A DNA stretch of 49,536 bases from Solirubrobacterales bacterium (lineage in GTDB: Bacteria; Actinomycetota; Thermoleophilia; Solirubrobacterales; Solirubrobacteraceae). The DNA is taken from contig JAFAYV010000073.1 of assembly GCA_019240115.1 (NCBI GenBank), forward strand, positions 1 to 49,536. The letters are read 5' to 3'. Positions 1 to 49,536 of this stretch are shown piece by piece (within the stretch, counting starts at the first letter, position 1; each line of letters starts with the position of its first letter). Both the position numbers and the translations under genes were made by a program. The notes below the pieces were generated by a model. That model was not told the DNA's origin, did no database searches, and was given only the letters and a program-made list of their open reading frames with translations.

Positions 1-50
1 CACCCCCCGTCGCTGGCGGCCACCCCCCGTCGCTGGCGGCCACCCCCGCC
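1..50. repeat. 20-bp tandem repeat, two full copies plus part of a third
   Basis: The unit CACCCCCCGTCGCTGGCGGC is present at 1-20 and 21-40, and a partial, diverged third copy begins at 41. It lies just beyond the stop codon of the minus-strand gene ending at 89. The window begins inside it, so the array may continue to the left. It is one of nine unrelated tandem duplications at gene boundaries in the non-island part of this window. Confidence 0.85.
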
Positions 51-88
51 GCGCGGAGACCGCCTCGGACGCGCAGCGGACCGCCTCC

Positions 89-1381
89 TTACGGCCGAGC
101 CACCGCCACCACGCTCGGGTTCAGCGTGCCCTGGGTCCACGCCGCGAGCGCCTGGCCGCGCCGGCCGAAGGCGACCGTCGGCTCGGCGGCGTAGATCGTC
201 GCCGACAGCTGCGCCGCGCCGCTCGGACGGGAGCCGGCGCCGCCGAGCACGGCCACCGGATGGCCCCCGCGCACCCACACGACGGCCAGCTGGCCGCGGC
301 CGCCCATCGCGAGCGTCGGCGCCTGCGCGGCGTCGGCGGGGCCAAGCGTGGCGGCCCCGCCGAAGACCCCGTGGGCGGTCCGGCTCGCCAGCTGCGCGGT
401 GCAGGCACCGTCCGCGGTGCACGACTGCCAGGCGATCCCCTGGTCGCCGGGGGGGTCGGAGGCGACCGAGAGGTCCGAGGCGAGCGCGTTGGCGGGCGAC
501 ACGGTGCGAACGGCGGGGTGCGTGGCGACGTCGGCCGCCCGCACCTGCGAGTGGTAGGCGCCCGTGCGGTCGTACCAGCTCTCGACCCAGACGAGCGTCG
601 AGCCGGTCCCGCGCCGCATGACCGCGAGCTCGTCGATCCGGTGCCCGTTCGCGACGGTCAGCGCCACCCGGGCGCCGTGCGGCGGCAGCTTGCCCGCGCC
701 GGTCGCGTAGTCGATGCTCCGCTGCGACAGCGTGCCGATGACCCCGGTCCCGGCCGTCCAGGCGACGATCGTGCTGCGCCCGCCGAGCCAGGCGGCCGAC
801 ATCGCCACGGGCTCCTGATCGCGATCGGAGATCAGGCGCGCGGGACCGAAGCCTCCCGAGCCCTGCGAGACCAGGACGCCGCGCTCGGTGGCCACCGCGG
901 CGAGCATCTGGCCGCCGCTCAGCGCGAGCAGCTGCCCCTGGGTGGCGCCGGTCAGGCCGCCGAACACCGGACGACCCGTGCCTAGCGACCCCGAGGCGCC
1001 GACGGTGATCGCCTGCGCGCCGCTGCAGCAGTCCACCCCGGCCGGGCTCATGCCCGCCAGCAGCACCGCGGAGCGCCCCGGGTAGGCGAGCGCGAGGACC
1101 CGTTGGACGCCGGGGACGGCGACCGGCCCGCTGAGCCCGCCGCCCGCGGCGCGCCGGACGAGGTAGGCCTGTGCGCTGCCGGGCTGGTCGACGTTCTCGA
1201 TCCCGAAGGTGGCCACTGACGCGCCGGTCGGCGAGAAGGCGAGCCGGGGCGAGACGTAGTCGAGGTATCCGGGCTTGGCGAGCTCGAACGGCGCGCTCCA
1301 GCCGCCACGCGCCGCGGCGGGGGCGGCGAGGGCGAGCAGGACCAGGCAGGCGCCCGCGAACGCGAGAGCGCGGCGGGTCAA
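89..1381 (-). CDS. secreted protein of unknown function, possibly a beta-propeller
   Basis: A 430-residue protein with a clear export signal: TRR, a hydrophobic stretch of about 20 residues (ALAFAGACLVLLALAAPAAA), then the mature chain. The body has recurring segments built around V-x-W or A-W (STIVAWT, STLVWVES, LAVVWVRG, ALAAWTQG), as in exported beta-propeller-like proteins; that fold is inferred. I recognise no catalytic motif. The start used is TTG at 1381, which overlaps the stop of the upstream lipoprotein gene (TTGA), so the two are probably translated together. A longer reading upstream is possible but gives an arginine-rich, non-protein-like N-terminus and would delete the signal peptide logic. 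Confidence 0.7.
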   Translation of the reverse strand: MTRRALAFAGACLVLLALAAPAAARGGWSAPFELAKPGYLDYVSPRLAFSPTGASVATFGIENVDQPGSAQAYLVRRAAGGGLSGPVAVPGVQRVLALAYPGRSAVLLAGMSPAGVDCCSGAQAITVGASGSLGTGRPVFGGLTGATQGQLLALSGGQMLAAVATERGVLVSQGSGGFGPARLISDRDQEPVAMSAAWLGGRSTIVAWTAGTGVIGTLSQRSIDYATGAGKLPPHGARVALTVANGHRIDELAVMRRGTGSTLVWVESWYDRTGAYHSQVRAADVATHPAVRTVSPANALASDLSVASDPPGDQGIAWQSCTADGACTAQLASRTAHGVFGGAATLGPADAAQAPTLAMGGRGQLAVVWVRGGHPVAVLGGAGSRPSGAAQLSATIYAAEPTVAFGRRGQALAAWTQGTLNPSVVAVARP

Positions 1382-1959
1382 AGGTTGAGCGAGATCGAGC
1401 CCAGCCGCTGGTTGTCGGCGCCGAGGAGGTACAGCGTCAGCGGACGGTTGGAGAAGGCGTCGTTGTTCAGCTTGAACAACAGCAGGCCGCCCTGGGTCGG
1501 GCCGTCGGAGGCGACGGTGCTCGGCCCCGGCTGGATCTGGTTGGGCGCGATGGTCTGCGAGGTCCAGGCGAACGCGTTGACGTTGGGGTCCACCTTGATC
1601 GGGTAGTAGGCGAAGCCCTGGGTGTCGACGATCTCGAAGTTGTCGATCGTCGTCTGGTCGTGGTGGGTCTGGTTCTTCGCCCACAGGAACACCCCGTACC
1701 AGAACTCGTCGGCGCTTGGCGCCGTCGTCCCGGAGGGCAGCCCCTTGACGTACTGGGAGTCCTCGGCGCTGTACGGGTTGAGCGGGCGCGAGATCTCGAG
1801 CTGGTAGGTCACGGGCCCGGCGTCGATGTAGCCGCCGTTGTTGTTGGCGTCAGCTAGCGTCGGGTGGGCCTCCTTGTGGCCGCACGCGGTCAGCCCGACG
1901 GCCAGCACGGCGGCGCAGGCGATGATCCACAGGCGACGGGCTCTCATGCGCCGCGACAT
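1378..1959 (-). CDS. putative lipoprotein of unknown function
   Basis: 193 residues. The N-terminus has positive charges (MSRRMRARR), a hydrophobic core and a lipobox LTAC, so Cys26 should be the lipidated residue anchoring the protein to the outer face of the membrane. The rest is a soluble domain without a motif I can name; its hydrophobic and aromatic pattern (YQLEISRPLN, FWYGVFLWA, FAWTSQTIAP) suggests a beta-sandwich like those of DUF4352-type exported proteins. An internal ATG at 1947 is an equally good start. It overlaps the next gene by four bases, which suggests a two-gene operon of exported proteins. Confidence 0.75.
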   Translation of the reverse strand: MSRRMRARRLWIIACAAVLAVGLTACGHKEAHPTLADANNNGGYIDAGPVTYQLEISRPLNPYSAEDSQYVKGLPSGTTAPSADEFWYGVFLWAKNQTHHDQTTIDNFEIVDTQGFAYYPIKVDPNVNAFAWTSQTIAPNQIQPGPSTVASDGPTQGGLLLFKLNNDAFSNRPLTLYLLGADNQRLGSISLNL

Positions 1960-1964
1960 GTTAA

Positions 1965-2008
1965 CGGTGGCTCATCCAGCCTCGATCGGTGGCTCATTCA
2001 GCCTCGAT
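1965..2008. repeat. 22-bp tandem duplication carrying a gene's stop codon
   Basis: Two 22-bp copies (1965-1986 and 1987-2008) differ at one base. The right copy contains the last codons and the TGA (1994-1996) of the SRPBCC gene. The left copy repeats that block, including the TGA, beyond the gene. Confidence 0.85.
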
Positions 2009-2488
2009 CGAGGCCCGTTCGCCGCGCTCGCGCCCGTCCTCGAGGATCGAGCGCAGCCGCCGCATCGCCTTGGCCGCCTTGCGCTTGGTCCAGGAGCGCC
2101 CGCCGAGGGTCTCGAGCAGCCTGTCCGAGAGCTGCGAGGGCTCGGTCTCGAAGGTGTACTGGACGCGCGTGCTCCCCGACGGACCGGGATCGAGCGTGTA
2201 GATGCCGATCATCCGGATGCGGTTGTACTTGCCGCCGCGACCCCGCTCCATGATCCGATGAGGCGGCTGCATGTCGTGCAGGGTCATGTCGGCCCACGAG
2301 AAGCGCTGCATCGGCGCGTCGATCCGGAAGCGCGCGCCGGCGCCCGCTCCGTAGGAGTCCACGCGCGTCAGATGCCAGTCGACCAGGTAGTGGTCGCAGA
2401 ACTCGGCGTGGTTGGCGATGTCGGCGAGGTACTCGTAGACCTGCTCGCGGGGCTGGGCGATGGTGGTGCTGACGGTGAACGGCTCCAC
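1994..2488 (-). CDS. SRPBCC (START-like) family protein
   Basis: 164 residues from GTG at 2488. The N-terminus (VEPFTVSTTIAQPREQVYEYLADIANHAEF) is the usual first strand and helix of the polyketide-cyclase/START-like fold. A later segment (GKYNRIRMIGIYTLDP then TRVQYTFETEP) gives the beta strands, and the C-terminal helix is basic. These proteins hold a hydrophobic ligand in a deep cavity; the ligand here cannot be told. The open frame continues upstream for about 60 codons but that part is arginine-rich and overlaps the next gene, so I excluded it. Confidence 0.75.
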   Translation of the reverse strand: MEPFTVSTTIAQPREQVYEYLADIANHAEFCDHYLVDWHLTRVDSYGAGAGARFRIDAPMQRFSWADMTLHDMQPPHRIMERGRGGKYNRIRMIGIYTLDPGPSGSTRVQYTFETEPSQLSDRLLETLGGRSWTKRKAAKAMRRLRSILEDGRERGERASIEAE

Positions 2489-2553
2489 CGGCGGGATCTT
2501 AGGGCGCGACCGTGCGGCGCGGCGGCGCTGGACGCGGCCGCGGCGGACGCCGG

Positions 2554-2832
2554 TCAGGCGGCTGCGCGCTGGTCGATGATGCGCATCGTGTGCCCGAACT
2601 CGGGCCCGTGCACGAGGCGCGTCTGCACCGGCGCGTCCGACTGGGTGCCGCGGCACAGCGCGCACGCCACCGTTCCCGAGGCAAAGACATAGACGCGCTC
2701 GCCGACGAGCGGCGTACGCCGGCAGCAGGTGCAGCGCTCGGACCCCGCGAGGCGCTCGTCGAGCCCGCGCCGCAGCAGGGCGAGCTCGAGCTCGAGCATG
2801 TCGGACGCCTCCATGGGCGTGGGCTTCGTCAC
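2554..2832 (-). CDS. small Cys-rich protein, probable zinc-binding
   Basis: 92 residues. A leading helix (DMLELELALLRRGLDERL) is followed by C-T-C-C and, about 25 residues later, C-A-L-C, a spacing that could hold one zinc ion. It ends in a basic segment. I do not recognise the family. The GTG at 2832 is used; an internal ATG at 2814 (MEASDML) is an alternative. It is divergent from the FHA gene. Confidence 0.6.
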   Translation of the reverse strand: MTKPTPMEASDMLELELALLRRGLDERLAGSERCTCCRRTPLVGERVYVFASGTVACALCRGTQSDAPVQTRLVHGPEFGHTMRIIDQRAAA

Positions 2833-2987
2833 CCCGGAGTCCGTTCCTGCCGACCGTACATTTCCATCGCCTTTACTTCTGGTTAGGGCGATCGTTTAAT
2901 ATCTGCATCGTCTTCCTTGAGCGTGCTGGAAGCGCCCGGATGCCGCCGGCTCCGCTTGCACGCCGAAACCGTTGCAGGAGCGTTGCC
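2833..2987. promoter_or_regulatory. divergent intergenic region with an A/T-rich core
   Basis: Between the Cys-rich gene (minus) and the FHA gene (plus). It holds the most A/T-rich stretch of this part of the window (about 2868-2905, with TTTAATAT at 2894-2901 as a possible -10 element for the plus strand). No firm -35 could be assigned. The FHA gene has a good ribosome site, CAGGAG at 2975-2980. Confidence 0.3.
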
Positions 2988-3563
2988 ATGAAAGCGTGGA
3001 TGTCGGGTAGTGTCGCCGGGACCGGCACCTTTCGCTGCACCGAATGCGATACCTCGCTATCGCTCGATGCCGCGCACGAGCTGCCGGCGTGCCCGAGCTG
3101 CGGCGGGACCGCGTTCGTTCGCGCCTCGCTGTTCACCACCTCCCAGCAGCCGCTCGTCGACCTCGGCCCCGAGGTCGAGGACAGCACGTGGCTCGGCGAG
3201 ACCCGCGCGAGCCTCGACGAGGCCGGTCAGTACGTCGCCTTCCGCTCCAACGACGACGAGCTCGTCGTCTTCCCGCTCGCGCGCGAGTGGACGCGGATCG
3301 GCCGCAGCCTCGCCGCCGACATCCGCTTCGATGACGCGACGGTGTCACGCCGGCACGCGCTCATCGTCCGCCAGCCCGACGGCCTGCGCGTGCTCGACGA
3401 CCGCAGCCTCAACGGCGTGTTCGTCAACGGCGAGCGCGTCGAGTGGAGCACGCTCGCCGACGGCGACGAGGTCGTGATCGGCCGTCACCACCTGCACTTC
3501 ATCGACGTCCCGGTCATCTCCGGTATGCGCCGCGAGGGCTCGCCGCGGCGCGCCTCGGCCTGA
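2988..3563 (+). CDS. zinc-ribbon plus FHA domain protein
   Basis: 191 residues from ATG at 2988, seven bases after CAGGAG. Residues ~13-40 form a zinc ribbon (F-R-C-x-x-C and C-P-S-C-G). Residues ~95-175 form a forkhead-associated domain with the marker residues in order: IGR (threshold Gly/Arg), S-R-R-H, N-G-V-F-V-N-G, and D-G-D-E-V-x-I-G. FHA domains bind phosphothreonine peptides, so this is a probable adaptor in Ser/Thr kinase signalling. It reads in the same direction as the ParA gene 40 bases downstream. Confidence 0.88.
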   Translation: MKAWMSGSVAGTGTFRCTECDTSLSLDAAHELPACPSCGGTAFVRASLFTTSQQPLVDLGPEVEDSTWLGETRASLDEAGQYVAFRSNDDELVVFPLAREWTRIGRSLAADIRFDDATVSRRHALIVRQPDGLRVLDDRSLNGVFVNGERVEWSTLADGDEVVIGRHHLHFIDVPVISGMRREGSPRRASA

Positions 3564-3602
3564 GGCCGACGCCCACCGCGGCTGGCCTATAGTCAGCCGC
3601 GC

Positions 3603-4406
3603 ATGCCGGCCACGATCGCGGTCCTCTCCCAGAAGGGCGGTACGGGCAAGACGACGGCGGTGCGCACGCTGACCGACGTGCTGCGGCGCGTGGGCCTGTC
3701 GGTGCTGGCCGTCGACCTCGACCCCCAGGGCAACCTCTCGGACTACCTCGACGTCGCGCCCGAGGCCTCGCCCACGATCGCCGACGTGCTCTCGGGCCGC
3801 GCGAGCGCCGCCGAGGCGATCCACGACGGGATCATCCCCGCCAACCTCGGGCTCGCCGAGACCGAGCTGGCGCTGGGGGGCAAGATGGGCCGCGAGCTGA
3901 CCCTGCGCAAGGCGCTGCGGCGCGTCGGCGGCGACTACGACCTCATCCTCATCGACTGCCCGCCGGCGCTGGGCCTGCTGACCGTCAACGCGCTCGTCGC
4001 CGCCGACCACGCGCTGCTCTCCGCCGAGGCCCAGTACTTCGCGATGCAGGGCGTCGAGCAGGCGCTCGAGGTCATCGAGCTGGCCCGCGACAGCCTCAAC
4101 CCCGATCTCGAGTGGCTCGGCGTCGTGCTGAACATCGTCGACATGCGCACCCGCCACTCTCGGGAGGCCTACGACTCGCTGCGCCGGCACTTCGGCGACA
4201 AGCTGATCCCCACCGTCATCCGCTCCTCGATCGCCTACGCCGAGTCGGCCGAGCGCGCGCAGTCGATCCTCGACTATCGCCCCGACCTCGCGGCCGATTA
4301 CCTCCAGGTCGCCGACGAGCTGCTCCGGCGCCTCGAGATGGACAAGCCACGGCGCGGGGTGAAAAAGCTCCTGCGCGACGTCCAGCCGGCTCAGGCGAGC
4401 GCCTGA
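3603..4406 (+). CDS. ParA/Soj-family partition ATPase
   Basis: 267 residues. The deviant Walker A KGGTGKTT is at residues ~11-18, switch I is near D-L-D-P-Q-G-N, and Walker B is L-I-L-I-D-C-P-P. Length and motifs fit chromosomal or orphan ParA ATPases that dimerise on DNA and move cargo such as origins, plasmids or protein clusters. There is no ParB next to it; the only neighbour in the same direction is the FHA protein. It may therefore position something other than the origin. Its end overlaps the convergent thrB gene by 16 bases. Confidence 0.9.
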   Translation: MPATIAVLSQKGGTGKTTAVRTLTDVLRRVGLSVLAVDLDPQGNLSDYLDVAPEASPTIADVLSGRASAAEAIHDGIIPANLGLAETELALGGKMGRELTLRKALRRVGGDYDLILIDCPPALGLLTVNALVAADHALLSAEAQYFAMQGVEQALEVIELARDSLNPDLEWLGVVLNIVDMRTRHSREAYDSLRRHFGDKLIPTVIRSSIAYAESAERAQSILDYRPDLAADYLQVADELLRRLEMDKPRRGVKKLLRDVQPAQASA

Positions 4407-5260
4407 TCCTCGACGACCGCGCCGGCGGAGGCGAACGCCGCCTCCACCACGATCGCCCACCCCTCGACCTCGGCGACGAGGCGCTCGCGGACTGCACCCA
4501 CGCTCTCGCCCCGGCACCAGACGAGCACCGTCGGCCCGGCGCCCGAGATCGTCGCGCCGAGCGCGCCGAGCTCGCCCGCGCGCGCCAGCAGCGCCGCGGA
4601 GCGGGGGTAGAGCCGTGCGCGCGGCGGTTGGTGGAGCCGATCGCGCAGGCCGGCGGCGACCAGCGACCAGTCGCCGCGAGCCAGCCCGAGGGTCAGCGTC
4701 GCCGCCGAGGCGACGTTGAACACCGCGTCGGCGAGCGGCACGGCAACCGGCAGCGCGGCACGGGCGTCGGCCGTCAGCACCGCGTCGCCGGGGACGACGA
4801 GCAGCGCCGACAGCCACGCGGGGGGTTCGAGGCGGTGCACTCGCGGCCCCTCGCAGATGACGATGCCGCCGCGCAGCGAGGCGGCGATGTTGTCGGGGTG
4901 GCCCTCGAGCTCGGTGGCGAGCGCCTGGATGTCGGCGCCGGTCCCGCTGAGGTGGTCCGCGGCCAGCAGCCCGGCGACGATCGCCGTCGCGCTCGAGCCC
5001 AGGCCGCCGCTCATCGGGATCTGCGAGACGATCCGGAATCGGTGGCCATCGGCGGGCGCGAGGCGTTCGAAGGCGCGCACGACGAGGTTGTCGCGATCGT
5101 GCGGCACGTCGAGCTCGGTGTCGACCGCGAACGCCTCCCCGGCCGTCACCTCGAGCTCGAGCCACAGCGACAGCGCGGCGGCCATGACGTCCAAGCCCGG
5201 GCCGAGGTTGGCGGTCGAGCCTGGGACCCGGACCCGGCAGCCGCCCGCGCCCGCCGTCAT
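4391..5260 (-). CDS. thrB: homoserine kinase
   Basis: 289 residues, GHMP kinase family; makes O-phosphohomoserine from homoserine and ATP, the step before threonine synthase. Visible motifs are [12 protein letters not shown] near the N-terminus, the phosphate loop [10 protein letters not shown] at ~95-104, and [11 protein letters not shown] near the C-terminus. The ATG at 5260 overlaps the thrC stop (ATGA), so it is translationally coupled as the last gene of the lysA-hom-thrC-thrB operon. It ends inside the convergent parA stop region. Confidence 0.95.
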
Positions 5261-6270
5261 CCGAGCACGGCGCGCTCGACCGCGGCCCGGTCGGGCTCGC
5301 AGGAAACGACCGCTCCGGCCTCGCCGAGCGCGGTCTGGGGATCCTTGAGCCCGTGGCCGGTCAGCACGCACGCAACCCGCTGGGCGTCGCCGGCGCCGTG
5401 TACGAGCAGCCCGGCCACGCTCGCCGCCGAGGCGGGCTCGCAGAAGATGCCCTCGGTGCTCGCCAGGAGGCGATAGGCGGCGAGGATCTGCTCGTCGGTG
5501 ACCGCCCGAATCTCCCCGCCGGAGGCGGTCATCGCGTTCATCGCGTCCTCCCAGCGAGCCGGATTGCCGATCCGGATCGCCGAGGCGACGGTCTCGGGGG
5601 CCTGCACCGGCGCGCCGAGTACGAGCGGCGCGGCGCCCGCCGCCTGGAAGCCGAGCATGCGCGGACGCTGGCCGAGCTCGTCAAAGCCACGCCAGTAGGC
5701 CGTGATGTTGCCGGCGTTGCCGACCGGGATGCAGAGCGCGTCGAGCTCTGCGTCGAGCGCCTCGGCGATCTCGAACGACGACGTCTTCTGGCCCTCGATG
5801 CGGAACTCGTTGACCGAGTTGACGAGCGCGATCGGATGGCTGGCGGCGAGCTCGCGCACGAGCGCCAACGCGAGATCGAAATTGCCCCGCAGCGCGATGA
5901 CCCGGGCGCCGTGCATGAGCGCCTGAGCGAGCTTGCCGGTGGCGATCTTGCCGTCGGGGACGATCACCGCGCAGCGGATGCCCGCCCGTGCGGCGTAGGC
6001 GGCCGCCGAGGCGGCGGTGTTGCCCGTCGAGGCGCAGACGATCGCCCGCGCGCCCTCGCGCACTGCCGCCGAGACCGCGCAGGTCATTCCGCGATCCTTG
6101 AACGACCCCGTCGGGTTCAGGCCCTCGAGCTTGCACCACACCTCGGCGCCGGCGCGCTGCGACAGCGCGGGCGCGTGGACGAGCGGCGTCGAGCCCTCCC
6201 CCAGCGTCACGACCGGGTCCTCGGCGGCGAACGGAAGGCGGTCGCGATAGCGCTCGATCAGACCGGTCAT
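5257..6270 (-). CDS. thrC: threonine synthase
   Basis: 337 residues, PLP fold type II. The PLP lysine lies in [11 protein letters not shown] (about residue 59), the phosphate-binding loop is STGNTAAS, and a Gly/Asn segment is [10 protein letters not shown]. Length matches the short class of threonine synthases of actinobacteria. It converts O-phosphohomoserine to threonine. It follows hom by 19 bases and overlaps thrB by four. Confidence 0.95.
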
Positions 6271-6289
6271 ATCGACCCCGGGCTCATCG

Positions 6290-7516
6290 CTACCCGAACT
6301 GCTCCTCGATCACGCGGATCGCCCGCGGGGGGGCGCGCATGATCGGCAACCCGGCGATCATGTCCATCGCGGCGGCGAAGCGCGACTCGAGCACCGGGTG
6401 CACGACCATGACCAGCCGCGCCTGGTCGCGCATCCCCTTCTGCACCACCGACTTGACCGACACGTCCTGGAGCGCGAGGACCTGCGAGACCTGCGCGAGC
6501 ACGCCGGGCTCGTCGGCGACCTCGAGGTGCAGGTAGAACGAGGATCGCACGTCGGAGACGATCCGCAGCCGCTCAAGCGCCGGCGGGGTCGAGGCGGGCG
6601 GGATCATCGCCGAGATGACGTCGCCGAGCACCGCCGACGCGGTCTGCGGACCGCCCGCCCCCGGCCCCGACATCGTGACCTCGGTGATCGCCTCGGACTC
6701 GATCGTCACCGCGTTGAAGGGGCCGTTGACCGACGCGAGGGGATGGCCGGGATACAGGAAGGCGGGATAGACGCCGACCGCCAGGCCATCGCCGTCGATC
6801 CGTTCCGCGGTGCCGATCAGCTTGAGCCCGAGCTCGAGCTCGCGCGCGTACTCGAGGTCGTCGGGCTGGATGCGCTCGATCCCCTCGTAGCGGACCTGAT
6901 CGAGGTGGACGGGGGTCTCGAAGGCGAGCCGGGCGAGGATCGCCATCTTGGCAGCGGCGTCGCGGCCGGTGACGTCGTCGGTGGGGTCGGCCTCGGCGTA
7001 GCCGAGTCGCTGAGCCTCGGCGAGCGCGTCGGCGAACGCGCATCCGGTGCGCCCCATCTCGGTGAGGATGAAGTTCGTCGTCCCGTTGACGATCCCATGG
7101 ACGCGATCGATGACCGCCCCGGCGAGCGACTCCTGCAGCACGCGGATGACCGGCACCACTCCGGCGACCGCCCCTTCGAAGCGCAGCTGGACGTCATGCT
7201 CGCGGGCCGCTTCCCACAGCTCCTCGCCGTGCTGGGAGAGCAGCTGCTTGTTCGCCGTCACGACGTGGCGACCGGTCCGGAGCGCCTGCAGCACGTACTC
7301 GCGCGCGGGATCGAGGCCCCCGATGAGCTCGACGATGAGGTCCGAGCGCTCGAGCAGCTCGGGGAAGCTGTCGCCGCGCGAGCGCGTGAGCACGCCGCTG
7401 AGCTCGGGCCGCAGGCCCGTCGTGCGCTCGATCCGCCCGGCGTGCTCCTCGAGCAGCCGCGCGAACGCCGAGCCGACCGTGCCGTGCCCGAGCAGCCCGA
7501 CCCGGAAGACGCTCAC
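6290..7516 (-). CDS. hom: homoserine dehydrogenase with C-terminal ACT domain
   Basis: 408 residues. The N-terminal Rossmann motif is [12 protein letters not shown], the catalytic domain includes [11 protein letters not shown] and the Y[17 protein letters not shown] signature. The last ~80 residues ([20 protein letters not shown]) are an ACT domain, normally the threonine feedback site. It reduces aspartate semialdehyde to homoserine. The GTG start overlaps the lysA stop (GTGA). Confidence 0.95.
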
Positions 7517-8787
7517 GGCACGTCCCGGCTCATGAGGTCAGCGTAGGTCTCGCGGCGGACCACGAGCGCAGCCCGCCCCTCGCGCGCGAACACGACCGGC
7601 GGTCGGGGCACGCCGTTGTAGTTGTTGGCCATCGCGTAGCCGTAGGCGCCGGTCGCGGGCGTGGCGACGACGTCGCCGACCACGGGGTCGGCGAGACGCG
7701 CGCCGCGGACGATCACGTCGCCGGACTCGCAGTGCTTGCCGGTCAGATGACACGCCGTGTCGGGCTCGGCCGCCGCGCGATCGGCGACGATCGCCTCGTA
7801 GCGGGCGCCGTACATCATCGGACGCAGGTTGTCCGACATGCCGCCGTCGACCGCCACCCAGCGCGACACGTTGTCCTTGACCGTCTGCACGGTGTACAGG
7901 GTGACGGTCGAGTTGGCCACGAGCGCCCGTCCCGGCTCGAGCAGCAGCCGTCGGTCGGGACCGAGCTGTGCGTGCAGCGCCTCGACGATGGTCGCCACGT
8001 AGCGGTCGATCGCGGGCGGGCGATCGTCGGCGAGATAGGCCGCGGCGAGCCCGCCGCCGAGGTTGTAGACGGGAAAGTCGCCGAGCCGGGCGACCGCGGC
8101 CACCGCGTCGGCGAACGACGCCAGATCGTAGAGCTGGGAGCCGATGTGAGCGTGCAGCCCGACCAGGCGCAGCGACGCCACGTCGCCCAGGCGCGCGATC
8201 GCCTCGCGCGCGGCGTCGATGGAGAACCCGAACTTCGAGTCGGCCTGCCCGGTGGAGATCGCCGCGTGGGTGGCACCGGCGACGCCGGGGGTGATGCGGA
8301 TGAGCACGTCCTGGCGACGATCGAGCTCGGCGGCGATCGAGGCGACCCGTTCCAGGTCGTGCCAGGAGTCGAGCACGACGTGTCCGACGCCGATCTGGAG
8401 CGCCTCGCGCAGCTCGGTCGTGGACTTGGCGTTGCCGTGCAGGTGGATGCGCGCGGGATCGATGCCCGCGGCGCGGGCGAGGGCGAGCTCGCCGCCGGAG
8501 GCGACATCAGCGGCCAGTCCCTCCTGCGCCAGGGCGCGGAGGACGGCGGTGCAGGGGAACGCCTTGGAGGCGAACAGGACGTCGAAGTCGCGGTGGCGCC
8601 GGGCCACGGCCTCGACGAACGTCCGCGCGCGCTCGCGCAGGTCGTCCTCGACGACGACGTAGACCGGGGTGCCGAACTCGCGTGCGAGCGCCACCGCGTC
8701 GCAGCCGCCGAGCTCGAGCCGACCGCGCTCGTTGATCCGGGTCCCCCGCGGATAGACGTGCGAGGCCGCCAGAGCGATGGCCGTCAC
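7513..8787 (-). CDS. lysA: diaminopimelate decarboxylase
   Basis: 424 residues from GTG at 8787; the open frame extends to 8862, but that extension is not typical of the family and overlaps the tandem repeat. It is a fold-type III PLP enzyme: the PLP lysine is in FASKAFPC, the glycine loop is YNLGGGLAAAY, and C-E-S-G-D and the G-A-Y-G-Y-A-M-x-x-N-Y-N segment form the active site across the dimer. It makes lysine from meso-diaminopimelate. It is the first gene of the four-gene amino-acid operon, so control probably sits in the 150 bases shared with divergent htpX. Confidence 0.95.
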   Translation of the reverse strand: MTAIALAASHVYPRGTRINERGRLELGGCDAVALAREFGTPVYVVVEDDLRERARTFVEAVARRHRDFDVLFASKAFPCTAVLRALAQEGLAADVASGGELALARAAGIDPARIHLHGNAKSTTELREALQIGVGHVVLDSWHDLERVASIAAELDRRQDVLIRITPGVAGATHAAISTGQADSKFGFSIDAAREAIARLGDVASLRLVGLHAHIGSQLYDLASFADAVAAVARLGDFPVYNLGGGLAAAYLADDRPPAIDRYVATIVEALHAQLGPDRRLLLEPGRALVANSTVTLYTVQTVKDNVSRWVAVDGGMSDNLRPMMYGARYEAIVADRAAAEPDTACHLTGKHCESGDVIVRGARLADPVVGDVVATPATGAYGYAMANNYNGVPRPPVVFAREGRAALVVRRETYADLMSRDVP

Positions 8788-8850
8788 GGCGCGCGAGCGG
8801 GCGTCGGGGAGCGCACGGCGCACACGATATGGATTCCCGGGCGCGGCATG

Positions 8851-8898
8851 CCCGCGACTCATGGGCTGCCTTCACCCGCGACTCATGGGCTGCCTTCA
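8851..8898. repeat. 24-bp perfect tandem duplication between lysA and htpX
   Basis: Two identical 24-bp copies (8851-8874 and 8875-8898), beginning CCCGCGACTCATGGGC. On the minus strand each copy contains an ATG (8862 and 8886), so the duplication changes the apparent 5' end of lysA. It sits in the only intergenic space serving both divergent genes and may affect both promoters. Confidence 0.9.
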
Positions 8899-8935
8899 CC
8901 CGCGGCTAAGCCGCGCCTGCCAAGATTCGCGCATC

Positions 8936-9862
8936 ATGCCCGCCCCCCGGAACTTCGGTCGCGACCGCGCATTGCAGACCCGGATGCTGCTCACGATGCT
9001 CCTGCTCGGGGCCGTGTACGTCGTGCTGATCGCGGTGCTCGTGGCGGCCGGCGCGGGCGCGATCACGGTGGCGGTCATCGCCGGCGCGCTCTTCCTCGTC
9101 CAGTACTTCACCTCCGACAAGCTCGCGCTGGCCTCGATGGGCGCCCGCGAGGTCAGCGCCGAGCAGGCGCCGGGGCTGCACGCGATCCTCCAGCGCCTGT
9201 GCATCCAGGCTGACCTGCCGATGCCGCGCGTCGCGATCGCCGACACCCAGATGCCCAACGCCTTCGCGGTCGGCCGCTCGCCGAGCACCGCGACCGTGTG
9301 CGCGACCACCGGGCTGCTCGAGCTGCTCTCCGAGTCCGAGCTCGAGGGAGTGCTCGCGCACGAGCTGACCCACATCGCCAACCGCGACGTGATGCTGATG
9401 ACGATCGCGAGCTTCTTCGCCTCGATCGCCGCCTTCATCGTCCAGATGGGCTTCCTCTTCGGCGGCGCGCTCGGCGGGGACGACCGCGACGACAGCGGCC
9501 CGAGCGTCATCGTCGTCGTGCTCGTGGCGGGCGTCGTCTACGTCGTGTCCTTCGTGCTGCTGCAGGCGCTCTCGCGCTATCGCGAGTTCGCCGCCGATCG
9601 GGGCTCGGCGATCATCACCGGGCGCCCGAGCGCGCTCAGCTCGGCGCTGATGAAGATCAGCGGCCAGATGGACCAGATCCCGCAGCGCGACCTGCGCGCG
9701 GCGTCGAGCGAGCTCGCTGCCTTCTACATCTTCCCGCCGAAGGCGAAGGAGAGCGTCGCGGCCCTGTTCTCGACCCACCCGCCGCTCGAGAAGCGCCTCG
9801 AGGCGCTCGGGCGCCTGGAGTCCCAGCTGCAGCAGCGGCCCGCCGCCTCCGCGCTGAGCTGA
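8936..9862 (+). CDS. htpX: HtpX-type membrane metalloprotease
   Basis: 308 residues from ATG at 8936. There are two N-terminal membrane segments (MLLTMLLLGAVYVVLIAVLV and AITVAVIAGALFLVQYF), the zinc motif HELTH followed by N-R-D, two more membrane segments around 170-220, and the downstream E-F-A-A-D glutamate motif. HtpX (M48B) degrades misfolded membrane proteins in envelope stress. It precedes PspAB by 10 bases, the usual actinobacterial pairing. Confidence 0.95.
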   Translation: MPAPRNFGRDRALQTRMLLTMLLLGAVYVVLIAVLVAAGAGAITVAVIAGALFLVQYFTSDKLALASMGAREVSAEQAPGLHAILQRLCIQADLPMPRVAIADTQMPNAFAVGRSPSTATVCATTGLLELLSESELEGVLAHELTHIANRDVMLMTIASFFASIAAFIVQMGFLFGGALGGDDRDDSGPSVIVVVLVAGVVYVVSFVLLQALSRYREFAADRGSAIITGRPSALSSALMKISGQMDQIPQRDLRAASSELAAFYIFPPKAKESVAALFSTHPPLEKRLEALGRLESQLQQRPAASALS

Positions 9863-9872
9863 GCGCAGCTGC

Positions 9873-10454
9873 GTGGGCTTCCTCGACGTCCTCACCGGCA
9901 AGCGCAAGCTCGCCGGCCCCGCGCCCGATCGCCTGTTCGCCATCAGCACGGCCGCGGTCACGATGGAGGCGAGCCTGCAGATCGAAAGCCGCGGGGCGGC
10001 GGCGATCGTCTTTCAGTCGCTGGCCACCGCGGACTTCCGCTCGATCGTCGACGACATGGTCCAGGTCGTCCGCGCGACCGCCGCCGACAGCGGCACGACG
10101 ATCGAGACCTCGCGGGACGGCTACGGCTTCAGCTGGCTGATCCTTTGTGGTCAGAGCTTCGACGACCTCGTCGTCGGGATCAACGCGGTCTCGAGCGCGC
10201 TGGAGGGCGGCGGCTACGGCGAGCGGGTCCTGTGCGCGGTGTTCGCCTTTGGCGACGCCGGCGCGAGCGGCGGGCGCGGCCTGTACCTCATCTACAACTA
10301 CAAGCGCGGCGCGTTCTATCCGTTCGTCCCCGCCGGCGCCGGGCAGGAGCGCGACAACGAGCGCGAGCTCGTCCTGCGCGCGCAGCTGGGCCCCGAGCTG
10401 CCCATCGAGGCGCAGCTCTCGCGCTGGTATCCCCTTTGGGGCATCCCGATCTGA
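9873..10454 (+). CDS. pspAB: PspA-associated protein PspAB
   Basis: 193 residues from GTG (MGFLDVLTGKRK). The opening (M-G-F-L-D-x-L-x-G), the D-x-L-F-A-I-S-T-A-A-V-T-M segment and the D-G-Y-G-F-S-W motif match PspAB proteins that accompany htpX in actinobacteria. Its biochemical role is unsettled; by association it belongs to the phage-shock-like membrane stress response. It is read with htpX, and the matching PspA and PspAA genes lie 1.5 kb away on the other strand. Confidence 0.85.
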   Translation: MGFLDVLTGKRKLAGPAPDRLFAISTAAVTMEASLQIESRGAAAIVFQSLATADFRSIVDDMVQVVRATAADSGTTIETSRDGYGFSWLILCGQSFDDLVVGINAVSSALEGGGYGERVLCAVFAFGDAGASGGRGLYLIYNYKRGAFYPFVPAGAGQERDNERELVLRAQLGPELPIEAQLSRWYPLWGIPI

Positions 10455-10596
10455 CCCGAACCGGGGGGTCAAGGCGCCGCCGATCCGTGCGCTACGCTCA
10501 CCGCCTCAGGCTCGCTGGAGCTATGGGCCGAAGCCTGGGGCCGAGCCGCCGGCGAGCCGGCGCCGGGCCGGACGCGGACGACCTCAAGGAGACACC

Positions 10597-11790
10597 TTGC
10601 GCATTCTCATTCTCGGCGGAGACGGCTTCTGCGGGTGGCCCACCTCGCTGCACCTCTCGGCTAGCGGCCACGAGGTCGCGATCGTCGACAACCTGGCGCG
10701 GCGCAACGCCGATGTCGAGCTCGAAGCGCAGTCGCTGACCCCGATCCAGCCGATCGGGACCCGGCTCGAGGCGTGGCGCGAGCTCAGCGGGTCCGAGATC
10801 GCGTTCCATCGCTTCAACGTCGCCGAGAACTACCGCGTCATGCTCGACCTCCTCATCGACTGGCAGCCCGACGCGATCGTGCACTTCGCCGAGCAGCGCG
10901 CCGCTCCCTACTCGATGAAGAGCCCGTGGCACAAGCGCTACACGGTCAACAACAACGTCAACGCGACCCACAACCTGCTGGCCGCCCTCGTGGAGTCCGG
11001 GCTCGACGCTCATATCGTGCATCTGGGGACGATGGGCGTGTACGGCTACGGCACCGCGGGGGTGAAGATCCCCGAGGGGTACCTGCGCGTGCGGATCGAC
11101 ACCGACGAGGGCACCGAGGTCGAGCAGGAGATCCTGTACCCGGTCAACCCGGGCAGCGTCTACCACATGACCAAGACCCAGGATCAGCTCCTGTTCGCGT
11201 TCTACAACCGCAACGACGCGATCCGGATCACCGACCTGCACCAGGGCATCGTCTGGGGCACCCAGACCGCCGAGACCCGGCTCGACGACCGCCTGATCAA
11301 CCGCTTCGACTACGACGGCGACTACGGCACGGTGCTCAACCGCTTCCTCATGCAGGCCGCGGTCGGCTATCCGCTCACCGTCCATGGCACCGGCGGTCAG
11401 ACGCGCGCGTTCATCCACATCCAGGACACCGTCCGCTGCATCCAGCTCGCGATCGAGAACCCACCCGAGCGCGGCGACCGGGTGCGCGTGTTCAACCAGA
11501 TGACCGAGTGTCATCGCGTCCGTGACCTCGCCCAGATCGTCGCGAGCCTCACCGGCGCCGAGATCGACCACGTCGACAACCCGCGCCGGGAGGCGGCCGA
11601 GAACGAGTTGTTCGTCGCCAACGACCATCTGCTCGAGCTCGGCCTTGATCCGATCCGCCTCCAGGACGACCTGCTCTCGGAAGTCACCGAGGTCGCCCAT
11701 CGGTACGCGAGCCGCTGTGACACGCGGAAGATCCCGTGCGTGTCGCGATGGATCCAGCCGGTGGAGTCGCCGGTCGCCCCGACCGCCTGA
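10597..11790 (+). CDS. sqdB: UDP-sulfoquinovose synthase (SQD1-like extended SDR)
   Basis: 397 residues from TTG at 10597, five bases after AAGGAG. The N-terminal NAD motif is GGDGFCGW. The signature parts of SQD1 are present: F-A-E-Q-R-A-A-P-Y-S-M, T-M-G-V-Y-G, the catalytic Y-H-M-T-K, D-L-H-Q-G-I-V-W-G, R-F-D-Y-D-G-D-Y-G-T-V-L-N-R-F, and H-G-T-G-G-Q-T-R-A-F-I-H. The family turns UDP-glucose plus sulfite into UDP-sulfoquinovose, head group of sulfolipid or of sulfonated glycans. No SqdX-type glycosyltransferase is adjacent, so the final product is unknown. It sits between the two halves of the Psp set. Confidence 0.88.
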   Translation: MRILILGGDGFCGWPTSLHLSASGHEVAIVDNLARRNADVELEAQSLTPIQPIGTRLEAWRELSGSEIAFHRFNVAENYRVMLDLLIDWQPDAIVHFAEQRAAPYSMKSPWHKRYTVNNNVNATHNLLAALVESGLDAHIVHLGTMGVYGYGTAGVKIPEGYLRVRIDTDEGTEVEQEILYPVNPGSVYHMTKTQDQLLFAFYNRNDAIRITDLHQGIVWGTQTAETRLDDRLINRFDYDGDYGTVLNRFLMQAAVGYPLTVHGTGGQTRAFIHIQDTVRCIQLAIENPPERGDRVRVFNQMTECHRVRDLAQIVASLTGAEIDHVDNPRREAAENELFVANDHLLELGLDPIRLQDDLLSEVTEVAHRYASRCDTRKIPCVSRWIQPVESPVAPTA

Positions 11791-11798
11791 GCTTCCCC

Positions 11799-11908
11799 GC
11801 CGCAGTCGGTCAGCCCAGCCTGAGTCAGCCCAGCCTGAGCTTGCCCGCCGCAGTCGGTCAGCCCGGTCACCGCGGCGGGTCAGCCCGGTCGCCGCAGTCG
11901 GTCAGCCC
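11799..11908. repeat. compound tandem repeat between convergent sqdB and pspAA
   Basis: Three copies of GCCGCAGTCGGTCAGCCC (11799-11816, 11847-11864, 11891-11908) are interleaved with a 15-bp doublet (CAGCCCAGCCTGAGT, 11811-11840). On the minus strand each copy carries a TGA in the context found at the real pspAA stop (11919-11921), so it resembles repeated copying of that gene's 3' end. Confidence 0.85.
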
Positions 11909-11918
11909 GTCGTCGCGG

Positions 11919-12197
11919 TCAACCCGGGATGAGGCCCTCGCCGTGGAACGCCTCGCTGGCCTGCGCCAGCGACACATCGGGAGGCGGGAGGATGATGTCC
12001 GAACCGGTCAGGTCCTCGTCGGCCAGCGCCCGGCCCTTCCCGCGCACGAGTGCGACCAACTCCCCGAAGACGCGACGGAACTCGGCGTCGTCGCCGGCGT
12101 CGCAGGCGTCCACGGCCGCGTTGTCGAGCCGGTTGAGCTCATCGAGATCGTCATCGGAGACCTCGTACTGGCCCTCCGTGGCGATGCGGACGATCAC
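11919..12197 (-). CDS. pspAA: PspA-associated protein PspAA
   Basis: 92 residues from GTG. The start (MIVRIATEGQYEV) followed by an L-D-E-L-N-x-L-D helix, and the end S-D-I-I-L-P-P-P-D, are characteristic of PspAA, a small partner of actinobacterial PspA. It overlaps the pspA stop by four bases (GTGA), so it is translated with it. Confidence 0.88.
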   Translation of the reverse strand: MIVRIATEGQYEVSDDDLDELNRLDNAAVDACDAGDDAEFRRVFGELVALVRGKGRALADEDLTGSDIILPPPDVSLAQASEAFHGEGLIPG

Positions 12198-12985
12198 GCC
12201 GACTGCCCGGCGGAGCCGCCGCCCGGGGCGGCGGGGCCGGTGCCGGCGCCGAGCGCGCCGTGCGAGCCCGAGCTGCCGCTGCCGAGCTCGGCCTTCATCT
12301 TCGCCAGCTCTGAGTCGACCTCGCTCGTGCTCGAGAGCTGCTTGAGCTGGCGGTCGATGTCGTCCTCGCCGGAGCCGAGCTGCGTCAGGTCCTCGAACGT
12401 CCCGGCCTCCTCGAGCTCGCCGACCGCGTCGGCTCGGGCCTTCATGTTCTCGGTCTTATCGAGCGCCCGCTGCATCGCCAGTCCCACGTCGGCCATCTCC
12501 TCGCCCACGCCGGTCGCCGCCTCGGAGATCTTCACCTGGGCCTCGGCGGCGGAGTACTGGGCCTTGATGACCTCCTTGCGGGAGCGGAACTGCTCGATCT
12601 TGGCGCGCAGCTTCTGCTCGGAGGCCGTCATCTGCTCCTGCTGCTGCTCGAGTTGGGCGACCTGCGAGTCGAGCGACTGCAACTCGGTCTGAGCGACGTT
12701 CTTGCGCTCGAGCGCGACCCGGGCGAGATCCTCGTTGCCCGCCGCCAGCGCCTGGCGAGCCTGGGTGTCGAGCTTGACCACCTGCTGCTGGAGCTTCTCC
12801 TCCTGCAGCTGGAGGCGCTTCTTCGAGGTCACGACGTCGGCGATGCCCTTCTTGACGTTCTGCAGCAGCTCGATCTGCTTCTGGTAGCTGTACTCGAGCG
12901 TCTCGGAGGGGTCCTCGTGGCGATCGAGCAGCTTGGAGATCTTGGCTTTGACGACGGTGGACATGCGCCCGGAAAGCCCCGGCAT
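12194..12985 (-). CDS. pspA: PspA/IM30 family membrane-stress protein
   Basis: 263 residues from ATG at 12985 with AAGGAGG eight to nine bases upstream. Nearly all of it is coiled coil: heptads run from ~20 to ~215, with Gln/Glu-rich stretches. An amphipathic N-terminal part (MSTVVKAKISKLLDRHEDPSE) would touch the membrane. The C-terminal ~35 residues are Gly/Ser-rich and disordered. PspA forms ESCRT-III-like assemblies on damaged membranes. It is in an operon with pspAA. Confidence 0.93.
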   Translation of the reverse strand: MPGLSGRMSTVVKAKISKLLDRHEDPSETLEYSYQKQIELLQNVKKGIADVVTSKKRLQLQEEKLQQQVVKLDTQARQALAAGNEDLARVALERKNVAQTELQSLDSQVAQLEQQQEQMTASEQKLRAKIEQFRSRKEVIKAQYSAAEAQVKISEAATGVGEEMADVGLAMQRALDKTENMKARADAVGELEEAGTFEDLTQLGSGEDDIDRQLKQLSSTSEVDSELAKMKAELGSGSSGSHGALGAGTGPAAPGGGSAGQSA

Positions 12986-13016
12986 CGCATCCTCCTTGGC
13001 TATAGCTGAACTGGCA

Positions 13017-13033
13017 GTGCAAGCGTAGTGCAC
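13017..13033. promoter_or_regulatory. candidate operator upstream of pspA
   Basis: An inverted repeat GTGCA-7 bases-TGCAC lies 30-50 bases upstream of the pspA start, in the region shared with the divergent thioesterase. Position suggests a regulator site; no regulator can be assigned. Confidence 0.3.
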
Positions 13034-13080
13034 GATCCCGGCGTCCGTCGCCGACCAGCAGCGCCTTTACGATCCTCTTC

Positions 13081-13641
13081 ATGAACCCCCGTCCGGTCGC
13101 CGACACCGAGACTCAGCTGGTGCATTTCATGGGTCCCACGGACGCCAACTCCGAGGGTGACGTCCACGGCGGGGTGATCATGAAGCTCGTCGACGAGGCG
13201 GCCGCGCTCGCGGCGATGAAGCACGCCCGCCGTCGCGTGGTGACCGCCGCGATGGACCGGATGACCTTCGTCGTCCCGATCGGCGTCGGCGATCTCGTCA
13301 CCTTCCGCGCCAAGGTCAACGCCGCGTGGCGCAGCTCGATGGAGATCGGCGTCCGCGTCGAGTCCGAGAACCCACTCTCGGGCGAGGTCCGTTACACGAA
13401 CTCGGCCTACGTGACCCTGGTCGCGCTCGACGAGCACGCCCGGCCGGCCCTCGTTGCCCCGGCGCTCGCGCAGAGCGCGCTCGAGCAGCGGCGCATGCGC
13501 GAGGCCGAGCTCCGTCGCGCCAACCGCCTCACCGAGCGCAAGGCGATCCTCGCCGGGCGCGCCGACGATCGCGGTCGACGGGACGGCCCACGCCATCGTG
13601 ATCGGCTGGCGCGGAGAGAGCCGGCGTCGCCCCCGGATTGA
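13081..13641 (+). CDS. acyl-CoA thioesterase, hotdog fold (YciA/BACH type)
   Basis: 186 residues. The core (TDANSEGDVHGGVIMKLVDEAAALAAMKHA) has the hotdog helix with G-G-x-x-M-K-L-x-D-E-x-A; a following V-T-A-A-M-D-R-M-T-F-V-V-P segment and V-x-F-R-A-K-V complete the domain. It hydrolyses acyl-CoA. The last ~40 residues are basic and probably disordered; the family is usually about 160 long. Confidence 0.85.
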   Translation: MNPRPVADTETQLVHFMGPTDANSEGDVHGGVIMKLVDEAAALAAMKHARRRVVTAAMDRMTFVVPIGVGDLVTFRAKVNAAWRSSMEIGVRVESENPLSGEVRYTNSAYVTLVALDEHARPALVAPALAQSALEQRRMREAELRRANRLTERKAILAGRADDRGRRDGPRHRDRLARREPASPPD

Positions 13642-13653
13642 CCGCGAGATCCG

Positions 13654-13687
13654 CCGCGGGAACTGGATGAAGCCCCCGTTCCCGCGG
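13654..13687. terminator. GC-rich inverted repeat after the thioesterase gene
   Basis: Ten-base arms CCGCGGGAAC and GTTCCCGCGG with a 14-base loop, 12 bases past the stop. It lacks a T tract, so it could act as a transcript end or stabiliser rather than a classic intrinsic terminator. Confidence 0.4.
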
Positions 13688-13816
13688 GCATGGCCGATGG
13701 GGCGGTTCTCGCGGGGAGTCCCGCGGATCAGGCGAGCGGCGGCATGCACATCCTCGCAGGATGGTCATAACGGCAGTCGGGTTCGCCGCGGGCGGCGCTC
13801 GCTACTGTCCGCCGCG

Positions 13817-15043
13817 ATGCGCCTGACCGTCATCGTGCACGCCTGGGCGCTGGCACTCGTCGCCGCGTTCGTCCTCGCCGGCTGCGGCGGCGGCGATCAC
13901 TCGTCGAGCGCGTCGCCCACCACCAGCGCCGGCGTCCCGTCGCGGACGCCCGGCGCGGTGCAGAAGCTCGGCTTCCCGGCCCTGGCGACGAAGAACACGA
14001 CCCGCGTCGACGGCGTCGATCCGACCGCCGACGCCGCCGGCGTCGCGCTTGCCGTCTACCCGTCGGCGGCCGCCGGCACTCACCCGCGCGCGGTCGTGCT
14101 CGCCCCCAGCGACAGCTGGCAGGCGTCGATCGCCGCCTCGGCGCTCATGGCCTCCCCGATCGGCGCGCCGCTCCTGCTCTCGGGCCACGACCGACTCCCC
14201 TCGGCGACGGCGACCGCGCTCGACGCCCTGCAGCCGTCCGGATCCAGTCAGGCCGGCGGCGCGCAGGTCATCCGGATCGGCGACGTCCCCTCCCCCAGCG
14301 GCGAGCGCGCCGCCGCGGTGACCGGGCGCGGCCCCTACGCGCTCGCCGCCGGCGTCGACCGCTTCCTCTCGGCGGCGCAGGGCCGGACGAGCCGTGATGT
14401 CGTGATCGCTTCGGCGGATGCTCCCGCCTATGCGATGCCCGCCGCCGGCTGGGCGGCCGAGAGCGGCGACTCGGTCCTGTTCGTCGGCCATCACGGCGTT
14501 CCGCCGGCGACCGCCCAGGCGCTGCGCGCCCACCAGCACCCGAGCATCTACGTGCTCGGGCCGCCCAGCGTCATCTCCAACTCCCTCCTGCGCCAACTGC
14601 GCCGCTTCGGCACGGTCAAGCGCGTCGGCGCGACCGATCCCGCGAGCAACTCGGTCGCGTTCGCGATCTACCGGGACCCGGCCTGCCCCTACGCCCAGCC
14701 GTGCGCGCACGTGCCGGGCAGCTTCGGCTGGGCGATGCGCAGCCCGGGCCACGGCTACGTCCTGCTCAACGCGTCGCGGCCGCTCGACGCGGCGGCAGCG
14801 GCGGCTCTCTCGGGCAGCGGCGACTATGGTCCACAATTGCTCGTGAACGCCCCGTCCGCGCTTCCCAAGCCGGTGCTCAATTTCTTCCTGAACTACGCCA
14901 CCCCCGGGTACACCCAGCAGGGCCCGACCGCCGCGGTCTACAACCACGGCTGGGTGATCGGCGACGCGCGCGCGATCTCGGTGTCCGTCCAGGCGGAGCT
15001 GGACAACCTCCTGCAGGCGGTGCCCGCGAGCGGATCCCGATGA
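13817..15043 (+). CDS. lipoprotein with cell-wall-binding repeats (CWB2-like)
   Basis: 408 residues. The N-terminus is a lipoprotein signal with lipobox LAGC (Cys near 23), followed by a Ser/Thr-rich spacer. The rest has the alternating pattern of CWB2 repeats: VAVYPSA, VVLAPSDSWQASIAASALMASPIGAPLLLS, then a second unit beginning RDVVIASADAP and DSVLFVGHHGVPPATAQAL, then IYVLGPPSVIS. CWB2 units bind wall polymers. It overlaps the next gene (ATGA) and starts a run of four close-packed genes that includes two nucleotide-sugar enzymes, which fits a cell-surface role. Confidence 0.8.
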   Translation: MRLTVIVHAWALALVAAFVLAGCGGGDHSSSASPTTSAGVPSRTPGAVQKLGFPALATKNTTRVDGVDPTADAAGVALAVYPSAAAGTHPRAVVLAPSDSWQASIAASALMASPIGAPLLLSGHDRLPSATATALDALQPSGSSQAGGAQVIRIGDVPSPSGERAAAVTGRGPYALAAGVDRFLSAAQGRTSRDVVIASADAPAYAMPAAGWAAESGDSVLFVGHHGVPPATAQALRAHQHPSIYVLGPPSVISNSLLRQLRRFGTVKRVGATDPASNSVAFAIYRDPACPYAQPCAHVPGSFGWAMRSPGHGYVLLNASRPLDAAAAAALSGSGDYGPQLLVNAPSALPKPVLNFFLNYATPGYTQQGPTAAVYNHGWVIGDARAISVSVQAELDNLLQAVPASGSR

Positions 15044-15330
15044 GCGAGTCCGAGCATCCCGACCGGCTGCACGCCGACCACGAGCCGACGGTGGAGGACG
15101 TGCGCCAGCTGATGGGCGCCTCCACCCCGCACTTCGCGCTCCAGCTGCGCGAGCGCATCCGGACGCTCATCCGAGGGCTGCCCGCCGGCCACCCGGCGCG
15201 CCGCGAGGGTGAGCGCGAGATCGCCCGCCTGAACAAGATCGCGTTCGTCGGCGAGGTTCGCGGTCACGTCGCCGAGAGCGGCCTGCAGCCGTTGCGCAGC
15301 CTCGGCCACGATCGCCAGGACCATCACTAG
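15040..15330 (+). CDS. small conserved-looking protein of unknown function
   Basis: 96 residues, soluble, charged and His-rich at both ends (HPDRLHADHEPTVEDV ... LGHDRQDHH). The middle (APHFALQLRERIRTLI type helix, then REGEREIARLNKIAFVGEVRG) is helical. It overlaps both neighbours (ATGA upstream, TAGTG downstream), strong evidence that it is a translated gene. I cannot name a family. Confidence 0.75.
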   Translation: MSESEHPDRLHADHEPTVEDVRQLMGASTPHFALQLRERIRTLIRGLPAGHPARREGEREIARLNKIAFVGEVRGHVAESGLQPLRSLGHDRQDHH

Positions 15331-16622
15331 TGCCACCCGGGAGTGCTGCGCGCTCGCTGTCGGTGATCGGGCTCGGGCGCGTCGGCCTGCCGCTGGCGCT
15401 GTGCTTCGCCGACCGCGGGCTGCGCGTGCTCGGCATCGATCACGATCCGGCGATCCTCGAGTCGCTGCGCGACGGCCGGATGCCGTTCGCCGAGGCCGGT
15501 ACCCAGGAGCTGCTGCACCGCGTGCGGGCGTCGGGGCGCCTCGAGCTCTCCGACCACGCCGCCGACGCCGCCCGGGCCGATGACATCGTCATCACGATCG
15601 GGACGCCCTCGTTCTCGCACGTCGAGTCCGACCTGCGCCAGGTCCGCGCGGCCGTCGACGACCTGCTGCCGCTCCTGCGTCCCGGCCACGGGCTCATCCT
15701 CCGCTCGACGATCGCGCCGGGCACCACCGACTTCGTCGCCGGTTATCTGGAGAAGCGCCGCGGCCTGCGCGCCGGCCACGAGGTGTACGTCGCGCACGCG
15801 CCCGAGCGCATCGCCGCCGGCAGGTTCCTGACCGAGATCCGCACCCTGCCCTGCATCGTCGGCGGCGTCGGCTCCGCGAGCACCGAGCACGCGGCCGCGC
15901 TGTTCAGCGTCTTCGGGGCGCCGATCGTCCGCACGACGCCGGTCCAGGCCGAGCTGGCGAAGATCTGGACGAACATCCTGCGCTACGCGAGCTTCGCGCT
16001 GCCCAACCTGCTGATGATGGACTGCGAGAGCTACGACGCCAACGTGTTCGAGGTCATCGACCTGATCAACCGCGACTACCCGCGCGGCGGGATAGCGATG
16101 CCGGGCATGACCGCCGGCACCTGCCTGCGCAAGGACTTCGCGTTCTCGGAGGAGCGGTCACACGCCCCGGGCATGTTGCTCGCGGTCTCGCGGGTCAACG
16201 AGGGGGTGCCGCTGTTCCTCGTCGAGGGGATCAAGCGGCGGATCGGCCAGCTCGCCTCGCGCAAGGTCGCCGTCCTCGGCCTGACCTTCAAGCGCGACAC
16301 CGACGACGAGCGCGACTCGCTTTCGCCGAAGCTGATCCGCCTGCTCGAGCGCGAGCTCGCCGACGTCGCGGTCTGCGATCCGCTCGCCCCGACCCCGACG
16401 CAGATGCTCCCCGACGCCGTGCGGGACGCCGACGTCGTCATCGTCGCGACCAACCACTCGACGTTCGAGACCCGCGAGGCGCGGCGGTCGATCGTCGAGC
16501 TCGCCGCCGCCGATTGCTTGCTCGTGGACCCGTGGAACAGCCTCGGCACCGGCCAGGTGTTCCTCTTCGCCGCGGAGTCGCCCGCGCTGGCTCCGTTCGC
16601 CGCCTCGATCGACGCGTCCTAG
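15330..16622 (+). CDS. nucleotide-sugar dehydrogenase (UDP-glucose/UDP-ManNAc dehydrogenase family)
   Basis: 430 residues from GTG. The NAD domain motif is GLGRVGLPLALCFADRG. The middle helices and catalytic cysteine loop are P-G-M-T-A-G-T-C-L-R-K-D-F, and the C-terminal domain has L-G-L-T-F-K-R-D-T-D-D-E-R-D-S. The family oxidises a UDP-hexose C6 alcohol to a uronic acid in two NAD-dependent steps. The substrate could be UDP-Glc, UDP-GlcNAc or UDP-ManNAc. The neighbouring epimerase suggests a dedicated surface sugar. Confidence 0.88.
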   Translation: MPPGSAARSLSVIGLGRVGLPLALCFADRGLRVLGIDHDPAILESLRDGRMPFAEAGTQELLHRVRASGRLELSDHAADAARADDIVITIGTPSFSHVESDLRQVRAAVDDLLPLLRPGHGLILRSTIAPGTTDFVAGYLEKRRGLRAGHEVYVAHAPERIAAGRFLTEIRTLPCIVGGVGSASTEHAAALFSVFGAPIVRTTPVQAELAKIWTNILRYASFALPNLLMMDCESYDANVFEVIDLINRDYPRGGIAMPGMTAGTCLRKDFAFSEERSHAPGMLLAVSRVNEGVPLFLVEGIKRRIGQLASRKVAVLGLTFKRDTDDERDSLSPKLIRLLERELADVAVCDPLAPTPTQMLPDAVRDADVVIVATNHSTFETREARRSIVELAAADCLLVDPWNSLGTGQVFLFAAESPALAPFAASIDAS

Positions 16623-16623
16623 C

Positions 16624-17667
16624 GTGTCCGTGTCCGCAAGTCGTGCGGCACCGGGAGCGCTCACTGGTGGATACCAGGCCAGGACGCAGGTGCGGCGCGC
16701 GCTCGTCACCGGGGGGGCGGGAACGATCGGGTCCGCGGTCGTCCGCCGCCTGCTGCGCGACGGCGACTGGCGGGTCCGCGTCGCCGACCATCGCCCCGCG
16801 CCCGGGTGGATGCGCGACGGATGCGAGCTGGCCACGGGCGACCTGCGCGATCCGGCGGCGGCCGCCCGCGCGGTCGCCGGGACCACCCACGTGATCCACC
16901 TCGCGGCGATCGTCGGCGGGATCGCCAACTTCCACAGGCTGCCGTTCACCCTCACCGAGGTCAACAATGCGCTGACCGGCGCCGTCGTGCACGCCGCCCT
17001 CGATGAGGACGTCGAGCGCTTCACCTACGTCTCCTCCTCGATGGTGTTCGAGCGCGTGGCCACGTTCCCGACGCGCGAGGCCGATCTCGCAGGCTGTCCG
17101 GCGCCGCACTCGGCCTACGGTTTCTCCAAGCTCTCGGGCGAGGTCTACACGCGCGCCGCCCACGATCAGCACGGCCTGCGGTTCACGATCTGCCGCCCGT
17201 TCAACGCCTACGGCCCGGGGGAGCTGCCCGACCGCGACGAGCCGGGCGTCGCGCACGCGGTCCCCGACCTGATCGCCAAGGTGCTCGCCGGCCAGCGTCC
17301 GCTGCAGATCTTCGGATCCGGCGAGCAGACCCGGACGCTGACCCACGTCGACGACATCGCCGACGGGGTCGTGACCGCCACCGGGTCGCCCGCGGGCGAG
17401 AACGAGGACTTCAACATCTCGGCGTCCGAGGAGCGAACCATCGCCGAGATCGCCGAGCTCATCTGGAGCGCGTGCGGCGAGGATCCAGCGCAGTTCGCGC
17501 TCGAGCACCTGCCGACGTTCGCCGTCGACGTGCAGCGCCGGTGGCCCTCGGTGGACAAGGCCCGTCGCCTGCTCGGCTGGGAGGCGCGGATCGACCTGCG
17601 CGACGGCCTGGCCGACACGGTCCGGTGGCTGCGCGCGGCCTCGGGCGCTGGCGTCGCGTCGCGATGA
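16624..17667 (+). CDS. NAD-dependent sugar-nucleotide epimerase/dehydratase
   Basis: 347 residues from GTG at 16624; a second GTG at 16690 gives a start closer to the family norm (MRRALVTGGAGTIGS). Extended SDR features: TGGAGTIG, the D-L-R-D turn, H-L-A-A-I-V-G-G, the S-S-S catalytic strand, the Y-G-F-S-K catalytic pair, and R-P-F-N-A-Y-G-P-G. It lies one base after the dehydrogenase gene and probably acts on its product. Confidence 0.85.
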   Translation: MSVSASRAAPGALTGGYQARTQVRRALVTGGAGTIGSAVVRRLLRDGDWRVRVADHRPAPGWMRDGCELATGDLRDPAAAARAVAGTTHVIHLAAIVGGIANFHRLPFTLTEVNNALTGAVVHAALDEDVERFTYVSSSMVFERVATFPTREADLAGCPAPHSAYGFSKLSGEVYTRAAHDQHGLRFTICRPFNAYGPGELPDRDEPGVAHAVPDLIAKVLAGQRPLQIFGSGEQTRTLTHVDDIADGVVTATGSPAGENEDFNISASEERTIAEIAELIWSACGEDPAQFALEHLPTFAVDVQRRWPSVDKARRLLGWEARIDLRDGLADTVRWLRAASGAGVASR

Positions 17668-17795
17668 GCCCGCCGCGGCGAACGCGCGTATCCATCGGGT
17701 GCAACGGCGCGGCAGCAGGTCGTCCACCCGGAGCTTGCACCAGGTTCCCCCGGCTCATATAACTCCGCGCCTTGGCGATCACACCGCTCCACGGC

Positions 17796-18934
17796 GACCG
17801 ACTCGGCCCACCTCAACTACGTGCCGGGCGCCAAGGGGCTGAAGACCGGCGCGATCGGCTATCTGGCGAACCTCGTCATCTCGGTCGCCTCGGTGGCCCC
17901 GCCTACAGCCTCGCTGCGACGCTCGGCTTCATCGTCGCCGTCCAGGGCGTCGGCACCTCGGCGCCCGCGGTCATGCTCGTCTCGTTCGTCCCGATGCTGC
18001 TGATCGCCGCGGCCTACAAGTACCTCAACCGCGCCGATCCCGACTGCGGGACGACGTTCGCCTGACCCGTTCCAGATCTCGAGCTTCGGCGCGATGATCG
18101 ACGGGGTCCTCCTCGGGCTGTTCATCTACTGGGGGTGGGACAGCGGGGTCGCGGTCAACGAGGAGTCGCAGGACGCATCGGAGGGTCCGGGCAGGGCCGC
18201 GGTCGTCAGCACGATCCTGCTCCTCGTCATCTGCTGCTGCTCTCGGCGTCCGCTCAGTCACTCGGCGGCCTGGCCGCCCTGACCGGTCACTCCAACGACG
18301 TGCTCGGCTTCCTCGGGCACAAGGTCTTCCCCAGCCCGCTCGACCTGCTGCTCGTCATCACCGTCCTGACCTCGGCGTCGGCCTCGACCCAGACGACGAT
18401 CCTTCCCACCGCGCGCACGTCGCTGTCGATGGCCCGCTGGGGGGCGCTCCCGAGGATCGTCGGGCCGTGCACCCCCGCTTCCAGACCCCCGACGTCTCGA
18501 CGCTCGCAATGGGCGCCGCCTCCGTCGCCTGGTTCATCATCGTCACGCTCATCTCGAGCGACGTCCTCGGCGACTCGATCACCGCGCTCGGCTTCATGAT
18601 CGCCTTGTATTACGGGCTGACCGGGTTCGCGTGCACGATCTACTACCGCCGTGAGCTGCTGGCGAGCCCGCGCAACCTCGTCTTCCTCGGCATCGCACCC
18701 GCCCTCGGCGGCGTCATCCTGTTCGCGATCTTCGTCAAGGCGATGATCTTCTACGGCCATCAGGCCCACAACGACTCGCCCGACGCGTTCGGGCTCGGGC
18801 TGCCCGACGTGATCGGGATCATCGGCATCGTCGGCGGCGCGGTACTCATGGTCTTCACCCAGGTCAAGATGCCGGCGTTCTTCAGACGCAAGCTCGACGT
18901 CGCCGATCCCGCGCTGCTCGCCGACCCGGGCTGA
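17796..18934 (+). pseudogene. broken APC-family amino-acid permease
   Basis: Pieces of one permease appear in different frames: LNYVPGAKGLKTGAIGYL then, after a one-base loss near 17900, the YSLAATLGFIV membrane segment through Y-L-N-R-A-D-P-D-C-G-T-T-F-A, where a stop follows. The part that should come next is missing. A second block (FGAMIDGVLLGLFIYWGWDS) shifts frame again near 18230, and a third shift near 18465 joins the last four membrane segments (18467-18934). At least three frameshifts plus an internal deletion make it non-functional. It would have imported an amino acid or amine. Confidence 0.85.
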
Positions 18935-19066
18935 GCCGGCGGTGGTCTCGCGCCGATCGAGCGCGGCGGCGCGATGTGACCGCACGCCGGGACGCCGCCG
19001 CCGTCGGAGGGATCGCGACACGGTTCCGGCTGGTGTCGCCGGTAGCCTCGGCGAGCCGACGACCTC

Positions 19067-19100
19067 CGCCACCGCATGACCCCCGCCATCGCATGACCCC
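19067..19100. repeat. 17-bp tandem duplication covering the xseA start codon
   Basis: Two copies (19067-19083, 19084-19100), one mismatch. Each contains CGCATGACCCC. The ATG of the right copy (19093) is in frame with xseA; that of the left copy is out of frame by 17 bases. Confidence 0.8.
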
Positions 19101-20421
19101 ACCTGCCGCGCTGACCGCCGGCGCCGCACGCCTCGGCGCGTCGGACACGACCCTCCCCGGGCCGTATCCCGTCGGCGCCTACGCCGAGCAGCTGCGCCGC
19201 CGTCTGCGCCAGTTCGCCCGCGTGCAGCTGACCGGCGAGGTGTTCGGCCTGCAGGCCAGCCGCGTCCGCGTCTACTTCGAGCTGCGCGACTCGCGCGGGG
19301 CGCTGCCGTGCGCGATGTGGCGCGAGGCCTTCGAGCGCCTCGGGCTGGCGCTGCAGGACGGCATGCGGGTCGTCGCCGACGGTGGATGCGACTACTACGC
19401 CGGCAGCGGGACGGCGTCGCCGTCGTTTCACTTCGCCGTCAACGACCTGCGGATCGCCGGCGAGGGTGACCTCCTCGTCGCGCTGCAGCGCCTGCGCCGC
19501 CGGCTCGCCGCCGACGGGATGTTCGAGCCCCAGAAGCGCCTGGCACGCCCGCAGCTGCCGCGCACGATCGGCGTCGTCTGCGGCGAGCAGGGCAAGGCGC
19601 GCCACGACGTGCTCGCGGGGTTGCGCCGCCGCGGCTGGAGCGGCCGGCTCGTGTGGGCGTTCGCGCCCGTCCAGGATCGCCACGCCGCGCCTGCGATCGC
19701 CGCCGCGCTGCGCGACCTGGCGGCCACGCTGGAGATCGAGGTCGTGATCGTCGCGCGCGGCGGCGGCTCGCTCGCGGACCTGTTCGCCTTCTGCGACGAG
19801 GCGCTGTGCCGGACGGTCGCGCTGTTGCGCGTGCCCGTCATCGCCTCGGTCGGCCACCACGCCGACCGGACGCTGATCGACGACGTCGCCGCCACCGCCT
19901 GCTCGACGCCCACGCACGCCGCCGAGGCGGCCGTGCCGGTCGACGTCGCCGCCGCTCGCGCCGCGCTCGCGCACGACGCCCGGCGACTGCGCGACCACGG
20001 TCGCCACGTTCTGCTGCACCGCGCGCGCGTCCTCGCCAGCCTCTCGCGCGCCCCCGAGCAGCACGTGGCCCGTCAGCGCGAGCGCCTGCGCCAACTCGCA
20101 CGCGAGCTGCAAGCGAGCGCGCGCCACCGGCTCGCCGGCGGCTGGACCGGCGCGTGCGACCGCGCGGCGGCGCTCGAGCGCGCGACCCAGCGGGCCGCGG
20201 GCGCCAACCGCGCCGCACGCACCCGGGAGCTGCACCGCCTCGCGCTCGCGCTCGGCGCCCACGATCCCCAGCGCACGATGGCCCGCGGCTACGCGCTCGT
20301 GTCCGACCGCGACGGCGCGCCGCTCGGCTCCGCGCAGGCGGCCCGGGACGCGAAGGCGGTGACGCTGCGCTTCCACGACGGCGCCGTGCCGGCGCGGGTG
20401 TCATCCTCGGAGGACCGATGA
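19093..20421 (+). CDS. xseA: exodeoxyribonuclease VII large subunit
   Basis: 442 residues. The N-terminal OB-fold has G-E-V-F-G-L-Q-x-S-R-V-R-V-Y-F-E-L-R-D; the catalytic domain has IGVVCGEQGKARHDVL, V-I-V-A-R-G-G-G-S-L-A-D-L-F-A-F-C-D-E, and the V-G-H-H-A-D-R-T-L-I-D-D-V-A segment (usually G-H-E-x-D). A long Arg/Ala/Leu helical region follows. With XseB it degrades single-stranded DNA from both ends. The stop overlaps xseB (ATGA). No Shine-Dalgarno precedes the start, which lies inside the duplication. Confidence 0.93.
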   Translation: MTPPAALTAGAARLGASDTTLPGPYPVGAYAEQLRRRLRQFARVQLTGEVFGLQASRVRVYFELRDSRGALPCAMWREAFERLGLALQDGMRVVADGGCDYYAGSGTASPSFHFAVNDLRIAGEGDLLVALQRLRRRLAADGMFEPQKRLARPQLPRTIGVVCGEQGKARHDVLAGLRRRGWSGRLVWAFAPVQDRHAAPAIAAALRDLAATLEIEVVIVARGGGSLADLFAFCDEALCRTVALLRVPVIASVGHHADRTLIDDVAATACSTPTHAAEAAVPVDVAAARAALAHDARRLRDHGRHVLLHRARVLASLSRAPEQHVARQRERLRQLARELQASARHRLAGGWTGACDRAAALERATQRAAGANRAARTRELHRLALALGAHDPQRTMARGYALVSDRDGAPLGSAQAARDAKAVTLRFHDGAVPARVSSSEDR

Positions 20422-20765
20422 GCGACGAGCGCAGCTACGAGTCCGCGGTGCGCCGCGTCGAGGAGATCCTCGGCCGCCTCGACGGCGGCGACGCCGGCCT
20501 GCGCGAGACGCTGTCGCTGGTGGCCGAGGGCCGCGAGCTCGTCGAGTACTGCGCGGGCGAGCTCGAGGATGTCTCGGCCGGGCTGCAGGAGCTCCGTCTC
20601 GATCAGCTCGTGACCCGCCTCAGCGACGGCGCCGCGCACCCCGGGGCGAGGCCACCCGACGCGGGGCCACCCGACGCGCGGCCACCCGAGGCGCGGCCAC
20701 CCGACGCAGGGCCACCCGAGGCGCGGCCACCCGACGCGCGGCCACCCGATGCCGGGCGGCCATGA
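20418..20765 (+). CDS. xseB: exodeoxyribonuclease VII small subunit with a repeat tail
   Basis: 115 residues. Residues 1-75 are a normal XseB (SYESAVRRVEEILGRLDGGDAGLRETLSLVAEGRELVEYCAGELEDV). The last ~40 residues are a Pro-rich tail made of a five-residue unit (RPPDA, GPPDA, RPPEA) coded by seven tandem 15-bp copies; XseB proteins normally end before this. The tail is probably disordered and keeps frame because 15 is a multiple of three. It overlaps the next gene by four bases. Confidence 0.92.
   Translation: MSDERSYESAVRRVEEILGRLDGGDAGLRETLSLVAEGRELVEYCAGELEDVSAGLQELRLDQLVTRLSDGAAHPGARPPDAGPPDARPPEARPPDAGPPEARPPDARPPDAGRP
20650..20754. repeat. seven 15-bp tandem repeats in the xseB 3' end
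   Basis: Units such as GGCCACCCGACGCGG at 20650, 20665, 20680, 20695, 20710, 20725 and 20740, with small changes. It is the only one of the nine repeat loci that is translated as part of a gene's product. Confidence 0.95.
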
Positions 20766-21826
20766 GCACCTTCGATCGGCTCGCCGACCTTCCGCTGCGC
20801 GTCGATGGCTACACGCTCGAGGGCCTGCACGCCGAGGTCTCGAGCGGCTTCACCCGCCTGAGCACCGTCGTGCACCTGGAGGGTGCTGGAGCCGAGGGCC
20901 TCGGCGAGGACGTCGTCTACGAGAGCGTCGACCACGTCGCGCTTCAGGAGGCCGGTCCGACGCTGCCGCTCGCCGGCGACTATTCGCTCGGCGAGTTCTG
21001 CGAGCGCATCGACCAGCTCGACCTGTTCCCGGTGCCGCCGCAACGCGGCCAGGTGTCGCGGCTGTACCGGCGCTGGACGTTTCACTCGGCGGCGCTCGAT
21101 CTCGCCCTGCGCCAGGCGGGGCGCTCGCTGCACGACGCGCTCGACCGCCCCGCGCGGTCGGTGGCGTTCGTCGTCTCGCTGCGGCTCGGCGAGCCGGCGA
21201 CGCTCGAGCCCGTGCGCAGTCGTCTCGACGCCTATCCGGCGCTGCGCTTCAAGCTCGACGCGACGAACTCGTGGACGCCGGAGCTGATCGCCGGGCTCGT
21301 CGACACCGGCGCGGTCGACTCGATCGACTTCAAGGCGCTGTACAAGGGCACGATCGTCGACGTCCAGCCCGACCCGGAGCTCTACCGGCGCGTCATCGAT
21401 GCGTTCCCGCACGCCTGGCTCGAGGATCCCGACGTCGTCACCCCCGAGACGACGCGGGAGCTCGCCGATGTCCACGATCGGATCACCTGGGATGCCCCGA
21501 TCCATTCGATCGCCGACATCGAGGCGCTGCCGTTCCCGCCGCGGATGGTCAACCTCAAGCCGTCGCGGATCGGCGGGCTGCGCGAGCTCTGCGCGACCTA
21601 CGACTATTGCGCCGCCCACGGCATCGGCGCCTACGGCGGCGGGCAGTTCGAGCTCGGCCCGGGACGCGGCCAGGCGCAATACCTCGCGTCGCTGTTCCAC
21701 GCCGACGCCCCCAACGATCTCGCGCCGGTCGGCTACCACCAGCCCCACCCCGGGCCGGGCCTGCCCGACAGCCCGCTCGGCCCGACGCCGTCGCCGACCG
21801 GCTTTCGCTGGGGCGCCGAGGGGTAG
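20762..21826 (+). CDS. enolase-superfamily enzyme, probably racemase/epimerase or OSB-synthase like
   Basis: 354 residues. The N-terminal capping domain runs to about 110. The barrel shows the metal and catalytic strands: RFKLDAT (Lys/Asp on strand 2-3), SIDFKALYKG, WLEDPDV (Glu-Asp metal ligand) and NLKPSRIGG (second catalytic Lys). Enolase-superfamily members abstract a proton next to a carboxylate. The reaction cannot be told; o-succinylbenzoate synthase and dipeptide epimerase are the nearest patterns. It starts inside the xseB stop (ATGA). Confidence 0.75.
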   Translation: MSTFDRLADLPLRVDGYTLEGLHAEVSSGFTRLSTVVHLEGAGAEGLGEDVVYESVDHVALQEAGPTLPLAGDYSLGEFCERIDQLDLFPVPPQRGQVSRLYRRWTFHSAALDLALRQAGRSLHDALDRPARSVAFVVSLRLGEPATLEPVRSRLDAYPALRFKLDATNSWTPELIAGLVDTGAVDSIDFKALYKGTIVDVQPDPELYRRVIDAFPHAWLEDPDVVTPETTRELADVHDRITWDAPIHSIADIEALPFPPRMVNLKPSRIGGLRELCATYDYCAAHGIGAYGGGQFELGPGRGQAQYLASLFHADAPNDLAPVGYHQPHPGPGLPDSPLGPTPSPTGFRWGAEG

Positions 21827-21892
21827 CGACGACGCCGGAGAGCAGCTGAGCCTCTTCGTCGGCCCCGGCGCTCTTTTAAGCTCGCATTCAGG

Positions 21893-21928
21893 TCAGAGCT
21901 CGAACATCCTCGGTGCGACGTACCTCAT
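21893..21928 (-). CDS. 11-codon ORF with a strong ribosome site
   Basis: On the minus strand AGGAGG (21936-21941) is followed by seven bases, ATG and the peptide MRYVAPRMFEL, then TGA. Lasso-peptide leaders in actinobacteria often begin with Y-x-x-P-x-L; this has Y-V-A-P-R-M, but no core peptide or lasso enzymes are near. It could instead be a regulatory leader peptide. Only the ribosome site and start are clear. Confidence 0.35.
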   Translation of the reverse strand: MRYVAPRMFEL

Positions 21929-21956
21929 AGCAGCACCTCCTCCCCAGAAGCACGAG

Positions 21957-21988
21957 ACCGGCCCGTCCCCAGCGGGCCGGTTTCCTTT
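21957..21988 (+). terminator. intrinsic terminator after the enolase-superfamily gene
   Basis: Nine-base stem ACCGGCCCG/CGGGCCGGT with a seven-base loop, followed by TTCCTTT. Read on the plus strand it would end the xseA-xseB-enolase-like transcript, 130 bases past the last stop. On the minus strand the same stem would lie in the leader of the 11-codon ORF. Confidence 0.7.
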
Positions 21989-22044
21989 CGGGCCGAAGCG
22001 AGCCCGGCCCGCCGCCGCCTGCGAAGAAGCCTCTTTCCGAAGGG

Positions 22045-22105
22045 GAAGCCGGCCCGGATGGGCCGGCTTCGGTCTCTCCTCTCAACCGCCGGATATAAGT
22101 CCGGC
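22045..22105. other. two further perfect hairpins
   Basis: An 11-base stem (GAAGCCGGCCC/GGGCCGGCTTC, four-base loop, 22045-22070) and a six-base stem with an A/T loop (GCCGGA-TATAAG-TCCGGC, 22088-22105). With the stem at 21957 there are three strong structures in 150 bases, and otherwise no gene between 21929 and 22230. Terminators, a structured RNA, or stems around a promoter (TATAAG) are all possible. Confidence 0.5.
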
Positions 22106-22155
22106 TGGCCCGATGGCGGAATAGTAACGAATGCTGCGAAAGCTCGCGTTCTGCT

Positions 22156-22252
22156 GGGATCAAGCGCGCGTGGGCTCGGCCGGGATCAAGCGGTTCGGCC
22201 GGGATCAAGCGCGCGTCGGCTCGGCCGGGATCAAGCGGGCGTCGGCTCGGCC
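22156..22252. repeat. four tandem copies spanning the stop codon of the CNNM gene
   Basis: Copies at 22156-22181, 22182-22200 (shortened), 22201-22226 and 22227-22252; the full unit is 26 bp, starting GGGATCAAGCG. The last copy holds the true stop (22231-22233, TGA on the minus strand) and the final codons; the other three repeat them outside the gene, each with a TGA. Confidence 0.93.
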
Positions 22253-23544
22253 GGAGCCTTGCGCCGGCGGATGCGCACGGCCTCGACGCGGTTCTCGCGC
22301 ACGGACTCGACGCGGATCGAATAGCCGTTGGCGGAGATCTGGTCGCCGCGCTTGGGCAGACGGCCGAGCTCGGCGAACACGAAGCCGCCGACCGAGTTGA
22401 AGGCGTCGGTGTCGACCGGGAGATGCAGCCCGTAGTCCTCGAGGTCGGTGACCGCGACGTGCCCGCGCACGAACCAGTCGCCGTTGGCCAGCCGGCGGAT
22501 CGCGCCCCGCGTGGGGTCGGTCTCGTCGTCGATCTCGCCGACGACCTCCTCGATGATGTCCTCGGTGGTGACGATCCCGGCCGTGCGCCCGTACTCGTCG
22601 ATGACAATCGCCAGCTCGGTGCGCTCGCGCTGCAGGTCGGCGAGCAGGTCGTCGAGGGGCTTGACCTCGGGGACGATCGGCGCCTCGCGGACGAGCGTGT
22701 CGAAGTGCGCCTGATAGCCCTCGGACATCATCAGCTTGACGAGCTGGTTGACGTGGACGATGCCCTTGACGCGATCCTGGTTGTCGTCCTCGGTGACGAC
22801 GAGGCGCGAGTGCGCGGTCTCCACGCAGCGGCGCAGCGCGTCGCGGACGCTCTCGGACAGGTCGACGGTGACGACCGCCGGGATCGGAGTCATCACCTGG
22901 CGCGCCTCCTGCTCGTGGAGGTGGAAGACGCCGTGCAGCATGTTGGCCTCGCCGACGTCGAGGCTTCCGCCGCTGCGTGAGTCGGCGATGATCCGCTTGA
23001 GCTCGTCGGGCGTCCCGCCCTCGGGCTCGGCGTCGGGATCGGTTCCGGTGGCCCGCAGCAGGGCGTTCGACGCCGAGTTCAACACGACGATGAAGGGCGC
23101 GAACAGGATCCGGCTGAAGTGCAGGGGGCGCGCGATGAGTCGCGCGAGGTCCTCGGCGTGCTGGATCGTGTAGAGCTTGGGGGCGATCTCGCCGACGATG
23201 CTCTGCGCCACGGTGATGAGCAGGTAGGCGATGACAACCGAGACGGCGACCGCCGCCGAGTGGCCGAGCGGGCCGCCGAAGAGCGGCTCGAAGACGTGCG
23301 CGAGCGCGGGCTCGCCGAGCGCGCCGATCCCGATCGAAGCCATCGTGATCCCCACCTGGCAAGCGGCGATGTAGTCGCCGATCTCCTCCATCTCGGCAAG
23401 CGCGAGCCGGGCGCCACGCCTGCCCGCGTCGGCCATCTCCTCGAGCCGCGCCTTGCGCGAGCGCACCAGCGAGTACTCGGCGATGACGAAGAACGAGTTG
23501 ACCAGGACGAGGAGCCCGGTCAGGATGATGAACAGCGCCTTCAT
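22231..23544 (-). CDS. CNNM/CBS domain membrane protein (HlyC/CorC family)
   Basis: 437 residues. DUF21 transmembrane domain at ~1-190 (LFIILTGLLVLVNSFFVIAEYSLVRSRKARLEEM, then ITMASIGIGALGEPALAHVF), a CBS pair at ~205-335 (VMTPIPAVVTVDLSESVRDALRR, RLVVTEDDNQDRVKGIVHV), and a C-terminal CorC_HlyC domain ending in basic residues. Family members move Mg2+ or related cations, or sense them through the CBS domains; older names such as hemolysin are misleading. Confidence 0.92.
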   Translation of the reverse strand: MKALFIILTGLLVLVNSFFVIAEYSLVRSRKARLEEMADAGRRGARLALAEMEEIGDYIAACQVGITMASIGIGALGEPALAHVFEPLFGGPLGHSAAVAVSVVIAYLLITVAQSIVGEIAPKLYTIQHAEDLARLIARPLHFSRILFAPFIVVLNSASNALLRATGTDPDAEPEGGTPDELKRIIADSRSGGSLDVGEANMLHGVFHLHEQEARQVMTPIPAVVTVDLSESVRDALRRCVETAHSRLVVTEDDNQDRVKGIVHVNQLVKLMMSEGYQAHFDTLVREAPIVPEVKPLDDLLADLQRERTELAIVIDEYGRTAGIVTTEDIIEEVVGEIDDETDPTRGAIRRLANGDWFVRGHVAVTDLEDYGLHLPVDTDAFNSVGGFVFAELGRLPKRGDQISANGYSIRVESVRENRVEAVRIRRRKAPAEPTPA

Positions 23545-23553
23545 CGCAAGGGC

Positions 23554-23625
23554 GCCGGGAGGCTCACCGCAACGGCCGCGGGTATCGCTGCCGGGAGGCT
23601 CACCGCAACGGCCGCGCGTATCGCT
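23554..23625. repeat. 36-bp tandem duplication upstream of the CNNM gene
   Basis: Two copies (23554-23589 and 23590-23625) differ at one base; the unit begins GCCGGGAGGCTCACCGCAAC. It lies 10 bases ahead of the CNNM start codon on the minus strand, so it occupies the leader or promoter. Confidence 0.92.
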
Positions 23626-23710
23626 GCCGTGCCGCTACCTCGGGGTCGGTCGTCGTCGTTCATTCAGCGACGGGGCGAACGGTAGCAGTCGCCTCCGCCA
23701 CCCCAGCGAA

Positions 23711-23992
23711 CTACTGGAGGGCGTCGAAGCGCTCCGCCATCGTGAAATCCACGTCGGTCAACCCGCGGCCGGAGCGGTTGGCGAGCGAGAGCCGGACCTT
23801 GTTCCACCCGTGAACGAGGATGTCGGGATGGTGGTTGGCCTCCTCGGCGACGTCGGCCACCCGGTTGACGAACGCGATCGCCTCGGTGAAGTCCTCGAAC
23901 CGCCACTCGCGCACGATCTCGTCGCCCTCGAGCTCCCAGGGCAGACGCTTCAGCCTCGCTTCGATCTCGCCCTCGTTGAGCAGGCCCGACAC
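23711..23992 (-). CDS. 4a-hydroxytetrahydrobiopterin dehydratase (PCD/DCoH)
   Basis: 93 residues from GTG at 23992, preceded by AAGGAGG seven to nine bases upstream. The active-site E-x-x-H-H-P-D motif (EEANHHPDILVHGWNKVRLSL) and the G-R-G-L-T-D-V-D-F tail are typical. It recycles the pterin cofactor of aromatic amino-acid hydroxylases, although in many bacteria a moonlighting role is likely. It is divergent from the BtuF-like gene. Confidence 0.92.
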   Translation of the reverse strand: MSGLLNEGEIEARLKRLPWELEGDEIVREWRFEDFTEAIAFVNRVADVAEEANHHPDILVHGWNKVRLSLANRSGRGLTDVDFTMAERFDALQ

Positions 23993-24088
23993 GCGAAATC
24001 CTCCTTCCAGCTTCGTCGCTGACTCTGTCACACCCGTCGGTCGCGCAAACCCCATGGAGGGGCCGGACGCTCTAGGCTTCCGGGGACC

Positions 24089-24985
24089 ATGCGGATCGTC
24101 AGCCTCGTCCCGTCTGCGACCGAGATGCTGTTCGCGCTCGGGCTCGGCCCCGAGGTCGTCGGGGTCACGCACGAGTGCGACTACCCCTCTGCGGCCATCG
24201 ACCTGCCCAAGGTCACCCGCGACAAGCTGCCCGAGGATCTCAGCGCCGCCGAGATCGACGCCGCCGTCAAGGAGCGCACGCTGGCCGGCGAATCGATCTA
24301 CGAGCTCGACGCCGACGCGCTGCACGAGCTGGCGCCCGATCTCATCGTGACCCAGGCGCTGTGCTCGGTGTGCGCCGTCTCGTTCGACGACGTCCGCGCG
24401 ATCGCCGAGGAGATCGACACCCAGCCGATCGTCGTCTCGCTCGATCCGCATACGGTCGGTGAGGTGCTCGGCGACGCGCGCACGATCGCCCAGGCGACCG
24501 ATCGCCAGGATGCCGCCGCCCAGCTCGTGGCCCATGCCGCCCGACGGATCGACCGGGTCCGCGTCGCCACCCGCGACGTCAGCCGCCCGCGCGTCGTCGC
24601 GCTCGAGTGGCTCGACCCGCCGTTCGTCGCCGGGCACTGGACGCCGCAGCTGATCGGCTTCGCGGGCGGCGAGGACGTGCTCGGCTTCCCCGGCGAGAAC
24701 TCCGAGGAGCGCAGCTGGCAGGAGGTGGCGGCCGTCCAGCCCGACGTCGTGCTCGTGATGCCCTGCGGCTTCGATGCCGAGATCGCCCACCGCGAGGCCG
24801 AGATGCACGTCGCCGAGCTGGCGACGCTCGGGGCCGGCGAGGTCGTGGCCGTCGACGCCGCCGCCTACTTCTCGCGCCCGGGGCCGCGGATCGTCGACGG
24901 ACTCGAGCTGCTGGCCCACATCCTGCACCCCGAGCTGTTCCCCGAGCCCCCGCAGGGGGCGCAGGCGCTCACCGTCCAACTCTGA
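24089..24985 (+). CDS. cobalamin-binding (BtuF-like) periplasmic-binding-fold protein without signal peptide
   Basis: 298 residues beginning directly with the fold: MRIVSLVPSATEMLFALGLGPEVVGVTHECDYP. The mid-section ALCSVCAVSFDDV, DPPFVAGHWTPQLIGFAGGEDVLG and VLVMPCGFD are the usual class III substrate-binding positions. No export signal or lipobox precedes it, and no ABC permease or ATPase is nearby, so it is probably cytosolic. Such stand-alone forms are often annotated as cobalamin-binding; the ligand is not proven here. Confidence 0.82.
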   Translation: MRIVSLVPSATEMLFALGLGPEVVGVTHECDYPSAAIDLPKVTRDKLPEDLSAAEIDAAVKERTLAGESIYELDADALHELAPDLIVTQALCSVCAVSFDDVRAIAEEIDTQPIVVSLDPHTVGEVLGDARTIAQATDRQDAAAQLVAHAARRIDRVRVATRDVSRPRVVALEWLDPPFVAGHWTPQLIGFAGGEDVLGFPGENSEERSWQEVAAVQPDVVLVMPCGFDAEIAHREAEMHVAELATLGAGEVVAVDAAAYFSRPGPRIVDGLELLAHILHPELFPEPPQGAQALTVQL

Positions 24986-24998
24986 CCGCGCCCGCGGG

Positions 24999-25868
24999 TC
25001 AGTAGAGGTTGATGCCGTTCGGCGTCAACCCCACGTTGCCGGCGACCGCGATCCCCGCGACGATACCGACCGCCGCGACGAGCGCGCAGCCTGCGATCGC
25101 CGCCGCCGGCAGTCGCCGCCGCTCGCCGACCTGGACGATCAGCCAGCCGCAGATCGCGCCGCCGACGAGCCCGCCGAGGTGGCCGCCGATCGAGATCCCG
25201 GCGACGCTCAGCGAGAAGATGACGTTGATCAGCAGCGTGATCCCCAGGCCGCTGCGCCAGATCGAGATCCCCCGGTAGTAGGCGACGACCATCAACGCTC
25301 CGAGCAGGCCGAAGAGCGCGCCCGAGGCGCCGACCGTCGGACTCATCGGTTGGAACAGAAGCGCTCCGAACGAGCCGGCGAACAGCGACGCGAAGTAGAC
25401 GACGACGAACTTGACCTTGCCGATCGCCATCTCGAGGCTCGGACCGACCAAGTACAGGAACACCATGTTGAACAGGATGTGCAGCAGCCCGTCGTGCAGA
25501 AAGGCCGCGGTCAGCATCCGGTAGTACTCGTGGTGCTGGGTGATGTAGTAGGGGCCGATCAGGGCGCCGTCGTAGTAGAGCGTCCCGACGTGAGCGCCGC
25601 TCACCCCGCCGAGCGGCGTTCCGGTCGCCGTCTCGGCGAAGAACACGAGCACGTTGATCGCGATCAGGACATGGGTCATCGACACGCCGGCCAGGCCGAC
25701 GCCCGGGCCCGAGGACGCGACCCGCCTGACCCGCGTCCGATCGCGCGAGCACTCCGGGCAGCGCATCCCGACGGGCGTCGGGGTCATGCAGTCCGGGCAG
25801 ATGGCGCGCCCGCACGAGGAGCACGCCACGCCGGTCTCACGCGAGGGGTGGCGGTAGCAGGCTGCCAT
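24999..25868 (-). CDS. rhomboid-family intramembrane serine protease with N-terminal zinc finger
   Basis: 289 residues. The first ~45 residues are a B-box-like zinc finger (CYRHPSRETGVACSSCGRAICPDCM...CPEC). A membrane core of at least six segments follows. The catalytic serine is in V-G-A-S-G-A-L-F-G and the histidine in G-H-L-G-G-L-V-G-G; the H-x-x-x-N-M helix is H-I-L-F-N-M. Rhomboids cut membrane proteins within the bilayer. The cytosolic zinc finger is common in actinobacterial forms and may recruit substrates. Confidence 0.93.
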   Translation of the reverse strand: MAACYRHPSRETGVACSSCGRAICPDCMTPTPVGMRCPECSRDRTRVRRVASSGPGVGLAGVSMTHVLIAINVLVFFAETATGTPLGGVSGAHVGTLYYDGALIGPYYITQHHEYYRMLTAAFLHDGLLHILFNMVFLYLVGPSLEMAIGKVKFVVVYFASLFAGSFGALLFQPMSPTVGASGALFGLLGALMVVAYYRGISIWRSGLGITLLINVIFSLSVAGISIGGHLGGLVGGAICGWLIVQVGERRRLPAAAIAGCALVAAVGIVAGIAVAGNVGLTPNGINLY

Positions 25869-25916
25869 CGGCAGGCTGACGGTATCAGCGGAAAATGTGG
25901 GTTTCGCAAGCGCCGC

Positions 25917-26267
25917 TCAGCGACGCGGCAGGACCCGCTTGGCTTCCTCGGCGATGTCGTGCAGCGTGTGCCCGGCGAGCTCGACCAGCCCGCTGCCCGC
26001 CATTCGGCGCGCCCGGTGCCGGCCTCGCACCCGCAACACGACGAGCGCGGTTCCCGCCCCGACGCCGATCACGGCCGCCGCGGCCGGCCGGACCCAGTTG
26101 CGCGGATCGCGCATTGCCGACATCTCCCAGGACTCGAGCTCGTCCTGGGCGAGCTCGGTGAGGCTGACGAGCGTCGCCTCCATACGCGCCGCGAGGTCCG
26201 CGGGCGGCTCGACCGGCGTCAGCGCCTGGCGCAGCAGCGCCTCGAAGTCATTCGTTGTTGTGCTCAT
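25917..26267 (-). CDS. single-pass membrane protein paired with the ECF sigma factor, possible anti-sigma factor
   Basis: 116 residues from ATG at 26267, 10 bases after the sigma stop, preceded by a G-rich ribosome site; an upstream ATG at 26285 would overlap the sigma gene. N-terminal acidic/helical cytosolic part (FEALLRQALTPVEPPADLAARMEATL), one membrane segment (VRPAAAAVIGVGAGTALVVL) and a basic tail. Position directly after a sigma factor and topology suggest a membrane anti-sigma factor, but there is no zinc HxxxCxxC motif. Confidence 0.7.
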   Translation of the reverse strand: MSTTTNDFEALLRQALTPVEPPADLAARMEATLVSLTELAQDELESWEMSAMRDPRNWVRPAAAAVIGVGAGTALVVLRVRGRHRARRMAGSGLVELAGHTLHDIAEEAKRVLPRR

Positions 26268-26277
26268 TGCCCCCTCG

Positions 26278-26832
26278 TCAGTCATCTTTGCTGTCCACGG
26301 TCTCGGAGACCATCCCCTCGAGCTGACGGATCGCGCGGTGCAGCAGCACCTTGGTTGCCCCGTCGGTTCGCCCGAGCGCGCGCGCGATCTCTCGATTATC
26401 CATCCCGAGCGCGAAGCGCATGATCAGCGCCTCCCGGCGGTCGTCGGGCAGACGGGCGACACCTTCGAGGATCCCCTTGAGCTCCTCGCGGCCCTCGACG
26501 AGCGCCTCGGTGGTGTGAGGCGCCGAGATGAGCCCGGCGTCCTCGATCGCCGACTCAGGCCTGCGCGAGCGGTCGCGATAGAAGTTCGCCGCGAGGTTGT
26601 GGGCGATGCGGATGAGCCATGGGCGCAGCGGGCGACCATCGGACTCGCGCAGCGCTCGCTCGAAGTGTCGATAGGCCTGCAGGAACGTCTGCTCGGTGAG
26701 GTCCTCGGCGTCGTGGTGGTTGCCGACGCGGTAGTAGCTGTAGGAGTAGACGTCGCGCAGGTGGCGGCGGTACAGATCCGTGAACCGAGCGTCGAGCTCG
26801 GCCTTACCGTCGGGATCGCCGTCGGCCAGCAC
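26278..26832 (-). CDS. ECF-type RNA polymerase sigma factor
   Basis: 184 residues from GTG. Region 2 is present (F-T-D-L-Y-R-R-H-L-R-D-V-Y-x-Y-S-Y-Y-R-V-G-N-x-x-D-A-E-D-L-T-E-Q-T-F-L-Q-A-Y) and region 4 ends with the helix-turn-helix L-P-D-D-R-R-E-A-L-I-M-R-F-A-L-G-M-D-N-R-E-I-A-R-A-L-G-R-T. It directs transcription of a stress or envelope regulon, with the downstream membrane protein as likely controller. Confidence 0.92.
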   Translation of the reverse strand: MLADGDPDGKAELDARFTDLYRRHLRDVYSYSYYRVGNHHDAEDLTEQTFLQAYRHFERALRESDGRPLRPWLIRIAHNLAANFYRDRSRRPESAIEDAGLISAPHTTEALVEGREELKGILEGVARLPDDRREALIMRFALGMDNREIARALGRTDGATKVLLHRAIRQLEGMVSETVDSKDD

Positions 26833-26893
26833 ATGGTCAGCCTATCCGCGGCGTGCCACCCGCCGATTTGTGCTCGTGGCCGGATGGTGGCCC

Positions 26894-28564
26894 CTACGCG
26901 GCGCGGACCGAGCGCCGCGGCTTGCGCGTTGTCGGCTCGGTGACCGTCTTGGTCCAGCGCTCGGGCTCGATCCGCCCCTCGACGAGCGCCGCCAGGCCCT
27001 CGAGTGCCGGGGACTGCAGGTGCGCCTCGCGCGCCGCGGTGGCCAGCAGCGGGACCGAGTCGACCGCCTCGACCGCCTGCCCGAGCGCGCGACCGATCTC
27101 CGCTCCGGGCATGCCGCGGGCGAGCAGCTCCCCGGCGCGCCGGTTGCGCGATCCCGAGGCGACGACGGTCGCCACGAGATCGCCGGCGCCGGCCAGCCCC
27201 GCGAAGGTCTCGGGGTGTCCGCCACGGGCGGCGGCGAGCGCGTTGACCTCGGCGAACACCTTGCCGGCGGCGGCGCCGGCGATGTTCGCCCCGGCCTCAG
27301 CGGCTGCCGCGGCCGCCAGCGTCGCCGCGTTCTTGGCACACCCCGCGAGCTCGACGCCGGTGACGTCGGCGGTGACCGAGACATCGAGGTTGGCGCGGTG
27401 CAGCGCGTCGGCGAGCTGGCGCGCGAACCCCTGATCGACCGACGCGAGCACGACCGAGGCGCCGTGCTCCAGCATCTCGACGGCGTGCGCCGGGCCACCG
27501 AGCACGCCGATCGCCCGCGCGGCTGAGCGCTCGGCGGCGAACGCCGCCGGCAGCGTGCCGAGTGGGGGCACCAGGCCCTTGGAGACGACGAGGACTCCCG
27601 TGCGATTGGTGATCTGACCGCCGTGGGCGGCGAGCACCGACGGCAGGGTCTTGGCCGGGACGGTCAGGCAGACGAGGTCGTAGCCCTCCATGATGACGTC
27701 GGCGGCACGCAGGACGCGGATGCTCTCCTGAAGCGGCACGCCCGGGAGGTAGCGCACGTTCTCGCGCTCGTGCTCGATCGCGTGGGCCTGCTCGCGCGTG
27801 CGACAACCGAGGTCGACCTCGAGTCCCGCGCGGGCGAGGCAGATGGCGAGGCTCGTGCCCCAGGTGCCGGCGCCGACCACGGCCACCCGGCGCACGGGGG
27901 CCAGCCCGCCGAGCCACTCCCATTGGAGCATGACGCACGGCCAGATCCGCTCGGTGACCGCGCGGGCGAGCGACTTGGACGGCTCGGTGACCTGCGGGAA
28001 CCGCAGTACCCGGCCCGCGCGCAGGCGGACCTTGTGCGGGCGGATGCGCCAGCCGCGCCGGATCGCCTCGGTGCCGATGATCGCCACGGGCACGACCGGC
28101 GCACCGGTCTCGAGCGCCAGGCGGCCGACGCCCCGCTTGGGGTCGCCGAGCGCTCCGGGCCGCACGCGCGTGCCCTCGGGGAAGATGAGAACGATGTCGC
28201 CGCGGGCGAGGATCGTCCGCGCGGTCTCGATCGACTCGGCGTCGGACTCGCCCCGGCGCACGGGGAAGGCGCCGAGCGCATTGAGGAACCACGCCTGCCA
28301 GCGCTTGCGGAAGAGCTCCTCCTTGGCGACGTAGTGCATCGGCCGCCGCGCCATCGTCGCGATCACGAACGGGTCGAGGAAGCTGCGGTGGTTGGCGGCG
28401 ATGATCACCGGCCCGGAGGCGGGGACGTGCTCGCGCCCGATCCGCTGCATCCGGAAGTACAGGTGAAAGAACGCCTGGAAGAGCACCCGGACGATCGCGT
28501 ACAGCACCGGATTGGCGCCGTGCGCACGGGCCCGGCGGTGCAGACGCTCATGCTCGTTGGACAT
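26894..28564 (-). CDS. fusion of PlsC acyltransferase and glycerol-3-phosphate dehydrogenase GpsA
   Basis: 556 residues with no stop between the two halves. Residues ~1-225: PlsC/LPLAT domain with N-H-R-S-F-L-D (HxxxxD), F-P-E-G-T-R, and V-P-V-A-I-I-G. Residues ~228-556: GpsA, with G-A-G-T-W-G-T-S (NAD), V-S-K-G-L, A-G-C-A-K-N (catalytic Lys) and G-A-G-D-L-V-A-T-V-V-A-S-G-S-R-N-R-R-A-G. GpsA supplies glycerol 3-phosphate and PlsC makes phosphatidate from acyl-glycerol 3-phosphate, so both steps of glycerolipid supply are on one chain. A GTG at the junction (VRRVAVVG) might also allow a separate GpsA. Confidence 0.88.
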   Translation of the reverse strand: MSNEHERLHRRARAHGANPVLYAIVRVLFQAFFHLYFRMQRIGREHVPASGPVIIAANHRSFLDPFVIATMARRPMHYVAKEELFRKRWQAWFLNALGAFPVRRGESDAESIETARTILARGDIVLIFPEGTRVRPGALGDPKRGVGRLALETGAPVVPVAIIGTEAIRRGWRIRPHKVRLRAGRVLRFPQVTEPSKSLARAVTERIWPCVMLQWEWLGGLAPVRRVAVVGAGTWGTSLAICLARAGLEVDLGCRTREQAHAIEHERENVRYLPGVPLQESIRVLRAADVIMEGYDLVCLTVPAKTLPSVLAAHGGQITNRTGVLVVSKGLVPPLGTLPAAFAAERSAARAIGVLGGPAHAVEMLEHGASVVLASVDQGFARQLADALHRANLDVSVTADVTGVELAGCAKNAATLAAAAAAEAGANIAGAAAGKVFAEVNALAAARGGHPETFAGLAGAGDLVATVVASGSRNRRAGELLARGMPGAEIGRALGQAVEAVDSVPLLATAAREAHLQSPALEGLAALVEGRIEPERWTKTVTEPTTRKPRRSVRAA

Positions 28565-28612
28565 CGCACATGCCGTACCCGCCGTCGATGGGGTCGTTAC
28601 AGTTGCCTGCCA

Positions 28613-29158
28613 GTGAGCCCGGGCCTCGATCGCACGCGCACGCTCCGCGGCGCCGCCAGCGGCGTGATCGCCTCGGCCGTCTGGGGTCTGCAGCAGCCGC
28701 TCGACAAGCTCGTGTTCTCCAGCCGCTACGACGACGTCGAGCTGCTCGGCAAGGCGGTCACCCAGAAGGGCGGCTGGTATCCGATCGGCTTCGCCGCCCA
28801 CCTCGGCAACGGCGCCATCTTCGGGGCCGTCTACGCCAACCTCGCCCCCACGCTGCCGATCCCGCCGGCGCTCCGCGGCCCCGTGGCGGGGCTGTTCGAG
28901 CACGTGACCCTGTGGCCGCTCGGCGCGGTCACCGATCGCATCCATCCGGCACGGGGCGAGCTGCCACGGCTGCAGGGCAATCGCCCGGCGTTCCTGCAGG
29001 CGACCTGGCGGCATCTGCTCTTCGGCGTCGTGCTCGGCGAGCTCGAGCGCCGGCTCAACCCCGACCGGAAGCCCGAGCCCCCCGCGCCCGAGCTCGACTA
29101 CTCCTCCAACGGGCACGGCTCGCTCGCCCACGCCGTCCCGCTGCCCCAGTCGGGTTGA
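28613..29158 (+). CDS. conserved-looking membrane-associated protein of unknown function
   Basis: 181 residues from GTG. Two weakly hydrophobic segments (GAASGVIASAVWGL and IGFAAHLGNGAIFGAVYANL) and a Trp/His-rich middle; the C-terminus is hydrophilic (RRLNPDRKPEPPAPELDY). The phrase Q-Q-P-L-D-K-x-V-F followed by Y-D-D-V-E-L-L-G-K is distinctive, but I cannot name a family. It is divergent from the PlsC-GpsA gene, 48 bases away, and could share its promoter region. Confidence 0.65.
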   Translation: MSPGLDRTRTLRGAASGVIASAVWGLQQPLDKLVFSSRYDDVELLGKAVTQKGGWYPIGFAAHLGNGAIFGAVYANLAPTLPIPPALRGPVAGLFEHVTLWPLGAVTDRIHPARGELPRLQGNRPAFLQATWRHLLFGVVLGELERRLNPDRKPEPPAPELDYSSNGHGSLAHAVPLPQSG

Positions 29159-29184
29159 CCGCCTCCACCGGCCGCACCGCCGGG

Positions 29185-29222
29185 CGCCGCACGCTGCACT
29201 AGCTCGCCGCACGCTGCACTAG
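29185..29222. repeat. 20-bp period tandem duplication upstream of the reductase gene
   Basis: CGCCGCACGCTGCACTAG occurs at 29185-29202 and 29205-29222. It fills the short gap between two plus-strand genes, ending 10 bases before the GTG start of the next gene. Confidence 0.85.
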
Positions 29223-29232
29223 GGTCCGGCGC

Positions 29233-30189
29233 GTGCGCGCGCTGATCACCGGGGCCTCGGGGTTCGCCGGCACCTGGCTGTGTCGCGAGTGTCTGACGGC
29301 CGGCGACGAGGTGATCGCGCTCTCGCGCAGCGGCGTCGCGCCCGGCGGCGGTCGCGCCCTCGCCGTCGACCTCGAGGACGAGGGGGCCGTCACGCACGCC
29401 GTCCGCGAGGCCGCGCCCGAGGTCGTCTACCATCTCGCGGCGCTCAGCTCGGTCGGGCGCTCCTGGGAGGCGCCGGCGCGGACCCTGCGCGAAAACGTCG
29501 GCGCTGCCGCCAACCTGCTCGAGGCGCTCCGGCTCCACGCTCCCGGGGCGAGGATCGTCTGGGTCAGCACGTGCGAGGTCTACGGCGATCCCACGCGATT
29601 GCCGGTCGCCGAGGACGCGCCGGTCGCGCCCGCCAACCCGTACGCGGTGTCCAAGCTCTGCGGCGAGCAGCTCTGCGAGGTCTACCGCGCCGCCTACGGG
29701 CTCGAGATCGTCCGCGCCCGCCCGTTCAGCCACTCGGGGCCCGGCCAACGGCCGATCTTCCTGCTCTCCTCGCTGACCCGGCAGGCCGCCGAGGGTCGGC
29801 GCGCGGGAGTGCGCGAACTGCGGATCGTCACCGGCAATCCCGACACCCGGCGCGACTTCACCGATGTCCGCGACATCGTGCGCGCCTACCGCCTGCTCGC
29901 CACCGGACGCCGGCGCGGGATCTACAACGTCAGCACCGGCGAGTCGATCTCGGCCGGCGACCAGGTGCGGCTGCTCGCCGAGCTGCTCGCGCCGATCGCC
30001 GTCGAGCACGTCGTGGACCCGAATCGGGTGCGCGCCCACGAGGTGATGGATCTGCGAGGCGACCGCTCCCGCCTGACCGCCGACACCGGCTGGGAGCCCA
30101 CGATCCCCTTCCGTCAGACGATGGCCGAGACGATCGACTGGTGGGAGCGCGAGCTCGACGCCGAGACCCAGCCCGCCCGCGGGCGTTGA
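29233..30189 (+). CDS. NAD(P)-dependent sugar-nucleotide reductase (GDP-6-deoxy-mannose reductase-like)
   Basis: 318 residues from GTG. Extended SDR: ITGASGFAGTWL at the N-terminus, V-V-Y-H-L-A-A-L-S-S-V-G, V-S-T-C-E-V-Y-G, the catalytic Y-A-V-S-K, R-P-F-S-H-S-G-P-G-Q, and D-F-T-D-V-R-D. The H-S-G-P-G-Q and R-D-F-T-D-V-R-D strings resemble Rmd/GDP-mannose 4,6-dehydratase relatives. It makes a deoxysugar nucleotide for surface polymers; the exact substrate is not certain. It is the last core gene before the tRNA and the island. Confidence 0.85.
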   Translation: MRALITGASGFAGTWLCRECLTAGDEVIALSRSGVAPGGGRALAVDLEDEGAVTHAVREAAPEVVYHLAALSSVGRSWEAPARTLRENVGAAANLLEALRLHAPGARIVWVSTCEVYGDPTRLPVAEDAPVAPANPYAVSKLCGEQLCEVYRAAYGLEIVRARPFSHSGPGQRPIFLLSSLTRQAAEGRRAGVRELRIVTGNPDTRRDFTDVRDIVRAYRLLATGRRRGIYNVSTGESISAGDQVRLLAELLAPIAVEHVVDPNRVRAHEVMDLRGDRSRLTADTGWEPTIPFRQTMAETIDWWERELDAETQPARGR

Positions 30190-30219
30190 CCGCGGGCGGG
30201 CGGCCGGGGCGTCAGGGGG

Positions 30220-30373
30220 TCAGAACGGACCGCTGCCGACCTGACGGAAGCCCGCCGGGGTGATGCCGCTGACCGCGGCGCTGCCGAGCACGATCTCAAA
30301 CCCCGTCGACGGTCTCCTCGCCCTCGCCCCGCAGCCAGTGCTCGCTCGGCGGACACGGTCCGCTCGCTTCCAT
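30220..30373 (-). pseudogene. gene remnant with one frameshift
   Basis: On the minus strand ATG at 30373 opens MEASGPCPPSEHWLRGEGEE..., which stops at TGA after 25 codons. In the neighbouring frame the reading continues as F-E-I-V-L-G-S-A-A-V-S-G-I-T-P-A-G-F-R-Q-V-G-S-G-P-F-stop (30220). One base change in the GGGGTTTGAG stretch near 30300 would join them into a ~50-residue protein. I do not recognise it. Confidence 0.35.
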
Positions 30374-30470
30374 CCTGCGAGCCGGCGGAGCTCGGGCGTT
30401 CGCTCCCCCTGAGCCTACGGGGGCGCCCCGAGGCCGCGTGGCCGCCCGCGTGGCAGACTGGCCCGGCGGC

Positions 30471-30543
30471 GCCCGCCTAGCTCAACTGGCAGAGCACTTC
30501 ACTTGTAATGAAAAGGTTCGGGGTTCGAGTCCCCGGGCGGGCT
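30471..30543 (+). tRNA. tRNA-Thr (anticodon UGU)
   Basis: Cloverleaf: acceptor GCCCGCC pairs with GGCGGGC; D arm GCTC...GAGC; anticodon loop CTTGTAA with anticodon TGT; T arm CGGGG-TTCGAGT-CCCCG. The anticodon stem has a mismatch at its outer pair. CCA is not encoded. Its 3' half is the attachment site of the island that begins directly after it. Confidence 0.93.
30501..30543 (+). other. attL core, 43 bp
   Basis: Second half of the tRNA-Thr gene, from ACTTGTAATG in the anticodon loop to its last base; identical to 45808-45850. Confidence 0.92.
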
Positions 30544-30603
30544 TTGGGTAATAGCTGGTAATCAGATTATCTGAGGCGCTGGGCCGATCGTGTCGATCAG
30601 CAC

Positions 30604-30623
30604 ATGTCCCAAGTATGTCCCGA
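30604..30623 (+). promoter_or_regulatory. left candidate integrase arm sites
   Basis: ATGTCCC is present twice, at 30604-30610 and 30615-30621, 11 bases apart, and the second reads TATGTCCCGA. The same ten bases occur in the same orientation near the right end (45717-45726). The pair lies 60 bases inside attL and just upstream of a possible -10 (TACGAT, 30632-30637) for the integrase, so binding could also repress that gene. Confidence 0.55.
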
Positions 30624-30643
30624 GACTGGTGTACGATGTGGGC

Positions 30644-31819
30644 GTGGAGGCGAACGCTCACGTCAGGCCGCCGTCGGGCCACGTGTTCCGGGTGGACCGC
30701 AGCCGCGGCCCGGTGTGGTTCGCGAAGTACCGGCCGCCCGACGGCCGTCAGGTCCAGAAGAAGGTCGGTCCGGCATGGACCGAGCGAGGGCGGCCCCCGG
30801 TCGGCTACTTCACGAAGCGGACCGCCGAAGCGTGGCTGCGTGACCGCCTGGACGAGGCCCGTCGCACCGCCGGCGCCGCCGCCAAGGATCCGATCGCGGC
30901 GACGTTCGCCGACGCGGCCGCCGAGTGGCTGCGCTTCATCGAGGAGGACCGCCGGCGCAAGCCGTCGACGGTCGGCGGCTATACGTCGATCGTGCGCGCT
31001 CAGCTGCTGCCAGCGTTCGGCCCGATGCCGCTCGCGTCCATCACGCCGGACACCATCGACGCCTGGCTCGCGAGCAGCGGCGGCTCAATCAGCTCACGGC
31101 GCAAGTCACTCGTCCTGCTACACGGCATCTTCCGCCGGGCGAGCAAGGTCTACGGCCTGCCCGTCAACCCGGTCGTCGACGTCGAGAAGCCACCGCTCGC
31201 GTCCAGCGGCGACATCGACGTCTTCTCCCCCGAGGAGGTGTGGGCTCTGGTTCGGGCGGCCGGCTCCGAGCTCGACGGCGCGCTGTACCTGACCGCGGCC
31301 TTCACGGGGCTGCGGATGGGCGAGCTGCTCGCGCTGCGCTGGCGCGACGTCGACTTCGCTCGCAGCGCGGTCCGCGTGCGCGCCAGCTACTACAACGGCC
31401 ACCTGACCACGCCTAAGTCGGGCCGGGTCCGCGCCGTCCCGCTCGCCCCCGACGTCGCCACCGCCCTGGCCCAGCTCGGCCGCCGGAGGGACTGGGTCGG
31501 CGACGACGACCTCGTGTTCGCAGGCATCGGGGGCGACCACCTCGACGGCTCTGCGCTGCGGCGCCGCTACAAGGACGCACTCGTCCGCGCCGGCCTTCGC
31601 CCCCTGCGCTTCCACGACCTGCGTCACACCTTCGGCACCCGCATGATCGCTAAGGCCGACATCCGCCGCGTCCAGGAGTGGATGGGCCACGCCGACATCC
31701 AGACCACCATGCGCTATCTGCACTTCGCGCCACGCGACGAGGATGCGGACTTGGTCGCGGAGGCCTTCGCGGTCGTGGAGCCACACGACACGACGGGACG
31801 AGTTGGGACGTCTTCGTGA
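30644..31819 (+). CDS. int: tyrosine site-specific integrase
   Basis: 391 residues from GTG at 30644; the frame is open back to 30590, and GTG at 30638 is also possible. If TACGAT at 30632 is the -10, the message would be leaderless at 30644. N-terminal arm-binding domain, core-binding domain (~75-160), then the catalytic domain with T-G-L-R-M-G-E-L-L-A-L (Arg I), H-D-L-R-H-T-F (His/Arg II), M-G-H-A and the nucleophile in M-R-Y-L-H-F. All catalytic residues are intact. It recombines the tRNA-Thr att sites. Confidence 0.93.
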   Translation: MEANAHVRPPSGHVFRVDRSRGPVWFAKYRPPDGRQVQKKVGPAWTERGRPPVGYFTKRTAEAWLRDRLDEARRTAGAAAKDPIAATFADAAAEWLRFIEEDRRRKPSTVGGYTSIVRAQLLPAFGPMPLASITPDTIDAWLASSGGSISSRRKSLVLLHGIFRRASKVYGLPVNPVVDVEKPPLASSGDIDVFSPEEVWALVRAAGSELDGALYLTAAFTGLRMGELLALRWRDVDFARSAVRVRASYYNGHLTTPKSGRVRAVPLAPDVATALAQLGRRRDWVGDDDLVFAGIGGDHLDGSALRRRYKDALVRAGLRPLRFHDLRHTFGTRMIAKADIRRVQEWMGHADIQTTMRYLHFAPRDEDADLVAEAFAVVEPHDTTGRVGTSS

Positions 31820-31971
31820 GTTTCGTGGGACGACCAGGGACGTCTTTGGACATCTCGGGGCATCCTGCTCCCCACGCTGGCATCGAGCGTGGTCGCCAGG
31901 GACGGCCTTGCCGAAACGTCCCGTGTTCCGAGGCTGGCGCGCCTCGGGGCGGGGACGTCTCGGGACGTCTT
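31805..31971 (+). repeat. cluster of GGGACGTCTY decamers after the integrase gene
   Basis: Copies at 31805, 31837, 31952 and 31962, plus an inverted AACGTCCC near 31915. The motif is close to the GGGACAT found (as ATGTCCC) at both element ends, and may be a binding site for the same or a companion protein such as an excisionase. Confidence 0.5.
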
Positions 31972-32003
31972 CGGGTCCAAGCACCCAGTGCGTTTCTCCT
32001 ATG

Positions 32004-33088
32004 TCAAGGGAGTGGAGTGTTGCAGTGGATGACGCGGGGTGCGCGGCGGCGGCGTGAGCTGATGTTGTGGGGGTCTGGTTGGAGGTGTTTCCAGAGGGTG
32101 GTGGCGATTTGGCGTTTGAGGCAGCGGAGCGCCTCTCGGCGGCTTTTGCCTTCGGCGAGTTTGCGCTGGTAGTAGTCGCGGGCGGGTGGGTGGCAGCGGA
32201 GCTGGGTGATCGCGATGCGGTGTAGCGCGGCGTTGAGTTGACGGTTGCCGCCTTGGTCGTAGCGGTGGCGGACGTGTTCGCCGGAGCTGGCTTTGATCGG
32301 TGCCGAGCCGGTGATCTGCGCGAACTTGGAGGCGGTGCGGAAGCGTTGCGCGCCGGCGGCCTCGCCGATCGCCTTGGCGGCCGAGAGGACACCGCAGCCG
32401 GGCATGGAGAGCAGCCCAGGCCGGTACTTGGTGACCAGCGGTTCGATCTCGGCGAGCCGGCCGTCGATCGCGGTGGTGAGCTCGCGGATGCGTTTGAGCT
32501 CGTCGCGCGCCACGCGGACCTGTGCCCGTGATCCCCTGCCGGCGAGTTTGCGTGCGGTCTTCTGCTGCCAGCCACGCTGGGTCAATGAGCGGATCGGGAC
32601 CTGGTAGTCGGGGTCGAGGTCGTGGAGGTGCCAGCGCAGGTCGTTGATCAGCGCGGTGCGCTGATAGATCAATCGCTCGCGATGGTCGACCAGCTGGCGG
32701 ATCTCGAGCGCCTGCTCATCCAGCTGCGCTGACGCGAAGGTCTCGATCCCTTCCCGCAGCGCGGCACGCGCGACCGCGAGCGCATCGATCGGATCAGACT
32801 TCCCCGGCTCGCGGCCGCCCTTGCGTGCCCCGGCCATGAGCTTGGGCGGGATCCGGATCACCCGCTCGCCGCGGGCGAGCAGGAACCGCTCGAGGCGACC
32901 AGAGACGTGCCGGCAGTCCTCGATCGCCCACACGACTGGCTCCCCGAGCCCGCGAGCCCATTCCAGCAGCCGACCGTGCCCCTGATCCCGAGCGGGCATC
33001 GTCCGGGTCTGGATCTCGCGGCCGGTGAGCTGCTGCACGCCGCACAGGTGTGCGTGCCCTTGTGCGCGTCCACCCCGATCACGATCAT
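32004..33088 (-). pseudogene. IS110-family transposase with a 5' frameshift
   Basis: Translation from ATG at 33088 gives MIVIGVDAHKGTHTCAA, the first Asp of the DEDD (RuvC-like) domain, then loses frame near 33040 by one base; the remainder (QQLTGREIQTRTMPARDQGHGR onward) is open to 32004. The central D-P-I-D-A-L-A-V-A-R-A motif and the C-terminal Transposase_20 domain (P-G-C-G-V-L-S-A-A-K-A-I-G-E, then S-S-G-x-x-x-R-x-R-Y-D-Q-G-G-N-R) are intact, the latter containing the catalytic serine region. As written it is not translatable in full; a single sequencing error could also explain it. Confidence 0.85.
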
Positions 33089-33348
33089 GTACCACCGTCC
33101 CTTCGTTTGGTGAGAACGCCGATGAAGCGGATCGCCGGCGGACAAACCTCAGTCGGGGCGGATAGCCACGCTCCTATCAAGTCACGCCGGTGATCCTCGG
33201 GCGGCGACGGGCGGCAAACGCACCACAGTCAGAACCCAACCAGCGTTCGACAGTGCAGATGTGGAGCCAGCCCGTCGTCAGCCCGAGACCTAGCGCTCGG
33301 GTCGGACAACACCGACCGCGGCCGGCACCATGACACTGAGTGGAGTGT
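32010..33348 (-). mobile_element. IS110-family insertion sequence with candidate ends
   Basis: The 11-bp direct repeat GAGTGGAGTGT occurs at 32010-32020 and 33338-33348, each preceded by a related ATG-x-CA. The enclosed ~1.33 kb has the size and plan of an IS110: transposase on the minus strand and about 250 non-coding bases upstream of its start (33089-33337). In this family that upstream region encodes a structured bridge RNA. The transposase stop (32004) is just outside the left repeat, so the exact boundary is uncertain. Confidence 0.6.
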
Positions 33349-33577
33349 ATGTCTGTGCGGGCAGGTCGAAGCTGAGTGGGTGGCGGCTGACGGGATGGGG
33401 CCGATGCCGGACCTCGCTGCCGAACGCGTCGGACGGCGCGGCAGTCAAGGGAGGGCCGTCAGGCCCTGCCGAAGGCAGCCCCGGAGGGGCGACCTTGACG
33501 GACGCGGCGCCGACGCGACCATCTGTGCGAGTCCGGCAGCGAGCGATGCGCGTCCGACCAGCTCCCGAGAGGCAGCC

Positions 33578-33910
33578 ATGACCGCCCTCGACCACACGCT
33601 CGATCCCGACGGCCGGCGCATCGAGTTGACCATCGAGCGCTGGGCGCACATCGTCAGCGAGGTCACAGGGCATCCTGAGCTCGCGAGATACCGAGACGAG
33701 GTCCTGCGCGCCGTCACCGCGTCGCCTGGCCCGCCGCGACGTCCGCTCGCGCCGCGGCCGCCCGACGAGGTGCAGCCCGGCCGCCGGAGCAACGAACGCT
33801 GGTTTTTTCTCCGCGGCGCCGGCCCGAGCCGTTGGCTGCAGGTGGTCGTAGCCTATGAGGAGGATCGCGGCTGGATCGTCACCGCCTTCGGCCGCCGCCG
33901 AGACCCATGA
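33578..33910 (+). CDS. small protein next to DUF2283, possible RelE/barnase-like nuclease toxin
   Basis: 110 residues from ATG at 33578 after GAGAGG. It contains I-E-L-T-I-E-R-W-A-H-I-V-S-E-V-T-G-H-P-E-L near the start and a C-terminal W-L-Q-V-V-V-A-Y-E-E-D-R-G-W-I-V-T-A-F strand pair with a basic end (GRRRDP). That H-I-x-x-x-H-P pattern and the strand pair resemble PBECR/DUF4258-type small nucleases; the match is by eye. The stop overlaps the DUF2283 gene (ATGA). Confidence 0.6.
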   Translation: MTALDHTLDPDGRRIELTIERWAHIVSEVTGHPELARYRDEVLRAVTASPGPPRRPLAPRPPDEVQPGRRSNERWFFLRGAGPSRWLQVVVAYEEDRGWIVTAFGRRRDP

Positions 33911-34191
33911 GCATTCAGATCGCCGACATCACGTTCGACCGCGTCGACTACGACGCCGAAGGCGACGTCCTCTACCTCCACCACGGCGCCCCCTCGACCG
34001 CCGTCGAATTCGACGCCTCACCGGAGGGCCACGCCTTGCGCTTCGACGAGCACGACAACCTCGTCGGAGTGACGATCATCAACGTCCGCTGGCTCCTCGA
34101 GCACGAGGGCGAGATCACGCTCACGATTCCCTCCCGCGAGCAGATCCGCCTGGGACCGATGCAGCTCCACGACGCACTCGCCGCGGTATAG
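33907..34191 (+). CDS. DUF2283 family protein, probable antitoxin partner
   Basis: 94 residues. The DUF2283 hallmarks are present: D-x-E-G-D-V-L-Y-L-H-H-G, then A-L-R-F-D-E-H-D-N-L-V-G-V-T-I-I-N-V-R-W-L-L. Members are small beta-rich proteins that often sit beside small nuclease-like genes. It overlaps the preceding gene, so a two-gene module is likely. Confidence 0.8.
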   Translation: MSIQIADITFDRVDYDAEGDVLYLHHGAPSTAVEFDASPEGHALRFDEHDNLVGVTIINVRWLLEHEGEITLTIPSREQIRLGPMQLHDALAAV

Positions 34192-34364
34192 GAGAACCCT
34201 TGCGGGCGCCTGCCACGCACGTGTCGCCCCGCCTCTACCCCCGAGCGCGCGCTCTCTTGGGCGGCCGCGATCGTCCGACGCAGCGCATGGAAGTCGGTTC
34301 GGACGATCGAAAGTTGCCGAAACGCTCATCCGCGGGGTCGGCGAGCCGAGGATCGCCTTCGCGG

Positions 34365-36047
34365 GAGGCTGTCGGAATATCGGTGCTGTCTGGCGGGTTT
34401 AAGACACTTCGGGTATGGCTCGAGAATTCGTTGGTGCGCAGCGTGAGCAGTTGTTGTTGATGCCGCCGTCGTTGACGGAGTGGCTGCCTGAGGATCATCT
34501 GGTGTGGTCGGTGCTGGGCGCGGTTGAGCAGCTGGATCTTGGGCGTTTTGAAGCGGCGTATCGCCTCGGTGCTGCGGGTCGAGCGTCCTATGACCCGGCG
34601 ATGATGGTCGCGTTGCTGCTCTACGCGTATGCGCGCGGGATCAGGTCGTCGCGGGGGATCGAGCGGGCGTGCTGGGAGGACGTCGCGTTCAAGGTGATCT
34701 GCGGGATGCGCACCCCGGATCACTCCACGATCGCGGAGTTCCGCCGCCGGCACGAGTTAGAGATCGGCGAGCTGTTTGATGAGGTGCTTGGGTTGTGCCG
34801 GGAGGCGGGTCTGGTGTCGGTCGGGGTGATCGCTATCGATGGGACCAAGGTCAAGGCCAACGCGTCGATGGATCAGAACCGCGACTACCGCGAGTTGGTC
34901 GGCCAGATCCTGCGCGAGGCCGAAGAGATCGACCGTCGCGAAGACGAGCTCTACGGTCCGGATCGCGGTGATGAGCTGCCCGCTCAGCTGCGGACCGCGG
35001 AAGGTCGCCGGCAGGCGTTGGCAGACGCCAAGCGGCGGCTGGCCGAGCGCAAGGGTCGGTCGATCGGCGAGGAGCCCGTCGTCGAGTTGGAGGTCGATCT
35101 GGAGCAGCTGGTGCTCGCCCGTCCGGTGCTGCGACGCGGCGGGCGACGCGAGTGGACGCGGATTGCGCGTCGCGAGCTTGATGCCCATCACGCCCAGCAG
35201 GCGCGCGCGGTCCCGCGTGATCGGGAGGATCGGATGCTGGGGGCGCTTGACCGCTTTGAGCAGAGCCACCGCGTCGAGCTGGGCGCTCATGAGGCGTATG
35301 ACCGGTGGCGCGTGACCGCCCGGGATACCAAGGGCCGGGTGCTGAAGGGCAACAGCCAGCCGTTCACGGCACCGGAGCTGTCCGAGGGGCGGATCAATCT
35401 GTCTGACCCGGACTCCAGGGTGATGCGCACCAAGGGCGGCCCACCGCATCAGTCCTACAACGCGCAGGCCGCCGTCAACGAGCGCCAGATCATCCTCGCT
35501 GCCGAGATCACCGTCGAAGCTCCCGACTTCGGGCACCTGGAGCCGATGCTCGACACCGCGCTTGATCATCTGCACCGCCACGGCGTCAGCGACTTGCCCT
35601 ACGCAGTGGTCGCCGACGCGGGCTATTGGCATACCGCGCAGATGCGTGCGATCACTGCGCGTGGGATACAGGTGCTCGTCCCACCCGACGGCGGGAAACG
35701 CCAGGGCACACGCCCAGGCTGGGAGCATGGGCTCTATGACCAGATGCGCCAGACCCTGGCCACCGAGACTGGCCGCGCCCGTTACGCGCTGCGCAAGATC
35801 ACCATCGAGCCGGTCTACGGGCAGATCAAGCACAACCGCGGTGTGGCGCGGTTTATGCGAAGAGGCCGAGCCGCCGTGCAGTCAGCGTGGCGGCTGGTCA
35901 CCGCCACCCGCAACCTCTTGAAGCTTCACAGCCACTGGACCGCCGCCACCGCCTGACATCATTGGCCGCCGGCGGCCGTGGGACCGGTGTCCGCACAAAC
36001 GCTCAGCCAGCCCGAAAACCCGCTTGTTCCGCATTTCCGACAGCCTC
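34365..36047 (+). mobile_element. IS1182-like insertion sequence with 13-bp perfect inverted ends
   Basis: GAGGCTGTCGGAA at 34365-34377 is inverted at 36035-36047. The 1.68-kb interval holds one transposase, as expected for the family. Outside the ends, GTTCGGACGATCG (34297-34309) has an inverted partner CGACCGTCCGAAC (36057-36069, one mismatch), so the true ends or an insertion into an inverted structure need checking. I saw no clear target duplication. Confidence 0.7.
34415..35956 (+). CDS. IS1182-family transposase
   Basis: 513 residues, complete. The N-terminal domain (DUF772-type) is W-L-P-E-D-H-L-V-W-x-V-L ... Y-D-P-A-M-M-V-A-L-L-L-Y-A-Y-A-R-G-I-R-S-S-R-G-I-E. The catalytic DDE residues are in I-A-I-D-G-T-K-V-K-A-N-A-S, V-V-A-D-A-G-Y-W and E-P-V-Y-G-Q-I-K-H-N-R. 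Domain order and length match IS1182 transposases, so this copy may still be active. Confidence 0.92.
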   Translation: MAREFVGAQREQLLLMPPSLTEWLPEDHLVWSVLGAVEQLDLGRFEAAYRLGAAGRASYDPAMMVALLLYAYARGIRSSRGIERACWEDVAFKVICGMRTPDHSTIAEFRRRHELEIGELFDEVLGLCREAGLVSVGVIAIDGTKVKANASMDQNRDYRELVGQILREAEEIDRREDELYGPDRGDELPAQLRTAEGRRQALADAKRRLAERKGRSIGEEPVVELEVDLEQLVLARPVLRRGGRREWTRIARRELDAHHAQQARAVPRDREDRMLGALDRFEQSHRVELGAHEAYDRWRVTARDTKGRVLKGNSQPFTAPELSEGRINLSDPDSRVMRTKGGPPHQSYNAQAAVNERQIILAAEITVEAPDFGHLEPMLDTALDHLHRHGVSDLPYAVVADAGYWHTAQMRAITARGIQVLVPPDGGKRQGTRPGWEHGLYDQMRQTLATETGRARYALRKITIEPVYGQIKHNRGVARFMRRGRAAVQSAWRLVTATRNLLKLHSHWTAATA

Positions 36048-36452
36048 GCGGCGAAGCGACCGTCCGAACCGCGCCGGCCGCCTGAGTCCTATCTGTCGGA
36101 TCTGTCGGTTGCGATCGTCAGCTCCGGCGCGGAACGCGATCGAGACGCGAGTAGTCTCGGATGGCATGCGAAAGCGAGTTCGCAGGTACGGCTGGCAAGG
36201 CATGAGATTGAGAAACGGCTCACGACCGCCGGAAAGGTCGTGCACTATCCGTCGGGCGACCACAGCGGCGGGGCCGTCATCGGATCGATGCCGACGCCAC
36301 CGGACGGTGACTTGGCGGACGCAGTGGACCACTTCATGTCGAAGGCGCTCGACAAGATCGGCGACCACACAAATGTGGCCGTCAGCGAGATCCGTATTTA
36401 CGAAAAATGGGGCAGAACGCACGTGGATGCGCAAGTGCACCCGTTCCGCTGA
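36024..36452 (+). CDS. hypothetical protein, 5' end lost or altered by the insertion sequence
   Basis: 142 residues as written. The first ~25 are coded by the IS end and look unnatural; the rest (HEIEKRLTTAGKVVHYPSGDHSGGAVIG ... DAVDHFMSKALDKIGDHTNVAVSEIRIYEKWGRTHVDAQVHPFR) looks like a real domain. It is probably the 3' part of a gene interrupted by the IS. No family recognised. Confidence 0.4.
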   Translation: MFRISDSLAAKRPSEPRRPPESYLSDLSVAIVSSGAERDRDASSLGWHAKASSQVRLARHEIEKRLTTAGKVVHYPSGDHSGGAVIGSMPTPPDGDLADAVDHFMSKALDKIGDHTNVAVSEIRIYEKWGRTHVDAQVHPFR

Positions 36453-36748
36453 GGGAAAACTTACGCTGTGCGCGGTCGTTCACAACTCGGCGAGTTTCCC
36501 TCCTGACCGTCCTCAGATGCACGAAGACTTGGCCGGGGGGTGAACCCGATCGCCCAGCCTGGCCGCGGCTACCGGAGTCGCGGCAACGCGATCGCGAGCG
36601 GTCCCGCGGTTCGACGATCGGATCCGCGGCCAAGAGGTCTCGGCGAGAGGTTCGCCCGGAGTCTCGAGCCTGACTGCGGGCGACGGCGCGGACCAGCTGC
36701 GTGACCGCGCGCGCTGAGCCGCAGCCGACTGGTTGCCGGGGCGCCGTT

Positions 36749-37888
36749 TCAGCGAGTCAGGCCGCTTTCCACCGCGGTCGTGAACGCGTTGAACACCTCG
36801 ACGGATGGTGGCAGGACCTGGGTGATGAGCACGGCCGCGAGATCGTGCTCCGACCACGAGTACCACAGGGTTCCGAGCCCGCCGCCCCAGCCATAACGGC
36901 GACCAACGGAAGTCTCGATCACGCCGACCCCGTAACCCCACCCACCGGAATCGAGAAACGTCGCCGCTGACGGCCCCGCTCGCTGTTCGGACGTGAGTTG
37001 GTCGGTGGTCATCGCAGTCACCGAGGACGAGCTCAGAAGCCCGCCGCCTCCGCCGAGCAGCATCCCCGCAAAACGCAGCAGGTCACCGGCGGTCGACACC
37101 AGGCCGCCCCGCCCGTCGGGAAACGGTGGCTGGGATGCCCACCGACTGTCAGCAACGGCATCGAACAGCTCGAGACCGTTCTGGCCGCGGACGAAGGCCG
37201 GGACGAGACGTCTTGGATCGGCCACGAAGCCCGTCGCGGTCATCCCGAGCGGCGTGAACAAGCGATCGGCGAGGGTCACGTCGAGCGGGCAGCCAGCCGC
37301 CCGGGCGACCAGGACGCCAAGGACCGCGAACGCCAGCTCGTAGCGCCAGACGCTGCCCGGCTGCTCGAGCAGCGGCAGCTTCGCGAAGCGTGCCATCCAC
37401 TCATCGGGTGGAGGGAGGGCAGGCGGGTCGGGAGGGCCGAACCCGAGTTCGAGCTCGGTGGCCGCGTCAACAGCCGCGCATTCACTCTCGAACACCCACC
37501 CGAACCCCAGCCGCATCGTCAGCAAGTCCTCGACGGTGATCGGCCGGCGTGCCGGCTCGGCCTCGTCGAGGGGGCCGTCGAGGCGTCGCAAGACACGGCG
37601 ATTGGCGAGCTCGGGAAGGAAGCGTTCGACGGGGTCATCGAGGCGCAGCACACCGTCCTGGGCCAGCAACAGTGTCAGGGCCGCGACCAGCGACTTGGTA
37701 TTCGAGCTGATCCGGACCTGGGCATCGACGGGCAACGGATCGTCGACGGCGGGCGCAGTCGTTCCCAGCGCGTCGACGATCGTCTCCCCGCGATGTCGCA
37801 CGCCGACAACGGCCCCAGGCACAACGCCCGCCTGCACGAACGGACCGATCGCGGCGGTCAACCGTTGGGTCCACACCCGACTCATCAT
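36749..37888 (-). CDS. serine hydrolase of the beta-lactamase/EstB family
   Basis: 379 residues from ATG at 37888 (a second ATG at 37885). The S-x-x-K nucleophile is S-N-T-K (about residue 62), followed by L-L-L-A-Q-D-G-V-L-R-L-D-D-P-V and L-L-T-M-R-L-G-F. The tyrosine region is W-R-Y-E-L-A-F, the C-terminal motif G-W-G-G-G-L. It has no signal peptide, so it is likely a cytosolic esterase or peptidase-like enzyme rather than a drug-resistance beta-lactamase. Confidence 0.88.
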   Translation of the reverse strand: MMSRVWTQRLTAAIGPFVQAGVVPGAVVGVRHRGETIVDALGTTAPAVDDPLPVDAQVRISSNTKSLVAALTLLLAQDGVLRLDDPVERFLPELANRRVLRRLDGPLDEAEPARRPITVEDLLTMRLGFGWVFESECAAVDAATELELGFGPPDPPALPPPDEWMARFAKLPLLEQPGSVWRYELAFAVLGVLVARAAGCPLDVTLADRLFTPLGMTATGFVADPRRLVPAFVRGQNGLELFDAVADSRWASQPPFPDGRGGLVSTAGDLLRFAGMLLGGGGGLLSSSSVTAMTTDQLTSEQRAGPSAATFLDSGGWGYGVGVIETSVGRRYGWGGGLGTLWYSWSEHDLAAVLITQVLPPSVEVFNAFTTAVESGLTR

Positions 37889-38490
37889 CGCACCGGCAGC
37901 CGCGATCACGATCGGACGCACGTGCAGCGCAGCGACCCGGAAGCTCTGCCAGTGCGAGAACGGCGCCGCAGACAGCCGTCGCTCGCGTGGCTCCCCAGGG
38001 CCGCCGAGTCGGCGCCGCTTCCCTGCGGTCCGCGCTCAGCGGGACGCGTGAGGTCGCCGACGGAAGGCGCGTAAGAACACGAGAGCGGGCCTGGGGCTGG
38101 TCGTAGTGTGCCGGCCGAGGATGGCTGCGCCGCGTGCCTAGACCGGTCGTGGCGCCCGCGCTGCCGCTTTGCTCGGCGACTGGTCGCAGTGCTGTGCTCG
38201 GGGTCGGGGCTGGTTGTCCCCGTCCGCGCCAATGTTCGCAGCAGCCCGGAGGGCCGGGCGCGGACCTGGGGAGCGGCCACCGGCAGGGTTGGGAGGATCC
38301 AGCTCGTGTACTGATCAGCGACCGCGCTGGCCCCCGTTGCGCGGAGGGGTATGATCGCGCGGCGGGCGCGCAAAGGCCCTGCTGATTCGTCACCCCAGTG
38401 CAGTGATGGCGGCCGTCGACCCGGGGCATGAGAGTGAACGGGCGATCCGACCGCCACCCAGAGTTCATTCGATCAGTGAAGGAGCGCACG
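37889..38490. other. 600 bases without a credible gene
   Basis: Between the hydrolase and the PrmC-like gene. Short open frames on both strands are arginine/proline-rich shadows. It must hold both divergent promoters, but I found no clear -35/-10 pair. The ribosome site AAGGAG (38477-38482) of the next gene is at its right edge. Confidence 0.4.
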
Positions 38491-39951
38491 ATGCTGACGA
38501 GCACGCTAAGCGGTGAGCCTGACACTCGGGGGCATGTCCGGGGGGGTGAGCGTCCCGTTGGCGGCGGCGCTCGGCTGTCGTCTCAGCGCTCAGCGGTAGG
38601 GCTCGGGGAGACGTCGGCGATTCCGCGCTGGTCATGTGCTGGTAGCGGGCTGGCGGTGACGGTGGCAGACGCGCTGGCTCGCGCGGAGTTGGCGATCCAG
38701 AGCTCGCCGAATCCGGACTGGAGGGGCGGGCATCGCAGCTTGCATGGGCGGAGCGACGCGCGCCTGTTGTTGGCGGACGCGCTCGGTGTGTCCCGCGTGG
38801 GTGAGTCTGATCTGTCACGCACGCTCGGCGGGTCTGAACGCGTGCGGTTCGGTGAGCTCGTCGATCGTCGGGTCGCCGGCGAGCCGCTGGCCCAGATCCT
38901 CGGGTACGCGATCTTTCGCGGCTTGCGCGTCGGCGTCCCGGCGCACGTGTTCGTGCCTCGGGCGTCGAGCGCGCGACTGGTTGAGGAGGCTGTCTCGAGG
39001 ATCGAGCGGCGTTCTGGTCCGGCGGTGGTCGATGTCGGGACCGGCACGGGAGCGGTGGCGCTCGCGGTCGCAAACGAGGCGCCCTGCTCACGGGTGTGGG
39101 CGCTCGATATCGACCCTAATGCCGTCGCAGCGGCTCGCCGCAACGTGGATGACCTCGGCCTGCCCAACGTGACGGTCACGCGGAGCAACCTGCTTCGAGG
39201 GATGCCCTCGCGACTGCGCGGAAGGGTCGATATGGTCACCGCCCATCTGCCCTACGTCTCCGCAGCAGCGTTCGACGGCCTGCCGCGTCAGCTGACGGAA
39301 TTTGAGCCGTGCGCGGCCCTGTCTGATGGCTCGAACGATGGTCTCGGCGCGGTTCGTCGCCTCGCCTGCGAGCTACCTGCCTGGCTGCGGCCGGGCGGTC
39401 GATTCGCGATCGAGATCTCACCCGAGCTGGCGAAGCCAACAGCAGCCGTGCTCAGGCTGGCGGGGTTTGCCGATCTGTGCTGCCTCGAAGGCGAGTACGG
39501 CACCCAGCTCGTGGTCGGACGGCAGCCCCGAGCCCGATCGCCCCGCCGGCTTTCGGCCGCGATTCTGATCGCGGCCGCGGCGCTGAGCCCCGCGTTGGCA
39601 GACCCCGCCGCCGCAAACGCCTCCCACAAGAAGAACCAAGCAAAGTATGACGTTCTGTCCGCTGAGCTCTTGGCCGGCGATCACGGGCTGGTTGTCCACG
39701 GAAGGGGAGGCTGCGCGCGCGGTGACAGAGTTTTCTTGACCGTTACGATCAAACAAGGAGGGCGCGTCGCGCGCGGGGCCTGGGCCAAACACAGCTGCAC
39801 CGGCCTGCAAGTGCCATTCACACTCACCGCTAACGCCACCAGCGGGACGTTTCACAAGGGCAGCGCCACCTCGGTCTGTGTCTCGGTGTGGAAGCGGAAC
39901 GGCCGCACCGTGAGCGATGCCCGGGTCCAGAAGAAGGTCACGATCACATAA
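38491..39951 (+). CDS. PrmC/HemK-like methyltransferase fused to a signal-peptide-like secreted domain
   Basis: 486 residues from ATG at 38491 after AAGGAG. Residues ~60-350 follow the PrmC layout: N-terminal helical domain, D-V-G-T-G-T-G-A-V-A-L-A-V-A (SAM), W-A-L-D-I-D-P-N-A-V-A-A-A-R-R-N, and the region that should be N-P-P-Y reads A-H-L-P-Y. Loss of NPP argues against glutamine methylation. After L-V-V-G-R-Q-P-R comes a typical signal peptide (RRLSAAILIAAAALSPALADPAAANA) and ~110 residues resembling an exported beta domain (Cys, Lys/Thr-rich). GTG within LVVG could start a separate secreted protein. Confidence 0.75.
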   Translation: MLTSTLSGEPDTRGHVRGGERPVGGGARLSSQRSAVGLGETSAIPRWSCAGSGLAVTVADALARAELAIQSSPNPDWRGGHRSLHGRSDARLLLADALGVSRVGESDLSRTLGGSERVRFGELVDRRVAGEPLAQILGYAIFRGLRVGVPAHVFVPRASSARLVEEAVSRIERRSGPAVVDVGTGTGAVALAVANEAPCSRVWALDIDPNAVAAARRNVDDLGLPNVTVTRSNLLRGMPSRLRGRVDMVTAHLPYVSAAAFDGLPRQLTEFEPCAALSDGSNDGLGAVRRLACELPAWLRPGGRFAIEISPELAKPTAAVLRLAGFADLCCLEGEYGTQLVVGRQPRARSPRRLSAAILIAAAALSPALADPAAANASHKKNQAKYDVLSAELLAGDHGLVVHGRGGCARGDRVFLTVTIKQGGRVARGAWAKHSCTGLQVPFTLTANATSGTFHKGSATSVCVSVWKRNGRTVSDARVQKKVTIT

Positions 39952-39979
39952 GGCCCGAGCCGGGGCGACCTCGGGCCTT
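39950..39979 (+). terminator. hairpin at the stop of the PrmC-like gene
   Basis: Perfect ten-base stem AAGGCCCGAG/CTCGGGCCTT with a ten-base loop, starting inside the TAA stop. No T tract follows. Confidence 0.55.
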
Positions 39980-40218
39980 GCGCACCGCCGCGCTCGCCGA
40001 TAGTTGCGGGCAAGGAGCCGTCGAGTCGGCGCCATAAGTCCGGCAGGCTACGACCGCCTTCGGACATTGGCAGCCGCGCGTCATGGCCGAAGTGCGCCCC
40101 CGCCGGGCGGCGATTGCAGGTCTCGATCGGGAAGGCGGGGTTCAGTCTTGCAATTCGCCCAGCCGGGGGCATGGCGTCGGGTCGGCCGTTACGCCGGCCG
40201 GCCCGCTGCCCAGTTCGT

Positions 40219-40972
40219 CTAGCGTCTGATCTGTAGCCCGGCGGTGGCGGAGATCGTCGGTGATGGCCGTCCGTGGACGGTGCTGATGATCTCGCTGCTG
40301 TCGATGCCCTGGAGGTAGATGCTCGTGATGCCGAGGTTGGCGTGCCCGAGCTGGCGCTGGATCACAACGAGCGGGACCCGTTCGTGCGCGATCTCGACCG
40401 CGTGCGCGTGCCGCGGCTGGTGGGGAGCGAACCGTCGGCGGATGCCCGCTGCGGCTGCCGCGTGGTGCAGCTGCTTGCGTGCGGCGGACGCCTCCCAGCG
40501 CCGGCCGGCCGTTGGACCGTGGATGACGCAGAGCAGCGCGCCGATGGGGAGCTGGCGGCGGATCTCGAGCCAGGGATCGAGCTGGTCCCATGCCCAGCGA
40601 TCCATCCCGACTTCACGTCGCTTGCCGCCCTTCCCGCGCCGGACGAGCACGGCGCCACGGCTGCGGTCAAGGTCGCTCTCCTGGAGAGCGAGCGCCTCGC
40701 TGATCGCGGTCCCGCCCGCCAGAGCATCACTATCAGCGCGCGGAGCCGGACACCGTCGGGCGTTCGCCGAGCGTGCGCATGACCTCGATGATCTCCTCGA
40801 TCGTCGGCGGGTCCGCCGGGTATTGCGCGCCCTCGTTGCGAGGCGGGCGGCCGCGGTGATAGCCGGGCAGGTCGTCGGCGAGCGCCGGTGCCCAGCGGCG
40901 TCCAGTAGAACGGATTGCATGGATCCTCCTTGGGTCGGGGATTGACTTGACAATCCGTTGCTGTACTGCCAT
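40219..40972 (-). pseudogene. second tyrosine recombinase, frameshifted and lacking Arg I
   Basis: Three frames together give a XerC-like protein: MAVQQRIVKSIPDPRR...PTIEEIIEVMRTLGERPTVSG, then V-R-L-R-A-L-I-V-M-L-W-R-A-G, then I-S-E-A-L-A-L-Q-E-S-D-L-D...H-Q-P-R-H-A-H-A...L-G-H-A-N...Y-L-Q. There are at least two frameshifts (near 40745 and 40705). The position of the first catalytic arginine (usually L-R-I-S-E-A) reads T-A-I-S-E-A. It is inactive; it may derive from a different element that merged with this island. Confidence 0.8.
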
Positions 40973-40982
40973 TGTGAGTACA
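40943..40982 (+). promoter_or_regulatory. promoter and palindrome of the tacA-like gene
   Basis: TTGACA (40947-40952), 17 bases, then CATTGT (40970-40975). This would start transcription at the A of the ATG (40982), giving a leaderless message; no Shine-Dalgarno is present. TGTACT...AGTACA (40962-40967 and 40977-40982) forms a palindrome across the -10 and the start codon, fitting autorepression by the antitoxin. Confidence 0.6.
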
Positions 40983-41260
40983 TGTCAACCATCAAGGAAG
41001 AGCGGCTTCAGATCAGGGTCGATCCGGCGGACAAGCTGCTGCTCGAACGGGCGGCCGCCGCCTCGCATCTGAACGTCTCAGCGTTCGTCGTCCAGGCCGC
41101 AGCCGCAAAAGCCGAGGAGATCCTCGCCGAGCGCTCAAGCATTCGACTCTCCCACCAGGCGGCGCTGGCGTTCAGCGAGGCGCTCGAACGGCCCGCTGAG
41201 GTCAACGCCCGGCTCGCCAAGGCGCTGCGTCGCAAGCGCAAGTTCAGCTGGCTTGATTGA
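40982..41260 (+). CDS. DUF1778 ribbon-helix-helix antitoxin (TacA type)
   Basis: 92 residues from ATG at 40982. The N-terminus (KEERLQIRVDPADKLLLERAAAASHLNVSAFVVQAA) is the ribbon-helix-helix DNA-binding part; the C-terminal F-S-E-A-L-E-R-P-A segment is the toxin-neutralising tail. It overlaps the acetyltransferase gene. It represses its own promoter and blocks the toxin. Confidence 0.92.
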   Translation: MSTIKEERLQIRVDPADKLLLERAAAASHLNVSAFVVQAAAAKAEEILAERSSIRLSHQAALAFSEALERPAEVNARLAKALRRKRKFSWLD

Positions 41261-41774
41261 GCTGCGCCGCCCAGCGCTGCTCGATCCGCGCCGACACAAC
41301 CGCGAGCGGTTCGACAGCGGCGAGCCAGTGCTCGACGAATGGCTGCGCCGCTACGCCGGTCAGAACCGTCGCCGCGACACCGCCGCCACCTGGGTAATCG
41401 CTGACACCCACGACATCGTCGTCGCATACGCCAGCGTCGCGATGACCGGGATCGATCGCTCAGCAGCACCGGAGGTGCTCGCCAAGGCCGCGCCCGATCC
41501 CGTCCCCGCGCTGCTGCTTGGCCGCCTCGCAGTCGATCACCGATACGCCGGGCTGGTGATCGGGACCACGCTCGCGGCGCACGTGCTCGCCACCGCAGTC
41601 GAGCTCAACCAGAAGGCGGCATGCCGCGCGGTCGTCGTGACCGCCCTCAACCCACACGCTCGTACCTGGTGGGAACGACTCGGCTTCCATCCGTTTGACC
41701 CGAACGACCCTGACCAACTCGACCTCTACCTCCTGACCGCCGAGATCGACGCCACCCTCCAGCGCCGGCGATAA
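41253..41774 (+). CDS. GNAT-family toxin (TacT type)
   Basis: 173 residues from TTG at 41253, which overlaps the antitoxin stop by eight bases. GNAT fold features: F-D-S-G-E-P-V-L-D-E-W-L near the N-terminus, L-L-L-G-R-L-A-V-D-H-R-Y-A-G-L-V-I-G-T-T-L (acetyl-CoA loop) and W-W-E-R-L-G-F-H-P. Toxins of this class acetylate aminoacyl-tRNA and stop translation. The pair is intact and probably maintains the island. Confidence 0.92.
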   Translation: MIELRRPALLDPRRHNRERFDSGEPVLDEWLRRYAGQNRRRDTAATWVIADTHDIVVAYASVAMTGIDRSAAPEVLAKAAPDPVPALLLGRLAVDHRYAGLVIGTTLAAHVLATAVELNQKAACRAVVVTALNPHARTWWERLGFHPFDPNDPDQLDLYLLTAEIDATLQRRR

Positions 41775-42025
41775 CGGCCCCGTCACCTGGTGTCCGCGCA
41801 CAGGGAGGCTGTCGCGAGCGGCAACGAGATGCCGGTCGGAGCGGTTAGCGAGGTCTTCCGGGCGGCTCGTCACCGGTGGTCCCGTACGGTAAGCGCCGTC
41901 CAGCAGCCTTGGAGCGGCCAGCCGGCGCTTCTGGGTGTGGCGTCCGACCGAGCGATCAGCTCGGCGGACGACGTCGGGGACCGCTCGCGGTGGCGGTACG
42001 CGGGGGCTTGGTCATCGAGCGAGGG

Positions 42026-42628
42026 TCATGTTGCTCGTATTGACTCGAGGTAGCCGCGTAGGCTGCGGGTGCCGCGGGTGAGGGTCTCGGGGTCCTGGGA
42101 GTTGCGCGCGAGGCTCAGGGTTCCCTCGATTTGGGCGACGAGTGCGTGGGCTGCGTCATCGGGGTGGACGGTTGGGGCGAGGATCCCTGACGCGGCTGCT
42201 CGGTCGAGCGCGTCGGCATACGATGCAGTCCAGGTGTCGAAGACTGCGAGGGTGTGTCGGCGGAATCCGTGATCGAGGGGGTTCATCTCCTGCGCGAGGT
42301 TGTTGAGCGGGCAGCCGAGGATCGGTCGCTGTTGTCGTAGGACCTGGGCGCCGCGTTCGAACTCTTTGGCGATCGTCGTCAGTACGTCGTTGGTGTCGCG
42401 CAGGGGGTACACCCATTGGGCGGCGATCATCTCGGCGATCAGTTCGTCCACGACGGTGTAGCCGAACTCTGTCTTGGTGGCGAAGTGATGGAAGAACGCT
42501 CCCTTTGTCACGCCCGTCCGTTTGAGGATCTTCTCCAGCGAGGCGCCTTGGAAGCCGTGGAGGTAGATCTCGTCCTGCCCGATTTCCAGGAGCCGCCTTC
42601 GCGTCGCGCTCGGATCGCGGGTGGTCAT
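42026..42628 (-). CDS. TetR-family transcriptional regulator
   Basis: 200 residues from ATG at 42628. The helix-turn-helix is at ~25-45 (IYLHGFQGASLEKILKRTGVTKGAFFHHFATKTEF). The rest is a helical ligand domain with a Cys (GCPLNNLAQEM), similar to AcrR/QacR-like regulators. It is divergent from a broken NTF2-like gene and has a palindrome in between. Confidence 0.9.
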   Translation of the reverse strand: MTTRDPSATRRRLLEIGQDEIYLHGFQGASLEKILKRTGVTKGAFFHHFATKTEFGYTVVDELIAEMIAAQWVYPLRDTNDVLTTIAKEFERGAQVLRQQRPILGCPLNNLAQEMNPLDHGFRRHTLAVFDTWTASYADALDRAAASGILAPTVHPDDAAHALVAQIEGTLSLARNSQDPETLTRGTRSLRGYLESIRAT

Positions 42629-42649
42629 ATCCGGATGGTATTGTTCTGG

Positions 42650-42665
42650 TACAAACCGGTTGGTA
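42650..42665. promoter_or_regulatory. candidate TetR operator
   Basis: TACAAACCGGTTGGTA is a near-perfect 16-bp palindrome around AACCGGTT, 22 bases upstream of the regulator's start and 28 bases before the divergent pseudogene. Position and symmetry fit autoregulation. Confidence 0.6.
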
Positions 42666-42693
42666 TGTTTGCGAGCTGGGTACTTGAAGCGAC

Positions 42694-42987
42694 ATGGCGA
42701 CTGAGGACACCAGACTGCTAGCGCGCGTCTACTTCGCCGCGTGCGGGAGGCCAAGGGCCTGGAGGCGCTGCGCCCGCTGGTGTCAGAGACGCTCGTGTTC
42801 GGTGCGGGCGTGGGGACGATCGAGGGCCTTCAGATGTTCCCGGCGGCAGACGACTGGCGCGGAGACGCCGTGACCCGCGTTGCGCTCGGAGGCGTATGAC
42901 GGCGGCGACGCTTCCAAATCCATGAGGGCAGTCAACGGGAATGCGCACGTCAAGATCGCCGAGCACCTGACGGTCCGGAAGGCCTGA
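42694..42987 (+). pseudogene. remnant of an NTF2/SnoaL-like protein
   Basis: Pieces in three frames: MATEDTRLLARVYFAA (42694), then VREAKGLEALRPLVSETLVFGAGVGTIEGLQ, then Y-D-G-G-D-A-S-K-S-M-R-A-V-N-G-N-A-H-V-K-I-A-E-H-L-T-V-R-K-A-stop (ends 42987). The first two parts resemble SnoaL/NTF2-like starts. It is likely the former target of the divergent TetR regulator. Confidence 0.5.
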
Positions 42988-43063
42988 TCGTGGGCAGCGA
43001 GATCGTCGTCGCTACGGCGGCGTCTGCGGCGTTCATGAGCGGCACCAGCGGCGAGCCGGCGCG

Positions 43064-43450
43064 ATGAGTTCGAAGAAGATGAACGTGCCCGAGGAGGAAC
43101 TGCGCCTCTACGAGCGGCTGATCGATGCCGTCGCCGGCGTGGAGGCGAAGTCCAACTTCGGTTCGGGCTACACAGCCGTCAACGGAAACATGTACTCGAT
43201 GATCTCCAAGCACGGAGTCGTGGGGATCCGCCTCCCAGAGCCCGAGCGGACGGCTTTTATCGCACGCTACGACACCGAGGTGTTCAGGGCCGATCCCGCG
43301 TGGCCGCCGGCCAAGGAGTACGTCGCCGTTCCCGACCACCTGCTCCAAGACACCGAAACGCTGGCCCCTTACCTCCGGCGCAGCTACGAGTACGCGCTCA
43401 CCCTGAAGCCTAAACCGACCAAGAAATCCAAGCCCGAGACCAGCCAATGA
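43064..43450 (+). CDS. TfoX N-terminal-domain-like small protein
   Basis: 128 residues: VEAKSNFGSGYTAVNGNMYSMISKHGVVGIRLPEPERTAFIARY, then E-Y-V-A-V-P-D-H-L-L, and a Lys-rich tail. This matches stand-alone proteins often labelled TfoX/Sxy family; despite the label they are not competence regulators in most genomes. It is followed at once by another small gene (43464). Confidence 0.75.
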   Translation: MSSKKMNVPEEELRLYERLIDAVAGVEAKSNFGSGYTAVNGNMYSMISKHGVVGIRLPEPERTAFIARYDTEVFRADPAWPPAKEYVAVPDHLLQDTETLAPYLRRSYEYALTLKPKPTKKSKPETSQ

Positions 43451-43463
43451 CGAGAGGAAAACC

Positions 43464-43814
43464 ATGGCCCCTTGCACCGTTCTCGATTGGGACCACGAAT
43501 TCCCGTTTGACCGCTACGACGAGCTCAACGACCGAGCGGGCGATCACAAGCAGCTACCCGAAGGCTGCCTCGCCCGCGTCGTCGGTGGCGTGGAAAGCGG
43601 AGCACAGATCATCGAAGTCTGGGAATTCAACGAGCACGCCAAACGCTTCAGCGAAAGGAACACGCCACTGATCGACGAGCTCCGCATTCCGCCGCCCTCC
43701 CGCGTCTCTGCCGTCGAAGCCACCATCTTCCAAGCGCGCCACACGAACCAGTCCGATCGTCCAACCAGACGCCCGCCACCTACGATCGGTATCGGGCCGT
43801 TATCCCTGATCTGA
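43464..43814 (+). CDS. small protein, possibly dimeric alpha-beta barrel (ABM-like)
   Basis: 116 residues from ATG at 43464 after GAGAGGAAAA. G-C-L-A-R-V-V-G-G-V-E-S-G-A-Q-I-I-E-V-W-E-F-N-E-H-A-K-R-F-S-E has the spacing of ABM/ferredoxin-like folds that serve as monooxygenases or stress proteins. The last ~20 residues are Pro/Arg-rich and may be readthrough of unrelated DNA. The match is by eye. Confidence 0.55.
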   Translation: MAPCTVLDWDHEFPFDRYDELNDRAGDHKQLPEGCLARVVGGVESGAQIIEVWEFNEHAKRFSERNTPLIDELRIPPPSRVSAVEATIFQARHTNQSDRPTRRPPPTIGIGPLSLI

Positions 43815-44308
43815 CCAGCGACCGCAGAAGTAGCGCGTCAACCGAAGAGCAGGGCTCTGCGTGGGGGCGGAATCTCACTTGGCGGCTCTCCGACGACCTT
43901 TGGCCAGTCGCCGGTACGGATCGGTCGCCTCACTTTCCGATCTCCTGCGCTCTGTGTTCGAGAGCCTCTGGGAGTCGGAACTGTTCCAAGACGTACCCCG
44001 CCAGACGTACCAGCTCCCGTCTCGATGACGCAAGCTGCAACTGCAAGGGACTGAGGCCGCCCCAGTGACAACCGACGGCCTCGAGCGGGCTTGCGCCTCC
44101 CAGGAAGGCACGACTACAGCGAGAGCCAAGATGGCCGGCTGCTTGCGCGTGCAGCCGCCGCCGGCGAGCCTCCTGCCAGACGACGAGTGCTTTCTACGCA
44201 GCGATTCCTCCGACGCCAGCATGGCCTTGGCGACGCTGCGCTCGTCCGGGGCAGCAATCCCATGCCGGTGTGGCTGGATCTGCTAGCGGCAAGACGCGGG
44301 CGCCCCGT
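43815..44308. other. about 490 bases without a credible gene
   Basis: Open frames here are Ser/Arg/Cys-rich and have no domain features. I saw no repeats, tRNAs or hairpins strong enough to call. Confidence 0.4.
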
Positions 44309-44527
44309 TCACTCGGCGTTCTCGACGGCGGCGATCGCTCCCTGAAAGCCGATTTTGGAGTGGGTGCCGTCGCAGAACGGCTTATTCGTCGATCCGCCGC
44401 ACCGGCAAAGGAACAGGGTTGTCTTTCCGCTGGTATCGGCCACGTTCCCATCGTGGTCGATGAGCTCGATCTCCCCGGTCACCTTGTACGGACCGTCCTC
44501 GGTCGCCATCACCTTCACGCTGGCCAT
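44309..44527 (-). CDS. CDGSH iron-sulfur domain protein
   Basis: 72 residues. The [2Fe-2S] motif is C-R-C-G-G-S-T-N-K-P-F-C-D-G-T-H (three Cys, one His), preceded by a short beta part. Such proteins are redox or Fe-S transfer factors. It has a good ribosome site (GAGGAG at 44533-44538). Confidence 0.92.
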   Translation of the reverse strand: MASVKVMATEDGPYKVTGEIELIDHDGNVADTSGKTTLFLCRCGGSTNKPFCDGTHSKIGFQGAIAAVENAE

Positions 44528-44741
44528 ATCGTCTCCTCGTTGTCTTAGAGCCCGTAAGCGCCGATCCCATCGAGCATTATCTCGTCACTGGGGCGCCGAC
44601 TTGTTCAGCCGGAGATCCAGCCATCACCGCTCGATCTCACACGCGTGCGCATCACGGCTTCGTCCTGATTGGATGCGCCACCACTGCGAGCTGGTCCGTG
44701 GAGAGCTTCGCCACTCGTGCGGGCAGCCGGCTTCCGAACTC

Positions 44742-44912
44742 CTAGGGGTCCGTGTGCGGCTCGAGAGGGGGGAGGTCCACGCTCGAGATCAGCTCCGCGG
44801 ACTCCTGTGGCTCGTGATCGACAACCCGCTCTTCCATGAGCGTCCTGATGTGGTGGCGAAGCTGGCGGGCGCGCTCCTGAGCATCGCGTGGTGCGAGTGG
44901 CGATCCAACCAT
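44742..44912 (-). CDS. small 56-residue ORF, unproven
   Basis: ATG at 44912 (complement) to TAG at 44742. The product (MVGSPLAPRDAQERARQLRHH... ending VDLPPLEPHTDP) has a normal composition with a helix and an acidic tail. No ribosome site is obvious and nothing else supports it. Confidence 0.3.
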   Translation of the reverse strand: MVGSPLAPRDAQERARQLRHHIRTLMEERVVDHEPQESAELISSVDLPPLEPHTDP

Positions 44913-45079
44913 CGTCGTGGCAGCCTAGCTGCGATCGCTTTTGACCAACGACTCGTTCGGCGATGCGCCGCGATCGCCTGGTCAATGAGCGGCGCGCCCG
45001 CCAGCTACCTTCGCCATGGGAGCAGTACGAGCGACCTCGGGCAGAGCCCATCGTCGCCGCCGCGTTGCATACCGGGCCG

Positions 45080-45305
45080 CCGAAGCAAGCTCGACTACCG
45101 AACAAGTCAGATGGACGGGAGTCCCGTGCATCCGCGGGCTCAGGATCCCGGCCGCGACCGTGTGGGCATGCTCGCGGACGGGATGACCGCGGACGAGATC
45201 GTCGACGCGTCCCCCGACCTCGAGCCTGCGGATGTGCCCGAAGCGCTCCGGTACGCGGCTGAGGCGGTTTGGGAGCGTGAGCTGCCGCTCGCGCCCGCGG
45301 GTTGA
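45080..45305 (+). pseudogene. DUF433 antitoxin remnant, one frameshift
   Basis: In one frame V-P-C-I-R-G-L-R-I-P-A-A-T-V (about 45121-45165), and after a one-base loss, V-G-M-L-A-D-G-M-T-A-D-E-I-V-D-A-S-P-D-L-E-P-A-D-V-P-E-A-L-R-Y-A-A-E-A-V. Together these make a standard DUF433 helix-turn-helix protein. The 5' end is also unclear. Confidence 0.7.
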
Positions 45306-45741
45306 GATTCCTGATCGACAACGCGCTACCGCCGCGCGTCGCGAGCAGCTGGCTAGGGGCGGTCACGACGCGGTCCACGTCCGTCAGTACTCCCTTCAGG
45401 CTGCCTCCGACGCTCGGATCTTCGAGCGCGCCGGCTCCTTGGGCCGGATTGTCATCTCCGCCGACACCGACTCCGGCACGCTCCTCGCCCAGCGGTGCAC
45501 CACGCAGCCGTCCGTGGTCCTATTTCGCCGCGGCGCCCAACGACGACCCAGCGAGCAGGTGGCGCTGCTGATCGCGAACCTGCCCGCAGTCGCCGACGCG
45601 CTCGCCGCCGGCTGCGTCGTCGTGATCGAGCCTGACCAGCTCCGGGGTTCGCAGCCTCCCTCTCCTCCCCTAATCAATGCGGCAACCAAGCGGCCGAGAC
45701 GAGACGTGTCCCGCAATATGTCCCGAACTCGGCAATTCTGA
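45302..45741 (+). pseudogene. DUF5615 PIN-like toxin remnant, one frameshift
   Basis: R-F-L-I-D-N-A-L-P-P-R-V-A then a one-base loss near 45342, then E-Q-L-A-R-G-G-H-D-A-V-H-V-R-Q-Y-S-L-Q-A-A-S-D...I-V-I-S-A-D-T-D-S-G-T-L-L. The first Asp (F-L-I-D) and D-T-D of the PIN-like active site are kept but separated by the frameshift. The usual partner (DUF433) is upstream and also shifted, so the module is dead as written. Confidence 0.75.
45706..45726 (+). promoter_or_regulatory. right candidate integrase arm sites
   Basis: GTGTCCC (45706-45712) and ATGTCCC (45718-45724), 12 bases apart, the second reading TATGTCCCGA as at the left end (30614-30623). It is 81 bases inside attR. Confidence 0.55.
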
Positions 45742-45807
45742 CCAGCGCCAACTGGAATCACCTCCCTAAATCGCCGATGCCTACGACAATTGGCCTGCAA
45801 ATGGGCA

Positions 45808-45850
45808 ACTTGTAATGAAAAGGTTCGGGGTTCGAGTCCCCGGGCGGGCT
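45808..45850 (+). other. attR core, 43 bp
   Basis: Perfect copy of the tRNA-Thr 3' half (30501-30543). The bases on both sides differ from the left site. No tRNA 5' half precedes it. Confidence 0.92.
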
Positions 45851-45854
45851 CTTG

Positions 45855-46101
45855 GTGCACATGCCGGTCCCGCACGACCGGACCGACGCGGTCCGGAGCT
45901 GCAGCGTGCCGGTCAGCGGGACCGTGAACTCGTCGGCGTGCCGGTGGCGGTGCATGTGGTGGATGAGTCCCGGCGGACGGTGATGAAGTCCGCGATCACG
46001 TCCGGGGTGCCGGTCAGGGCTGCGCTCGGCAGATGGCGGTTGAATCTGATGTCGACGATCGGTGGCGCAGGCGCGACGACCCGCGCGCCCCCCTTGCTCA
46101 A
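45855..46101 (-). pseudogene. truncated cupin-domain gene ending at attR
   Basis: ATG at 46101 reads MSKGGARVVAPAPPIVDIRFNRHLP...DFITVRRDSSTT; after a frame change near 45965 it continues L-I-H-H-M-H-R-H-R-H-A-D-E-F-T-V-P-L-T-G-T-L-Q-L-R-T and meets the 43-bp att repeat after M-C-T-K. The metal-binding His cluster and E-F-T-V-P-L-x-G are typical of cupins. The missing half is not at the left end of the island. Confidence 0.6.
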
Positions 46102-46103
46102 CG

Positions 46104-46115
46104 ATCATAGATGAT
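46104..46115. promoter_or_regulatory. candidate GntR operator upstream of the dioxygenase-like gene
   Basis: ATCAT-AG-ATGAT, 60 bases before the start of the VOC gene. It resembles the two other palindromes of the cluster (47662 and 47931). Confidence 0.5.
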
Positions 46116-46176
46116 GTACCGTCGATGCTGGCCGATGCCCGGCCGGAGGGAACCGCCAGGCGAGGAAAGCGTCCCG

Positions 46177-46794
46177 ATGTCCACCATCACACCGCAGAAC
46201 CCCGTCCTTCACCACGTCACTCTGAAGACCAACCAGCTGGCCGAGATGGCGGCGTGGTACAAGACTGCGGTCGGGCTGGAGCCCAACCACTACGGGCCGT
46301 TCGGGGCGTGGCTCACCAACGACGCCGCCAACCACCGCGTCGCGCTGCTCGTCGCGCCGGGCCTCGATGACGACCCGGAGAAGCTCGCCCACACCGGCAT
46401 GCACCACATGGCGTTCGAGTACCCCGGTATCGACGCCCTCCTGTCCAACTACGAGCGGCTCAAGGACGAGGGGATCACCCCGCACGCCTGCCTGGATCAC
46501 GGGCTGACCACGTCGCTGTACTACGTCGATCCCGACGGCAACAGCGTCGAGCTCCAGACCGACAACTTCGGGGACTGGTCCGCGTCCAGCGAGTGGATGC
46601 GCACCGCTGCGGAGTTCCAGACCAACCCGATAGGGGTCAACGTCGACCCCGAGCAGCTCGTGGCGGCCTGGAAGGGGGGCGACGGCGCCGCGGCCCTGCA
46701 CGAGCGCAGCTTCGCCGGAGAGTTCGATCCCGGCACCCCCTTGGACCTGCGGCTTCCGGCCGAGGCCGACGACGCCGCGGTCGAGGCGATCTAG
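46177..46794 (+). CDS. VOC-family extradiol ring-cleavage dioxygenase-like protein
   Basis: 205 residues from ATG at 46177 after GAGGAAAG. The three metal ligands are in L-H-H-V-T-L-K-T, M-H-H-M-A-F-E-Y and N-S-V-E-L-Q-T-D, the layout of type I extradiol dioxygenases and related VOC proteins. The C-terminal ~60 residues exceed a minimal VOC domain. With the hydrolase and GntR regulator nearby it suggests ring cleavage followed by hydrolysis; the substrate is unknown. Confidence 0.82.
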   Translation: MSTITPQNPVLHHVTLKTNQLAEMAAWYKTAVGLEPNHYGPFGAWLTNDAANHRVALLVAPGLDDDPEKLAHTGMHHMAFEYPGIDALLSNYERLKDEGITPHACLDHGLTTSLYYVDPDGNSVELQTDNFGDWSASSEWMRTAAEFQTNPIGVNVDPEQLVAAWKGGDGAAALHERSFAGEFDPGTPLDLRLPAEADDAAVEAI

Positions 46795-46908
46795 CCGTTC
46801 GGCGGTACGCGAGAGGACCTTCCCGACGGCAGGCCTGGGCCAACGAGATGGTCACGCTAGGTCCTGACAACGCCGTGGCCCCGCGGGTGCCGGCGGTCGG
46901 CGAGCGGT

Positions 46909-47607
46909 TCAGACCGATGGCCGGCCGGCGAGCGTGCCCCGCAGGTGCTTGGCGATCTCGCGCTCGTTGCTCTGCAGGTGCTGCGTGACCGCCGTTGAGA
47001 CCCTGGCGGCGTTGCGCGTCCGGGCGGCGACGAGCAGCGGGCGGTGGCGGTCGTGGGGCGAGCGCGTCTCGAGCACGTCGGTCTCGCCGTACACGATCCG
47101 CAGGTAGCGCTCGCCGGCGTGCCAGAGCTCGGTGATCACGCGCCGCAGCCGCGGGGTCATCACCGGCGTCATCAGCGCCAGGTGAAAGGCGGCGTGGCCG
47201 GCCCAGAACTCGTCGGAGTCGGTGGACGCGCCGGACATGACCTCGAGCTCGCGCTCGAGCACCTCAAGGTCGGCGTCGGTCAACGCGGGCGCCGCGCGTC
47301 CCGCGGCGTCGGCCTCGATCAGCAGGCGCAGCCGGTAGATCTCCTGGATGTCGTCGAGCTCCAGCGGGGCGACGATCGCCGTCCGCGCCGGACGCAGGAC
47401 CACCAGGCCCTGCCCCGCGAGGCGCTGCAGGGCCTCCCGCACCGGGCTGTGGCTGACGCCGAGGTCCACTGCCAAATCGCTGATCGACAGCGTCTCCTGG
47501 GGGCGGAGGCGACCCTCGAGGATCGCGCGCCGCACGGCGTGGCTGACGCGGTCGACGAGCGACTGCGTCTCGGCGGAGATGGGGCTGATGCCGGTCTTCG
47601 TCACCAT
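46909..47607 (-). CDS. GntR-family (FCD) transcriptional regulator
   Basis: 232 residues from ATG at 47607. N-terminal winged helix (RRAILEGRLRPQETLSISDLAVDLGVSHSPVREALQRLAGQGLVVLRP) and a C-terminal FCD ligand domain with helices E-I-Y-R-L-R-L-L-I-E and F-H-L-A-L-M-T-P and H-D-R-H-R-P-L-L. FCD regulators respond to organic acids. It lies between the dioxygenase-like gene and the hydrolase. Confidence 0.92.
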   Translation of the reverse strand: MVTKTGISPISAETQSLVDRVSHAVRRAILEGRLRPQETLSISDLAVDLGVSHSPVREALQRLAGQGLVVLRPARTAIVAPLELDDIQEIYRLRLLIEADAAGRAAPALTDADLEVLERELEVMSGASTDSDEFWAGHAAFHLALMTPVMTPRLRRVITELWHAGERYLRIVYGETDVLETRSPHDRHRPLLVAARTRNAARVSTAVTQHLQSNEREIAKHLRGTLAGRPSV

Positions 47608-47661
47608 GGCGGGGATCTGGGTCGCGGCTCGCGTCGGATGGGCCCGGCCGGCCGGAAGAGC

Positions 47662-47674
47662 ATCTATCGTAGAT
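47662..47674. promoter_or_regulatory. candidate operator ahead of the GntR gene
   Basis: ATCTA-TCG-TAGAT, a perfect inverted repeat continued by GAT, 55 bases upstream of the regulator's start. Confidence 0.5.
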
Positions 47675-47930
47675 GATCGCGCGGTCGACTCTCCGGCGCC
47701 GCCCTGAGGGTCGCCCGCACATCGAGGTGGTACATCGCGCTTGCCAGCCGCAGCTGAGCTCGGCCCGCGGACCCGAGATGCCACGTCCAGCTCTTCGTCC
47801 ACCGCGACGCCTACGTCGCCGAGGCCCGGCGCGTGCACGATGCGCCCCCGCGCCCCGCGCCCCGCGCTTCGGGCGCCGACGGGCTCGGCCAGCGTCGGCC
47901 GACGATGACGATCACGGCCGACAGTTGATA

Positions 47931-47945
47931 GATCATCGGATGATC
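47931..47945. promoter_or_regulatory. candidate operator ahead of the hydrolase gene
   Basis: GATCAT-CGG-ATGATC, a perfect 6+3+6 palindrome about 135 bases before the hydrolase start. The gap 47608-48080 otherwise holds no full gene; a short plus-strand stretch near 47786-47850 looks protein-like (HVQLFVHRDAYVAEARRVHD) and may be a remnant. Confidence 0.5.
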
Positions 47946-48080
47946 GATAATCTCGCTCGGCCGATCCACGGTCGAGTAGGCCAAGGCCGGACGGTCGGGC
48001 CAGCGTCTCGGTCCATCAAGTCAGGCGTACTTTGTCGGCCGGGACCGATGCAGGTACCGCACGTTGATCGAGGAGGAGAC

Positions 48081-49064
48081 ATGAGCGCGCTCGAGGCCCG
48101 CGACCGGGCCGACATCTTCGTCACCCACGCCTACCGGGAGGACCTGGTCGACCTCGGCGAGGTGCGGATGAACTACGCCGTCGCCGGGTCGGTCGGGCAG
48201 CCGGCGCTGCTGCTGTTGCCCGCTCAGGTCCAGTCGTGGTGGAGCTATGAGGACGTGATGGGGCGGCTGGCCGACCATTTCCAGGTCTACGCGGTGGACC
48301 TGCGCGGCCAGGGCCGCTCGACCCGGACGCCGGGCCGCTACACGCTGGACAACATGGGCAATGATCTCGTCCGCTTCCTCGACCTCGTCGTCGCACGACC
48401 GGCGATCGTCAGCGGCAACTCATCTGGCGGAGTGCTGGCGGCGTGGCTGGCGGCGTATGCCAAGCCCGGCCAGGTCCGTGGGGTGGTGTGCGAGGACCCG
48501 CCCCTGTTCGCGTCCGAGGTCAGCCCGGCGTGTGGGCACTCGATTCGCCAGTCGATCGGGCCGCTGTTCGCGCTCTCCAGCACGTATCTCGGCGACCAAT
48601 GGACGGTCGGCGACTGGGCGGGCATGCAGGCCGCGGTGCCGCGGGAGCTCCCTCGGTACGTGCTGGCCGCGCTGGCCCGGATGCAGATCGGCGGGCCGCC
48701 GAGCGAAGAGCCGCCGCAGAACTTCAAGGAGTACGACCCGGAGTGGGCGCGCGCGTTTTGGACCGGCACGGCGGGCGCGGGCTGCGACCACGCTCGCATG
48801 CTCGCCAGCGCCCGAGCGCCGATCCTGCTCACCCACCACTACCGCGAGATCGACCCTGACACGGGGGGCCTGATGGGAGCGGTCTCCGATGAGCAGGTCC
48901 GCCGCGCCCGCGAGCTTGTCATCGCTGCCGGCTCGACGTTGGAGGTCGTCGACCTCCCCGACATGGTCCACGCCATGCACTCCGCCGAGCCCGGGCTGTT
49001 CACCCAGACCCTCGTGGACTGGGCGGTTCGCCTGCCGGACCCGCGGCCAACCCAATCCGCATGA
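48081..49064 (+). CDS. alpha/beta hydrolase
   Basis: 327 residues from ATG at 48081 after GAGGAGGA. The oxyanion strand is L-L-L-L-P-A-Q; the nucleophile elbow is S-G-N-S-S-G-G (Ser about 114, less usual than G-x-S-x-G with a bulky residue); D-L-R-G-Q-G-R-S-T-R precedes it; catalytic His lies in D-M-V-H-A-M-H near 302. It probably hydrolyses an ester or a ring-cleavage product and belongs with the VOC gene and GntR regulator. Confidence 0.85.
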   Translation: MSALEARDRADIFVTHAYREDLVDLGEVRMNYAVAGSVGQPALLLLPAQVQSWWSYEDVMGRLADHFQVYAVDLRGQGRSTRTPGRYTLDNMGNDLVRFLDLVVARPAIVSGNSSGGVLAAWLAAYAKPGQVRGVVCEDPPLFASEVSPACGHSIRQSIGPLFALSSTYLGDQWTVGDWAGMQAAVPRELPRYVLAALARMQIGGPPSEEPPQNFKEYDPEWARAFWTGTAGAGCDHARMLASARAPILLTHHYREIDPDTGGLMGAVSDEQVRRARELVIAAGSTLEVVDLPDMVHAMHSAEPGLFTQTLVDWAVRLPDPRPTQSA

Positions 49065-49079
49065 GCCTCACGCCACCCA

Positions 49080-49526
49080 AAACCTCGCCGCGTCACCCGC
49101 GCGCGTCGAGCTGGTGGGCAGCATGGTCCGCCCGCCGGAGGTCATCGAGGCGTTCATGCGCGTCTTCCCCAGCCGCGATGACCTCGGCGAGCGCCCTCGG
49201 GGTCGGGGCGCCGCTACCGACCGCGAGGCGTTCGCCCAGGTGAGGGGTTGCGCTTCGTTTCGCCGGAGCCGCGTCGTGCTGGGATCGTCGACACCAAGAG
49301 CCGCCAGGTTGAGACCGAGGACGCACTACGGCGCCGGGTGCAGGATGCCACCCGCTACCGCGACATCGACCGGCTGGCGATCTCGCTGCAGTGCGGGTTC
49401 TCCTCGGCGGTCGGCTCGGGCGACGCGATGGACGTGCAGTGGCGCAAGACCGAGGTGAGGTGCCGGGTCGCCGACCGCATATGGCCCCGCCCCACCCGAC
49501 CCACCGGCGCGGGCTGCTCAGGTTGA
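49080..49526 (+). pseudogene. deleted MetE/UROD-like methyltransferase
   Basis: The N-terminus V-E-L-V-G-S-M-V-R-P-P-E-V-I-E-A-F matches the start of MetE-like (Meth_synt_2) proteins. The central ~200 residues are missing. The end, in another frame, is G-I-V-D-T-K-S-R-Q-V-E-T-E-D-A-L-R-R-R-V-Q-D-A...L-A-I-S-L-Q-C-G-F-S-S, the family's C-terminal substrate/zinc segment with the Q-C-G-F cysteine. A large internal deletion plus frameshift makes it non-functional. Confidence 0.75.
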
Positions 49527-49536
49527 CCGGCCGCCG

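What the first reader, a model, noticed from the sequence alone, without database searches (positions are those of the whole stretch)
26894..28564. In-frame PlsC-GpsA fusion
Acyltransferase and glycerol-3-phosphate dehydrogenase are joined without a stop. Both active sites appear complete. The usual intermediate step (first acylation of glycerol 3-phosphate) is not in the protein, so either channelling with a PlsY/PlsB partner or simple co-expression is possible.
Basis: partly seen in the sequence, partly recalled or inferred. Interest (0 to 1): 0.6.

Follow-up and report, generated by a model that had tools for sequence, protein, structure and literature searches.

The report
Two fused membrane-lipid enzymes
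A soil-type actinobacterium carries one protein that joins the enzyme making the glycerol-phosphate backbone of membrane lipids to an enzyme that hangs fatty acids on such backbones; the joined gene is old, shared by a whole bacterial order, and that order seems to have lost the usual enzymes for the step in between.

Summary
Window 28564..26894 (minus strand) is one 556-codon frame: a PlsC-type acyltransferase (residues 1-222) followed directly by a GpsA-type glycerol-3-phosphate (G3P) dehydrogenase (225-556), catalytic residues present in both. The full fusion is in 99 of 176 genomes of the same order (Solirubrobacterales-type) and was seen nowhere else in the class or phylum draws. In 52 of 97 fusion genomes checked, the window genome included, it is the only recognised GpsA.

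In this order plsC is duplicated: one copy is fused to GpsA, its sister often sits beside glycerol kinase. Best reading: an enzyme coupling G3P synthesis to acylation, its acyltransferase half a candidate for the missing first step. Which acylation it performs is untested.

Caution: in the window's own genus the dehydrogenase half is often eroded or lost, while the acyltransferase sites never change.

The parts
26894..28564 (-). PlsC-GpsA fusion gene (556 aa plus stop)
   Evidence: AlphaFold2 model mean pLDDT 90.4, pTM 0.84
27899..28564 (-). PlsC-type acyltransferase half, residues 1-222
   Evidence: PF01553 at residues 42-162; TIGR00530 103.7 bits against cut-off 102.95; matches solved PlsC 5kym over residues 17-183
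28370..28393 (-). HX4D acyltransferase motif, NHRSFLDP (residues 58-65)
   Evidence: N58, H59, D64 unchanged in 37 of 37 and 97 of 97
28166..28183 (-). FPEGTR motif (residues 128-133)
26897..27892 (-). GpsA-type glycerol-3-phosphate dehydrogenase half, residues 225-556
   Evidence: PF01210 and PF07479; model matches GpsA 3k96 with target TM-score 0.91-0.92
27332..27334 (-). K411, the lysine of the conserved 'KN' pair (catalytic lysine by recalled GpsA knowledge)
27893..27895 (-). internal GTG (codon 224) that could start a separate GpsA; not conserved as a start
26278..26832 (-). ECF-type sigma factor gene directly downstream, conserved neighbour
   Evidence: PF04542, PF08281; next gene after the plsC/fusion in 53 of 60 named loci
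25917..26285 (-). small protein (122 aa) with a hydrophobic stretch, no Pfam match, conserved neighbour
   Evidence: sequence
24999..25868 (-). rhomboid protease gene, conserved neighbour
   Evidence: PF01694; within 4.5 kb in 42 of 43 named loci

Best explanation
A real bifunctional enzyme of glycerolipid synthesis. The C-terminal GpsA half reduces dihydroxyacetone phosphate to sn-glycerol 3-phosphate; the N-terminal PlsC-type half, which begins with hydrophobic helices and should sit on the membrane, transfers an acyl chain to a glycerol-phosphate acceptor. The fusion arose once, at or near the base of the order, where plsC and gpsA are duplicated and PlsY is mostly lost. I think it most likely that one of the two plsC duplicates took over the first acylation (G3P to lysophosphatidate), and that the fused copy, tied to the enzyme that makes G3P, is the better candidate: dihydroxyacetone phosphate would go in and lysophosphatidate come out of one polypeptide, with the GlpK-linked sister doing the second step, or the same job for glycerol-derived G3P. 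Shown here: the fusion, its spread, the intact sites, the duplication, the PlsY/PlsB absence, the pairing of the sister with GlpK. Inferred: both activities, the membrane seat, and above all which acylation the fused half performs.
For: Fusion in 99 of 176 order genomes. It is the only PF07479 protein of the window genome and of 52 of 97 fusion genomes; in 48 of those 52 all 14 tested dehydrogenase positions are intact, among them 32 of 32 f2-family and 4 of 4 f4-family genomes. Nine acyltransferase sites unchanged in 97 of 97. PlsX in 41 of 41, PlsY in 3 of 41; PlsY 19 of 176 in the order against 192 of 223 elsewhere in the class; PlsB C-domain in 2 of 31. Some genomes (G127, G175, G121) have only two PF01553 proteins in all, so one of the two must do the first step unless an unknown family does. 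Tree: fused-type and GlpK-linked acyltransferases are sister clades (100/98), each supported 100/99, beside the single cmk-linked plsC of other orders. GlpK lies within 400 bp of a PF01553 gene in 18 of 41 genomes (match coordinates), spread over f1-f4. Precedent: mycobacterial PlsM, a PlsC-type enzyme, accepts G3P as well as lysophosphatidate (PMC10593935, passages read).
Against: The acyltransferase motifs are of the lysophosphatidate-acyltransferase kind (TIGR00530), and PlsM prefers lysophosphatidate. PlsX is kept everywhere although its known partner PlsY is gone, which the model explains only if the new first acyltransferase takes acyl-phosphate. In the window's own genus (19 genomes) 9 have no PF07479 protein at all, 3 more (G379, G371, G367) have changed catalytic sites and no second GpsA, and G210 and G391 have changed sites beside a divergent extra copy; G139, G194 and G218 appear to lack the fused-type acyltransferase too (weak best matches). 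All 13 genus members tested have glycerol kinase. So in this genus the dehydrogenase half is dispensable. In the window genome the sister acyltransferase is not next to glycerol kinase. The dehydrogenase half falls below NCBIfam's GpsA cut-offs (206.8 against 257 bits). No activity has been measured.
Confidence: 0.5

Rival explanations
1. Ordinary operon fusion. The acyltransferase half is a plain lysophosphatidate acyltransferase (second step); fusion only fixes equal amounts and membrane placement of GpsA. The first acylation is done by the GlpK-linked sister or an unrecognised enzyme.
For: LPA-acyltransferase-type motifs and TIGR00530; plsC precedes gpsA in one operon in other orders of the class (aroA-cmk-plsC-(ispH)-der-(plsY)-gpsA), so fusion of neighbours is a simple origin; the GlpK-linked sister is equally tied to a G3P-making enzyme.
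Against: Needs another first acyltransferase although PlsY and PlsB are absent; fused and sister copies are equally old duplicates, so motifs alone do not choose between them.
Confidence: 0.35
2. The acyltransferase is the functional core and the dehydrogenase half is a relic or structural tail. In many genomes it has been cut or blunted, and in the window it may be on the same path.
For: Shortened forms (acyltransferase plus a degenerate or partial Rossmann domain) in nine loci (L079, L080, L082, L148, L151, L154, L157, L158, L164); acyltransferase-only genes at the same locus with the same downstream genes; site changes in 12 of 45 fusion genomes with a second GpsA-type protein; erosion in the window's genus.
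Against: All 14 tested dehydrogenase positions are intact in the window protein and in 48 of 52 genomes where the fusion is the only GpsA; the f2 and f4 families have nothing else.
Confidence: 0.12
3. Two separate proteins are made, GpsA from the internal GTG (codon 224) or by proteolysis.
For: GTG at the domain junction in the window.
Against: Codon 224 is ATG/GTG/TTG in only 12 of 37 fusions and an SD-like word precedes it in 4 of 37; the junction is tight and modelled with high confidence.
Confidence: 0.03

Closest known systems
Separate PlsC (PF01553) and GpsA (PF01210/PF07479) enzymes; operon aroA-cmk-plsC-(ispH)-der-(plsY)-gpsA of other Thermoleophilia orders (loci L255-L266)
   Same: Same two domains, same order (acyltransferase first), same active-site residues
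   Different: There two genes with der (and often plsY) between them; here one polypeptide, PlsY mostly lost, plsC duplicated, locus next to an ECF sigma factor and a rhomboid gene
PlsM (Rv2182c / MSMEG_4248) of mycobacteria, PMC10593935 (passages read)
   Same: PlsC-type HX4D enzyme of an actinobacterium that accepts G3P as well as lysophosphatidate
   Different: Not fused to GpsA; works beside PlsB2; acyl-CoA-dependent, sn-2 specific. Orthology with the present protein was not tested
Algal bidomain phosphatase-GPDH (Dunaliella DsGPDH, 6iuy; Chlamydomonas, PMC7468427, start of abstract seen)
   Same: A G3P dehydrogenase fused to another enzyme, making glycerol; 6iuy is among the model's fold matches
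   Different: The partner is a phosphatase-type domain, not an acyltransferase; eukaryotic; the dehydrogenase half only distantly related
Other PF01553 fusions: acyl-[ACP]-phospholipid O-acyltransferase (NF006386, NF005291) and OlsF (NF052615)
   Same: A PlsC-type domain joined to another lipid enzyme (matches confined to the acyltransferase part)
   Different: Partners are not GpsA (partner types recalled); scores far below those families' cut-offs

Membership tests
PlsC-type glycerolipid acyltransferase (PF01553) | Pfam gathering score and TIGR00530 cut-off reached | tested here: met
   110.9 bits against 23; 103.7 against 102.95
PlsC-type glycerolipid acyltransferase (PF01553) | HX4D and FPEGTR motifs | tested here: met
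   nine sites unchanged in 97 of 97
PlsC-type glycerolipid acyltransferase (PF01553) | acylation of lysophosphatidate | not testable with these tools
   needs an enzyme assay
GpsA, NAD(P)H-dependent G3P dehydrogenase (PF01210 + PF07479) | both Pfam domains over cut-off, and PF20618 | tested here: met
   96.1, 88.6 and 39.8 bits against 23.1, 25 and 27.6
GpsA, NAD(P)H-dependent G3P dehydrogenase (PF01210 + PF07479) | substrate and cofactor residues (GxGxxG, K329, K411-N412, D462, T466, R473-N474, E499; roles recalled) | tested here: met
   all present in the window protein
GpsA, NAD(P)H-dependent G3P dehydrogenase (PF01210 + PF07479) | conserved (K/R)-A-A-x-x-T-R helix of canonical GpsA | tested here: not met
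   replaced in the fused and the standalone copies of the order: A429, G430, G434, K435 in the window
NCBIfam GpsA models NF000942 / NF000940 | curated cut-off reached | tested here: not met
   206.8 against 257 and 185.6 against 202; so filed as a divergent PF01210/PF07479 protein, not as a member of those models
G3P acyltransferase, PlsY | PF02660 domain | tested here: not met
   not in the protein, not in the window genome
G3P acyltransferase, PlsB | PF19277 GPAT C-terminal domain beside PF01553 | tested here: not met
   no match in the protein or window genome. PF19277 rings only in E. coli among the 14 controls, so it may miss some PlsB, but no PF01553 protein of PlsB size is present
G3P acyltransferase by activity (any family) | acylation of G3P | not testable with these tools
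   needs an enzyme assay

The most novel reading that the evidence does not exclude
The fused acyltransferase is the order's missing G3P acyltransferase: a PlsC-family enzyme that replaced PlsY, perhaps taking acyl-phosphate from the retained PlsX, so that one polypeptide carries out the steps from dihydroxyacetone phosphate to lysophosphatidate. A second, sister acyltransferase does the same or the next step for G3P coming from glycerol kinase.
Probability: 0.35. Interest if true: 0.78.

Novelty: new variant of a known kind. Interest (0 to 1): 0.58.

Why it matters
The first acylation of glycerol 3-phosphate is assigned to PlsY or PlsB families in bacteria (PMC10593935). An order of bacteria that keeps PlsX, mostly lacks both, and ties its two G3P-making enzymes to two sister PlsC-type acyltransferases points to a third solution, and the fusion names the protein to test. 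It also offers a natural experiment on gene fusion: the dehydrogenase half is kept intact mostly where nothing else can do its job, and erodes or is shed where a second copy exists, while the acyltransferase half never changes at the active-site positions tested.

Tried and rejected
Assembly error or chance run-through: rejected (99 of 176 order genomes).

Internal start for GpsA: not conserved.

The fusion joint as the exact place of a lost plsY: I considered this because plsY lies between plsC and gpsA in f8 and f9. Not kept as a claim: in f5 loci der directly precedes gpsA with no plsY between, plsC and gpsA are both duplicated in the order, and the fusion locus lies elsewhere.

dN/dS: synonymous sites are poorly usable at this GC content and divergence; only the six closest pairs are worth reading (about 0.15-0.30 for PlsC, 0.2-0.4 for GpsA); medians over 666 pairs (0.40 and 0.54) should not be read as relaxed selection.

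Fisher test of site changes with and without a second GpsA (4 of 52 against 12 of 45, p 0.015) is not corrected for shared ancestry: 6 of the 12 belong to one genus (g4) and 3 of the 4 to the window's genus.

A PlsY-GpsA fusion suspected in f6 loci (L192, L194, L195): the open frames were printed; I saw no clear fusion and did not follow it.

Whether the sister (GlpK-linked) or the fused copy is the first acyltransferase: no sequence argument found that decides it.

Rows left out: three fusion genomes (G365, G242, G378) were in neither nor because of the 80-handle limit; G280 (472 aa matched) was not counted as full length; the 97 are 96 of the 99 plus G071 (degenerate second half). L287 (the window genome's third acyltransferase) was put into the list but fell below the BLAST cut and is not in the tree. 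L042 was dropped from the fused list. In one search the 80 genomes were chosen mainly because they lacked an intact fusion, so its tally is not a random sample. The match lists are cut off; for genomes below the cut I used the best E-value of the genome row.

Papers: searches (open-licence library) found no description of a PlsC-GpsA fusion nor of PlsX without PlsY in this order; one search gave background. PMC6431249 and PMC10351704: passages seen, no fusion mentioned. PMC7203096: no hits in the part held. The other listed papers were seen only as search listings.

Full report
What is there. The reported stretch is a single minus-strand gene, ATG at 28564 to stop at 26894, 556 codons. [quoted passage not shown] Both sets of motifs are complete. 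An AlphaFold2 model from 37 fusions has mean pLDDT 90.4 and pTM 0.84; the best match to solved structures is GpsA of Coxiella (3k96, target TM-score 0.91-0.92), and the first half matches PlsC of 5kym by sequence. The junction is tight: the conserved segment RIWPxVxLQWEWLGG of the acyltransferase is followed within a few residues by the first strand of the Rossmann domain.

How widespread. In 399 genomes of the class, 176 are of the window's order (families f1-f4; my count of the rows) and 223 of other orders. A full-length open match (500 residues or more, no stop) is in 99 of the 176. No genome outside the order reached better than 2.6e-49, and in a phylum draw of 246 genomes the full fusion is in 7 of 7 order genomes and in none of the listed matches of the others (the list is cut off). 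Named carriers include Solirubrobacter deserti, Ca. S. pratensis, S. taibaiensis and Paraconexibacter antarcticus; Patulibacter minatonensis has the acyltransferase alone and Conexibacter sp. DBS9H8 a truncated form.

Where it came from. In other orders of the class plsC, der, (plsY) and gpsA are separate genes of one aroA-cmk operon. In the order there are two plsC copies: the fused type (A) and a second type (B). A tree of 62 rows puts A (25 rows, 100/99) and B (15 rows, 100/99) as sister clades (100/98) beside the single cmk-linked copy of other orders. A PF01553 gene, of the B type where it was put in the tree, lies within 400 bp of glycerol kinase in 18 of 41 genomes (match coordinates: G357, G184, G364, G081, G220, G190, G017, G246, G127, G175, G047, G053, G071, G118, G103, G226, G124, G180), in all four families, though not in the window genome. 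GpsA is also duplicated: fused (20 rows, 98/97) and standalone (19 rows, 100/96) copies of the order form one clade (100/100) on a long branch away from canonical GpsA.

What is missing. PlsX is in 41 of 41 order genomes tested. PlsY is in 3 of the same 41 and, over the class draw, in 19 of 176 order genomes against 192 of 223 others. The PlsB C-terminal domain is in 2 of 31. The window genome has neither; it has three PF01553 proteins, the fusion and two short ones. Two f4 genomes have only two PF01553 proteins each. With no recognised first acyltransferase, at least one of the two old acyltransferases is likely to act on G3P itself. Mycobacterial PlsM, a PlsC-type enzyme using G3P and lysophosphatidate, shows that this is possible (PMC10593935, passages read).

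Is the dehydrogenase half alive? In 97 fusion genomes checked for other GpsA proteins the fusion is the only one in 52. Of 14 catalytic or cofactor positions, at least one is changed in 4 of those 52 and in 12 of the 45 that have a second GpsA-type protein; nine acyltransferase positions are unchanged in 97 of 97. All 32 f2 and all 4 f4 genomes in the first group are intact. This fits an active GpsA that is free to decay when a second copy exists. Decay has gone far in places: acyltransferase plus a degenerate Rossmann domain ending near the same point, or the acyltransferase alone at the same locus.

Against this, within the window's genus. Of 19 genus genomes, 9 have no PF07479 protein at all, including G139, a single contig; three more have changed sites without a second copy (G379, G371, G367), two have changed sites beside a divergent extra copy (G391, G210), and two (G160, G388) have a truncated fusion beside a standalone copy. 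Intact fused halves are left in the window genome, G360 and G377. All 13 genus members tested have glycerol kinase, which can supply G3P from glycerol. So I take the window protein to be catalytically complete, but its dehydrogenase cannot be called essential in this genus.

How it works. Shown: sequence, anatomy, distribution, gene history, absence of PlsY and PlsB. Following from established families: GpsA makes G3P from dihydroxyacetone phosphate; PF01553 enzymes with HX4D acylate glycerol phosphates at the membrane. Inferred: the fused half acylates G3P, replacing PlsY. The main rival is a plain second-step enzyme whose fusion gives only placement and dosage. Retention of PlsX without PlsY is unexplained; it would make sense if the new first acyltransferase used acyl-phosphate.

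Compared with what is known. Both halves belong to known families (the GpsA half being divergent and below NCBIfam's cut-offs). The architecture is a new variant; the nearest analogue in kind is the algal phosphatase-GPDH (PMC7468427, start of abstract seen; 6iuy). I found no description of a PlsC-GpsA fusion in the library searched; that library holds open-licence papers only.

Verdict. Observation confirmed; interpretation partly supported. The interest lies less in the fusion alone than in its setting: a PlsX-positive order, mostly without PlsY and PlsB, in which both G3P-making enzymes are coupled to sister acyltransferases.

Noticed in passing
window 24999-26832 and L110-L183: Conserved block after the fusion: ECF sigma factor, a small protein with a hydrophobic stretch, rhomboid protease. 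The sigma gene is next in 53 of 60 named loci, mostly within 80 bp, and a rhomboid gene lies within 4.5 kb in 42 of 43. It looks like a membrane-signalling unit tied to a lipid enzyme.
   Followed up: partly
genus g1: G139, G163, G194, G218, G238, G254, G278, G312, G372: Nine of 19 genomes of the window's genus have no recognisable GpsA (PF07479), one of them a single contig; all nine have glycerol kinase. They may depend on glycerol for membrane lipids.
   Followed up: partly
L079/L152, L080, L082, L148, L151, L154, L157, L158, L164: Repeated shortened form: acyltransferase plus a degenerate or partial Rossmann domain, catalytic GpsA domain missing, mostly ending near the same point. A kept pseudo-domain or relic.
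   Followed up: partly
41 order genomes: PlsX kept in 41 of 41 although PlsY is absent in 38 of them. What uses its acyl-phosphate is open.
   Followed up: no
G210:C273, G278:C37, G372:C17, G238:C161, G254:C62, G312:C36: A further PF01553 acyltransferase lies close to a second, higher-scoring glycerol kinase in several genomes of the window's genus (coordinates).
   Followed up: no
G081 and G357 (L225-L227), with L037, L038: PlsB-type GPAT C-domains occur only here among 31 order genomes, in G357 within a few kb of a canonical GpsA and further acyltransferases; perhaps a separate storage-lipid cluster.
   Followed up: no

What the first reader, a model, noticed from the sequence alone, without database searches (positions are those of the whole stretch)
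33089..33337. Candidate IS110 bridge-RNA region
IS110-family elements encode a structured RNA in the non-coding end upstream of the transposase, which guides donor and target choice. This copy has about 250 non-coding bases there and an 11-bp direct repeat at both ends (GAGTGGAGTGT). The transposase has a single-base frameshift, so it may depend on another copy.
Basis: partly seen in the sequence, partly recalled or inferred. Interest (0 to 1): 0.55.

Follow-up and report, generated by a model that had tools for sequence, protein, structure and literature searches.

The report
RNA-guided IS110 element inside transfer origin
The region is the guide-RNA end of a jumping DNA element that has landed in what looks like the DNA-transfer start site of another mobile element; many related elements in other actinobacteria carry guides that match the promoter and start codon of host genes.

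Summary
The finding is real, but one end is wrong. The window holds an IS110-group element on the minus strand, 33339 to 31992 (1348 bp), in a probable Solirubrobacterales MAG. Its 251-nt left end encodes a two-loop bridge RNA: the fold covaries (212 double-change cells against 78 shuffled), left guides match left flanks (mean run 7.27 against 3.57 permuted, 74 elements), right guides match in one register (4.42 of 6 against 3.11, 50 elements). Uninterrupted sites fix both ends, without target duplication. The target is a motif found beside TrwC relaxase, coupling-protein or integrase genes; its other strand reads hairpin-GTGGAGTGT, like the R1/F nic site, so the element probably splits an oriT. 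The window's own guide fits only partly, and its transposase is frameshifted. Of 50 family members with readable ends, 31 sit exactly 2 bp before a start codon, with guides matching a -10 box and that codon: apparently RNA-guided insertion at leaderless gene starts. Transcription, transposition and nicking are untested.

The parts
31992..33339 (-). Whole IS110-group element, 5'-TCAGTG...GGAGAAAC-3', 1348 bp, no target duplication
   Evidence: Uninterrupted sites CATACACTCCAC|GCACT in own genome (G000:C46, C47) and relatives; relatives' ends; empty site of relative L036 at 90% identity
33089..33339 (-). Non-coding left end (LE), 251 nt
33127..33339 (-). Predicted bridge RNA: 5' hairpin, target-binding loop, donor-binding loop
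   Evidence: Covariation on 39 sequences; model R1; own copy 185 bits (it is a training sequence). The RNA's exact ends are inferred
33199..33283 (-). Target-binding-loop unit (outer pair 33283/33199) with guides and inner stem-loop
33252..33263 (-). Left target guide CACATCTGCACT; CTGCAC lies against CTCCAC of the left flank (5 of 6)
33216..33223 (-). Right target guide GTGC plus handshake-like bases GTTT, together complementary to AAACGCAC at the right-end/flank junction (8 nt)
33127..33198 (-). Donor-binding-loop unit (outer pair 33198/33127)
33171..33178 (-). Left donor guide GATAGGAG; ATAGGAG is also in the right end
   Evidence: Variants recur in the right ends of 4 relatives; two elements disagree
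33148..33153 (-). Right donor guide ACTGAG, complementary to the left junction CTCAGT
32004..33088 (-). IS110 transposase gene with a one-base frameshift near codon 15; the 363-aa open frame 33095-32004 lacks the true N-terminus
31992..32009 (-). Right end CCTTGACATAGGAGAAAC; holds the transposase stop codon (32006-32004) and AGGAG
33340..33355 (+). Target half on the LE side: GTGGAGTGT (nic-like core, 33340-33348) then ATGTCTG; possible nick 33348/33349
   Evidence: nicking inferred
31981..31991 (+). Target half on the RE side: short hairpin GCACCCAGTGC (4-bp arms), directly 5' of the nic-like core in the uninterrupted site
30590..31819 (+). Tyrosine integrase of the host mobile element, about 170 bp from the insertion point
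   Evidence: PF00589 E 4.8e-29; a 70% identical integrase lies 191 bp from the same motif in L261

Best explanation
An IS110-group insertion sequence carries its bridge RNA in the left end. The RNA has a target-binding loop (left guide, inner stem-loop, right guide) and a donor-binding loop. The target loop pairs with the two halves of the target, and the donor loop pairs with the joined element ends, so that the recombinase joins them without duplicating bases. This copy went into a conserved oriT-like site of an integrative element, between a short hairpin and the GTGGAGTGT nic-like core, and probably broke that origin. Shown: the fold, the guide-to-flank matches across the family, the empty sites, the frameshift. 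Inferred: RNA transcription, recombination chemistry (from IS621), oriT function, and that this copy cannot move without help.
For: Fold: 41 pairs on a structure-blind alignment of 39 sequences (16 of which gave the structure): 92.4% of cells paired, 24 pairs with double changes, 212 double-change cells against 78.2 +/- 9.1 in shuffles (0 of 500 as high); slid versions 23-47% paired. Left guide: mean longest run 7.27 against 3.57 +/- 0.15, maximum 4.2 in 1000 permutations, 74 elements. Right guide: 4.42 of 6 against 3.11 +/- 0.11, 0 of 2000 as high, 50 elements, with a peak at one of ten offsets; for the 19 not at start codons, 3.95 against 2.38 +/- 0.23, 0 of 2000. Right donor guide: the exact 5-nt complement of the LE start is present in 69 of 74, including altered starts (TCACT 3 of 7, TCTGT 1 of 1). 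Left donor guide: of seven elements noted with a changed TAGGAG, four have the same change in the right end (TAGAAG in L044, L049, L050; CAGGAG in L053); for the other three (both L041 copies, L046) no right end was found in the stretch held. Empty sites: window, L036, M. triplex L172. Window site: 9 of 11 guide bases (5 of 7 left, 4 of 4 right); 21 of 99,024 window positions score as well.
Against: The window's own guide fits imperfectly: with a longer guide (10+5) 616 of 99,024 positions score as well, and its longest left-guide run in the family scan was 4, near the permuted mean. L036 also fits poorly on the left (longest run 2). Of seven TCACT-start elements four lack the exact complement, as does one TCAGT element. 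Two right ends (L075 TGGGAG, L159 TCTGAG, both in the dropped set) do not agree with their left donor guide; and in the 118 pattern-scan loci the guide letters TAGGAG were fixed by the pattern, so agreement there is not independent. 21 of 95 distinct left ends were dropped because the LE start was not recognised, and 31 of 95 had no readable right end. Permutations do not remove relatedness. No expression data. The transposase is frameshifted.
Confidence: 0.9

Rival explanations
1. The insertion in the oriT-like motif is incidental: the bridge RNA is real, but this copy landed there off-target because part of its guide happened to fit.
For: One such left junction in 28 genus genomes (three other matches at 2 mismatches that are not empty sites, L306, L310, L311, have no LE motif beside them). 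The guide fits 5 of the last 7 left bases and 4 right bases, and nothing further left. Close relatives L035 and L036 use other targets.
Against: On the best segment (9 of 11) only 21 of 99,024 window positions score as well. A G005 right-end remnant also has right flank GCACT, and its contig holds an uninterrupted motif.
Confidence: 0.55
2. The non-coding left end is only a promoter/leader of the transposase, and the fold is chance.
For: Single-sequence z-scores are modest.
Against: Covariation against shuffles and slid controls; guide-to-flank matches.
Confidence: 0.02
3. The conserved target motif is not an oriT but another conserved element, such as an integrase arm site or regulatory site.
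For: In 3 of 15 places the only neighbour found is the integrase, and GACGTCCC-like repeats lie beside it; 5 of 15 places had none of the three genes tested, some of them near contig ends. The window hairpin has only 4-bp arms.
Against: A TrwC relaxase match begins 45-66 bp away in 6 of 15 and a coupling-protein match is near in 4 of 15. Sequence and layout resemble the R1 49-mer GCAAAAACTTGTTTTTGC-GTGGGGTGT-GG: hairpin directly 5' of the core, 8 of 9 core bases.
Confidence: 0.2
4. The frameshift is an assembly or sequencing error, so this copy may be active.
For: The genome is in 99 contigs; the rest of the gene is open.
Against: No reads available; relatives L039 and L040 also look frameshifted, so decay occurs in this family.
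Confidence: 0.35

Closest known systems
IS621 and the bridge RNA of the IS110 group (PMC11208160, PMC11208158; passages read)
   Same: IS110 recombinase, RNA in a long left end with short right end, two internal loops with left/right guides, handshake bases
   Different: Here the stretch shared by left donor guide and right end (ATAGGAG) lies 4 nt inside the right end, and the target base beside the element's T varies; the targets found are an oriT-like site or gene starts
IS1111 / ISEc11 and ISEc21 seekRNA (PMC11187229; passages read)
   Same: RNA-guided target choice; insertion without duplication of target bases; ISEc21 also targets a conserved site of other mobile elements (IS3-family transposase genes)
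   Different: The ISEc11 RNA lies downstream of the gene; the target sites differ
IS900 of M. avium subsp. paratuberculosis (IS110 family; Doran et al. 1997 seen only as a title in a reference list)
   Same: Its title says it targets translation initiation signals
   Different: No guide comparison was made here; the pattern found here is -10 box plus start codon (leaderless geometry) with AGGAG supplied by the element
oriT core of F/R1-type plasmids (PMC5422253, PMC7755788, PMC4949242; passages read)
   Same: Hairpin directly 5' of GTGG(G/A)GTGT; TrwC-type relaxase matches nearby in part of the places
   Different: Integrative elements of actinobacterial MAGs; shorter hairpin; nicking untested

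Membership tests
IS110 family, IS110 group | DEDD_Tnp_IS110 plus Transposase_20 domains | tested here: met
IS110 family, IS110 group | Long left and short right non-coding end, RNA in the left end | tested here: met
   LE 251 nt; the element ends 12 nt after the stop codon
IS110 family, IS110 group | Bridge RNA fold with two guide-bearing internal loops | tested here: met
IS110 family, IS110 group | Guides match target and donor | tested here: met
   Met at family level; the window's own target guide fits partly
IS110 family, IS110 group | Intact recombinase frame | tested here: not met
   One-base frameshift; this bears on activity of this copy, not on descent
IS110 family, IS110 group | Circular intermediate and RNA-guided recombination | not testable with these tools
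   Needs an experiment
IS1111 group | RNA in the right end | tested here: not met
   The structured RNA is in the LE; 12 nt lie between stop codon and right end
IS1111 group | Long subterminal inverted repeats | not tested
   No search for them was run
F/TrwC-type origin of transfer, as the target | Hairpin plus nic core sequence | tested here: met
   AGCACCCAGTGC-GTGGAGTGT against R1 GCAAAAACTTGTTTTTGC-GTGGGGTGT; 8 of 9 core bases, short arms
F/TrwC-type origin of transfer, as the target | Adjacent TrwC relaxase | tested here: inconclusive
   6 of 15 motif places; no match to that relaxase in the window, which has only the integrase
F/TrwC-type origin of transfer, as the target | Nicking and transfer | not testable with these tools
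   Needs an experiment

The most novel reading that the evidence does not exclude
A widespread actinobacterial branch of IS110 carries bridge RNAs whose guides match the -10 box (TANNNT) on the left and the start codon on the right, so copies insert exactly at the starts of leaderless genes. The host promoter would then transcribe the bridge RNA from about its first base, and the right end would give the displaced gene a Shine-Dalgarno (AGGAG, 6 nt before the start codon), so that the gene stays expressed. The free letters of the -10 guide vary with the target while A and the last T stay fixed and the first T nearly so. The window's element belongs to a sister branch that uses other sites, here the nic region of a conjugative or mobilisable element.
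Probability: 0.6. Interest if true: 0.78.

Novelty: new variant of a known kind. Interest (0 to 1): 0.62.

Why it matters
Bridge RNAs are a recent class of natural programmable guides, and what they are programmed for in nature is little mapped. Here one family shows, from sequence alone, guides set to a functional signal (promoter -10 plus start codon) rather than to one locus. That would explain how an insertion sequence can spread to many genes with little harm and obtain its own transcription. It also shows a relative sitting in a likely transfer origin, a possible brake on conjugation. Target and donor guides can be read directly from alignments, which gives ready natural guide/target pairs for testing actinobacterial bridge recombinases.

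Tried and rejected
Rejected: the 11-bp repeat as terminal repeat. Rejected: a CT core repeated at both ends, my first reading from the window clade, because the empty site of L036 would then need two lost bases; direct joining of the flanks of TCAG...GAAAC (GAGAC in L036) fits the three empty sites looked at closely (L036, L172, window). Tried without result: protein-based scan of genome contigs with the frameshifted frame (70 stretches matched a pattern, none confirmed); the LE motif in viral contigs (none); Rfam at gathering score (only a tRNA). A first right-guide test by longest common substring was weak (4.66 against 4.17, best of 300 permutations 4.44; non-start subset 9 of 1000 permutations as high) and was replaced by a fixed-register test. 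The start-codon link was first counted with guides picked by TANNNT (start codon in 28 of 32 with, 3 of 18 without); to avoid circularity it was recounted from the start-codon side: 31 elements, 23 distinct guides, T 21, A 23, T 23 of 23 at the three -10 places. In one search a printed total '0 of 64' for left donor guide against right end comes from an off-by-one in my slice; read with the one-base shift, 62 of 64 agree and L075 and L159 do not. A promoter across the joined ends (TTGACA in the right end) was considered by eye; the spacing to a -10-like hexamer is poor and it is not claimed. Paper searches for IS110 or IS900 with leaderless, start codon, ribosome binding site, Shine-Dalgarno and oriT listed no paper that from title or shown abstract describes guides set to -10 plus start codon or an IS110 element targeting oriT; most hits were not opened, subscription papers are not held, and for IS900 the Doran 1997 title is close. 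PMC7823733 was opened for passages and these said nothing on the IS900 target.

Full report
What was checked first. The window lies on contig C16 of a 4.03-Mb assembly of 99 contigs. Several relatives in the same order have contigs of the same lengths as records titled Solirubrobacterales or Thermoleophilaceae, so the host is probably of that order. On the minus strand lies an IS110 transposase. The ATG is at 33088 and the upstream non-coding stretch is 251 nt with the corrected end. The gene is shifted by one base near codon 15: one frame reads MIVIGVDAHKGTHTC, the other continues GVQQLTG as in the closest relative.

Ends. Twenty regions were fetched: the closest relative (G007, 78% identity over the element), a second copy in the own genome, and 18 others. 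Most of those readable share the left start TCA(G/C)TG and the right end CTTGACATAGGAG followed by AAAC or similar. Uninterrupted sites settle the ends. Joining the window's flanks as CATACACTCCAC|GCACTGGGTGC gives a sequence that is present uninterrupted, with small differences, in the same genome (C46 and C47) and in relatives. The 18-mer ACATACACTCCACGCACT, at up to one mismatch, has 15 places in 11 of 81 genomes and none for the reversed control. The same kind of join is right for relative L036 (90% identical site in G022) and for a Mycobacterium triplex copy, L172 (92% identical site). There is no target duplication, as reported for ISEc21 (PMC11187229, passages).

The RNA. Together with the regions above, 138 motif matches were read, of which 113 had enough flank and gave 95 distinct left ends. 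The consensus of 16 sequences has a 5' hairpin, a long stem with an internal loop and inner hairpin, and a second such unit. Carried over to a structure-blind alignment of 39 sequences (which includes those 16), 92.4% of cells pair and double changes far exceed the shuffles. The layout is that of the IS621 bridge RNA: stem, left guide, stem-loop, right guide, twice (PMC11208158, passages). A model built from the 16 has matches at E 0.001 or better in 19 of 61 genomes, training members included.

Guides. Of 95 left ends, 74 have a recognisable start; 21 were dropped. The 10-12 bases after the first stem match the left flank: mean longest run 7.27 against 3.57 in 1000 permutations, and ten or more bases in a row in several (for example L038, L048, L055, L071, L129). 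Right ends were readable in 64 of 95; 50 of these also have a recognised start. The bases at one place on the 3' side of the loop are complementary to the right flank: 4.42 of 6 against 3.11, with a single peak among ten offsets; the 19 elements not at start codons give 3.95 against 2.38 (the score takes the better of two neighbouring offsets, in data and permutations alike). Next to them lie bases, GTTT in the window, that are complementary to the element's own AAAC end, as expected for handshake guides. In the second loop, ACTGAG-like bases are complementary to the left junction; the exact 5-nt complement is there in 69 of 74, but four of seven TCACT-type elements lack it. The left donor guide ATAGGAG recurs in the right end; four elements with a changed guide show the same change there, three had no right end to compare, and two right ends (L075, L159) disagree with their guide. 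For the window itself the fit is partial: 5 of the last 7 left bases and 4 of 4 right bases; 21 of 99,024 window positions score as well on that segment, but 616 with a 10+5 guide.

The target of the window copy. The motif's neighbours in 15 places are a TrwC relaxase match beginning 45-66 bp away in 6, a coupling-protein match in 4 (three of them shared with the relaxase), an integrase in 3, and none of the three in 5 (Pfam for L267 and L274). Several of these stretches are short because contigs end. Read on the other strand, the uninterrupted window site is AGCACCCAGTGC-GTGGAGTGT-ATGTCTG. The R1 oriT oligonucleotide in PMC5422253 (passages) reads GCAAAAACTTGTTTTTGC-GTGGGGTGT-GG, and PMC7755788 lists nic as GTGGGGTGT|GG for pSU233 (passages). 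In 28 genus genomes no other left junction of this kind was found; one right-end remnant in G005 has the same first five flank bases. Whether the RNA is set for this site or hit it by partial match is open.

The relatives. In 31 of 50 elements with both ends readable, an ATG (23) or GTG (8) begins exactly 2 bp after the right end. Of these 31 frames, 25 are open to the end of the stretch read (one of them only 14 codons long because the stretch ended), 3 more have at least 80 codons, and 3 are short (24, 54 and 10 codons). In 27 of the 31 the left flank has TANNNT; in the rebuilt site it ends 5-8 nt before the start codon, 6 in 16 cases. In M. tuberculosis a TANNNT motif is centred 7-12 bp upstream of 73% of primary start sites, and 26% of genes with a primary start site are leaderless (PMC3898074, passages). 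The left guides of the 31 elements, 23 distinct, have T 21, A 23 and T 23 of 23 at the three fixed -10 places while the letters between vary. The right guides mostly read as the complement of nnATG. All 31 right ends have TAGGAG, which leaves AGGAG, six bases, then the start codon. The empty site for L172 and several homologues of the L150 site show the same kind of -10 box and spacing without the element. In a tree of 42 of the 50 transposases (8 with shorter frames left out) the window lies in a clade of 8 elements from its own order, with other targets (support 100/99), and the start-site label needs at least 5 changes. The counts are not independent: several elements are from the same genome, and the labels cluster on the tree.

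Limits. All of this is sequence evidence. No RNA, recombination, nicking or translation was measured. Searches were capped; the pattern scan required an exact 24-base LE motif (one position with two letters allowed) and therefore favours elements with that donor guide; several genomes are fragmented MAGs. The statement that neither targeting mode was found in print rests, mostly from titles and starts of abstracts of open papers; Doran 1997 on IS900 was seen only as a title.

Noticed in passing
L055-L172 (e.g. L088, L150, L172 of Mycobacterium triplex): Many relatives of this element sit exactly between a TANNNT -10 box and a start codon, with guides matching both; the right end supplies AGGAG 6 nt before the start codon.
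   Followed up: partly
window 31981-31991 and 33340-33355; loci L260-L274: Hairpin plus GTGGAGTGT motif, beside TrwC relaxase, coupling-protein or integrase genes in 10 of 15 places, in 11 of 81 related genomes: a likely F/TrwC-type oriT of integrative elements.
   Followed up: partly
window 30471-31819: tRNA-Thr followed at once by a tyrosine integrase gene: the likely end of an integrative element.
   Followed up: no
window 34415-35956: IS1182-family transposase (NF033551, 302 bits) next to a DUF2283 gene (33907-34191).
   Followed up: no
G000:C35:1-138, C36:1-138, C47:8921-9049, C82:981-1194: Further bridge-RNA model hits in the same genome; two lie at contig ends, which suggests that repeated copies broke the assembly.
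   Followed up: no
L055 and L071, L129, L149 (Mycobacterium, Mycolicibacterium): Other target classes: L055 sits in an inverted repeat (GACACAAACCCGTAC...GTACGGGTTTGTGTC); three elements share the guide class AGACNCGCACT with similar left flanks.
   Followed up: no
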